From a virus, in IMG/VR virus record IMGVR_UViG_3300022539_000375, positions 1-30,167 of that record: DNA of 30,167 nt; one strand, given 5' to 3'. The position numbers were made by a program, and so were the translations under genes. The notes beneath the pieces were generated by a model. It made no database searches, was not told the origin of the DNA, and was given only the letters and a program-made list of their open reading frames with translations. Each line of letters begins with the position of its first letter. Positions within the stretch are counted from its first letter, which is position 1. Positions 1 through 30,167 of the stretch are shown here, one piece after another.

Positions 1-1798
1 GCTCTGTTCCTTTACCTTCTGGTTTCAGACAATTTGCTTCATAATCAAAAGCAGAAGTTCCTCCCCTCCTTATCATCTCCCTGATAACCTTTGCAGCTTG
101 AGATGGTCTGACAATTACCTCAATTTGCTTTTTGTAATCAGGAATTTCTGTCCAGGGTTTACTTTTTGATTTTCTAATTGCAAGTTTCAAATGCTTTCTG
201 AAAATTCCATCCACAATCTTATCTCCCCTTCGGCTTATATACGATGGGTGAAAAGTTGGGATTACCCAAGCATTTGGATTAGTACAAGGTATGCAAAATC
301 CTGCCCATCGGCTAATCGTTCCTATATCTTCCTTCCATATTTCTGATAATAGAGATTTACAAGCAACAGCACCCAACAACAGAATAACATTAGGCTGATA
401 CTTTTTAATGGTTTTCATCAGGTTAGGACGGCAGGCTTCTATCATATAATCTTCTGGAGTTTTATTCTCCAATGGACGACAATTATGACTTATTATACCT
501 AAACTGATATAACTATTATCCTTTTCAACTTCCAAACAATAAAGATACATTTGTTTTTTTTGTTTTCGGACTAAAATAGACTTTATTGGAGTATATAAAA
601 AGTAATATTTGTGTTGTTCATTCTTCAATACTCTTTGAATTTCTTTGACGGGATTATTTGTTCGTAGAAAGATTAATTTAGCACCCATATTAGATGCTAA
701 TAATTCTCTATGTTTGTAATAAGTCTTTTTATATTTTTTAAGTAAATGAAATTTCTTTATATTTTCAACCTCAATTAAAAGTTTATATTTTGGAAGAAAA
801 AAGTCAAAGTTCTCCGTTCCAATAGCATATTGAGAGAAAAATTCAATACTTTGTGCAGTTAGGTATTTCGCAATATTTTTTTCACCTTTTCCTATCATAA
901 ATGTATACTTACTGATTTTATTTTTGCTTTGTCTAATAATTGCATTTTTTGAGTATCCTAAACGTTTGTTTTTTTCTGTCCTATTTGCTGCTGGATTCCA
1001 TTTACCCTGCCTTACTAATTTTTTCACTTTAATATTAGCTTTTTTGGTAATCTGAAATTTATTTCTAATCCCAATCTCATATTGAGTTTTTAATGATTTG
1101 GATATTGCTGGTCCACTTTTTTTAGCAGCAGATATATTATGACATATTTGAGAACATGTATTTTCTGACAAATCAAATCTACCTGGATTCTTATGATATA
1201 TTCGACCACATATAATACATTTCTCGCCTAATACTTGGATTTTATCTGTAATACGTAAATCACAGGCTTTTGTCCATCCTTTCAAAGTCCTAAATAAATG
1301 GTTTGCTGTTACTGTTAATTTGGAGTTATTGATTTTAATATCGATAAGAAGTTCTTTGTTCTTACGAATATGTAATGGAAGGTCCTGGCTTCGAGATAGA
1401 ACTTTACAAAATCGTCCCTTATGAGTTAGAACAAAATCTCCAGCTTGTATATTATGTATTTGTTTATACCCCTTACTGGTATAAATTAGAACTTTAGGAC
1501 TTACAAAACAAATAATGGCATTGGTCTTAATACAATCTAAATCCAAATCGATATTCAATGGTTTCAAATGTTCTCTTCTAAAATATTTCCCAACCTTGCC
1601 TACTAATTGTATATTTTCTCTATCCTCTTGTTCACCGGGAGCCTCCACAACTATCAATATCTTTTTTCGTCCCTCGCCAGTGGCAGGCATCTTTGGCGAT
1701 TTGCAATGTTTATACAAGCCACACAATCCACAGTGAGCTATTTGCCCTGTCTTCTGCTTGCTTTGTATTCTCGAAGATGTGAAAAATCCCTTAGTCAT
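1..1798 (-). CDS. Uracil-DNA glycosylase (family 4/5-like) fused to probable DNA polymerase, interrupted by an intein; 3' end outside window
   Basis: The gene runs leftward from ATG 1798 (the codon before it is a stop) and stays open to the window edge. The N-extein has an iron-sulfur-type Cys cluster (C23, C26, C32) and glycosylase motif A, EAPGEQED (residues 52-59). After the intein, the text resumes with CRPLENKTPEDY, a second cluster Cys (C456) and the FHPSY motif. About 40 residues on, SAFDYEANCLKPE resembles motif I of a family A polymerase 3'-5' exonuclease. Family knowledge: such enzymes remove uracil from DNA. The polymerase fusion is inference from about 15 residues. The intein sits exactly before a predicted Fe-S ligand Cys (C440), so activity should require splicing. 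It lies downstream of methyltransferase, clamp and helicase genes, which fits replication or repair. The Shine-Dalgarno site is weak. Confidence 0.85.
   Translation of the reverse strand, partial: MTKGFFTSSRIQSKQKTGQIAHCGLCGLYKHCKSPKMPATGEGRKKILIVVEAPGEQEDRENIQLVGKVGKYFRREHLKPLNIDLDLDCIKTNAIICFVSPKVLIYTSKGYKQIHNIQAGDFVLTHKGRFCKVLSRSQDLPLHIRKNKELLIDIKINNSKLTVTANHLFRTLKGWTKACDLRITDKIQVLGEKCIICGRIYHKNPGRFDLSENTCSQICHNISAAKKSGPAISKSLKTQYEIGIRNKFQITKKANIKVKKLVRQGKWNPAANRTEKNKRLGYSKNAIIRQSKNKISKYTFMIGKGEKNIAKYLTAQSIEFFSQYAIGTENFDFFLPKYKLLIEVENIKKFHLLKKYKKTYYKHRELLASNMGAKLIFLRTNNPVKEIQRVLKNEQHKYYFLYTPIKSILVRKQKKQMYLYCLEVEKDNSYISLGIISHNCRPLENKTPEDYMIEACRPNLMKTIKKYQPNVILLLGAVACKSLLSEIWKEDIGTISRWAGFCIPCTNPNAWVIPTFHPSYISRRGDKIVDGIFRKHLKLAIRKSKSKPWTEIPDYKKQIEVIVRPSQAAKVIREMIRRGGTSAFDYEANCLKPEGKGTE
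482..1510 (-). mobile_element. In-frame intein (343 aa) with an EDxHD/Vsr-like endonuclease domain
   Basis: The intein is residues 97-439 of the glycosylase ORF. It starts at Cys (CFVSPKVLIYTSKGYKQI, block A, with NIQAGDFVLTHKG). Block B is SKLTVTANHLFRTLKGW, with the T..H motif. It ends YLYCLEVEKDNSYISLG followed by SHN and then Cys as the +1 residue. All canonical splice residues are therefore present: C1, TxxH, terminal HN and +1 Cys. Between the splicing blocks is a Cys pair region (CIICG, CSQIC), then a block with NFDFFLPKYKLLIEVE, a following H and YKHRELLASNMGAKLIFLR. That block resembles the restriction-like EDxHD (Vsr-like) homing endonucleases of phages. The insertion point, between TNAII and CRP, is one of the most conserved spots in family 4 glycosylases, as expected of homing. 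The endonuclease assignment is less certain than the intein call. Confidence 0.9.
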
Positions 1799-1814
1799 TT
1801 AGTTTTAATACTTT

Positions 1815-1955
1815 TTATCCATTCTTCAAATTGCATCGCATTTCTGTCGCCTGATTAAGACAACCAATAAGATATTTCTGATATTCAGATTCCAATATTC
1901 GCCTTGCTTTTCGTGCTCCTCTTTTACCCAGTATTTGCTCTAATGTTTTTTTCAT
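1815..1955 (-). CDS. Small hypothetical protein, 46 aa
   Basis: The ATG overlaps the stop of the upstream methyltransferase (ATGA), a typical translational-coupling junction. The product starts MKKTLEQILGKRGARKARR and is basic in its first half, with no recognised domain. It lies between the methyltransferase and the glycosylase and ends 17 bases before the glycosylase start, filling the gap exactly. I do not recognise it; the junction is the main support. Confidence 0.55.
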   Translation of the reverse strand: MKKTLEQILGKRGARKARRILESEYQKYLIGCLNQATEMRCNLKNG

Positions 1956-2668
1956 TTCTTTTTTACCAATCCAAATGATGCTTTTTTTGTTTTTATTTTC
2001 TTCCTCGACTTTTCAAACAAATTTGGTCTTACACCTCTCAATCTCTTCCTTGTAATCTCACAATATTTTTCAGAAATATCTATACCGATGTATCTACGGC
2101 CTAACATTTTGGCAGCTACACAGGTTGTGCCTGAACCACAGAAGGGGTCAAGGATAATATCATTAGGATTAGAAAATCTCCTTATACACCAACGAATAAT
2201 ATTAAGGGGTTTTGGACAAGGATGATTTTTGTCCTTGCAACTTCTCAAAAATCCTACCTCCGCTCCACCTGAATAATGAATACTATCAGATTTTAATATA
2301 CCATTTATAGAACCGAATCCTTTTACGTCTTCACCGTAGAATAATATTGGTGTCCATTGACATATGCCACATCTTCCATAACCTGCGGTAGTATCCCAAG
2401 AATATGATAAAATCCAATCAGCTGGTGGATATATCCAAAGGTTTTTAATATAAGAAAACATTATCGCTCTTAACGAAATGTCTTTAATGCGTGGAACACT
2501 TTTGTCTAATAGCAATTTAAGATTCTCAAGAGTATCCTTATATAAATCATATTTCCAATCCAAACCATACGGTGGGTCAGTCAGTACCAAATCCACACAA
2601 TTATCCGGCCAATCTTTCATAACCTTCAGACAATCGCCACAGATGATTTTGTTAATTGGTAAATCCAT
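1952..2668 (-). CDS. DNA methyltransferase, beta-type motif order (DPPY first)
   Basis: A 238-residue amino-methyltransferase. It shows motif IV TDPPYGLDW near residue 31, and motif I as ILDPFCGSGTTCVAAKMLGRRYIGID near the C-terminus. This order is typical of beta-class N6-adenine or N4-cytosine enzymes, which use S-adenosylmethionine. The C-terminal tail (RKKIKTKKASFGLV) closely resembles that of the second methyltransferase at 9907-13203 (KKKMKKKKERESFGLI), and the N-terminal INKIICGDC resembles INEIIYGNC there, so the two are probably paralogues. The first codons overlap the end of the zinc-ribbon gene upstream; the stop overlaps the start of the 46-aa gene downstream. Target sequence cannot be read. 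It may protect phage DNA from host restriction. Confidence 0.88.
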   Translation of the reverse strand: MDLPINKIICGDCLKVMKDWPDNCVDLVLTDPPYGLDWKYDLYKDTLENLKLLLDKSVPRIKDISLRAIMFSYIKNLWIYPPADWILSYSWDTTAGYGRCGICQWTPILFYGEDVKGFGSINGILKSDSIHYSGGAEVGFLRSCKDKNHPCPKPLNIIRWCIRRFSNPNDIILDPFCGSGTTCVAAKMLGRRYIGIDISEKYCEITRKRLRGVRPNLFEKSRKKIKTKKASFGLVKKK

Positions 2669-2804
2669 TTACCTTTCTATCCTTATATTTCTCTCTATAA
2701 CAGTTTATTGTATTTTCACTATTGCAAGACCAGCACCGAGCATGTCTCTTGTTGCTGACAAACCAACAGCAGCAATCGTAGCAATAATGATGATAGAAAG
2801 TCAT
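2652..2804 (-). CDS. Small zinc-ribbon protein, 50 aa
   Basis: From ATG 2804 the product has closely set Cys pairs (YCYDCCCWF, then ARCWSCNSE and INC), which look like a zinc knuckle. The open frame extends upstream to 2882, but that part overlaps the HNH gene in another frame. The stop region overlaps the start of the methyltransferase. The HNH gene upstream appears to have read into this gene by insertion, since the last 30 or so residues of the HNH ORF are a frame shadow of this one. The start is uncertain. Confidence 0.5.
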   Translation of the reverse strand: MTFYHHYCYDCCCWFVSNKRHARCWSCNSENTINCYREKYKDRKVNGFTN

Positions 2805-3336
2805 TCTCACTTTCTTCAATCTTTCCCATATATATATTTTTAATTCTCTTTTGGAAAATCCGTACCCAAACTTCTCTATCATTATTCACTTCCGTGTTAC
2901 AAGAGCGACATAAACTAATCAAATTTTTGGGATTATTTTTCATTTTATCATAATCAATATGATGAATGGAAAGCCTCTCATTATTATTTCGTTCTTGTTT
3001 CTTACCACAGAGTTGACAAATATAATTATCACGTTTGCGAATACTTCCTCTTATTCGCTTATACTCAAGTGGATATGATTCAAAAGAAATTCCGCCACGC
3101 CAATTCGAATGATTTTCAAGATATTTCTTCACAGATTTACTTATTTTCTTTTTGGTTTCCTCCGATTTTGGTATCCCATACATATGACTCCGTTCACCTT
3201 TATGAGATTCACTTATCTTTCTATTATGCTCCTCAGAGTGAACTAAATTAGGATTCATCTCTTTCGTTATACCTCGTAGTGCTTTACCCAACTTTCTTTT
3301 ATGCTCTTCCGTTTTTTGGTAAACGCCTGTAAGCAT
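2719..3336 (-). CDS. Freestanding HNH homing endonuclease with NUMOD3 repeats
   Basis: The N-terminal half carries NUMOD3-type DNA-binding repeats (HSEEHNRKISESHKGE and KSEETKKKISKSVKK). The C-terminal half has an HNH nuclease: CQLCG, then SIHHIDYDKMKNNPKNLISLC and a second Cys pair. These enzymes cut intron- or intein-free alleles and spread their own gene. The start (ATG 3336) overlaps the stop of the clamp gene (TAATG). The last ~36 residues (from about MGKIEESEN, with LLLRLLLLV) do not look like part of the domain and overlap a zinc-ribbon gene in another frame, suggesting insertion of the endonuclease into an existing operon with loss of its own stop. Confidence 0.88.
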   Translation of the reverse strand: MLTGVYQKTEEHKRKLGKALRGITKEMNPNLVHSEEHNRKISESHKGERSHMYGIPKSEETKKKISKSVKKYLENHSNWRGGISFESYPLEYKRIRGSIRKRDNYICQLCGKKQERNNNERLSIHHIDYDKMKNNPKNLISLCRSCNTEVNNDREVWVRIFQKRIKNIYMGKIEESENDFLSSLLLRLLLLVCQQQETCSVLVLQ

Positions 3337-4352
3337 TATTCTATTACTCCCAGAACGGTTATATAGACAAATTTCTCACCCGTGACTTTCAGACGGCTGG
3401 ATGATACCTCACACTTATTATACTGCCTTACCAATTCCATCAGTAACTTTGCTGGTATAGTAAATTGCAATGGTTCGCCACTGTATTTTGATTTCTTGAT
3501 TTCAGTGAACCAGCCCGATGCTCCCTTGCCAGTGATTTTGAATTTAGTTGGTTTGAGGTCAACAATGATATTACTACCCTCAACATTCTCGGATGAAAAT
3601 ATTTCAGCCTTCTCGACAGCTTCCTTCAGACCTTTTGGCAGCACTAATGGTTTCCCTTCACTTCCCTTCAAAATCTTTGTTATGTCTTCAGTAGGATAAT
3701 CCTCCACAAAATGACGGCAACTGAGAGTCAATCCAGTAGAATTCCCAAAATGAATCCAATGTTTTGTCTCGCTGAATTTTGTCATATCCAGCGACACAAT
3801 ATGCTTCAATGACTCCTTTCTTATTAATACAGATTCGGATATATCAGTCTTTATTCTGAATCGGGTCACCTGATGATTATCACAAGCCTCCATCCACTTT
3901 GAGCAAATATGTATACAAGTCATAACAAATTGGGCTTCATTACTACCGGCACAAGGATGGACGATTGAAACAGCATCGGCAAAATTGGTAGGCAGGTCTT
4001 TCCATTTCTTTGGGGTTTCAACTGTTTCAATAGGAAGTAAAATGTCTTGTTCCATTCGGATACCCGACCGTCTATGTTTACCCTTAACAAGCAATTGAGT
4101 ATGTTTACTACTGACATCTATTTCCAATTCCTCCTCTTGCAATTTGCGAAGGATGGAAATAAGGGGCATAGCTTGCACTGCCCCTTCAATGTTCAACATA
4201 GATTTTTGTGAACAGGCTATTTCATCATTGTACGTGCGAATCGCTTTGTCCTTGAAAATGAAACAGGATGATTGTTCTATGATTTCCCTGGTTGATAGAC
4301 CTGGCAATACCGATTCCAATTGCTTTAGTAATTCTTCACGGTTGATTCTCAT
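3336..4352 (-). CDS. dnaN-like: DNA polymerase sliding clamp, DnaN-like
   Basis: A 338-residue protein whose layout fits a beta clamp (usually about 360-370 residues). The N-terminal domain is MRINREELLKQLESVLPGLS, followed by a short strand and a FIFKD segment. The middle has repeated strand-helix blocks. The C-terminal end, FTIPAKLLMELVRQYNKCEVSSS then EKFVYITVLGVIE, matches the last strand pattern of clamp proteins. Clamps encircle DNA and tether the polymerase. Strong Shine-Dalgarno AAAGGAG precedes the ATG. Neighbours (glycosylase-polymerase, helicase, primase) support replication. Sequence similarity is structural-pattern level, so a search would be needed to exclude another clamp class. 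Confidence 0.72.
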   Translation of the reverse strand: MRINREELLKQLESVLPGLSTREIIEQSSCFIFKDKAIRTYNDEIACSQKSMLNIEGAVQAMPLISILRKLQEEELEIDVSSKHTQLLVKGKHRRSGIRMEQDILLPIETVETPKKWKDLPTNFADAVSIVHPCAGSNEAQFVMTCIHICSKWMEACDNHQVTRFRIKTDISESVLIRKESLKHIVSLDMTKFSETKHWIHFGNSTGLTLSCRHFVEDYPTEDITKILKGSEGKPLVLPKGLKEAVEKAEIFSSENVEGSNIIVDLKPTKFKITGKGASGWFTEIKKSKYSGEPLQFTIPAKLLMELVRQYNKCEVSSSRLKVTGEKFVYITVLGVIE

Positions 4353-4370
4353 TTGTTTCTCCTTTTACTC

Positions 4371-5306
4371 TCAAAATAAAGTTGGTCTATTATCTACTTT
4401 TGGAAAATATTTTGGAGGATATGGCTCTGTAGAATAAAGAGGAATATGACAAGCCCAAGAATATATCCTTTTGAATTCCAAATTGTCTTGCACTTTTTTG
4501 TCTCTGTCCAACATTACAAATACCAATTGGTCTGCATCTCGTAAAATATTTATTCTTGTTAAAACAGTTTCTACACTATCAGTTATTCCTACATAAATAT
4601 ACCATCTTGTTTGCCATTTTTTCAATCCGTTCTTCTGCAATATTTCTAATGCTTTTAATACAGATTTTTTATAAGAAATATGGTCAAAAGCAAACCTAAT
4701 TTTTGCAGTTGATGGTTTTCTTGAACCACCCCAGTCTGCCCAATATTGTAAAGTAAATATTTCTTTACAAATTTTATTCGTCAAAAGTCGGTGGTCAAAT
4801 CCTGAGTTAAAGTCAACTCGAAGTTTTTCCTTTTTAATTTGTTTAGTTATTTTGAAAAATTGTTCAGGTAAACCAAGTATATTATTATCTAAAAGTGTGA
4901 TAATTTTTGCTTTCCCATCCCATATATCATAAATATCACCAGTAATTTGACATTGGCCTTCCTTTTGTTGTACAATACACCAAGAGCAATCTCGCACACA
5001 TCCCCTTGTAGTAAACCCAATATTTTTTCTTGGCTTAATTCTCTCTATTTTCAACGGTAATTTTTTTGTTATGTTATAGCCACTTCCACCAATCTCCGCG
5101 ATACCCTCCCATTTTCTACAAAAATGCTTATTATAATCAAATATACAAGAAACATAAATTTTATCATAATCATTTACAAACAATGGTAGAACTGATTTAT
5201 CTTTTATTTGAATAACTTTATCACCTCTTTTTTTGTAATAAAATTGGAGTTTTTGTAAAGCTATATTTGGAATTACACTATCAACGTCAACCAATAAAAT
5301 TCTCAT
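4371..5306 (-). CDS. Radical SAM protein
   Basis: From ATG 5306 the protein is 311 residues. It carries the radical SAM cluster motif RGCVRDCSWC (C103, C107, C110; CxxxCxxC), which binds a 4Fe-4S cluster and cleaves S-adenosylmethionine. The N-terminal ~60 residues (MRILLVDVDS, then a helix and YDKIYVSCIF) resemble the Rossmann-like or B12-binding-like N-domain often fused to radical SAM cores. A longer frame starts at TTG 5330, but that lies inside a hairpin, and ATG fits better. It sits between the clamp and a lysine-rich protein, in the replication arm. Substrate is unknown; phage radical SAM proteins of this kind are rarely characterised. Confidence 0.82.
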   Translation of the reverse strand: MRILLVDVDSVIPNIALQKLQFYYKKRGDKVIQIKDKSVLPLFVNDYDKIYVSCIFDYNKHFCRKWEGIAEIGGSGYNITKKLPLKIERIKPRKNIGFTTRGCVRDCSWCIVQQKEGQCQITGDIYDIWDGKAKIITLLDNNILGLPEQFFKITKQIKKEKLRVDFNSGFDHRLLTNKICKEIFTLQYWADWGGSRKPSTAKIRFAFDHISYKKSVLKALEILQKNGLKKWQTRWYIYVGITDSVETVLTRINILRDADQLVFVMLDRDKKVQDNLEFKRIYSWACHIPLYSTEPYPPKYFPKVDNRPTLF

Positions 5307-5322
5307 TATTATAATTCTGAAA

Positions 5323-5361
5323 GCTAACAAAGGATTAAGAAATTCTTAATCCTTTGTTAGC
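5323..5361. repeat. Perfect 39-nt palindrome (19-nt arms) before the radical SAM gene
   Basis: The arm GCTAACAAAGGATTAAGAA is followed by one base and its exact reverse complement. As RNA it would form a long AU-rich hairpin. On the minus strand its first arm contains AAAGGAT, the core of the ribosome-binding leader used all over this arm. There is no clear T-run after it, so it is not a classical terminator. It could sequester a ribosome-binding site or mark an RNA-processing site. Confidence 0.75.
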
Positions 5362-5369
5362 AAATATAG

Positions 5370-6017
5370 TCATTTCACAATGATATAGTATCCTTTATTG
5401 TCTTGCCCAATGTCAGTAATGCCTCTTGAATCTGCCAAACATTTCGGATAACGTGGGATACAACGTTCCATACTTTCTGAATTCTTATCAGGAAATCTTT
5501 TCTTCAGCAAAGATAAAATTTTCTTTGCTGAAATTGGTTGATGTATTTGTATAAATTCATACATTGACATCATAAGACCTGGTTTCTTTTCCTTCGTTGC
5601 GACTGCTTTCTTTGCTTTCTTCTTTGTGTCCTCTTTCTTAGCAGCTTCCTTCTCCTCTGTCTTTGTCTTACTCTTGTCTTTGGCTTTCTTCTCTGCTTTC
5701 CTTACAACTTCACGTTTTCTGGCAGCCTCGACATCCTTTTCCCGCCCCTTAGCAGCCTCAGCATCCTCAATGTCAACCACTGTAATCTTTTGTTCACGTT
5801 CCAATGCTCTCAAAATCACATCCACTTTCCTTTGCATTTTGGAAGTGAAATTAGCACCTTCAACAAGGTTGGGCAGATTTCTGATTTTCTTCTGCAACCG
5901 GATTACGTCCCACGTGCCAGCCGTTTTGAAACCCAACGCTTCAAATATCCTTATAGCCCGTGTCTTTGTTACTTCTCCTGTAAACTTTTTACCTTTTTTC
6001 TTTTTCTTCTTACTCAT
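5370..6017 (-). CDS. Lysine-rich hypothetical protein with folded ends
   Basis: The start at ATG 6017 has GGAAAGG seven bases upstream; an ATG at 6041 (eight codons longer) overlaps the stop of the upstream 50-aa gene and is an alternative. After a poly-lysine start (MSKKKKKKGKK) there is a domain with RIFEALGFKTAGTWDVIRLQKKI. A long highly charged middle (Ala, Lys, Glu, about residues 90-150) looks like an extended helix or disordered linker. The C-terminal ~65 residues (SMYEFIQIHQPISAKKILSLLKKRF) look like a winged-helix fold. This pattern suggests a nucleic acid-binding protein with two folded ends on a flexible arm. I do not recognise a family. Confidence 0.7.
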   Translation of the reverse strand: MSKKKKKKGKKFTGEVTKTRAIRIFEALGFKTAGTWDVIRLQKKIRNLPNLVEGANFTSKMQRKVDVILRALEREQKITVVDIEDAEAAKGREKDVEAARKREVVRKAEKKAKDKSKTKTEEKEAAKKEDTKKKAKKAVATKEKKPGLMMSMYEFIQIHQPISAKKILSLLKKRFPDKNSESMERCIPRYPKCLADSRGITDIGQDNKGYYIIVK

Positions 6018-6037
6018 CTTTTTTCCTTTCCAATGTT

Positions 6038-6190
6038 TCATTTGACCAATCTTTGATATTCTTCTTCAATTTCCCTTTTGAAGTTTTTCCAGCGGGTTTG
6101 TTCCGCTACAATAAGAATTTGTTTCAAATTCATTTCATTTGAAACCAAATCTTCAACGAATTCTTGTATTGTTCTAACATTTGATTTCAT
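6038..6190 (-). CDS. Small hypothetical protein, 50 aa
   Basis: The product begins MKSNVRTIQEFVEDLVSNE and continues with a charged helix-rich sequence. Its TGA overlaps the ATG at 6041 of the lysine-rich gene (ATGA). Codon pattern and the junction suggest a real gene; no family is recognised, and there is no strong Shine-Dalgarno site. Confidence 0.5.
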   Translation of the reverse strand: MKSNVRTIQEFVEDLVSNEMNLKQILIVAEQTRWKNFKREIEEEYQRLVK

Positions 6191-6247
6191 TATGTTTTCT
6201 CTCCAATCTTCCAAGCAATTTCGCTTTCTCCTTGACTTGACAGAATT

Positions 6248-6361
6248 TCAAGGTTTATTTAATATAATATCAAGTTGTTGTTCATCAGTTCGGCTATTCC
6301 TAATTGCTTGACTCTTTTCAGCATCCTCTCATTTTTGTTTCCGTTTTTCTGTGCGTTTCAT
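6248..6361 (-). pseudogene. Possible small ORF with an in-frame TGA after codon 10
   Basis: From ATG 6361, which closely follows the stop of the gene upstream, the frame reads MKRTEKRKQK, then TGA, then 26 more protein-like codons starting EDAEKSQAIRN and ending ILNKP and TGA. Either it is a decayed gene, a readthrough case or chance. The rest of the 6191-6364 gap shows no other frame of note. Confidence 0.25.
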
Positions 6362-6364
6362 TTA

Positions 6365-6613
6365 TCATTCCCCATCAAATACGATTTGCACTCCCCTTCC
6401 TTCGATTCCTACAAATTGAGAAATATCAACAATTTTATATTTATAAGAATCTATATCAAATTCATCAATCTCTGGCCCTAAATCTTCATCAAAATCTACT
6501 TTGCCTATTTTGATTTTTTCGTTTACAGCCTTAGTTATACAAGTGCATTCATCATCATTCTGATTATACTTTGTTAGCATTTCAATCACTTTCTTAACTG
6601 TGAACTTCTTCAT
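6365..6613 (-). CDS. Small acidic hypothetical protein, 82 aa
   Basis: Begins MKKFTVKKVIEMLTKYNQND, a helix, followed by an acidic region with strands (KIKIGKVDFDEDLG, YKYKIVDISQFVG). The start overlaps the stop of the 37-aa zinc-finger gene (ATGA), and the leader GAAAGGATGG lies upstream. Not recognised; part of a run of small cassettes. Confidence 0.65.
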   Translation of the reverse strand: MKKFTVKKVIEMLTKYNQNDDECTCITKAVNEKIKIGKVDFDEDLGPEIDEFDIDSYKYKIVDISQFVGIEGRGVQIVFDGE

Positions 6614-6723
6614 TTTATTTTTCCATCCTTTCCCGCTTTGTGATGTTTCCCTTCATAATGATTATTACCTCTTACTCTGAAACCACACTCGCTACAATAC
6701 TTTTTACTTTTTCTCGGTTTCAT
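6610..6723 (-). CDS. Zinc-finger microprotein, 37 aa
   Basis: The product starts MKPRKSKKYCSECGFRVRG and contains NHYEGKHH. The C-x2-C pair and the later His residues are spaced like a small C2H2-type finger. The standard leader GAAAGGATGGTAAAT precedes ATG 6723, and the stop overlaps the next start. A DNA- or RNA-binding role is inferred only from the finger. Confidence 0.6.
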   Translation of the reverse strand: MKPRKSKKYCSECGFRVRGNNHYEGKHHKAGKDGKIK

Positions 6724-6737
6724 AATTTACCATCCTT

Positions 6738-6947
6738 TCAATTACTAATAGAATCAATAAGAGATAAAGCTTGAGAGAGATTATCACGTTGCACGGCATC
6801 CAATCTTTCTATAATCATCTCTGCCTCACCCAAAGCACGAGAACATCCTTTCTCAAGTGGCCTAATTTGATACTCACAAATAGTTCTCATTGTTTTGAGC
6901 CCATCTATCTGCTTCTGTGTTATATTTACATTTTTACCTTTTTTCAT
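6738..6947 (-). CDS. Small helical hypothetical protein, 69 aa
   Basis: Starts MKKGKNVNITQKQIDGLKTM and is almost all helix-forming (EMIIERLDAVQRDNLSQAL). It has the standard GAAAGGATGGTAAAATG leader. A bare 18-codon frame (6975-7031) precedes it and may be a fragment left by insertion of the endonuclease gene upstream. Function unknown. Confidence 0.65.
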   Translation of the reverse strand: MKKGKNVNITQKQIDGLKTMRTICEYQIRPLEKGCSRALGEAEMIIERLDAVQRDNLSQALSLIDSISN

Positions 6948-7027
6948 TTTACCATCCTTTCAATTATCAAAGTTTCATTCTTTATTCTTATTATTGTAAT
7001 AAGTCGGTGTAACTTTCAATAAAAATT

Positions 7028-7846
7028 TCATATATTTTGAAAATTGATAAGTTTTTCTTTTAATCGTTCTCTATTTTCCCTCCGTAATTCACATTCCCAA
7101 ACAATAAGTGTTCTAAAACCATATTTTGCAAAATGTCTTACTCTGCAATTTTCATGTTTCTTTATAGAAACACCCGTAACTTTTTTACTATGCCAGTAAT
7201 TACCAAACATTTCTATAACTTTCTTTTGACCGTTGATATTTATAAAGTCTGGATTTTTACATCCTATCCAAAATGTTCCATCCCCTACATACTTATATTC
7301 ATTTGGAAATAAATGATTCAATCTATTTCTTAATCTTCTCTCTGGTTTAGTTGGTCTTAAATCATATCCAGCAAAAATAGCTTTGAGTTGTTTCTCTCTG
7401 TATTCGGGATTTTGCCAAAGTTTTCTTCTGGATTTACCTATCTTTCTTTTTGCTTTCTCAGAGTGATGTTTTCCTGTCATACCTTTGTGATTTTCACGCC
7501 TTTTCCTTGCACCCTCCACTCCATAAAGTTCTTCCCAAGTCCCTTTATTCTTCCCCTCCATAGATTTGCCTATTTTCTTTTTAGTTTCCTCAGAGTGAGG
7601 TTTATGTTTTCTATTTTTATTAGCACAATCAATTGAACAATATTTTTTAGTAGAAGTCATTTTGACTTTGAATTCGTTATCACATTCTGGTCTTTCACAA
7701 ATCCTAACTTCTCTTAATGTTCTATTTTTACCTGTATGAGCAATACTCATTCTTTCTAATGTTTCTTTTGAAAGATTTTCCCGTTTATGAGATTCACTCA
7801 TTTTTGCTATTGTTTTTTCTGTCCTTATATAAACTCCCGTTGGCAT
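7028..7846 (-). CDS. Freestanding EDxHD (Vsr-like) homing endonuclease with NUMOD3 repeats
   Basis: ATG 7846 (MPTGVYIRTEKT) has AAAAAGGAT upstream and is preferred over a start 15 codons earlier. The N-terminal part has NUMOD3-type repeats (HSEETKKKIGKSMEGK, HSEKAKRKIGKSRRK) around a Cys motif (CERPEC, YCSIDC). The C-terminal part has PTKPERRLRNRLN, NPDFININGQKKVIEMFGN, HENCRVRHFAKYGFRTLIVWECEL: the E, D, H and E positions fit the restriction-like EDxHD nucleases. It has its own strong promoter and a leader hairpin, a known style of freestanding phage homing genes. It probably targets a nearby conserved gene. Confidence 0.85.
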   Translation of the reverse strand: MPTGVYIRTEKTIAKMSESHKRENLSKETLERMSIAHTGKNRTLREVRICERPECDNEFKVKMTSTKKYCSIDCANKNRKHKPHSEETKKKIGKSMEGKNKGTWEELYGVEGARKRRENHKGMTGKHHSEKAKRKIGKSRRKLWQNPEYREKQLKAIFAGYDLRPTKPERRLRNRLNHLFPNEYKYVGDGTFWIGCKNPDFININGQKKVIEMFGNYWHSKKVTGVSIKKHENCRVRHFAKYGFRTLIVWECELRRENRERLKEKLINFQNI

Positions 7847-7864
7847 TCCATATCCTTTTTCTAA

Positions 7865-7925
7865 TAAAAGTACCCAAAGCTTGAACAGCATAAACCACAG
7901 GGGAAATGCACTTTGGGTACTTTTA
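7865..7925 (-). repeat. Leader hairpin, 15-bp perfect arms, 31-nt loop
   Basis: TAAAAGTACCCAAAG at 7865-7879 is matched by its exact reverse complement at 7911-7925. It lies between the promoter at 7970-7997 and the ribosome-binding site of the homing endonuclease. In phage T4, freestanding homing genes are often controlled by leader hairpins near the start; a similar role is inferred here. Confidence 0.7.
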
Positions 7926-7969
7926 ATAATACATTGTTATAACTGTGATTTATACTGTTCATAATCATA

Positions 7970-7997
7970 ATTATAACCTCTTATTATATACTGTCAA
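7970..7997 (-). promoter_or_regulatory. Strong sigma70-type leftward promoter
   Basis: On the minus strand TTGACA (7992-7997) and TATAAT (7970-7975) are separated by 16 bases; both boxes are perfect. The start would be near 7963. It lies just after the macrodomain gene and reads through the leader hairpin into the EDxHD endonuclease and on toward the genes to its left. Confidence 0.75.
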
Positions 7998-8025
7998 GTA
8001 TTTTTTCACTTTTTGTGAAAATAAT

Positions 8026-8487
8026 TCAATATTTTCTGAATTTACGTGAATCTAAGGGTTTGAAAACATAAATGATGGCCTCAAGTCCACTGAGATGTTT
8101 TCTTATCAATGATTTTACTTCATTCCAATCTAAGCCTCCATGTCCACAACCTAATGCAGGTAAAGTAACTTTCACGGCTCCACGGCCTTTTAGATATTTT
8201 GCAAGCCATTTTAACCCCGATTCAATGTATTCGTACTTTGATGGATTACGCCAATGGTCTTTAGTTGGAAAATTTATTATGGTGAGATTTTCATAAAGAT
8301 ACAAATAAGGTTTGCCGGGTCGTATAGTTTTATTTTTACATTCCTTTTTATAATCCTCAAACATTTTGGGATATCGTTCCTTGAAAGCTAATGCGACACC
8401 AACCCCCATCACACCTATGCAGTTCACTGTGTTTATACGTATGTCGGCAAAAATATCAAACATATCACCACTGATAAATTTAATCAT
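8026..8487 (-). CDS. Macrodomain protein, DarG/ALC1-like
   Basis: A 153-residue single-domain protein. It has INTVNCIGVMGVGVALAFK (the ADP-ribose loop), INFPTKDHWRNPSKYEYIESGL and LPALGCGHGGLDWNEV, a pattern typical of the DarG-type macrodomains that remove ADP-ribose from thymidine or guanine in DNA. Good Shine-Dalgarno site (AGGAG). In bacteria DarG is the antitoxin of DarT, a DNA ADP-ribosylating toxin that also acts in phage defence. A lone DarG-like domain next to a replicative helicase is therefore a plausible anti-defence gene (inference). It lacks the C-terminal DarT-binding domain of full-length DarG. Confidence 0.87.
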   Translation of the reverse strand: MIKFISGDMFDIFADIRINTVNCIGVMGVGVALAFKERYPKMFEDYKKECKNKTIRPGKPYLYLYENLTIINFPTKDHWRNPSKYEYIESGLKWLAKYLKGRGAVKVTLPALGCGHGGLDWNEVKSLIRKHLSGLEAIIYVFKPLDSRKFRKY

Positions 8488-8503
8488 TATTATTCTCCTA
8501 AAA

Positions 8504-9910
8504 TTAAAAACAGCTTTTCACCGCAGGATTTGCCACTGCTAAACATCCGTAAACATAAACGCAGTCGATGGCAAAGAATTCGTCATCCCGTAACGATACC
8601 CAATTCAATCTCATTAATCCTTTCTTTTTTTCATCCGCTGTTTGATTTATCCCTATCATCCCGGTAACAGAATCAATCTTGCGTCTATCATCTGTAAAGT
8701 TATCCATCTTCATTGTCTCTCTATTGTAGGATGCAGTATCAGATTGGGTGGCCGTTAGCAATAGGCAATGTTGCCTTTGGGATAATGCTCGTAATTGCTT
8801 CCATGTCTTGTCTATTGTATCACGGCCTTCCAATCCTGGATATTCCATATTTAGAATATCAGCATAGTCAATCACTATTATATCTGGAATCCATTCTTCT
8901 TCCCTCTCCCAATCCTGTAGAATACTTTGGATTCCGTTAACACTGAGAGTTGAATTAAAATGACAGGAGAGTTTGAAGTATGATTCTTTACTCATTATTT
9001 TTTTTTGCATCACTCTCCTACAAGCCTTTCTTGCTCTTCTCCAACTCAATTTATTTTCAAATTCTTTCTCTTTCCAGTCTCGATATAGTTTTCTTATTCC
9101 CTTTTTGTTCCTCTTTCTTACAAGTTCTGTCGGATATTCTATTGTGCAAGGCCTGCGGGGATGTTTGGTAACACGAGTCATCAATCGTCTCATTGTTTGG
9201 TTTTGCCCCATATCGCCAATCTCGAACATCGCTACCTTTTTCCGTTGTACCATTCCTTGATAAGCCATTTCTTGCAACCAAAATGATTTACCCACTCCCT
9301 TTTTTCCCATAAAGGCAACGAAGCCTTCATGTTCCAATGAACCTCTGAAAAATTGTCCGAGTGCCCCTGGGAATTTAATTAGTGATTCTTTTTTATCTGC
9401 GAATGCCTCCCTAATAGCCTCCTCATTTTGTAGTATATCAATTCCCTCACCCACTCCCATCTCAACCTTGCTATATCCAATTAGGCGATTGTGAGCATCA
9501 CCTGCTTTGCCTTCACTAATATCAGATTCAACTGATTCAATTAACCTTTCAATCCTTACTTGATTAAAATAATAACCCGCAATATCAATTATATAATCAC
9601 TATTGCTCTCCTCTCCCAGTTCTTCATATTCCTCACTCAGTGAATCCAAAAACCTGCTTACCAAACTTATTGTACTCTTGTCTTCAGTTTTAGCAGACCA
9701 GTTTTCAAATAGACTTTCAATATGCTTCATTGGTGCCTTATCATATCTTTTGTAATAATTCAAACACCATTTAGCGATTATATTTGCCCATTTGGATTTG
9801 AACATTCGGTATCGCCATTTGGAAGCAATTCGGCCAAGCACAATTGGGTCAACAATCATCCCAATAAGTATTCGCCTTTCCTGGTCACTGTTTTTCTTGT
9901 CAATCCTCAT
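8504..9910 (-). CDS. dnaB-like: Replicative DNA helicase, DnaB-like
   Basis: 468 residues. The N-terminal ~180 residues are helical. The RecA-like core has Walker A GKKGVGKS (202-209), Walker B DIIVIDYAD (343-351) and a TATQSD motif (386-391) as in DnaB family helicases. The enzyme would unwind DNA ahead of the fork as a hexamer. A long basic insertion (about 260-310, RKLYRDWKEKEFENKLSWRR) separates motifs 1a and 2. The start overlaps the stop of the methyltransferase gene (ATGA), so the two are translationally coupled. The primase is about 6 kb upstream in the same direction. Confidence 0.9.
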   Translation of the reverse strand: MRIDKKNSDQERRILIGMIVDPIVLGRIASKWRYRMFKSKWANIIAKWCLNYYKRYDKAPMKHIESLFENWSAKTEDKSTISLVSRFLDSLSEEYEELGEESNSDYIIDIAGYYFNQVRIERLIESVESDISEGKAGDAHNRLIGYSKVEMGVGEGIDILQNEEAIREAFADKKESLIKFPGALGQFFRGSLEHEGFVAFMGKKGVGKSFWLQEMAYQGMVQRKKVAMFEIGDMGQNQTMRRLMTRVTKHPRRPCTIEYPTELVRKRNKKGIRKLYRDWKEKEFENKLSWRRARKACRRVMQKKIMSKESYFKLSCHFNSTLSVNGIQSILQDWEREEEWIPDIIVIDYADILNMEYPGLEGRDTIDKTWKQLRALSQRQHCLLLTATQSDTASYNRETMKMDNFTDDRRKIDSVTGMIGINQTADEKKKGLMRLNWVSLRDDEFFAIDCVYVYGCLAVANPAVKSCF

Positions 9911-12900
9911 ATCAATCCAAATGATTCTCTTTCCTTCTTTTTCTTCATTTTTTTCTTTGGCTTATCTTCAAATAAATTTGGCGTGACATTTTTCAATCTT
10001 GCTCTTGCAATTTCACAATATCCCTTATCTTTCTCAATCCCAATATAATTGATTCCAAACTCCTTACAGGCTACACAGGTTGTTCCTGAACCTACAAACG
10101 GGTCTAAAATAATTTGGCCTTTGTTTGGCATTTTCAAAAGCATACAAAGATATTGCATAAGTTGGAGTGGTTTTACTGTGGGATGAAAATTGCCTTTTAT
10201 TTTATTACGTTGTCGAATAGGAGATTCACATTTACAAGCTGATTTTCTATTAGGATTTTGAAAAATATATCCACCACAATTACCACATTTATCAAATCTA
10301 TTATGTCCTACTTCTTTTTCCATCTTTCCACACCCTGCGTTCCTTTCACCTCTGCTGGCTTTGGCTACGTAGAAAAAACGGGAGGCACCACCGGAACTTG
10401 ATGGATTAAAAACCTCTCGTTGATATTGTTTACTATAAGTGTTAAAATTACCACCTTTTGCTACTGACTGCATTTTTCCAGAAGATAATTCACCACTCTG
10501 TTTATCCAACATCTTTGCAGAGCAATTGGGATTATAAATTCCTCTCCCTGTTGGTTCAAAATATTTTAACCATTTTTTAGGTATGTCGCAAGCAAGGATT
10601 TCAAGTCTTCGTTCTCTTTGTGAAGTCTCATTAGTTTTTTTATTAGTTTGTGATGTTTTTGAGTGTGATTTATATTGTTTGTTATTTCCAAATTTATTAT
10701 TCTGTTGTCGTCTTTGATTCCGTTTTTGTGATGAACGATTTCGTTTCTCTTTAATGGTCTTCCTAATTTTATTGCCATTTTTAGACGATGTTCTATTATT
10801 ACACTCCTTTTGGTCATCTTCCGAGCCATTGCCAATTCTGTCGGATTTAACTCTTGGAGATTGATGTAACGATATCCCTTCCACACATATATGCCTTTGT
10901 AAATCGGATTGTCTTTGCCGTATTTTGCTCTTTTCCTCTGTGTTCTGCTCATTTTTCTTATTGATTTTGGAAGATGCTTTTTTCCGAACCTTGGATGAGT
11001 CTTGCCTCTTATGTTTTTGCTTAGCCATCCCCAATAACATTTCTTGCTGCAAAATCTGGTTCGATTTATTCTGCTTGGGTATGTCTGATACTCTTTTTGG
11101 CACATTTGGCAATTTGTAATCATAATAATACTCCTTAATTGCCTGTATTATACCAATCTCTGCTTTGTTAGTCAAATATAAAATAGGAATAAATTCCTCA
11201 TCCAATATCACATTGGCAGGCCAGCGACCTTGAGCTGTATCATCTCTAAAACCCATTCCTTTTTGATAAGTTTTATTTGTCTTAGCCATAAAACCTCGTA
11301 ATGGACTATTTAAACCTCCACCACCAAATCGCTCCCCTTGTTTCGATTCTATCCGTCCCCCATCTATGTTCAACCCTGCGACACCCCATTTCTCAGCATT
11401 CTTTGCAAAATTACCGTCAACAGGTTTCATACAAACCAAGATTGGTTCCCAAGAAGGCTTTAATCCCGTACCATATCCATCCCAGAGTTTGGCAAGTTTG
11501 GTCTGTGGTTTACCAATCGTTTTTGTTTGTACACCCTCTCCATAACATCCAGAAGGACTTGGCCCACTTTTTCTTGAATTCGGAGAAATAATACTTTTCC
11601 TAAATTTCTTCCAAACTCTCTCAAATTCTTTTTTCGTAGGTTTTCTACCAAGTTTTCTTATTAACCGTTTTCGACATTCTTGTTTGTCGAATTCCTTGCC
11701 TATATCTTTACTTTTGGGAAAGCCTGAATTGCCTGTAATAAATATCTTTCCGTTTCGGCGGGCTACAAAAGCTCCCGTAGAAACTCGGACGCACCAAACT
11801 TTTCCATTATATTCTATTGGGGTTATCGAAGCTTTTGTCCTTCGTATATTTTGTGAGCTTTGTTGGTTGGGAAAAGCATTAAGTTGTTTAGATTGTTGTT
11901 GGTTGGATTGTGGTCTATATGATGAACTGTTTCTCTTCTTACTAAACACCATTTTAGATGTCTGGCCATTATCAATCGATGTTCTATTATGTACCCATCT
12001 TTGCGAGCCATTGACAAATACTTTTTTGGGCATCGAATATATTTTATAGCAAATTTTCCATAGTTTCCCTTCTTCCTGAAATATGTTACACCACCTTTCC
12101 ATGCTGGATCGCCTGCTCCCATTCTTTTCAAACGATAATCTTCCTTGGTTTTTTCTGACCAACCATCTCTGCCTTTGCAACCATATTTTGCCCATTCTTT
12201 TCCACGAAGAACACCATTGCATTGTTTTGAACAGCAAGGATTTATTACTCGTTTTATGTGTTTTGTATTTCTGTAAAACTTTTTTCCACAAACAAAACAA
12301 ATTACTTTCGATTTTCCTTTGTGTCGTTTTGCGGGTCTGCTGCGGTCTATTCGTCTCAGATTTGTTATTTGGCATTCTTTTGAGCAAATCTTGTTTCTTG
12401 ATGCTTGTACGTGATTGCTTGTTATAAATGGTTTCAGGCAAATCTTGCAAACTTTCCAAAAAGGGTATATTCTTTTTGCATTTCCATGTTTCTGGCCTTT
12501 GAAATACCCAATCTCCGTTTTGTTCAACAATACAGCAATGTCCTTGGGAGACAATTTGGTCTGTAAAATCTGATTTAATTCTATAAGCGGTATATTTGTT
12601 TTCATAACAGAAACTCTCTTTAGGCTTATCAAATATAAATTCATCTTTTTCTATATTATAACATAATACAATATCATTGTCAATGGTTTTATGGTAATGT
12701 TTCCACCCTTCTATAGTTAATATTTCAGTATCTTCACTTAGACATCCATACAACCACATTAAACAATCACGAATCTGCCAACCAGCATCCTCGATTGCAC
12801 AAGTTAATCTATGAAAAGTACGAGTACCACCAAATACCAGCATAAATGCTCCGGGCTTGGCGATACGCAAACATTCTTTAGCCCATCGAGTAAACCATTG

Positions 12901-13203
12901 TTGGAATTCTGTATTTGCTTCTAACGAAAAATTATATTCACCTGCATACATTGAACGTCCTTGCCTTTTAGGATTCTTATGACCTCTGTTCTTAAACTGT
13001 TTGTTAATATAATCAGGTTTGAAGGTATCCCATTTTTTTGACATAAATCCTAATCCATATGGAGGGTCAGTTATGATTGAGTCAATACAACTATCAGGGA
13101 ATCTCTTTATAATTCTTCTACAATTACCATAAATTATTTCATTTATTGGCAATTCTTCTATATTGATTCTTTTATTTTTGGACTTTTTACTCCCTTTTTT
13201 CAT
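9907..13203 (-). CDS. DNA methyltransferase with an intein and a nested HNH insertion, 1098 codons
   Basis: Residues 1-153 carry motif IV TDPPYGLGF (DPPY at 46-49) and end WLYG. An intein follows, and then SGFPKSKDIGKEF. The C-terminal region has HPTVKPLQLMQYL and ILDPFVGSGTTCVACKEFG. The beta-type order suggests an N6-A or N4-C enzyme. After splicing the product would still be about 760 residues. It carries an extra ~190-residue Lys/Asn/Arg/Gln-rich stretch (about 694-880) that is the shadow of an HNH gene in the +1 frame, between conserved-looking WPANVILDEE and AKMLDKQSGE. The N-terminus lacks a good Shine-Dalgarno site. Coupled to the DnaB-like gene. The native core looks intact, but whether the bulky insertion is tolerated is unknown. 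Confidence 0.85.
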   Translation of the reverse strand: MKKGSKKSKNKRINIEELPINEIIYGNCRRIIKRFPDSCIDSIITDPPYGLGFMSKKWDTFKPDYINKQFKNRGHKNPKRQGRSMYAGEYNFSLEANTEFQQWFTRWAKECLRIAKPGAFMLVFGGTRTFHRLTCAIEDAGWQIRDCLMWLYGCLSEDTEILTIEGWKHYHKTIDNDIVLCYNIEKDEFIFDKPKESFCYENKYTAYRIKSDFTDQIVSQGHCCIVEQNGDWVFQRPETWKCKKNIPFLESLQDLPETIYNKQSRTSIKKQDLLKRMPNNKSETNRPQQTRKTTQRKIESNLFCLWKKVLQKYKTHKTSNKSLLFKTMQWCSSWKRMGKIWLQRQRWLVRKNQGRLSFEKNGSRRSSMERWCNIFQEEGKLWKICYKIYSMPKKVFVNGSQRWVHNRTSIDNGQTSKMVFSKKRNSSSYRPQSNQQQSKQLNAFPNQQSSQNIRRTKASITPIEYNGKVWCVRVSTGAFVARRNGKIFITGNSGFPKSKDIGKEFDKQECRKRLIRKLGRKPTKKEFERVWKKFRKSIISPNSRKSGPSPSGCYGEGVQTKTIGKPQTKLAKLWDGYGTGLKPSWEPILVCMKPVDGNFAKNAEKWGVAGLNIDGGRIESKQGERFGGGGLNSPLRGFMAKTNKTYQKGMGFRDDTAQGRWPANVILDEEFIPILYLTNKAEIGIIQAIKEYYYDYKLPNVPKRVSDIPKQNKSNQILQQEMLLGMAKQKHKRQDSSKVRKKASSKINKKNEQNTEEKSKIRQRQSDLQRHICVEGISLHQSPRVKSDRIGNGSEDDQKECNNRTSSKNGNKIRKTIKEKRNRSSQKRNQRRQQNNKFGNNKQYKSHSKTSQTNKKTNETSQRERRLEILACDIPKKWLKYFEPTGRGIYNPNCSAKMLDKQSGELSSGKMQSVAKGGNFNTYSKQYQREVFNPSSSGGASRFFYVAKASRGERNAGCGKMEKEVGHNRFDKCGNCGGYIFQNPNRKSACKCESPIRQRNKIKGNFHPTVKPLQLMQYLCMLLKMPNKGQIILDPFVGSGTTCVACKEFGINYIGIEKDKGYCEIARARLKNVTPNLFEDKPKKKMKKKKERESFGLI
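10566..11123 (-). CDS. HNH endonuclease nested in the +1 frame of the methyltransferase
   Basis: 185 residues from ATG 11123 with a very good Shine-Dalgarno site (AAGGAG, seven bases upstream). N-terminal Cys motif (CQMCQKEY, FCSKKCYWG), a basic linker, then SVIIEHRLKMAIKLGRPLKRNEIVHHKNGIKDDNRIINLEI, a typical HNH core of phage endonucleases. The host methyltransferase frame remains open throughout. There is no room for a group I intron around it and no intein blocks are visible, so it appears to be a plain gene insertion inside a coding sequence. It probably acts as a homing endonuclease. Confidence 0.88.
   Translation of the reverse strand: MITNCQMCQKEYQTYPSRINRTRFCSKKCYWGWLSKNIRGKTHPRFGKKHLPKSIRKMSRTQRKRAKYGKDNPIYKGIYVWKGYRYINLQELNPTELAMARKMTKRSVIIEHRLKMAIKLGRPLKRNEIVHHKNGIKDDNRIINLEITNNINHTQKHHKLIKKLMRLHKENEDLKSLLATYLKNG
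11728..12744 (-). mobile_element. Intein in the methyltransferase, 339 codons, endonuclease slot read in another frame
   Basis: Residues 154-492. It begins Cys (CLSEDTEILTIEGWKHYHK, block A). A block B-like segment is DQIVSQGHCCIVEQNG. It ends with KVWCVRVSTGAFVARRNG, then ITGN and Ser as the +1 residue (blocks F and G). Removing it joins WLYG to SGFPKSKDIG, a normal methyltransferase sequence. The middle (about 80 to 310 of the intein) reads as low-complexity Lys/Gln/Ser/Trp-rich text that does not look like any protein, because the real coding frame there is the HNH gene one base over. The exact splice residues are convincing; splicing activity is not shown. Confidence 0.88.
11823..12605 (-). 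CDS. HNH endonuclease nested in the +1 frame inside the intein
   Basis: The ORF ends (11823) exactly where the C-terminal intein blocks begin. Its start is less clear: ATG 12605, with AAGAGAG upstream, gives 260 residues, of which the first ~30 overlap intein block B and may not be native. It has Cys pairs (CKICLKPF, CSKEC; CFVCGKKF, CCSKQC) and then YIIEHRLIMARHLKWCLVRRETVHHIDHNPTNNNLNNLMLF, a full HNH core. So the nuclease sits where a homing domain normally is, but out of frame. Separate initiation, +1 frameshifting or a pair of compensating frameshifts could explain it. Confidence 0.82.
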   Translation of the reverse strand: MKTNIPLIELNQILQTKLSPKDIAVLLNKTEIGYFKGQKHGNAKRIYPFWKVCKICLKPFITSNHVQASRNKICSKECQITNLRRIDRSRPAKRHKGKSKVICFVCGKKFYRNTKHIKRVINPCCSKQCNGVLRGKEWAKYGCKGRDGWSEKTKEDYRLKRMGAGDPAWKGGVTYFRKKGNYGKFAIKYIRCPKKYLSMARKDGYIIEHRLIMARHLKWCLVRRETVHHIDHNPTNNNLNNLMLFPTNKAHKIYEGQKLR

Positions 13204-13242
13204 TTTTGGACTTTTTTATATAATATCTTTTCAAACTGCCTT

Positions 13243-13290
13243 TCTCTCTACTACCTACCTACTACGTAGGTAGTAGTTGTAGATAGAGAG
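13243..13290. repeat. Imperfect long hairpin before the methyltransferase operon
   Basis: CTCTCTA and TAGAGAG form outer arms; inside, CTACTACCTAC pairs with GTAGGTAGTAG around a 7-base loop, with a bulge on one side. It lies 40 bases upstream of the methyltransferase start. There is no T-run. It may be an operator or a leader structure. Confidence 0.55.
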
Positions 13291-13346
13291 AAGTCGGCTA
13301 TGTCAGGATTTTGTATTTTTAACTTATTTGACTTGTTTTTTGATAT
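13251..13346 (-). CDS. Possible 31-aa leader peptide with an ATA start
   Basis: AAAGGAG is followed six bases later by ATA, then TCA AAA AAC: read as MSKNKSNKLKIQNPDIADF and so on, ending in two consecutive TAG stops within the hairpin. The spacing and protein-like text suggest a gene whose ATG has become ATA; chance is also possible. Confidence 0.3.
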   Translation of the reverse strand: MSKNKSNKLKIQNPDIADFSLSTTTTYVVGR

Positions 13347-13373
13347 GAGTGACTCCTTTCACCATAAAATACA

Positions 13374-13419
13374 AAACCACCTGCTACTTATGAACCAGTA
13401 AGTTCGTAACAGGTGGTTT
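13374..13419 (-). terminator. Probable leftward terminator
   Basis: AAACCACCTG and its exact complement CAGGTGGTTT flank 26 bases. On the minus strand the second arm runs into TTTTGTATTTT. It would end transcription of the lipoprotein/small-peptide unit before the methyltransferase operon. The long loop is unusual. Confidence 0.5.
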
Positions 13420-13492
13420 AAGGATGGTACAATTTAATTTTATTGCAATTGCATTCACTGGTTCAAAATACAACATTTTTTATTATGACAGA

Positions 13493-13559
13493 ATGGACGG
13501 GACGGCTATTTTTCTCGAAGGACAATTCAGCAGGGGTAATGCTGTACCGTCCCATCCAT
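13493..13559. repeat. Inverted repeat, 13-nt arms with one mismatch
   Basis: ATGGACGGGACGG and CCGTCCCATCCAT are separated by 41 bases that contain a short CAGC/GCTG helix. It follows the stop of the 35-aa ORF on the minus strand. It is more GC-rich than its surroundings; it could be a small RNA, an origin-like site or a stabilising 3' structure. The rest of 13204-13569 shows only the hairpins listed here and no convincing gene. Confidence 0.5.
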
Positions 13560-13569
13560 TTCGTGAAAC

Positions 13570-13677
13570 CTATTTTCTAAATATTAGTTTGATTAGCCAA
13601 TGTAGAATCTTAGATGACACAGTCAAGAATACTACCATTTTGCCTGGAGTGCCTTTTGTACTCCAACTAAGTTTCAT
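13570..13677 (-). CDS. Small membrane-like peptide, 35 aa
   Basis: ATG 13677 has AGGAG nine bases upstream. The product starts MKLSWSTKGTPGKMVVF and ends with a hydrophobic stretch (LTVSSKILHWLIKLIFRK). It could be a membrane peptide. No family is recognised; the ribosome-binding site is the best support. Confidence 0.45.
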   Translation of the reverse strand: MKLSWSTKGTPGKMVVFLTVSSKILHWLIKLIFRK

Positions 13678-13693
13678 TTTTTATGTCTCCTGA

Positions 13694-13900
13694 AAAATTA
13701 AAATCAAACTACTCTTATATTATTGTGGTAAGCTGCTGTAACTTACGAGAAATTTTATTTTAAGCTCATTTCAGGGTTAAGACAGTCCTCTAACGTGCGT
13801 TTTAAGCACCCTGTCGCTTGATTTAAGCTGCTTTCACAGCAAATACGTATAAATATACATATTTTCAATTTGCACCTGTTAGAATCGAAAATATGAAGTT
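13694..13900. other. Noncoding stretch dense in short hairpins
   Basis: No gene seen. Short inverted repeats follow one another: GTAAG/CTTAC near 13728-13746, CAGGGT/ACCCTG at 13772-13813 enclosing GTGC/GCAC, GCTT/AAGC at 13816-13828, GCTG/CAGC at 13827-13840, and GTTAGAA/TTCTAAC at 13878-13905. On the minus strand this would be a multi-hairpin leader for the 35-aa ORF or the 3' tail of the lipoprotein transcript. Confidence 0.4.
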
Positions 13901-14158
13901 CTAACGATTTAGCGATTCTTGTCTTTTCTTTTCAATTAAATCTTCCTGATGAGCGTGTTCAGCTTCAAGCCATCTTGCAATTTCTGCAACAGACATATCT
14001 GTCTCGAAATAATTTTTGACGAATGGAGCTAAAATTTTCCACCTATCTCGAATGTCAACTGGCGGAGGTTTGACGACTATCCTATTATCCGCAAACAAAG
14101 AGCATCCTCCTAAACCTACAATCAATATCAAACAAATTGTGTACCTAATTTTCCTCAT
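13901..14158 (-). CDS. Small lipoprotein, 85 aa
   Basis: A signal peptide MRKIRYTICLILIVG ends in the lipobox LGGC (Cys 19), predicting lipid attachment after cleavage. The mature part is short and hydrophilic (VVKPPPVDIRDRWKILAPF, then a helical EIARWLEAEHAHQEDLIEKK). It starts 3 bases after the stop of the second lipoprotein gene. The two share a TICLIL..C..DNR pattern at the N-terminus and may be duplicates. Candidates are a spanin outer-membrane subunit or a superinfection-exclusion lipoprotein; location away from a holin or endolysin argues against the first. Confidence 0.72.
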   Translation of the reverse strand: MRKIRYTICLILIVGLGGCSLFADNRIVVKPPPVDIRDRWKILAPFVKNYFETDMSVAEIARWLEAEHAHQEDLIEKKRQESLNR

Positions 14159-14163
14159 CTTCT

Positions 14164-14448
14164 TTACCTACCTTTCTTTTGGTTAATAGTTTTTAATGAT
14201 GAGATTGCTTCTTGGATTATTCTATCACATTCATCGCTAAAGACTTTTTCATCATCACTTGGCTCTTCCATCAAACGTTTCTGATATTCAATTTCAGCGA
14301 GTGCATCTCTGCTAATTGGATTTCCTGCTTGAAAAAGTATTTTAAGTCCTTTGTAGTATCTCTCTGCATCAGGAGTCATAGTTCGGTTATCTGTTGAATG
14401 ACAACCACAACATAATATCAAACAGATTGTACAAATTATTTTTTTCAT
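14164..14448 (-). CDS. Probable small lipoprotein, 94 aa
   Basis: ATG 14448 has a strong Shine-Dalgarno site (GGAAGG) and follows the structured leader RNA. It begins MKKIICTICLILCCGCHSTDNR: a hydrophobic segment ending in a Cys-rich CCGC, a less perfect lipobox than its neighbour. The mature part is helical and acidic (DAERYYKGLKILFQAGNP, then EIEYQKRLMEEPSDDEK). An upstream in-frame extension runs through the RNA and is not used in this call. Role unknown; exposure on the host cell envelope is inferred. Confidence 0.65.
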   Translation of the reverse strand: MKKIICTICLILCCGCHSTDNRTMTPDAERYYKGLKILFQAGNPISRDALAEIEYQKRLMEEPSDDEKVFSDECDRIIQEAISSLKTINQKKGR

Positions 14449-14469
14449 TTCACACCTTCCTTTCAAAAG

Positions 14470-14639
14470 GTGGGAGTGAAGCCGTTCTACATGCTGACTT
14501 ATAAAGTCCACGGTTCTGACCATGAACACAACAGCGAGATGCGGATACATCCTGCGAGAAGAGATTTACAGCTTCTGGATAGAAGTGTAATGGTGTGAAC
14601 AAGCCAGCGGATATAGAGATGTGATGCTTCACTCCCACA
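14470..14639 (-). ncRNA. Structured leader RNA closed by a 13-bp stem
   Basis: GTGGGAGTGAAGC (14627-14639 on the minus strand) pairs perfectly with GCTTCACTCCCAC (14470-14482). Inside are a 10-bp hairpin (UUACACUUCU with AGAAGCUGUAA), a GCAGGA/UCCGC hairpin with UGUA loop, a GUUC/GAAC hairpin, and CCGU/ACGG enclosing GACUU-UAU-AAGUC. A promoter at 14640-14668 would start the RNA within a few bases of the first arm. The second arm ends 21 bases before the lipoprotein start codon. It is either a regulatory leader (riboswitch-like) or a separate small RNA. It matches no class I know. Confidence 0.7.
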
Positions 14640-14668
14640 ATATTATTTCTCCTTCTTTCTTTTGTCAA
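14640..14668 (-). promoter_or_regulatory. Leftward sigma70-type promoter
   Basis: TTGACA (14663-14668), a 17-base spacer and TAATAT (14640-14645) on the minus strand. The -35 is perfect. It overlaps the end of the Fis-type HTH gene and would start RNA at about 14633-14636, at the 5' arm of the structured leader. Confidence 0.65.
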
Positions 14669-14823
14669 TTCCCAGTTCAATGATTTTCCTGTATAGAGTG
14701 GACAAACCTATGTTCAAATATTTGGCCGTTTCAATTTTATTTGCCTTTAAATGTTCTCAACACTCTGGAAATATATTGCTTTTCATAACTCCTAAGTTCA
14801 GTGTGCAATCTCGATTTATTCAC
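14643..14823 (-). pseudogene. Fis-type HTH protein split by a +1 frameshift
   Basis: A GTG start (14823) with AAAGGAGATTTTAGA upstream reads through YEKQYISRVLRTFKG and then TAA. One base on, the frame continues NKIETAKYLNIGLSTLYRK and IIELGID before stopping at 14643. Joined, this is a classic Fis/NtrC C-terminal helix-turn-helix. The shift lies in GGCAAATAAAATT. It could be a recoded gene, a decayed one or a base-calling error. The product (about 60 residues) would be a DNA-binding regulator and sits right upstream of the lipoprotein promoter. Confidence 0.7.
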
Positions 14824-14866
14824 TCTAAAATCTCCTTTTTTAATTGTTTTATGTTTTCTGTTGTTT

Positions 14867-15181
14867 TTATCCTAATCCTTTTCTTGCTGTTTCCGTTACT
14901 AATTCCATTGCATAACATGTTTGATAATGGAGTAATAAATCAACCGTAATTTTATTTTTGCTTTTTGGAAATTTTGATACCCAATCATACATGCTTTCTG
15001 CATACTTGTTATTCCACCATGTTCCGTGAAATCTTTTAGCAGTTCCAGAAGGAATGTGAATTAGAATTATATCGGCTTCACAATCAGTTATGTTATTTCT
15101 TGGCCCTTTTCTGCTTATGATTCCATACTTTATCAGTTCTTTTGGATTTTGGACAAAATTTCTTTTCTCGTTTTCATTCAT
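14867..15181 (-). CDS. Hypothetical protein, 104 aa
   Basis: ATG 15181 follows GAAAGAAAATTTTAGA, a variant of the leader GGAGATTTTAGA seen at two neighbouring genes. Text such as CEADIILIHIPSGTAKRFHG, TWWNNKYAESMYDWVSKF and KITVDLLLHYQTCYAMEL looks like a compact alpha/beta protein. I do not recognise the family. It lies between the zinc-ribbon gene and the HTH gene. Confidence 0.65.
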   Translation of the reverse strand: MNENEKRNFVQNPKELIKYGIISRKGPRNNITDCEADIILIHIPSGTAKRFHGTWWNNKYAESMYDWVSKFPKSKNKITVDLLLHYQTCYAMELVTETARKGLG

Positions 15182-15197
15182 TCTAAAATTTTCTTTC

Positions 15198-15566
15198 TTA
15201 ATTGTTTTGCATTTGTACATATATCTTTTTTTGTATTGATGAGCCTTCTGGACTTATAAAAAATGCTGTAAGTATTTGATTGGCACTGATTTCATTTAAT
15301 TCAATAATAGGTTCTTCAGATTGTTTTATAAGTCTTAACATTCCTTCAGAATCCCAATTACAACTATGTAACATTTCACGTTCTTTAGGACTTAATTTGA
15401 TTTTGATTTTTCGTTTCAAATCGAAATGTCCACTTTCTTCATAAGCTATGCTTTTTGATTTACATATTGGACAATAGTAAATGCGTTCACCAATATTCCA
15501 AATCTTTTCCATTTCATTATATTTGAAAGTATGTCCGTTTTCACAAATCATTTTTTTGTTTTTCAT
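15198..15566 (-). CDS. Zinc-ribbon hypothetical protein, 122 aa
   Basis: The N-terminal part has CENGHTFKYN and YYCPICKSK, fitting a zinc ribbon. The rest is helical (KIKLSPKEREMLHSCNW, then EPIIELNEISANQIL). ATG 15566 overlaps the primase stop (ATGA) and has GGAG eight bases upstream. Function unknown; coupling to primase suggests a link to replication. Confidence 0.7.
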   Translation of the reverse strand: MKNKKMICENGHTFKYNEMEKIWNIGERIYYCPICKSKSIAYEESGHFDLKRKIKIKLSPKEREMLHSCNWDSEGMLRLIKQSEEPIIELNEISANQILTAFFISPEGSSIQKKIYVQMQNN

Positions 15567-16435
15567 TCTAAAATCTCCTTTCTTATTTGTCTAATATTTT
15601 TCCCACTTTCTTCAGCAGCATCTTTTTCGTCCAGTATCACATTAAAAGTGTCACCGGGAAATACAGATAAATCATTGACTAATTTCCTTGCTTTTTTCTG
15701 TGCGGCGGATTCCGAGTCGAAACATATTGCTCTGATTGGATATTTTACTATACGTTCGATTTGTTTTTGTGAGTATCCTGTGCTGAAAGTGCAAACAGCA
15801 CCTACTCCAATTCTCCAAACATCAAATACCCCTTCGGTTACGATTACTGCATGTCGTGCATAATCCTCACCATATAATAATTCGTGATGAGGTATTGATT
15901 CCTCTTTTTCACTTGCTGATATATATCTGGTTATATGTGGATTGTCGGATATTGTACGGGTTGTCCAGCTTACGATTTGTGAGTGATAAATGATTGGAAT
16001 AAATATTCGCCAAGATAGGTGACTTGCTATTCCAATTCCTTGTATGCCCCAAAGTTTTTCGAGTTCCCTCCAGTTGAATCCTCGTGAATGGAGATATTTT
16101 ATGTGGGCAGAGTGGAGGTTTTTAATTCCTTTGGGAAGGATTAGTTTTCCTTTTGGTTTCTCTTTTTTGATATAGCCAGTATCCAGCCTTTCCAGTATTT
16201 TCTTAATCTGGTAATATGGTTTTCCTGTAATTTCTATTAGAGTAGTGATTAAATTATGCCCGCCACATTTCCAGCAATTGCAGAAATTATTTTCTATTGA
16301 GTATCCCAGATGCCATTTATGAGAATCTTTTCCACAAAATGGACAGTCAATTTGTATCCAGCCTGGGCGACAATGATGGTGTCCTTCTGGTGCTATGGGA
16401 ATATTATATTCGGATAGTATGTCTTTGAATTTCAT
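15563..16435 (-). CDS. dnaG-like: DNA primase with CHC2-type zinc finger and Toprim domain
   Basis: 290 residues from ATG 16435 (MKFKDILSEYNIP); a 30-codon longer frame overlaps the upstream gene. Zinc motif CPFCGKDSHKWHLGYS then NCWKCGG (C31, C34, C54, C57). Toprim motifs: VIVTEGVFD (Glu 201) and ICFDSES (Asp 240), with DEKDAAE near the end. It would make RNA primers for lagging-strand synthesis. Shorter than DnaG (about 600) and lacking a helicase-binding domain, as usual for phage primases. The DnaB-like helicase lies downstream in the same direction. Confidence 0.88.
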   Translation of the reverse strand: MKFKDILSEYNIPIAPEGHHHCRPGWIQIDCPFCGKDSHKWHLGYSIENNFCNCWKCGGHNLITTLIEITGKPYYQIKKILERLDTGYIKKEKPKGKLILPKGIKNLHSAHIKYLHSRGFNWRELEKLWGIQGIGIASHLSWRIFIPIIYHSQIVSWTTRTISDNPHITRYISASEKEESIPHHELLYGEDYARHAVIVTEGVFDVWRIGVGAVCTFSTGYSQKQIERIVKYPIRAICFDSESAAQKKARKLVNDLSVFPGDTFNVILDEKDAAEESGKNIRQIRKEILE

Positions 16436-16571
16436 TTGGTTGTGTTTTTCTCCAAGCGAATTGGCAAAAATGATAAGGGAAATTAGATTGACAAGTTGAT
16501 GTGCCACAGTATTTACATTCATCATTTTTGTTACAAGATTTTTTGTGTTCTGTGTTTTTGCAATTTTCCAT
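16404..16571 (-). CDS. Cys-rich small protein, 55 aa
   Basis: ATG 16571 has the standard leader GAAAGGATAGGAAA. The product begins MENCKNTEHKKSCNKND and contains ECKYCGTSTC and HFC, so a zinc knuckle is likely. Its last codons overlap the primase start. Function unknown. Confidence 0.6.
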   Translation of the reverse strand: MENCKNTEHKKSCNKNDECKYCGTSTCQSNFPYHFCQFAWRKTQPNEIQRHTIRI

Positions 16572-16575
16572 TTTC

Positions 16576-16704
16576 CTATCCTTTCCTGATTTTCTCTTTT
16601 TTATCAACTTTATCAACATCTTTCCAATAGCAATTCCAACAAACTTTCCATCCTCTAAGTTCGTAAAGTTTATCAGATTGTTTTTTGCAAGAGTGACAAT
16701 TCAT
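16576..16704 (-). CDS. Zinc-ribbon microprotein, 42 aa
   Basis: MNCHSCKKQSDKLYELRGWK is followed by VCWNCYWKD: two C-x2-C knuckles about 15 residues apart, a minimal zinc ribbon. Leader AAGAAAGGATGAAAA precedes ATG 16704, and its stop falls inside the leader of the next gene. Role unknown. Confidence 0.6.
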   Translation of the reverse strand: MNCHSCKKQSDKLYELRGWKVCWNCYWKDVDKVDKKEKIRKG

Positions 16705-16745
16705 TTTTCATCCTTTCTTAAAGTTATAGTCTTTGAATTTCATTA

Positions 16746-17040
16746 TTATTCACAAAGCAATTCTGCTTCTATTGCCTCACAATAACCAGCTTTTACTTTT
16801 CGACCAGTTAATCTAACAATGCCAGCTTTGACAAGAGCTTCTGGTATGCCTTTATTTTCTGACCATCCTTTGAGGAAGACATAGCCCTCTGCTGGCTTTT
16901 CATTAAGAGCAACTGTTGCCTTGAACATTGGTTCACCTTGAAGACTAAGAGCTTGTATTGCAGTAGTGTTGTTTGCATAGAAACCAAATCTCAGAATGAC
17001 ATCTTCATTGCAATGTTTACTTTTGATATGTAACTTTCAT
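16746..17040 (-). CDS. DUF4313-like phage protein with a +1 frameshift near its start
   Basis: The clear part (from about 17020) reads VILRFGFYANNTTAIQAL, then GEPMFKATVALNEKPAEGY, SENKGIPEALVKAGIV and TGRKVKAGYCEAIEAEL. That pattern recalls the small DUF4313 proteins of phages and plasmids. The standard leader and ATG are at 17040, but that frame reads only MKVTYQK before TAA; the coding frame is entered by skipping one base in CAAAAGTAAAC. The conservative alternative is a shorter protein of 60 residues from ATG 16928. Function unknown. Confidence 0.6.
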
Positions 17041-17044
17041 TTTC

Positions 17045-17368
17045 CTATCCTTTTCCTTTGCATTCTTTTGACCATTCGATTTTTACACCACAAGTTGGGC
17101 AAAAGAACATCCATAATTTTATCCCAATTTCTTCACACTCCGGGCAACTATATATTTCGATGTTTTCTGCGAGATGTTTTTTGGTTACTAATACAGCTTT
17201 GGTTCTTTCTACCAATTTATATTTGTGGATGTCTTTGGAGATTCCTTTTGCCATGTTGATGAAAAGTTGGCATCGAATGTTGTCATCTTTAACTTTCTTG
17301 ATGATGTTTTTGTGGATTCTTTTTTGTCTTTTTGCTTCATTGAATCTTTCTGTTCCGGTTTTACTCAT
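17045..17368 (-). CDS. Hypothetical protein with C-terminal zinc ribbon, 107 aa
   Basis: ATG 17368 (MSKTGTERFNEAKRQKR) has GAAAGGATAGGAAA upstream; a much longer frame to 17497 overlaps another gene and is rejected. A basic helical N-terminal half precedes SCPECEEIGIKLWMFFCPTCG, a zinc ribbon. Role unknown. Confidence 0.68.
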   Translation of the reverse strand: MSKTGTERFNEAKRQKRIHKNIIKKVKDDNIRCQLFINMAKGISKDIHKYKLVERTKAVLVTKKHLAENIEIYSCPECEEIGIKLWMFFCPTCGVKIEWSKECKGKG

Positions 17369-17598
17369 TTTCCTATCCTTTCTGAGATTGATATATCGAT
17401 TGGTTTGTGAGTTCCAGGCTTGATAGAGAATCCAAAATTCCTTTTGAATGTCCGGACAGGGAGAGTAATGAGAAATCCTGGAATATATCGATACCAACCG
17501 GTGTCTTCTTCCTTTTTGGGTGGTTTAGAACCTGTGCTGATGTATATTTTATCGGTGGCTTTAGAACGACAGATATAACCTTTTATGAAGTTTGCCAT
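17365..17598 (-). CDS. Hypothetical protein, 77 aa
   Basis: Begins MANFIKGYICRSKATDKI and shows alternating hydrophobic strands (WYRYIPGFLITLPVRTF), so a small beta-rich fold is likely. The standard leader precedes ATG 17598; its stop overlaps the next start (ATGA). No family recognised. Confidence 0.65.
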   Translation of the reverse strand: MANFIKGYICRSKATDKIYISTGSKPPKKEEDTGWYRYIPGFLITLPVRTFKRNFGFSIKPGTHKPIDISISERIGK

Positions 17599-17602
17599 TT
17601 TC

Positions 17603-17755
17603 CTATCCTTTCTTAATCCTTTCCAAAATCATTTTTTCGATTTCACTTATCATAGTTTTCCCACGTTCAGCACACCAGGCTTTGAATTGGCATTTAATGT
17701 CCGTTCGCAGATTGAAGATGGTTGTGGTCTTGTTGCTATTTTTTCTCATTTTCAT
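17603..17755 (-). CDS. Small ribbon-helix-helix-like protein, 50 aa
   Basis: From ATG 17755 (MKMRKNSNK) the product has TTTIFNLRTDIKCQFKAWC then a helix with SEIEKMILERIKKG. One strand followed by two helices fits the Arc/CopG fold, which binds operator DNA as a dimer. AAGG precedes the start at suitable spacing, and the start follows the stop of the 79-aa gene by one base. A repressor role in the early arm is inferred. Confidence 0.6.
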   Translation of the reverse strand: MKMRKNSNKTTTIFNLRTDIKCQFKAWCAERGKTMISEIEKMILERIKKG

Positions 17756-17756
17756 T

Positions 17757-17996
17757 TTAATAACCTTGTATAATCTTTTTAATAATTGAACCATCTCCAT
17801 CGTTCGCTGTTTTATCTAAGATTGTGCTTTCTCCAAAGGTAATTATATCATCTCCGTCTGTTCGAAAAAATCCGGCAGACAAAATATTGGATTTGGTATA
17901 ACATTGAAGGAAAGTATCGTGGGAAATCAAATTCCCGAAAAGAATAGGTGTTAGATGTTCTCTTTCTAATACTATGATATATTTACCATAATTCAT
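17757..17996 (-). CDS. Hypothetical protein, 79 aa
   Basis: Starts MNYGKYIIVLEREHLTPILF with a later DDIITFGEST. It has GAAAGGAAGGTAAAA upstream and looks like a small alpha/beta protein. It lies between the helicase and the ribbon-helix-helix gene. Not recognised. Confidence 0.65.
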   Translation of the reverse strand: MNYGKYIIVLEREHLTPILFGNLISHDTFLQCYTKSNILSAGFFRTDGDDIITFGESTILDKTANDGDGSIIKKIIQGY

Positions 17997-17998
17997 TT

Positions 17999-19360
17999 TT
18001 ACCTTCCTTTCAGTAATGCTTTCTCCAGCAAATCAAATACATTTAATTGATTTTTCTTTTTGCTACCGTCTAATATTTCAGATATTATGTTTTGCTTTGA
18101 TTGCAGTATTTCACAAAGATGATGTTCAATAGTATCCTTTGCAACGAGATAATATATACGCATAGGTTTGTCTGAGTTTGGGTCAAATATTCTGTCTTCC
18201 CATTGTGTCACTCCACCAGGAGTCCAATCAAGCTCAATTCCAATTGCTGCTTTTGCTTTTGATAATTCGATGACTGTACCAGCTGCTTGTGATTGTCCGA
18301 TAAATATTCTACATTTTTTGTCTATCTGAAAAGTTTTGACAGCCAAGTGGCGTTTCTTTCCTCTGACATTGCCATCAACTACAACACATATTCCTTTATA
18401 CCTGTCTCGAAGTTGTTGTATAATCTTTCTATGTATGGCGAAGATTGCAAGTTTTCCATCCTTTTTATCTAACCATCTGTCTATCCATTTTAAGGTGCCT
18501 GGCATTTTTAATGATGCTGCAAGCCTTCTCAGATATCCCATTTGTACTAATCGTTCTGCTTTCTTTGCTTTGTGTGCTCGTGTTAAGGAACGTTTGCGAA
18601 GCCATACAATGAAATTGTTTTCGGCTTCATAATATTCGCTTTTATTTGATATACTAATGGGTACGATGCGTCTGTTCTTAGGTAAATCACCCATTGCATC
18701 TTTCCTCAGCATTCGAACCATACACCAAGCATTCAGATTTTCATAAAGCTCATCAAGATGGTCTGCTCCTTTATAATCCCAACCCCAAGGTTTATATTTT
18801 GGTTTACAATATCTCCAGCGGTATTTTACGATAGATGGAAACTTGTCGGGTCTTATCAAATTTAGAATATTGAACATTTCTATTGGTCTGCTTTTAAGAC
18901 CTCCTGTACCACTCAATCCAATGATATAAGGTAAAGGCTTTACTAATTTTTTTGTTGCTTTGTAGCATTGGGTTTTAGATTCCTTGATATAATGAACTTC
19001 ATCTAATATAGGAGCTATTACTTTTGCTCTTTGAAGAAATTCAACCCAGTATTGGAGTATTTCCCAGTTGAGTATGTAGAGTCGATTTTTGTGTATGAAT
19101 TTCCTTTCGGGAGGAGTAGTTCCATTTAATATAACACTTCTTATCCCAAAATACCTTAGAGCTTTCTCTTCCCAATGTAATTTTCCTATTTCAGGACATA
19201 CTACGACAGCAGGTCCTATCTTTGGATTATTTTTCAGCCATTGCAGAGCTATGAAGGTTTTTCCCATTCTCATCTCATAAGCAAGCAGGGCACGTCCCCT
19301 GAAGTGCTCTATCTTTCTTAATGCTTTATCTTGATAATCACGTTGTTCTGGTTTAGTCAT
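17999..19360 (-). CDS. SNF2-family DEAD/DEAH-type helicase
   Basis: 453 residues from ATG 19360, whose ATG overlaps the stop of the upstream gene (ATGA). The Q-like motif LRDYQ-type is seen as EQRDYQDKAL. Motif I is YEMRMGKT (31-35), motif II is LDEVH (120-123), motif III is LSGTGG. C-terminal lobe: AIHRKIIQQLRDRYKG, then IFIGQSQAAGTVIELSKA and QWEDRIFDPNSDKP, fitting motifs IV-VI of SNF2 proteins, close to the SMARCAL1-like phage enzymes. It probably remodels forks or anneals strands; exact role unknown. Confidence 0.88.
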   Translation of the reverse strand: MTKPEQRDYQDKALRKIEHFRGRALLAYEMRMGKTFIALQWLKNNPKIGPAVVVCPEIGKLHWEEKALRYFGIRSVILNGTTPPERKFIHKNRLYILNWEILQYWVEFLQRAKVIAPILDEVHYIKESKTQCYKATKKLVKPLPYIIGLSGTGGLKSRPIEMFNILNLIRPDKFPSIVKYRWRYCKPKYKPWGWDYKGADHLDELYENLNAWCMVRMLRKDAMGDLPKNRRIVPISISNKSEYYEAENNFIVWLRKRSLTRAHKAKKAERLVQMGYLRRLAASLKMPGTLKWIDRWLDKKDGKLAIFAIHRKIIQQLRDRYKGICVVVDGNVRGKKRHLAVKTFQIDKKCRIFIGQSQAAGTVIELSKAKAAIGIELDWTPGGVTQWEDRIFDPNSDKPMRIYYLVAKDTIEHHLCEILQSKQNIISEILDGSKKKNQLNVFDLLEKALLKGR

Positions 19361-19650
19361 CCCATTTTTGCTTTTGTAATAAGGTCTTTGGCTATTTGAT
19401 TTCTGCACGGTTTAGTTAGGCTGTGAGTTTGGCAATATCCGTGGTGGTCAAGTTGACAAATCTCATCATCAACGAAACTTTCTAAGGATGCTAATAAGTC
19501 AGGTTGACTTTCGCAACGGTGAATCATCTCTTTCAGATTATCTTCTCCAATACACATAGAACCTGTCTCATCTATTAATACTGAGAAATTTAAGATTCTA
19601 CCATTGAGAAAATGTTTTTGTTCAATTCTGAGTTTTGGTAATGTAATCAT
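19357..19650 (-). CDS. Hypothetical protein, 97 aa
   Basis: Begins MITLPKLRIEQKHFLNG; the C-terminal half is rich in Cys and His (RCESQPDLL, CQLDHHGYCQTHSLTKPC), maybe a zinc site. Standard leader GAAAGGATAGGAAA. Coupled to the SNF2 helicase by ATGA overlap, so it may act with it. Not recognised. Confidence 0.65.
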   Translation of the reverse strand: MITLPKLRIEQKHFLNGRILNFSVLIDETGSMCIGEDNLKEMIHRCESQPDLLASLESFVDDEICQLDHHGYCQTHSLTKPCRNQIAKDLITKAKMG

Positions 19651-19665
19651 TTTCCTATCCTTTCT

Positions 19666-19899
19666 TTAATGTACAATAAATTTAGTTGTAGTTTTTTGGT
19701 ATCGTAAATAACCTTCTGCTTTTTTAATTAGTTCACAAAGTTTTTTATTCTTTGGGGAATCAATTTTCAAATCCACTTCAGTTATTTTATGTTTTACCAT
19801 TCTTAATACTTCGTTGTGTATTATGTCGGCGAGGGCTTTATTTTCCGTTTGTTGTAAAACATTTCCGAAAGCATTTAATTCTCTAATTGTTATTATCAT
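19666..19899 (-). CDS. Hypothetical protein, 77 aa
   Basis: ATG 19899 (MIITIRELNAFGNVLQ) follows GAAAGGATGGGAA. The sequence is helical, with a hydrophobic-charged pattern (ALADIIHNEVLRMVKHK). A frame extending to 19953 overlaps the sigma-like gene and is not used. Not recognised. Confidence 0.6.
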   Translation of the reverse strand: MIITIRELNAFGNVLQQTENKALADIIHNEVLRMVKHKITEVDLKIDSPKNKKLCELIKKAEGYLRYQKTTTKFIVH

Positions 19900-19912
19900 T
19901 TCCCATCCTTTC

Positions 19913-20455
19913 TTAATATTGAATTGCTTCTTTGATTTTCTCGAATGCTTCACTTATTCTCCTGATTGTCCACCCCATTTGTTTTAATCGGTTTCGTAAT
20001 CGTCTCCTCATATAACCTCGCATGTGTTTCATTTGTTTTCCATTATCCAAGACACTTTGAATGATTTCATTCGGGGTTTCAAGGAATAGTTGTATTACGG
20101 TAAGTGTGTCCTGCTCCAGTTCATCCAGTAATTCTATTATAGAGAACGAATCGAAGGTTTGGGGATTAATATTTCTATCCTTATCATCAATGGAAATATA
20201 GTTGTGATTACGTTCTTTTCTGATATAAGTTTTTAATCCTTTATTGATGTAATGCCATAGCCAGGTAGACAGTTCGGCTTTTTTATTTTCATCATATTTG
20301 TCAAATGCGTATATGAACAGTAGATTGGCTTGTCCTATTAAGTCGTCAATGTCCCCTCCATTTCTCGTGTGGAAATTCCAAGTGATTTTAAGAATAAGAT
20401 TTTCCATATCTTCGTATGTTTCTTCTAATACATCCTTGCGTAATGCAGTTTCCAT
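19913..20455 (-). CDS. Sigma-70-like transcription factor
   Basis: 180 residues. The stretch DIDDLIGQANLLFIYAFDKYDENKKAELSTWLWHYINKGLKTYI (about 35-78) follows the region 2 pattern of sigma70 factors (DL.QEGxxGLxxAxxxFDP....FSTYA). The C-terminal part (RRRLRNRLKQMGWTIRRISEAFEKI) is basic and could be a shortened region 4. It would direct RNA polymerase to phage promoters, for instance middle or late ones. Strong standard leader. Region 2.4-like contacts (RKERNHN) are present but the -10 preference is unknown. Confidence 0.78.
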   Translation of the reverse strand: METALRKDVLEETYEDMENLILKITWNFHTRNGGDIDDLIGQANLLFIYAFDKYDENKKAELSTWLWHYINKGLKTYIRKERNHNYISIDDKDRNINPQTFDSFSIIELLDELEQDTLTVIQLFLETPNEIIQSVLDNGKQMKHMRGYMRRRLRNRLKQMGWTIRRISEAFEKIKEAIQY

Positions 20456-20472
20456 TTTACCATCCTTTCAAT

Positions 20473-21411
20473 TTATAATTCTTTTGCAATTTCGCTTAGG
20501 ATTTTCCTTTCTTTTTTTTGCCGTTCTTTAGCATTTTCCAACAAATCAAAATTAGTAAGTTCGTTAATATTTTTTGTTATTAGTTCATCAAGGATTTTTG
20601 GTTCTAATGCGTCAATTTCCCAACTTTTGTTTCCATATTTGTTGATATACATATCCTTTCGTGTATCAGTCATCTTTACAGGGTTAGGTGGAAGATTATA
20701 TTGTTTGATTTGGTCAAAGTTCAAAGCGATACGCCTGACCTCAACGGTTCCTTTAATTCCAATAAATAGATTGAGCCTGTCTTGAATATCCCGTGTCATA
20801 TCTATTCCTGATGGGTCGTGGTCTCCAAGGTGAAAAATTATTGCTTCTCGTGAACCGTAAATTTCATTGTATGTGTAGGTTGTATCTATTCTTTTCATTA
20901 TTCGCTGTGCAGCTTCCCACATTGAGGATTGGCTTACATATCCCTTGCAAGCGAAACTCAGTACGTCGAGAGGTCTGCTAATTTTCCGTATTACATCTTC
21001 TAATGCTTCTTTTTCTACCCATACTTCAATGTAATATGGTTGGGTTTTTCTGGAGTCAATCTTATAAGAAGAGGCACAAGCATCAATTATTTCCTTTGGA
21101 CTATCCCAGTGCTGGTTTTCTTCTGGACTTCTTGACCTATCGACAATAGCTTTCCAGTCAATCAATCCCGCTAAACGAGCATTATTGATGATTGAGCTTA
21201 GTTTGCCATAGGATTTTGGATTGTTTTTACTGCCAGTTTTAGGGTCTATCCATTCCTCTGGTAAAAGGTCTCGTGCAACAAACTGGTAATAGACCTGTCG
21301 GGTAGTCAATTCGTATCCCTGTGTTTGGTACTCCTCGATGATTTCGTTTGCCTGGTTTATCAGGATTTGCCTTTTCCATTGGAATTTCCTCGGTATATAA
21401 CAGATTTTCAT
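20473..21411 (-). CDS. Topoisomerase VI-A/Spo11-like protein ('Mini-A' type) with Toprim domain
   Basis: 312 residues. The N-terminal winged-helix part has LTTRQVYYQFVA (Tyr 41-42), matching the S/T-R-x-x-YY motif that holds the catalytic tyrosine of Topo VI-A and Spo11. A Toprim domain follows, with Glu 133 in VEVWVEKEAL-like text (EVWVEKEALEDVI) and GDHDPSGIDM (Asp 197, Asp 199), which coordinates magnesium. Mini-A proteins are known in mobile elements and lack the ATPase B subunit. No B subunit is seen here. It could cut or rejoin DNA during replication or packaging. Confidence 0.75.
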   Translation of the reverse strand: MKICYIPRKFQWKRQILINQANEIIEEYQTQGYELTTRQVYYQFVARDLLPEEWIDPKTGSKNNPKSYGKLSSIINNARLAGLIDWKAIVDRSRSPEENQHWDSPKEIIDACASSYKIDSRKTQPYYIEVWVEKEALEDVIRKISRPLDVLSFACKGYVSQSSMWEAAQRIMKRIDTTYTYNEIYGSREAIIFHLGDHDPSGIDMTRDIQDRLNLFIGIKGTVEVRRIALNFDQIKQYNLPPNPVKMTDTRKDMYINKYGNKSWEIDALEPKILDELITKNINELTNFDLLENAKERQKKERKILSEIAKEL

Positions 21412-21434
21412 TTTACCATCCTTTCAAAAATGGA

Positions 21435-21635
21435 TTAATCTTCTTCTTGTATCGCTTTTATGAATTTTGGGATTTCGGAAGATGGTAAGGAGAAGCTAAA
21501 ATAGTAATTGCGTTTTCCTTTTTGTTGCTGTATCTCAAATTGTAGAGCTTTATCAGGATTCTTTTGCACTACATTGCGACAGAAAATTTCAGTTCTTTCT
21601 CCACATCTATTTTTGTAAACGTATCCGTAAGCCAT
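21435..21635 (-). CDS. Hypothetical protein, 66 aa
   Basis: Begins MAYGYVYKNRCGERTEIF and has alternating strands (NYYFSFSLPSSEIPKFIKAI). Standard GAAAGGATGGTAAAATG leader. No family recognised. Confidence 0.6.
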   Translation of the reverse strand: MAYGYVYKNRCGERTEIFCRNVVQKNPDKALQFEIQQQKGKRNYYFSFSLPSSEIPKFIKAIQEED

Positions 21636-21651
21636 TTTACCATCCTTTCAA

Positions 21652-22191
21652 TTATTTCGATGCAGCCGTTTTTCTCTCATAGTATTTGACTTTTGCTCGA
21701 TACTTCTTTACGAATGTTTTGGCTCTGGCAAGTTTCTTACTCCATTCGTCAAATTTCTTTTGAGCTTTAATCGCTCGGACTTCTACAATGTTAGGTTTAG
21801 GCTTCGCTGCTTTAGATTTTTTCAATGGTATAAATTCATCAGGCAACCAGGATACATCTATTGTTGAACTGCGTGGCATATCTTTATGGTGTAATCCTAA
21901 ATTGTGTCCGACTTCGTGTATGTAAGTTTGAGCAATTCGCTGATTTGAAACTCCTACTTCTATCTTTTTGTCACCAGGGTGATAATTAGTCATTTTTATT
22001 GTTCGACGCTTTGGGAGTTTCATAACGACAGAACGAGAGTTATACCAAGCATAACCGCCTACCCAATAAGTGTGAGCATAAATTACTTTGACATTCCGGT
22101 ATTTATGATTTGTGCCTTCGTGTTTTTCACATTTGATAAATAGGCTTCGCAAGTATCGGGTATCGTAATCGGTTTTGTTAATAACTTTCAT
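21652..22191 (-). CDS. Zincin metalloprotease-like protein
   Basis: 179 residues with the zinc-binding motif HEVGHNLGLHH (His 92, Glu 93, His 96, Gly 99, His 102), that is HExxHxxGxxH as in metzincins. Preceding text (NVKVIYAHTYWVGGYAWY) would form the usual beta-sheet before the active helix. The C-terminal third is Lys-rich and helical. No signal peptide, so it acts in the cytoplasm or is packaged. In the early arm a role against host proteins is possible (inference). Metalloproteases of this type are uncommon in phage replication arms. Confidence 0.8.
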   Translation of the reverse strand: MKVINKTDYDTRYLRSLFIKCEKHEGTNHKYRNVKVIYAHTYWVGGYAWYNSRSVVMKLPKRRTIKMTNYHPGDKKIEVGVSNQRIAQTYIHEVGHNLGLHHKDMPRSSTIDVSWLPDEFIPLKKSKAAKPKPNIVEVRAIKAQKKFDEWSKKLARAKTFVKKYRAKVKYYERKTAASK

Positions 22192-22212
22192 TTTACCATC
22201 CTTTCAAAAATG

Positions 22213-22398
22213 TTATTTGACATTATTTAATACATCAAACAGTGTAGCCAGGTTGGTTGCGGTGATTTCACTTTTACCTTTTAGAAAGTAAAAGACTGTT
22301 CCGTAATTCAAATCGGCTGCACGTGCCAGTTTGGCAATACTGATTTTCTTTTGTGTCATCAGCTCTTGAAGTTTTATTCTGAAATTTACCTTTTCCAT
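22213..22398 (-). CDS. XRE-family HTH regulator, 61 aa
   Basis: The product MEKVNFRIKLQELMTQKKI continues SIAKLARAADLNYGTVFYFLKGKSEITATNLATLFDVL, a full Cro/C1-type helix-turn-helix. A Shine-Dalgarno site AAAGGTG precedes it. It is among the first genes of the leftward arm, and the 21-nt palindrome in the divergent control region (23140-23160) is a candidate operator. Confidence 0.85.
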   Translation of the reverse strand: MEKVNFRIKLQELMTQKKISIAKLARAADLNYGTVFYFLKGKSEITATNLATLFDVLNNVK

Positions 22399-22423
22399 TT
22401 TTTACACCTTTCTAATTTAATAA

Positions 22424-22498
22424 TGGACTCGGTGGGAGTCGAACCCACGACTGCCAGATTTTCAGTCTGGTGCTCTACAACCCCTGAGCTACGAGTCC
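22424..22498 (-). tRNA. tRNA-Phe(GAA)
   Basis: On the minus strand GGACTCG pairs with CGAGTCC to make a 7-bp acceptor stem, with A as discriminator. The D arm is GCTC/GAGC, the anticodon stem CCAGA/TCTGG with loop CTGAAAA (anticodon GAA), and the T arm GTGGG-TTCGACT-CCCAC. All canonical. No CCA is encoded. Its function is to read Phe codons; as phage codon use is AT-rich it may help late gene translation. Confidence 0.95.
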
Positions 22499-22514
22499 CA
22501 GCTGTTGTGTCTTT

Positions 22515-22730
22515 TCAATATATATGTAACTTATTGATTCTTTGCAAAACTGCATTCATTGTTCTGTCTGTTTGAGAAGCGTCACATTTTGGGTATGCTT
22601 CACACCTTTTGCAGATAGTTTTGTTTCTTGTTCGGTAACCGTCGGTGCCTAAGACAAAACAAATATCACAGTCTGCAAGGTGTTTTACTGGTTTGTGTTT
22701 TATTGGTCGTGTAGTTTTTTGTACATTCAT
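22515..22730 (-). CDS. Cys-rich zinc-finger-like protein, 71 aa
   Basis: Starts MNVQKTTRPIKHKPVKHLAD and has CDICFVLGTDGYRTRN, TICKRCEAYPKC: two Cys pairs fitting a zinc ribbon. The standard leader GAAAGGATGGTAAAAA precedes ATG. First well-supported gene of the leftward transcript. Confidence 0.68.
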   Translation of the reverse strand: MNVQKTTRPIKHKPVKHLADCDICFVLGTDGYRTRNKTICKRCEAYPKCDASQTDRTMNAVLQRINKLHIY

Positions 22731-22785
22731 TTTTTACCATCCTTTCAAAATAGAGTTTGATATTGATTTGATTTTCATAATAAAA

Positions 22786-22831
22786 AGCTCTGGATAGGAT
22801 TTGAACCTGTTCGATTTCACCATGCAGAGCC
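22786..22831 (-). other. tRNA-like fragment (T arm plus acceptor)
   Basis: GCTCTG and CAGAGC pair as an acceptor-like stem around a T-arm-like AGG-TTCAAAT-CCT, with only about 15 bases between, so D and anticodon arms are missing. On the minus strand it runs into TTTTT. It may be a decayed tRNA, a tRNA-derived attachment site or a terminator hairpin. Confidence 0.45.
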
Positions 22832-22887
22832 AATTTGAATCTTTTTTACTTGTCTTCGTGTCTGGCCGGCCATCATCAGCACCAGTT

Positions 22888-22980
22888 TCAAACTTTCACT
22901 TTCGCCTCCAACCCCAGTAGTCCAACTTTCGTCCCATACTGTTTGGAATGCTTAGCAGGCCTTTGTTTTGTTTGCCTCAT
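22888..22980 (-). CDS. Possible leader peptide, 30 aa, extended by +1 frameshift
   Basis: From ATG 22980, the first ATG after the leftward promoter, it reads MRQTKQRPAKHSKQYGTK and ends LEAKVKV at TGA. Skipping one base at GTTTGAAAC opens a frame to 22734 with text like ETGADDGRPDTKTSKKDSNW. The Shine-Dalgarno site is weak. Could also be the 5' end of a noncoding RNA. Confidence 0.35.
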   Translation of the reverse strand: MRQTKQRPAKHSKQYGTKVGLLGLEAKVKV

Positions 22981-23010
22981 ATTATTTACTTTTCAATTAT
23001 CTTATAGGTT

Positions 23011-23039
23011 ATTATATATGGTTTATCGTATATAGTCAA
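23011..23039 (-). promoter_or_regulatory. Main leftward early promoter
   Basis: TTGACT (23034-23039), 17 bases, TATAAT (23011-23016) on the minus strand; start near 23004. It would drive the replication arm. Confidence 0.78.
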
Positions 23040-23119
23040 GGGTAAAATTAGTAGAAAATGAAAGTTTTTTCAAAATCCCTGTTTTTAGCCTAATAATAGC
23101 GATTTTGAGGCAAAATTTA

Positions 23120-23149
23120 TTGAAAATATTTACGTATTTACTATATAAA
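23120..23149 (+). promoter_or_regulatory. Possible rightward promoter
   Basis: TTGAAA (23120-23125) lies 16 bases before TATATA or 18 before TATAAA. Weaker than the leftward promoter and overlapped by a palindrome. It would drive terS onward. Confidence 0.4.
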
Positions 23150-23160
23150 GTTTATATAGT
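23140..23160. promoter_or_regulatory. 21-nt palindrome, candidate operator
   Basis: ACTATATAAA, one central G, then TTTATATAGT: a perfect odd palindrome overlapping the possible -10 of the rightward promoter. A dimeric repressor such as the XRE protein encoded at 22213-22398 could bind it (inference). Confidence 0.5.
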
Positions 23161-23239
23161 TTTCTGGTTTGTGATTTTTTCTCTTTGCTTTCTGTAAAGA
23201 ATAGTATATTTATAGGTAGATGAAGAAAGGAGTCTTTGT

Positions 23240-24010
23240 ATGAGTGGCAAGACGATTTGGAAAGATGAATTTGTTTTCGTAGTGTACGACTTAGCGAGAG
23301 GGGGAATGATTGAAAGAAAGATGGCTAAAGTATTGGGTATCTCTCTTGAGACTTTTAGGAGGTGGGAGAGTAAGAAGAAACAGTTCAGGATGGCGGTGAA
23401 GAGAGGTCGAAAGTTTTTCAAAAAAGAAGATGGTTCAACATTTTCACTTCACGATTATGTCCACGGTAGGTTGCCAGAGGATTTGAAGGAGACTTGGGAT
23501 AAAATAAATAGGTGTGATACACTTAAGAATGGAGTGGAGAGGTTGGAGGCCATATTATCTAAAGGGGGAAAAAGTGCTCGTCAGGGGTTGTTTTTCCATT
23601 CTTTCCTATTGGGTAATTTTTCACTTAGTTCTGCTTTAAGGAGGATAAATATAAGCCGTTCTACTTTCGAATTGTGGAAGAAAGACCCTGAGTTTCTTCG
23701 ATTGTTTGAGGAGTGTAGTGAGATAAAGGGTGATTTCTTTGAGGAGCATCTCATTACATTAATAGCAGGTGGATGTGTTCCAGCGACTATTGCTGCTAAT
23801 CAAACATATAATCGGAAAAGAGGATATGGTCAAACTGTTGATGTTGAAGTGTCTGGAGAAATACGGCATAATGTAATTAGTATTGATGCTATGAAGCTTA
23901 CTCTTAAAGAACGGAAGTGGCTTCTAAGTAAGGTTAGGAATAGCACATTGGAATTACAAAAAGCAAATCAAATGCAGATGGTGAAGCAGATAGAAAGTAA
24001 AGCTGTATGA
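23240..24010 (+). CDS. terS-like: Terminase small subunit-like protein
   Basis: 256 residues with two helix-turn-helix units: KMAKVLGISLETFRRWESK (about 28-46) and SLSSALRRINISRSTFELW (about 133-151). The latter resembles the recognition helices of terminase small subunits, which bind the packaging site. The rest is helical. A strong Shine-Dalgarno site (AAAGGAG) precedes it and the stop overlaps the large-subunit start (ATGA). Position immediately before terL supports the call; an alternative is a general DNA-binding regulator. Confidence 0.75.
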   Translation: MSGKTIWKDEFVFVVYDLARGGMIERKMAKVLGISLETFRRWESKKKQFRMAVKRGRKFFKKEDGSTFSLHDYVHGRLPEDLKETWDKINRCDTLKNGVERLEAILSKGGKSARQGLFFHSFLLGNFSLSSALRRINISRSTFELWKKDPEFLRLFEECSEIKGDFFEEHLITLIAGGCVPATIAANQTYNRKRGYGQTVDVEVSGEIRHNVISIDAMKLTLKERKWLLSKVRNSTLELQKANQMQMVKQIESKAV

Positions 24011-25491
24011 ATAATGATTTGAATAGCCTGCATTTCGATGAGTGCAATTTAATAGCGAGTATTTGCAGGGAGTCATATTATGAGTTTGTCCATGAGTTTT
24101 GGAGTGTAGTTGTAACTGAGAAACCTATCTGGAATTGGCATATAAGGTATTTGTGTAAAGAGCTTCAATATATTGCTGAGTTGGTATTTGCTAATAGACC
24201 GAAAGAATATGATTTGATTATAAACATATCACCAGGCATGACAAAATCAACTATTTGTTCAATAATGTTTGTTCCGTGGTGCTGGACAAGAATGCCTACT
24301 TTGCAATATATTGGAGGTAGTCATCAAAAAGAATTGTCTGTGGACTTTGGGAGGAAGAGTAGAGATATTGTCTGGAGTGATAAGTATCGAGCTTGTTTTC
24401 CAGAAGTAAAACTGCGTCAAGACCAATCGGGTAAAACTTATCATCAAAATACAAAGGGTGGCTGGCGATATGCTACTTCTACGGGTGGTGGTGTTACTGG
24501 TTTTCATGGACATATAATTGGAATTGATGACCCTATTGACCCAAGGGAAGCAGTATCGGAAGTGGAATTGAAGAATGCCAATAATTGGATGAGAGATACG
24601 TTGTCGCAACGGAAGGTTGACCAAGCCAAAACTCCCACTATACTTATTATGCAGAGATTACATCAGGATGACCCAACTGCTGATATGATAAATCGAGCAA
24701 AGGAGGCACAGAGAATAGCAATTTTGGAAGGGGAGAGTGATGCACCATTGAGATTGAAACACATTTGTCTTCCAGCAGAAAAGTCAAAAGATGTTAAACC
24801 GAAATTTCTACGTAAATATTACAAAGATGGTCTGATGGATACCATTCGTTTGGGTCGTAAGGTTTTGCAAGAAAAGAGGACAGGTGGTGATTATTTTTAT
24901 GCTGGGCAGTTTATGCAGAATCCTGTTCCTGCTGGGGGTGGAATGTTTAAGGTTGAGAGGATAGTTATAGATATTCCAGATATGAGTAGAATGGTTCAAA
25001 TAGTGAGGTTCTGGGACAAGGCCGGTACTGCTGGTGGAGGGGCTTATACAGCTGGGGTGAAGATGGGCGTTGATACTCACAAGCGTTTTTGGTTATTGGA
25101 TGTTAAAAGAGGCCAATGGTCATCTGAGGTTCGTGAAGCTAATATAAAACAGACTGCTGAAATAGATGATAAGAATGTGGAGGTAGGAATAGAGCAGGAA
25201 CCGGGAAGTGGTGGAAAAGAATCAGCAGAGAATACTGTGAAAAATCTGGCGGGTTGGATAGTAAGAGTGGATAAGCCAAGTGGTTCACGTAGTAGTAAAG
25301 AACTAAGAGCAGACCCATTCTCAGTTCAAGTAAATATGGGTAATGTAAGTATGATTAGGGGAGAATGGAATACTGATTTAATAAATGAACTACGATTTTG
25401 GCCATTTAGTAAATACAAAGACCAGGGTGATGGTTGTTCAGGTGCTTTTAATATGTTGACATCGAGGAAACGTGCTGGTGTGTTTTTATAA
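24007..25491 (+). CDS. terL: Terminase large subunit
   Basis: 494 residues. ATPase domain: Walker A SPGMTKST (75-82), Walker B HIIGIDDP (169-176), and a C motif candidate TPTILIMQRLHQDD. Nuclease domain: VRFWDKAGTAGGGAYTAG with a first acidic residue near 338, then DVKRGQWSSEVREANIK and VGIEQEPGSGGKES. The protein is the DNA-packaging motor and cuts concatemers. Unlike most members the Walker A has Met before Thr-Lys-Ser. Upstream terS and downstream portal are in the usual order. Confidence 0.92.
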   Translation: MNNDLNSLHFDECNLIASICRESYYEFVHEFWSVVVTEKPIWNWHIRYLCKELQYIAELVFANRPKEYDLIINISPGMTKSTICSIMFVPWCWTRMPTLQYIGGSHQKELSVDFGRKSRDIVWSDKYRACFPEVKLRQDQSGKTYHQNTKGGWRYATSTGGGVTGFHGHIIGIDDPIDPREAVSEVELKNANNWMRDTLSQRKVDQAKTPTILIMQRLHQDDPTADMINRAKEAQRIAILEGESDAPLRLKHICLPAEKSKDVKPKFLRKYYKDGLMDTIRLGRKVLQEKRTGGDYFYAGQFMQNPVPAGGGMFKVERIVIDIPDMSRMVQIVRFWDKAGTAGGGAYTAGVKMGVDTHKRFWLLDVKRGQWSSEVREANIKQTAEIDDKNVEVGIEQEPGSGGKESAENTVKNLAGWIVRVDKPSGSRSSKELRADPFSVQVNMGNVSMIRGEWNTDLINELRFWPFSKYKDQGDGCSGAFNMLTSRKRAGVFL

Positions 25492-25503
25492 GAAGGATGA
25501 AGT

Positions 25504-25680
25504 ACGAGTAAAAAGAAGAGAAAAAAGAAAAGAGACCCTGATGGAAGATTTTACAAAACACCAAAATCGGTCGCTTTTGCTCAAATGAGAAAAGAGATTG
25601 GGAGACATGTAGATAGAGGATTATCAAAGGGTAAGATAATAGTATATTTAGGATGGACGAAGTATGAGATACTGGTTTAG
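25504..25680 (+). CDS. Small basic protein, 58 aa, apparent ACG start
   Basis: The frame ACG AGT AAA AAG reads SKKKRKKKRDPDGRFYKTPK and ends GKIIVYLGWTKYEILV. AAGGA lies seven bases before ACG, a perfect spacing, while the nearest ATG (25498) is in another frame and hits a stop after four codons. So this is either a rare ACG start, an ATG lost by mutation, or a +1 shift from that ATG. No family is recognised. It overlaps the next gene by 17 bases. Confidence 0.5.
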   Translation, partial: TSKKKRKKKRDPDGRFYKTPKSVAFAQMRKEIGRHVDRGLSKGKIIVYLGWTKYEILV

Positions 25681-25924
25681 AAGATTGTGGCACAAATTAG
25701 GTTTCCACTTGTGGAATTATGGTGGGTATAGAATCCCTTGTTCTGATGGAAGTTATTGTATTAATGGATATAGAGTATGCATACTTTGCATACCTCATGT
25801 AAGACAGAGATGGCAGCATGGTTGGGAAGGAAAAGGGAAATCAAAGTGGGTAGATATGAGTGCAGAAGAATTTAGGGATAAAGAGTGTCCAAAGCCACGG
25901 GAGAAAAGATTGGGAGATAAATAA
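25664..25924 (+). CDS. Cys-rich small protein, 86 aa
   Basis: MRYWFRRLWHKLGFHLW is followed by YRIPCSDGSYCINGYRVCILCIPHV, a Cys-rich stretch that may bind zinc, then a charged C-terminus. The stop overlaps the portal start (TAATG), a tight junction. Position between terminase and portal is usual for small head-associated or HNH-like genes, but no HNH is seen. Unknown. Confidence 0.65.
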   Translation: MRYWFRRLWHKLGFHLWNYGGYRIPCSDGSYCINGYRVCILCIPHVRQRWQHGWEGKGKSKWVDMSAEEFRDKECPKPREKRLGDK

Positions 25925-27378
25925 TGGCAAAAACAAACATAAAAACAAAAAAGAAAAATCCAGTAAAAACTAATAAGGAATTAACATCTAACGAAAGATT
26001 AGTTGTTTTACAGCGTATTCTACAAAATGCCACTACATCGAGAAGAATAGCTTTAGAACATCTACTCAATCCAAATAAGGATATAAACTATGAATGTGGA
26101 TATCCTAAGACATTGGATATGGTTGATTATAAGGCAATGTATGATAGGGAGGGAGTAGGTACTCGGATAGTTAAACTAATGCCTGATGAAAGCTGGGCTA
26201 TGCTGCCTAAGATAGAAGAGAATCAAGATGTTAAAGAAACTGAGTTTGAAAAGACATGGAAAGATTTGGAAAAGGAAATGCATCTGTTTCACTATTTACA
26301 TCGTATTGATGTATTGTCAGGTATTGGTCATTTTGGTATTTTGCTTTTAGGTATAAATGATGGAAAGAAACTGTGGCAGCCAATAGAAGGTATAAATCCA
26401 ATTACAGGTGAAAAAACTGGTAAGAATAAATACGAATTGTTATATCTAAGGCCGTTTGATGAATCAGTGGTTTCAATTAAAACGAAAGAGATGGATGTCT
26501 CGTCACCTCGATATGGTCTTCCAGTAACTTATTCTGTCAGTTTTGAAAGTAATTCATCTGGAACAACCGGTAAAGAATCGAGAGTGATTCACTGGACAAG
26601 AGTTTTACACGTAGTAGATAATAGAGAGGTTTCTGAAATAAGTGGTGTTCCAAGGATGAGACCTGTTTATAATCGGTTATTGGATTTGAGGAAAATAGTT
26701 GCTGGTTCTGGTGAAATGTTTTGGAAAGGGGGTTTTCCCGGTATAGCATTAGAGCTTGAAGAAGGGAAAACTCTTGAACCTGCTGATAAAACGGCTTTGA
26801 GGGCACAGATAAAAGATTACCAGGATGGTTTGCAGAGGTGGTTGTCGTTGGAGGGGATAAAGATAAAAGAATTGAAGATACAAATAGCAGACCCAGAACC
26901 TCATATCAAAGTACAGTTACAATATATATGTGCTACTTTAGGTATTCCATATCGTATCTTTTTGGGAAGTGAGGCTGCTCATTTGGCATCAACTGAAGAT
27001 AAGGAAACGTGGAATACACGGATATCAGAAAGGCAGGAGAATTATGTTTCGCCAATGTTGATTAGATTATTAATTGACAGGCTGATTATTCTTGGTATAA
27101 TGCCGGAAGTTGATGAGTATTTTATTGAATGGCCTGATTTGAATGCTCCAGGTGAAAAGGAGATTGCTGAGATAGCGGTTAAAAAGACAGAGGCACTTGC
27201 CAAGTATATTGTTGGTGGTGTTGATGAATTGATTCCACCTAAGGAATATTTGACAATGATTATGAAGATGGATGAAGAAGATGTTGATGTTATTATAGAT
27301 GCTGCTGTTGAACGTATAAAAGAAACAGAAGGAGATGAAGATGTTATTGAAGAAGTTGAAGAGATACCTGAGGAATAA
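25924..27378 (+). CDS. Portal protein (DUF1073/Acb1-N-like family)
   Basis: 484 residues. After a basic start, text such as GVGTRIVKLMPDESWAML, HYLHRIDVLSGIGHFGILLLGIND, YLRPFDESVVSI and RVIHWTRVLHVVDN is typical of portals of the DUF1073 type. GIPYRIFLGSEAAHLASTEDKETWNTRISERQENYV is the conserved late region, with LIDRLIILGIM. The C-terminus is acidic. The portal forms a 12-mer at the capsid vertex where DNA enters. It follows terL and precedes a MuF protein, the usual order. N-terminal start is set by the TAATG overlap. Confidence 0.85.
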   Translation: MAKTNIKTKKKNPVKTNKELTSNERLVVLQRILQNATTSRRIALEHLLNPNKDINYECGYPKTLDMVDYKAMYDREGVGTRIVKLMPDESWAMLPKIEENQDVKETEFEKTWKDLEKEMHLFHYLHRIDVLSGIGHFGILLLGINDGKKLWQPIEGINPITGEKTGKNKYELLYLRPFDESVVSIKTKEMDVSSPRYGLPVTYSVSFESNSSGTTGKESRVIHWTRVLHVVDNREVSEISGVPRMRPVYNRLLDLRKIVAGSGEMFWKGGFPGIALELEEGKTLEPADKTALRAQIKDYQDGLQRWLSLEGIKIKELKIQIADPEPHIKVQLQYICATLGIPYRIFLGSEAAHLASTEDKETWNTRISERQENYVSPMLIRLLIDRLIILGIMPEVDEYFIEWPDLNAPGEKEIAEIAVKKTEALAKYIVGGVDELIPPKEYLTMIMKMDEEDVDVIIDAAVERIKETEGDEDVIEEVEEIPEE

Positions 27379-27398
27379 AGATATTAAGGAAATAATTC

Positions 27399-27626
27399 AT
27401 GAGAGATTTTGAAAAGGATTTCGATTTCGATTTTGAGGAAGGTGTAAAATGTCGAAGGACAAGAGATTTGAGGAATGGTGATGATTGTCATACATTGTCA
27501 GGAATGCAGGAATCAAGAATTGCTGGTGTAGAACAAGTATTTACACCAGAACGTGAGGCAAGAATAAAGGCACATTGTAAAAGGATACAAAAGGAATTGA
27601 ATAATGAAGCGAAGACAATTTATTGA
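27399..27626 (+). CDS. Hypothetical protein, 75 aa
   Basis: Begins MRDFEKDFDFDFEEGVKCR, acidic and Phe-rich, with a basic helical C-terminus (REARIKAHCKRIQKELNN). A Shine-Dalgarno AAGGA precedes it. It overlaps the next gene by 23 bases. Not recognised; sits between portal and head genes. Confidence 0.6.
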   Translation: MRDFEKDFDFDFEEGVKCRRTRDLRNGDDCHTLSGMQESRIAGVEQVFTPEREARIKAHCKRIQKELNNEAKTIY

Positions 27627-27888
27627 AAAGATATTTGGGGCTGTGATTGGATTGGTTTCAATACCAATTGCATTGAAGAATGAAATGAAGATTGGCAAGT
27701 GGCATCACTTTGTTTATCAAAGGGTTGGTGATGTTGAGGAAATATATTTGGATGGTAAGAAGGTAACTTCTATAGTAGTCAATGAGAATTATGAAATTCT
27801 GAAATATCGTAGGGAGCAAGTTGGTGTTATAGTTGATGAAGAGTTTTGGTTTAGGAAAACAGATAATGCGAAATCCCTTAAAACGTGA
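27604..27888 (+). CDS. Small Tat-signal protein with LamG-like motif, 94 aa
   Basis: The N-terminus MKRRQFIEKIFGAVIGLV is a twin-arginine (RRxFI) signal with a hydrophobic core, followed by KIGKWHHFVYQRVGDVEEIYLDGKKV. The text W.H.V..R......YLDGK is typical of LamG/concanavalin-like folds. An alternative is a plain Sec or membrane anchor. Good Shine-Dalgarno site (AAGGA). It overlaps the next gene. Export of a phage product at this locus is unusual. Confidence 0.6.
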   Translation: MKRRQFIEKIFGAVIGLVSIPIALKNEMKIGKWHHFVYQRVGDVEEIYLDGKKVTSIVVNENYEILKYRREQVGVIVDEEFWFRKTDNAKSLKT

Positions 27889-28756
27889 CCCATCCAGAAC
27901 AACTTTCCTTCGCAAGCGGTATATGGCTGATATGAAGAGAAGGTTTGCTAAAATTAGCAGAGCCATACAGGAATTGATTGTGGGGGATGATGCACTTGGG
28001 TTGATAACTTCTGAACCATTGACATTCCAGCAGCAGGTTCCAAGACAGGCTTGGCGTTTCAATTCGAATGCTAATAAAGTCAAGGCCTATCGTAAATGGC
28101 TTCAGCAGCAGATTGATGCTAAGATATTGACTGTGGATGCTATTAGTGGAAAACCTTGGACAGCTATTTATGCCGATAATGCTTATAGAAAAGGAATGAT
28201 GAGGGCTTATACACAAGTTCATAAAGAGGCATTGGCTGAGGATATTGCTTTTTATGAAGGGGGGAAGGCACAGTTTTTGCGTGAAGCTTTTGCTTCTCCT
28301 GTTGTACTTTCAAAGATTGAATTGATATATACAAGGGCATTCGATGAATTGAAAGGTGTTACTGCTGTGATGGGTCAGCAGATGAGCAGGACATTAGCGA
28401 ATGGTTTAATAAAAGGAGATGGGCCAAGAGCCATAGCAAGAGAATTAAGAAAGAATGTTGCTAACATAACAAAGAAGCGAGCATTGGTTATAGCAAGGAC
28501 GGAAGTTATATATGCTCACGCAGAAGGACAGTTGGATGCATTTGAGAGGTTGGGTGTTGAAGAAGTTGGGATAATGGCTGAATGGTTGACTGCGGGTGAT
28601 GATAGAGTTTGTGAACAATGTGGTGGTTTGTCAGGTCAGGTATTTACAGTTGCTGAAGCAAGGGGAATGCTGCCAATCCATCCAAATTGCAGATGTTGTT
28701 GGGTATCATTCGTAAAGAAAGTTCATAGGAGAAGAGAGAGAAAATGGGTGATATAG
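27866..28756 (+). CDS. MuF/SPP1 gp7-type head morphogenesis protein
   Basis: 296 residues from ATG 27866 (MRNPLKRDPSRTTF); a frame eleven codons longer overlaps the previous gene. The C-terminal region ARTEVIYAHAEGQLDAF, WLTAGDDRVCEQCGGLSGQVF and IHPNCRCCW is the MuF/SPP1 gp7 signature, with conserved Cys and His. These minor head proteins assist capsid assembly and are sometimes ejected. It directly follows the portal block. Confidence 0.9.
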   Translation: MRNPLKRDPSRTTFLRKRYMADMKRRFAKISRAIQELIVGDDALGLITSEPLTFQQQVPRQAWRFNSNANKVKAYRKWLQQQIDAKILTVDAISGKPWTAIYADNAYRKGMMRAYTQVHKEALAEDIAFYEGGKAQFLREAFASPVVLSKIELIYTRAFDELKGVTAVMGQQMSRTLANGLIKGDGPRAIARELRKNVANITKKRALVIARTEVIYAHAEGQLDAFERLGVEEVGIMAEWLTAGDDRVCEQCGGLSGQVFTVAEARGMLPIHPNCRCCWVSFVKKVHRRRERKWVI

Positions 28757-28795
28757 GGAGATTTTTATTTTTATTCTTTAGTTACAGCGATTATT

Positions 28796-28804
28796 TGCTA
28801 TAAT
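28796..28804 (+). promoter_or_regulatory. Extended -10 rightward promoter
   Basis: TGCTATAAT: a TGn element and a perfect TATAAT; no good -35. Start near 28811. It would drive the RNA elements and the genes after them. Confidence 0.5.
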
Positions 28805-28840
28805 ATAGTATATTCTAATTGAAAGCTGTAATAATTGTGT

Positions 28841-28905
28841 TTTCAAAGGATGCCTGTCAAATATAGGACGGGATGTAAGATGCAGGGAGGCACCTGTTTT
28901 TGAAA
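28841..28905 (+). ncRNA. Structured element A with short terminator-like tail
   Basis: TTTCAAA, AGG and TGCC pair in sequence with GGCA, CCT and TTTGAAA. Inside is CCTGTC/GACGGG. An alternative hairpin CAGG-GAGGCA-CCTG runs into TTTTT, like an attenuator. Part of three in a row. Confidence 0.45.
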
Positions 28906-28992
28906 GATGAATAATATGGATAGCTTGCAAAATCAATAACGGGCATAAATATATATGGGGCACTTAAATAAATGAATCCCTTTTTGTTTTGG

Positions 28993-29072
28993 AAAGGTTA
29001 ATAATAGCCAGTGAGAGTTTCAACTTGTTGACTGAAGCGTTAGATTTCAAAATCTACTCACTGGCAACCTTT
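28993..29072 (+). ncRNA. Structured element B, three-way junction
   Basis: AAAGGTT and GCCAGTGA (28993-29014) pair with TCACTGGC and AACCTTT (29058-29072). Two hairpins lie inside: CAACTTGTTG and GTTAGA with TCTAC around TTTCAAAA. The 8-bp closing stem with the arm looks tRNA-like without being a tRNA. Confidence 0.5.
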
Positions 29073-29088
29073 TCTTGAAAAGTGAATA

Positions 29089-29226
29089 TGCTGGTGATGG
29101 CTGTTGTAGGTTGTCTATACCCTCCCCTGCGTATATATGTTATGTGTGTGGAACGACACAGAAACACAGCGTGGAAATAGGTAATGATAAGCCGAAGGCC
29201 AAGGCAGGGATTGGTCGTCACCAGCA
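29089..29226 (+). ncRNA. Structured element C with poly-T tail
   Basis: TGCTGGTGA at 29089 pairs with TCACCAGCA (29218-29226). Inside, CCCTGC pairs with GCAGGG, and GCC-GAA-GGC forms a hairpin. The 3' end runs into TATTTTT and GAAAGAG before a small gene. It is a candidate small RNA or leader. Confidence 0.5.
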
Positions 29227-29251
29227 CCTATTTTTGAAAGAGTAAAATAAA

Positions 29252-29329
29252 ATGAAGTTTGTCGCTGGTGTCGTTTGTGGAATGGTCATAAGTGTTGTTT
29301 TGTTTCTTGTTTTTAATGGACAGGATTAA
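29252..29329 (+). CDS. Single-helix membrane peptide, 25 aa
   Basis: The product is MKFVAGVVCGMVISVVLFLV followed by FNGQD: one hydrophobic helix with a short tail. GAAAGAG precedes ATG. It could be a holin-like or regulator peptide, but such short ones cannot be classed. Confidence 0.5.
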   Translation: MKFVAGVVCGMVISVVLFLVFNGQD

Positions 29330-29335
29330 GTAGGT

Positions 29336-29629
29336 ATGAAAAAACTAAAACGTAGAGATTTCCTAAAGATGGTCGGTATTGCAGTGACAATGCCAACTGC
29401 TTTGTTGAAAGCGAAGTCGTTTGATATTGGTATTGTTGCTAATGATAGTAAGGTTTCTGATATTCTTTTTGATGCAGTGAAAAGAGGTAAAACAACTTTC
29501 GGAGATATATCACTAAGGTTTAATAATAATGCGGGATTTTGCAGATTATGTGAGAGTCGATGTTTAGTGGTAAAAGCTTCGGATATTCGCAGTGATTGTA
29601 TTCTGTATTGTTCTAAGGAGAGCAATTGA
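29336..29629 (+). CDS. Tat-signal protein, 97 aa, with C-terminal Cys cluster
   Basis: MKKLKRRDFLKMVGIAVTM is a textbook twin-arginine signal (RRDFLK) with a hydrophobic core, then PTALLKAKS, a possible cleavage site. The mature part has FCRLCESRC and CILYC (five Cys), which could bind a metal or form disulfides. Only six bases follow the 25-aa gene. Phage genes with Tat signals are uncommon. An alternative is a chance resemblance, though RRDFLK plus the core is strong. Periplasmic role unknown. Confidence 0.62.
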   Translation: MKKLKRRDFLKMVGIAVTMPTALLKAKSFDIGIVANDSKVSDILFDAVKRGKTTFGDISLRFNNNAGFCRLCESRCLVVKASDIRSDCILYCSKESN

Positions 29630-29655
29630 AATCTTAATTGGAAAGAAAAACAGAG

Positions 29656-29937
29656 ATGGTAGAAAGTTATGAAGATTCAGTAAAAGAAGATTCAGTAAAA
29701 AAGGAAATTGAATTTCCATTTGAACTGAACGAGAAAGTGAAAGCAGCTTTTAGGAATGAATCTGCGATGAGAATGGCTATTGAACTTGTGACCAAAGCAT
29801 TAGTTGAATCAGCAGCATTTCAGATTAGTAATCCTTGGTTGGTTTTAGTAAAAGAGCATCCTGAACTTCAAAAATTTCATAATAACCTTGTTTATAATTC
29901 GATGACAGAGACAGTAGATATAAAGAAAGAAAGTTAA
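29656..29937 (+). CDS. Hypothetical protein, 93 aa
   Basis: ATG 29656 (MVESYEDSVKEDSVKKEIE) is preferred over a TTG six codons earlier. The N-terminus has a tandem EDSVKEDSVK repeat (GAAGATTCAGTAAAA twice). The rest is helical (FELNEKVKAAFRNESAMRMAIE). Unknown; before the probable capsid gene it might be a scaffold-like or decoration protein, but nothing proves this. The gap 29938-30079 has only a short ACCACGTGGT palindrome. Confidence 0.6.
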   Translation: MVESYEDSVKEDSVKKEIEFPFELNEKVKAAFRNESAMRMAIELVTKALVESAAFQISNPWLVLVKEHPELQKFHNNLVYNSMTETVDIKKES

Positions 29938-30079
29938 ACCACGTGGTCTGACAATTGACCGAATTGATAATAATGGTCATTATGAGCGGGGCGATATTAG
30001 GTTTGTAATACAAGTGGTTAATAAAAACCAAAGAATAAAAATGAAACCTTGAGAGCGGGAGAAGGAAAGGAAGAGTAAT

Positions 30080-30167
30080 ATGGCAACTTTGTTAGAATTG
30101 AAAATGAGGAAGATGGAATTGAGGGACAGAATGGATAGGGAGCGTCGGGAGTTTGGAGGTGTCAGTC
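30080..30167 (+). CDS. Start of probable HK97-type major capsid or scaffold protein
   Basis: ATG 30080 has GGAAGAG upstream. The first 29 residues, MATLLELKMRKMELRDRMD and RERREFGG, look like the charged helical delta domain at the N-terminus of HK97-fold capsid proteins. The gene continues outside the window. Confidence 0.55.
   Translation, partial: MATLLELKMRKMELRDRMDRERREFGGVS

Follow-up and report, generated by a model that had tools for sequence, protein, structure and literature searches.

The methyltransferase gene, its intein and the overlapping HNH gene

The window analysed here is the whole stretch of 30,167 nucleotides held in IMG/VR record IMGVR_UViG_3300022539_000375 (positions 1 to 30,167), the DNA of an uncultured tailed phage in which terminase, portal and helicase genes were seen. 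A large DNA methyltransferase gene in this window harbors an intein, an HNH endonuclease gene written one base over and a second insert with an HNH gene of its own, as follows:

9907..13203, minus strand: N4/N6 DNA methyltransferase reading frame, 1098 aa (N6_N4_Mtase, E=5e-28; phrog_67)
11728..12744, minus strand: intein of 339 codons, Cys1 to Asn339, with Ser at +1 (junctions, invariant residues, Hint fold)
12376..12744, minus strand: N-terminal portion of the Hint splicing domain (residues 1-123 of the intein), containing blocks A and B (AlphaFold pLDDT at or above about 90 for residues 1-120)
12520..12564, minus strand: block B (TDQIVSQGHCCIVEQ), which also encodes part of the HNH N-terminal domain (the two frames have similar amino-acid identity here)
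11848..12375, minus strand: disordered intein linker, residues 124-299, the shadow of the HNH gene (pLDDT below 50 nearly throughout; pairwise identity down to 0.10)
11728..11847, minus strand: C-terminal portion of the Hint domain (residues 300-339 of the intein), containing blocks F and G, VWCV...GAFVARR...FITGN (alignment, AlphaFold)
11823..12605, minus strand: +1-frame gene for the HNH endonuclease, 260 codons and a stop codon, with ATG at 12605 and an alternative upstream ATG at 12644
12614..12620, minus strand: AAGAGAG, 8 nt before the ATG at 12605, possibly a weak Shine-Dalgarno-like site
12372..12449, minus strand: first four-Cys zinc motif of the HNH protein (C53, C56, C74, C78; invariant)
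12219..12299, minus strand: second four-Cys zinc motif (C103, C106, C125, C129; invariant)
11853..11981, minus strand: HNH core (H209, H228-H229, N237/N241, H251)
10522..11193, minus strand: second, non-intein insert in the methyltransferase, codons 671-894
10566..11123, minus strand: second shadow HNH gene (NUMOD3 and HNH_3), +1 frame (reading-frame listing and domain matches)

The methyltransferase reading frame (13203-9907, minus strand) is not interrupted anywhere and hosts both inserts; a second, short methyltransferase without inserts (1952-2668, minus strand, 238 aa) matches the ends of the large one. The intein junctions, marked by slashes, read ...DCLMWLYG/CLSEDTEILT...RNGKIFITGN/SGFPKSKDIG, with the Cys1 codon starting at 12744 and the Asn339 codon ending at 11728, and the first-pass annotation, which had called an intein with Cys1, Asn339 and Ser+1 and with its splicing blocks in the methyltransferase frame, had these coordinates exactly right. 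Measured against class 1 inteins, the N-terminal nucleophile is present as Cys1, invariant in 41 aligned intein members; the Thr/Ser-x-x-His motif of block B is kept as S66 (in at least 90% of the aligned members) and H69 (invariant); and Asn339 is invariant, with Ser at +1 in all members displayed. A penultimate His is missing, Gly338 being invariant in the aligned members, and LAGLIDADG inteins at the same insertion site likewise lack this residue, which is usual in inteins and not obligatory. Class 3 inteins have no Cys or Ser at position 1 and carry a triplet of Trp (block B), Cys (block F) and Thr (block G). The window intein recalls them in an invariant block-F Cys (C318) and block-G Thr (T337), found alongside the invariant Cys1; despite these two residues, class 3 is ruled out by the presence of Cys1 and the absence of the block-B Trp. 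The Hint fold was recovered in the AlphaFold model, with both parts at a pLDDT of about 90 or above and the linker mostly below 50, and by Foldseek. In this regard, the AceL NrdHF intein (PDB 6zgq) ranked first in both the profile search (E=5e-8) and Foldseek, and the other matches of the Hint domain were also inteins.

The first-pass annotation had further described a complete HNH endonuclease with zinc motifs, one base over from the intein frame, and the +1 reading frame, the invariant cysteines and matches to HNH_3 and PHROG families bear this out. Its placing of the gene between blocks B and F was half correct: the stop codon (11825-11823) comes shortly before block F, with about 33 codons left to Asn339, but the first HNH codon falls at intein codon 47, so that the gene also covers block B (codons 61-75). 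Since the HNH gene begins before block B and ends before block F, the block B stretch encodes two conserved proteins. Similarly, the intein frame is indeed open over the roughly 260 codons that had been described as non-protein-like, but only codons ~124-299 have that character. From the ATG at 12644 the HNH product would have 273 aa; relatives and register favor the ATG at 12605 (260 aa). HNH_3 was detected in 37 of 40 members (E<=0.01), and the window HNH scored 21.9 against a cut-off of 24.8, with PHROG HNH families matched at E 1.8e-15. Its AlphaFold model is well folded (mean pLDDT 87.9), and the packing of its domains is unsure, since pTM is only 0.43; a Foldseek search with this model found no significant solved relative, I-HmuI appearing only at E=2.7.

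Residue 1 of the HNH protein lies 139 nt past Cys1 in most members, a fixed register, and an ATG stands at this position in 28 members versus 18.6 expected. Among intein-type members, a Shine-Dalgarno-like site together with a start in the HNH frame was found 13 times versus 6.5 expected, a modest family-wide enrichment, and the AAGAGAG of the window was not counted by the family consensus test. No ATG occupies the common start in 19 of 47 members, which must therefore use other starts. Support for a putative internal initiation of the HNH gene, drawn from these sites and the ATG enrichment, is thus modest. Alternatively, a +1 programmed ribosomal frameshift inside the intein could bring ribosomes into the HNH frame, which would yield a fusion of the methyltransferase N-terminal half with the HNH and would suit both the constant +1 relation to the host frame and the members without ATG at the common start. 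We consider this unlikely: almost all members have a stop in the HNH frame that falls inside the intein and precedes the HNH start by tens of nt, and this leaves only a short window for a shift and argues against a long fusion, and in-frame starts and Shine-Dalgarno-like sites are modestly enriched (slippery sites were not surveyed systematically).

Recurrence in relatives and conservation of both frames

Relatives were collected in two ways. Among 71 viral contigs listed after selection by the HNH protein alone, 69 carry the HNH wholly within an open methyltransferase frame, always at +1, and in 49 contigs the intein C-terminal junction was present and Cys1 could be located. Selection by the intein C-terminus gave 80 loci, 74 of them readable by motif, and the +1 HNH was found in 55 of these 74. 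An in-frame HNH, which the first-pass annotation had named as the observation that would refute its reading, was sought in the 74 readable loci and found in none (0/74). In-frame LAGLIDADG-type endonucleases occupy 15 of the 74 (Pfam support was checked on four, one being above its cut-off), and L176 and L195 are of the same type by eye; L170 resembles a mini-intein without endonuclease, and L180 is truncated. Departures from the common layout were also seen: in L155 a stop interrupts the HNH frame while the intein frame remains open, L073 has an HNH without its N-terminal part, and in L199 the intein frame seems to be shifted past the HNH, with blocks F and G lost.

Clustered at 90% identity, the HNH proteins fall into about 60 groups, with a common +1 frame. 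The same layout is present in LR756508, a named metagenomic assembly of 484 kb, and since this is the only one among 50,697 phage records to match most of the HNH length, the layout is less likely to be met in an isolate-based survey; all intein-type members are metagenomic. A scan of genome contigs with 40 HNHs gave 12 matches, an earlier scan of genome contigs gave none, and a whole-methyltransferase peptide scan of viral contigs gave none either. Members in bacterial assemblies are presumably prophages or binned phage DNA. A match on a Curtobacterium plasmid was discarded, its HNH lying outside any methyltransferase shadow frame. The first-pass annotation had wavered between an intermediate and a stable arrangement in which a single DNA segment specifies both a disordered linker and a distinct nuclease; the number of clusters, LR756508 and the fixed register strongly support the stable arrangement, and nothing was found in favor of an intermediate.

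Chance as a source of the open intein frame is ruled out by synonymous shuffles, a codon-context test and 29 HNH controls. Indeed, the simulation of stop-free length foreseen by the first-pass annotation, run under a dinucleotide random model, gave 17.8 stops per 260 codons, and 0 of 2000 runs were stop-free. When the window HNH was shuffled synonymously, the intein frame had 0 stops versus 18.8 expected and the third frame 26 versus 21.0; over 48 intein-type genes, the corresponding values were 0 versus 602 and 776 versus 734. HNH codons ending in T before AA, AG or GA numbered 0/2204, versus 36.7% elsewhere, whereas the host C-extein, used as a control, showed no avoidance (0.315 before these dinucleotides versus 0.343 elsewhere). 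Accordingly, the H251 codon, which precedes Lys, is CAC in 42/42 members, because CAT before Lys would create a stop in the intein frame, whereas the unconstrained H228 is CAT in 35/42; and linker residue Q298 is invariant because CAC AAR, shifted by one frame, reads CAA. In the 29 control HNH loci, none of which lies in a methyltransferase shadow frame, the equivalent frame has about the expected number of stops. Stop counts are 34 versus 31.8 expected in L042 (a free HNH) and 18 versus 17.2 in L047, where a same-family HNH in antisense separates two methyltransferase halves (2868-5036).

Constraint on both proteins was observed in the pattern of divergence. Pairwise identity in the intein frame is 0.4-0.8 at both ends and drops to 0.10 at its lowest across the linker, and within the linker-only part the third position of HNH codons differs most often. 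Where block B and the HNH gene overlap, amino-acid identity is 0.67 and 0.69 in the two frames at 65-72% DNA identity, and the least variable position is HNH position 1, i.e., intein position 2. We propose that selection maintains the HNH protein, the Hint domain and the stop-free intein frame, the linker sequence being a by-product. It could still be argued that the HNH is a fossil, a former nuclease now carried as a passenger in an intein that continues to splice; the interrupted HNH frame of L155, under an open intein frame, does indicate that decay occurs, and the incomplete HNH of L073 points the same way. As an account of the family this is improbable, considering that the eight zinc cysteines are invariant in 41-42 diverse members, that the core residues are invariant or nearly so, that HNH codon position 3 is the most variable, and that the window HNH is intact and modelled with confidence.

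Group I introns commonly carry HNH enzymes, and the element might on this ground be an intron or another RNA-level element with a free HNH reading frame, the open host frame being incidental. This is scarcely tenable. No Rfam covariance model matched positions 9800-13400 even at E<=1, and the group I/II intron reading was rejected in the absence of any ribozyme match; a stop-free host frame in every intein-type member, against the hundreds of stops expected, would be needless for an intron; and the residues at the termini and in blocks B, F and G show little or no variation, with a Hint fold predicted by AlphaFold. Finally, although only the assembled sequence was at hand, without reads, two compensating indels concealing an ordinary in-frame HNH intein are refuted by the recurrence of one frame in about 60 clusters and by the dual-coding overlap, since block B and the HNH N-terminus share DNA in different frames and no indel pair could yield such a layout.

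Further shadow genes and the proposed route of mobility

The second shadow HNH of the window (11123-10566, minus strand) was overlooked by the first-pass annotation; here, the host frame has 0 stops versus 11.0 expected. The host-frame ends of its insert ('FIPILYLTN...IKEYY' and 'LACDIPKKWLKYFEP') were found again in L008, so a domain boundary may be conserved. In L008 (3541-7113), one methyltransferase reading frame holds three shadow HNHs, two at +1 and the third at +2. Furthermore, a non-intein class of relatives (L061-L085, L203, L205, L206) has no intein blocks and an empty site, YGSGFPKS, with a same-family HNH slightly downstream of it, again at +1; L203 is from the isolate Cupriavidus necator UYPR2.512. 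In a tree of the HNH core, based on only 104 columns, these non-intein (site C) HNHs fall among the intein HNHs, and well-supported branches force at least three changes. We infer that an HNH whose shadow frame is free of stops can insert at new sites and leave translation of the host protein uninterrupted. In a separate NUMOD3-type endonuclease gene of the window (7028-7891, minus strand), the other frames are rich in stops (21 and 33).

Shadow-frame HNHs may represent a widespread and unrecognised group of frame-entangled homing elements, whose evolved stop-free shadows let them lie within host coding genes and pass from one to another with translation uninterrupted, in inteins and bare elsewhere, a proposal to which we give slightly less than even odds. 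If it holds, the intein-borne shadow would be spliced out, and bare shadow inserts would occupy several other sites in the same enzyme.

Regarding mobility, divergence across 703 pairs correlated at 0.66 between Hint and HNH, 0.25 between extein and Hint, and 0.43 between extein and HNH; the pairs are not independent, so these values are descriptive only. Since the Hint-HNH correlation is the highest, Hint and HNH seem to move as one unit, apart from the host gene. Relatives with empty intein sites exist, and in other relatives in-frame LAGLIDADG inteins occupy the same site. We therefore read the element as a mobile intein that overlaps, in the +1 frame, a separate gene for its homing endonuclease, and estimate the probability of this reading at about 85%. 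Architecture, conservation, stop avoidance, constraint on both proteins and co-inheritance of Hint and HNH are direct observations; splicing, internal initiation, the cleavage site and homing are inferred from knowledge of these families, with no experiment behind any of them. As a mobile intein with an overlapping nuclease gene, the locus would work in the following way. Ribosomes would translate through the intein frame to give the 1098-aa precursor, from which the Hint domain (N-part of ~123 aa, C-part of ~40 aa) is predicted to excise itself and the ~175-aa disordered linker, ligating WLYG to SGFPKS. A second initiation within the intein, at the ATG at 12605, may supply the free 260-aa nuclease with its double zinc motif, which would cut intein-less methyltransferase alleles at or near YG/SGFPKS, and repair would then copy the intein and the HNH into the cut allele.

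Overall, this is probably a conserved packaging of a mobile element in many uncultured phages, with the nuclease written in the shifted frame of the intein and serving, probably, in homing. The same DNA would encode protein splicing in one frame and homing in another, a pattern kept in phages from many environments, and it offers a large natural data set on the evolution of overlapping genes, including a stretch in which constraint acts on a splicing block and on a nuclease domain at once. It also provides a testable account of how a coding gene can take in a nuclease gene and stay intact.

Comparison with known systems

Inteins have until now been taken to bear their endonuclease as an in-frame domain, to lack one, or to be divided by a free gene. 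The standard layout of an endonuclease-containing intein is not met here, given 0/74 in-frame HNHs and a disordered linker. In fractured genes and split inteins, a free-standing endonuclease lies apart from the splicing domain, whereas the host gene of the window is unsplit and its nuclease and intein overlap; because the host is a single unbroken reading frame (13203-9907), neither arrangement applies. No description of an intein whose endonuclease is encoded in a different frame was found in the literature searched, which did not cover the Gosselin 2025 preprint on 'Non-Canonical Architecture' (10.1101/2025.01.02.630785), and the priority of this layout is accordingly uncertain.

HNH enzymes encoded in group I introns, such as I-HmuI (PDB 1u3e), are alike in that the nuclease has its own reading frame inside a splicing element, but the element described here is expected to splice as protein and must stay translatable in the host frame. 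The AceL NrdHF class 3 split intein (PDB 6zgq) is the best profile and fold match and shares the block-F Cys and the Thr before the C-terminus, whereas the window intein is continuous, with an invariant Cys1.

Out-of-frame HNHs in phage methylases have been described as the ShiLan domain, the nearest known counterpart of the element, for which no splicing domain was found and which was judged to be neither intein nor intron (Arsenault, Gosselin & Gogarten 2025, PMC11855218). The ShiLan domain (PMC11855218; Gosselin 2023, PMC9957025) resembles our element in its out-of-frame zinc-motif HNH, in the phage DNA methylase family that it occupies, in the stop-free host frame and in a patchy distribution. 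However, it lies at a different site with the HNH in the third frame (+2), versus +1 in the window intein, and the window HNH overlaps a real intein, block B included; membership is ruled out by the intein blocks, the +1 frame and the different site. Moreover, an intein of the same methylase family is known from actinobacteriophages, e.g., Starcevich gp66 (Gosselin 2023, PMC9957025). This intein has the identical insertion site (WLYG/C...GN/SGFPKS) and near-identical blocks F and G, but carries an in-frame LAGLIDADG endonuclease domain, as do 15 such relatives, where the window intein has its HNH gene one base over.

Follow-up and report, generated by a model that had tools for sequence, protein, structure and literature searches.

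How can an HNH endonuclease gene lie inside another gene, in another reading frame, and leave the frame of its host open from end to end? The question is raised by a 30167-base virus record classed by IMG/VR, called here the window, that is, the whole stretch of DNA that was analysed. The window is AT-rich (31-39% GC per kb) and carries terminase- and portal-like ORFs.

An HNH gene nested in a phage methyltransferase

On its minus strand, the window encodes a DNA methyltransferase (MTase) within which two HNH genes, called here HNH1 and HNH2, are nested:

9907-13203, minus strand: host ORF, phage N4/N6-type DNA methyltransferase of 1098 aa (PF01555, 98.9 bits; phrog_67, DNA methyltransferase)
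11728-12744, minus strand: intein in the same MTase (C154 to N492, then SGFPKS), at the same site as in L036 and L046-L049; boundaries read from the alignment, no HMM match
11823-12644, minus strand: HNH1, HNH gene nested in the intein, in the same +1 relation as HNH2, with the host frame open
10522-11193, minus strand: insertion of 672 nt, or 224 host codons (aa 671-894), seen against uninterrupted relatives; profile positions 237 and 234 on its two sides
10566-11123, minus strand: HNH2, nested HNH_3/NUMOD3 endonuclease gene of 185 aa with an ATG start, +1 relative to the host frame
10522-10565, minus strand: tail of the insert past the HNH2 stop, 44 nt read in the host frame, containing TTGAAC-17-TATAAT

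The MTase ORF reads through both the intein and the HNH2 insert. It contains the DPPY and DPFVGSGTT motifs, and MTase motifs are intact on either side of the HNH2 insert. The structure model of the MTase is poor overall (mean pLDDT 56.6), with core parts at 80-95, and the HNH2 insert is mostly of low confidence in it (pLDDT mostly 32-54, peak 72).

The first-pass annotation of this DNA had proposed a second HNH gene wholly within the MTase ORF, preceded by AAGGAG and with a full HNH core. The ORF is real, the AAGGAG stands 7 nt ahead of its ATG, and the encoded protein scores above the Pfam gathering cut-offs for both HNH_3 (26.9 bits, cut-off 24.8) and NUMOD3 (25.3 bits, cut-off 20.4). Residues H131, H132, N140 and N144 are invariant across 20 sequences, and the structure model of HNH2 has a mean pLDDT of 80.8, with residues 81-150 at 93-98. 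Its best Foldseek match in the PDB, a weak one, is I-HmuI (1u3e; probability 0.77, E 0.4), and a profile search of the PDB gave no useful match. I-HmuI is encoded by a group I intron, whereas none was found around HNH2. In Table 1 of PMC11855218, I-HmuI is also listed as a Foldseek match of the HNH protein of ShiLan. HNH2 is an ordinary endonuclease type in an unusual, recently described arrangement, and its gene is probably a selfish element. Two further NUMOD3-bearing putative homing endonucleases, both free-standing, are found in the window at 2719-3336 and 7028-7891.

Relatives of HNH2 were found at three loci in genome_contigs and, more distantly, at three in plasmids. A second copy of HNH2 at the same MTase site was not found in viral contigs, genome_contigs, phages or plasmids, this being the one open-frame copy seen there, and no useful match was obtained with P0001 or the middle MTase piece against viral_contigs, or with the insert DNA against phages.

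The edges of the insertion were defined by inspecting 39 of the 83 single-ORF relatives around the RWPAN motif, which is present in 38 of the 39 (L063 is without it). Several of these relatives have other, shorter natural linkers at the HNH2 site (L046, L062, L096 and L125, for example). The closest uninterrupted layouts are those of L058 (LLDETSAEMLDEQSG) and L085 (LILDEEAAEMLDQQSG), where the window reads VILDEE...CSAKMLDKQSG, which places the 224 inserted codons between DEE and SAKML, at 10522-11193, with edges uncertain by about one codon. The region had been read earlier as a polar insert tolerated by the MTase, and this reading agrees with the comparison: the insertion is missing from the relatives inspected, its 672 nt are a multiple of three, and a comparable 224-aa polar region occurs at this site in none of the 39. 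A polar region of this kind without an HNH frame, which had been named as counter-evidence, was likewise not seen among them. The insert consists of 70 nt before HNH2, the 558 nt of HNH2 including its stop, and 44 nt after it, so that the ORF fills 558 of the 672 nt and 114 nt lie outside it, leaving 23 host codons ahead of HNH2 and about 15 downstream. Read in the host frame, the insert peptide is rich in Lys, Asn, Gln, Ser and Arg, its K+R exceeding D+E by 31, and has no family match in Pfam, PHROGs or NCBIfam. A perfect 11-nt direct repeat lies near the two insert ends (10534-10544 and 11189-11199), out of codon register.

Avoidance of stops in the host frame

HNH2 begins at MTase offset 2080 and HNH1 at offset 559, both 1 modulo 3, so the +1 relation that had been claimed for the two genes is right. 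Over HNH2, the host frame contains 0 stops. The remaining sense frame contains 25, showing that stops are not rare in general. When HNH2 codons are drawn from window codon usage, the host frame should contain 20.8 +- 3.3 stops, and none of 5000 trials gave fewer than 10; when the codons of HNH2 are shuffled synonymously, the expectation is 10.9 and the lowest count in 5000 trials 4. The exact probability of 0 stops is 10^-12.9 under window usage and 10^-6.0 under HNH2's own codons. Log10P0 values such as -18216, met elsewhere in this analysis, are an artefact: some codon pairs force a stop (Met followed by a codon that begins with A is one example), and all that such a value says is that an open +1 shadow is impossible. 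The avoidance can be traced to the stop-generating context, a T-ending codon before AA, AG or GA: HNH2 has no T-ending codon at its 73 such positions and HNH1 none at its 90, compared with 557 at 1895 positions for 20 other genes of the window; before other codons, HNH2 uses T-ending codons at 33 of 112 positions. A stop-free alternative frame is present in none of the 35 viral-contig relatives of HNH2 (L001-L035), and in all five relatives of HNH1 from other phages.

These results demonstrate that chance is excluded by both nulls as the source of the open host frame over HNH2. The first-pass annotation had suggested selection to keep this frame open, and had offered a null model in which such shadows are common as what would speak against it. 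Neither null produced 0 stops in any of its 5000 trials; together with the closed frames of the 35 relatives, and with the open state of most HNH insertions in the MTase family (see below), this bears the suggestion out.

It had also been argued that HNH1 and HNH2 are two independent cases. The out-of-frame HNH gene with an open intein frame recurs at the intein site in L036, L046-L049, L055, L056, L170, L172 and L216, with own-usage odds of openness from 10^-4.4 to 10^-10.9. In a tree of 36 HNH rows, the eight intein-nested HNHs included, HNH1 among them, form one supported clade that leaves HNH2 outside; HNH2 itself takes no supported position in this tree, where long branches meet. The intein-nested HNHs share with HNH2 the +1 relation, the open host frame and an HNH_3-like core. 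They are unlike HNH2 in that the intein around them could be spliced out. A 2025 preprint may describe intein-nested HNHs.

Expression signals and the competing explanations

Sequences resembling expression signals precede both nested genes:

11147-11175, minus strand: TTGACT-17-TATAAT, resembling a promoter, with a TG ahead of the -10; lies within the host reading frame; sequence match only
11131-11136, minus strand: Shine-Dalgarno (SD) AAGGAG before the HNH2 ATG; sequence match
12655-12683, minus strand: TTGACA-17-TATAAT, likewise resembling a promoter and with a TG; lies upstream of HNH1 within the intein reading frame

The putative HNH2 promoter is a near-consensus extended -10 site that is also readable in the host frame. 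None of the 547 other same-strand ATGs of the window match the promoter and SD scores of HNH2 together. The match upstream of HNH1 coincides with conserved intein codons, so that constraint on the protein may account for part of it. The promoter-like site in the insert tail (10531-10559) points into the remaining methyltransferase. Similar pairs of promoter and SD sequences precede nested HNHs of L049 and L220 at the site of the published ShiLan domain (described below), and of L049 in its intein. Both scores are matched by just one other ATG for each of the two nested HNHs of L049 (among 174 and 176), which is in each case possibly that of the other nested gene, and by none of 135 for the ShiLan-site HNH of L220. 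The nested HNHs of L231, L175, L059, L221, L099 and L172 have a poor promoter and/or SD score, and those of L219 and L047 have a promoter match but an SD of 2/6.

Given the insertion, the two nested frames, the avoidance of stops, the expression-signal sequences and the repeated cases in related phages, we consider it likely that HNH2 is a homing-endonuclease gene that inserted into coding DNA without splicing, is expressed from signals of its own, and is read through as a hydrophilic loop. A selfish gene carrying its own promoter and ribosome-binding site would have inserted into a loop region of the MTase. It would be transcribed and translated from inside the host gene and would require no splicing, since ribosomes in the MTase frame would pass straight through, adding about 224 hydrophilic residues. 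Selection would hold the host frame stop-free, since with a stop the phage would lose its methyltransferase and the element the place in which it is tolerated. This reading supposes that HNH2 cuts the empty site and homes into it, that its signals work, and that the methyltransferase stays active.

Of the other explanations, the one that survives best, although it appears unlikely, is that the frame is kept open against polarity, ribosomes having to keep moving so that downstream genes of the operon are expressed, and not for MTase activity. The downstream gene at 8504-9910 indeed starts at the MTase stop, overlapping the MTase end by 4 nt. Its nearest relative seen (L045, 59% identical) lies in a 31.5-kb record without an MTase match, so that the MTase looks dispensable; that record may be a fragment, and an empty search result shows little. 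Against polarity, the MTase motifs have been preserved on both sides of the insert, and stops are tolerated in the MTase of L216 (see below).

An undetected splicing element in the insert, be it a divergent intein, a small intron or a translational bypass, is very improbable. The insert has a terminal Asn before Cys, as inteins can have, and the HMM searches that recognised no intein halves in it are weak evidence, because the real intein at 11728-12744 (queried as 11749-12747, slightly off) escapes the HMM libraries too. However, its first residue is Phe, not Cys or Ser, and the 23 and about 15 host residues flanking HNH2 are all that an intein would have besides the endonuclease; an intein was rejected on these grounds. 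A group I intron was rejected as well: between 10400 and 11350, Rfam gave no match to an intron or to a group I catalytic core even at E up to 1, and only the 114 nt outside the ORF would be available to it. Furthermore, an open frame is not needed by an intron or a bypass. The earlier statement that intein blocks and space for a group I intron are missing is supported by these results.

Finally, that the open shadow is a by-product of composition or of lysine-rich coding has practically no chance of being right for HNH2, where it is rejected by the two nulls and by the 35 relatives without an open frame. For some +1-type cases, shuffles often give an open frame (73-78% of them for L099).

HNH insertions across the methyltransferase family and the ShiLan domain

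The arrangement recurs in related methyltransferases. An agnostic survey of large insertions of any content, covering 117 locus-strands with MTase matches, yielded 39 large insertions, 37 open and 2 broken. By reading, 26 of the 37 open insertions, the two of the window included, hold an out-of-frame HNH (L220 4027-4380, which has no Pfam match, was counted as HNH by eye); L059, which comes from the HNH_3-profile count and not from this survey, brings them to 27. Of the remaining 11, some are inserts read in frame, ordinary inteins for example, and some natural variation. The HNH_3-profile count, made with that one profile on the loci fetched to that point and on the window, found 23 of 23 distinct insertions open. 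In both counts, repeats of the same sequence were dropped and L040-L042, which are the window itself, were left out. Some survey rows are close kin (L038, L051 and L052, for example) and are not independent. The insertions occupy the intein site, a site near profile 49-51 (L216), one about 12 residues past GFPK (L175, L221, L231), the ShiLan site at EP-VA-KP (L038, L049, L051, L052, L059, L172, L219, L220), the site of the window, SRFF (L216, L220) and NKGCE (L099). Wherever the MTase is read as the +1 shadow of a nested HNH, the own-usage odds of openness are 10^-0.1 to 10^-1.7, which is weak case by case.

That insertions are always open is ruled out by the survey, as both broken insertions lie in L216 (L216:1539-6234), where a single methyltransferase gene carries HNH insertions at five different sites, of which three are transparent and two break the frame; openness is therefore not obligatory. 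The insertion at 5510-6193 has 3 stops. The other, at 4036-4620, has 27 stops and lies at profile 234/238, in the same loop as the window insert (237/234). This loop was thus invaded without transparency, and the place does not compel the openness seen in the window. At this site L216 has a different type of HNH (HNH_2/HNH, below cut-off), which matches HNH2 over only 28 residues. The reading frame of the L049 MTase shifts past the two HNHs nested in it, perhaps because this host is broken elsewhere or because the sequence contains an error. In every one of 13 pairs of nested relatives, conservation is higher in the HNH frame than in the host frame, so it is the HNH that is the conserved protein. 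The host-frame peptide is also more identical than under synonymous resampling in 13 of 13 pairs; this null ignores shared ancestry, and nothing was drawn from it as to selection on the peptide.

The arrangement is not new in kind. An HNH read out of frame inside mycobacteriophage methylases was published in 2025 as the "ShiLan domain" (PMC11855218), the insertion having been found earlier, in a 2023 paper (PMC9957025), and a cluster A1 methylase with an out-of-frame HNH is reported in PMC12613952. The HNH2 insert fits the ShiLan-domain type: relatives without the insertion exist, its length is a multiple of three, the host is open, and an HNH ORF fills most of it. The methylase family is the same (L038, L051 and L052 align with the window MTase), the HNH proteins are related at about 30% identity, and in both the HNH is in another frame while the host frame is without stops and no intein or intron is detectable. 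The window insert nevertheless lies at RWPANVILDE|SAKML and not at EP-VA-KP (profile 237/234 as compared to about 142-169 for the ShiLan-site cases), and in another frame relation. At the ShiLan site in L038, L049, L051, L052 and L172, the flanking profile matches overlap by 12-21 positions, corresponding to a methyltransferase stretch repeated at the start of the insert, a repeat also mentioned in PMC11855218; at the window site the overlap is only about 3. HNH2 starts with an ATG 70 nt into the insert, preceded by promoter and SD sequences, whereas PMC11855218 gives the ShiLan gene a GTG start 18 bp in and no detectable ribosome-binding site. Its authors asked how such hidden HNHs get translated, a question for which the window supplies promoter and SD sequences inside the host frame. 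Their cases are GC-rich. In the AT-rich window, openness is statistically demonstrable, with odds of 10^-6 to 10^-13, as compared to weak own-usage odds in two actinophage cases (10^-1.0 for L038, 10^-0.4 for L052). Pacc40 gp60, set beside HNH2 by its description in PMC11855218, likewise has an out-of-frame HNH-like ORF in a phage methylase with an open host frame; this methylase could not be aligned well with ShiLan's by those authors. What is new here is another site, an AT-rich phage in which chance openness is excluded, and built-in expression-signal sequences; an earlier report of any of these was not found in the literature searched, which took in few subscription papers and no bioRxiv preprints.

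It is an evenly balanced question whether these cases belong to a general class of homing elements, "transparent" ones distinct from introns and inteins, in which an endonuclease gene sits in coding DNA, brings its own promoter and ribosome-binding site, and has codons selected for host read-through. One phage methyltransferase family, with at least six sites, would be the main landing ground of this class. The odds and the signal sequences of the window make expression, homing and host tolerance directly testable, and the locus offers a natural case of one DNA stretch constraining two proteins.

An HNH gene also overlaps, in another frame, the ORF of a different methyltransferase in the Omega-type mycobacteriophages Constella (L050:2144-2761) and Hannaconda (L053). 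This methyltransferase is cytosine-C5-like, and in Constella both overlapping genes are annotated.
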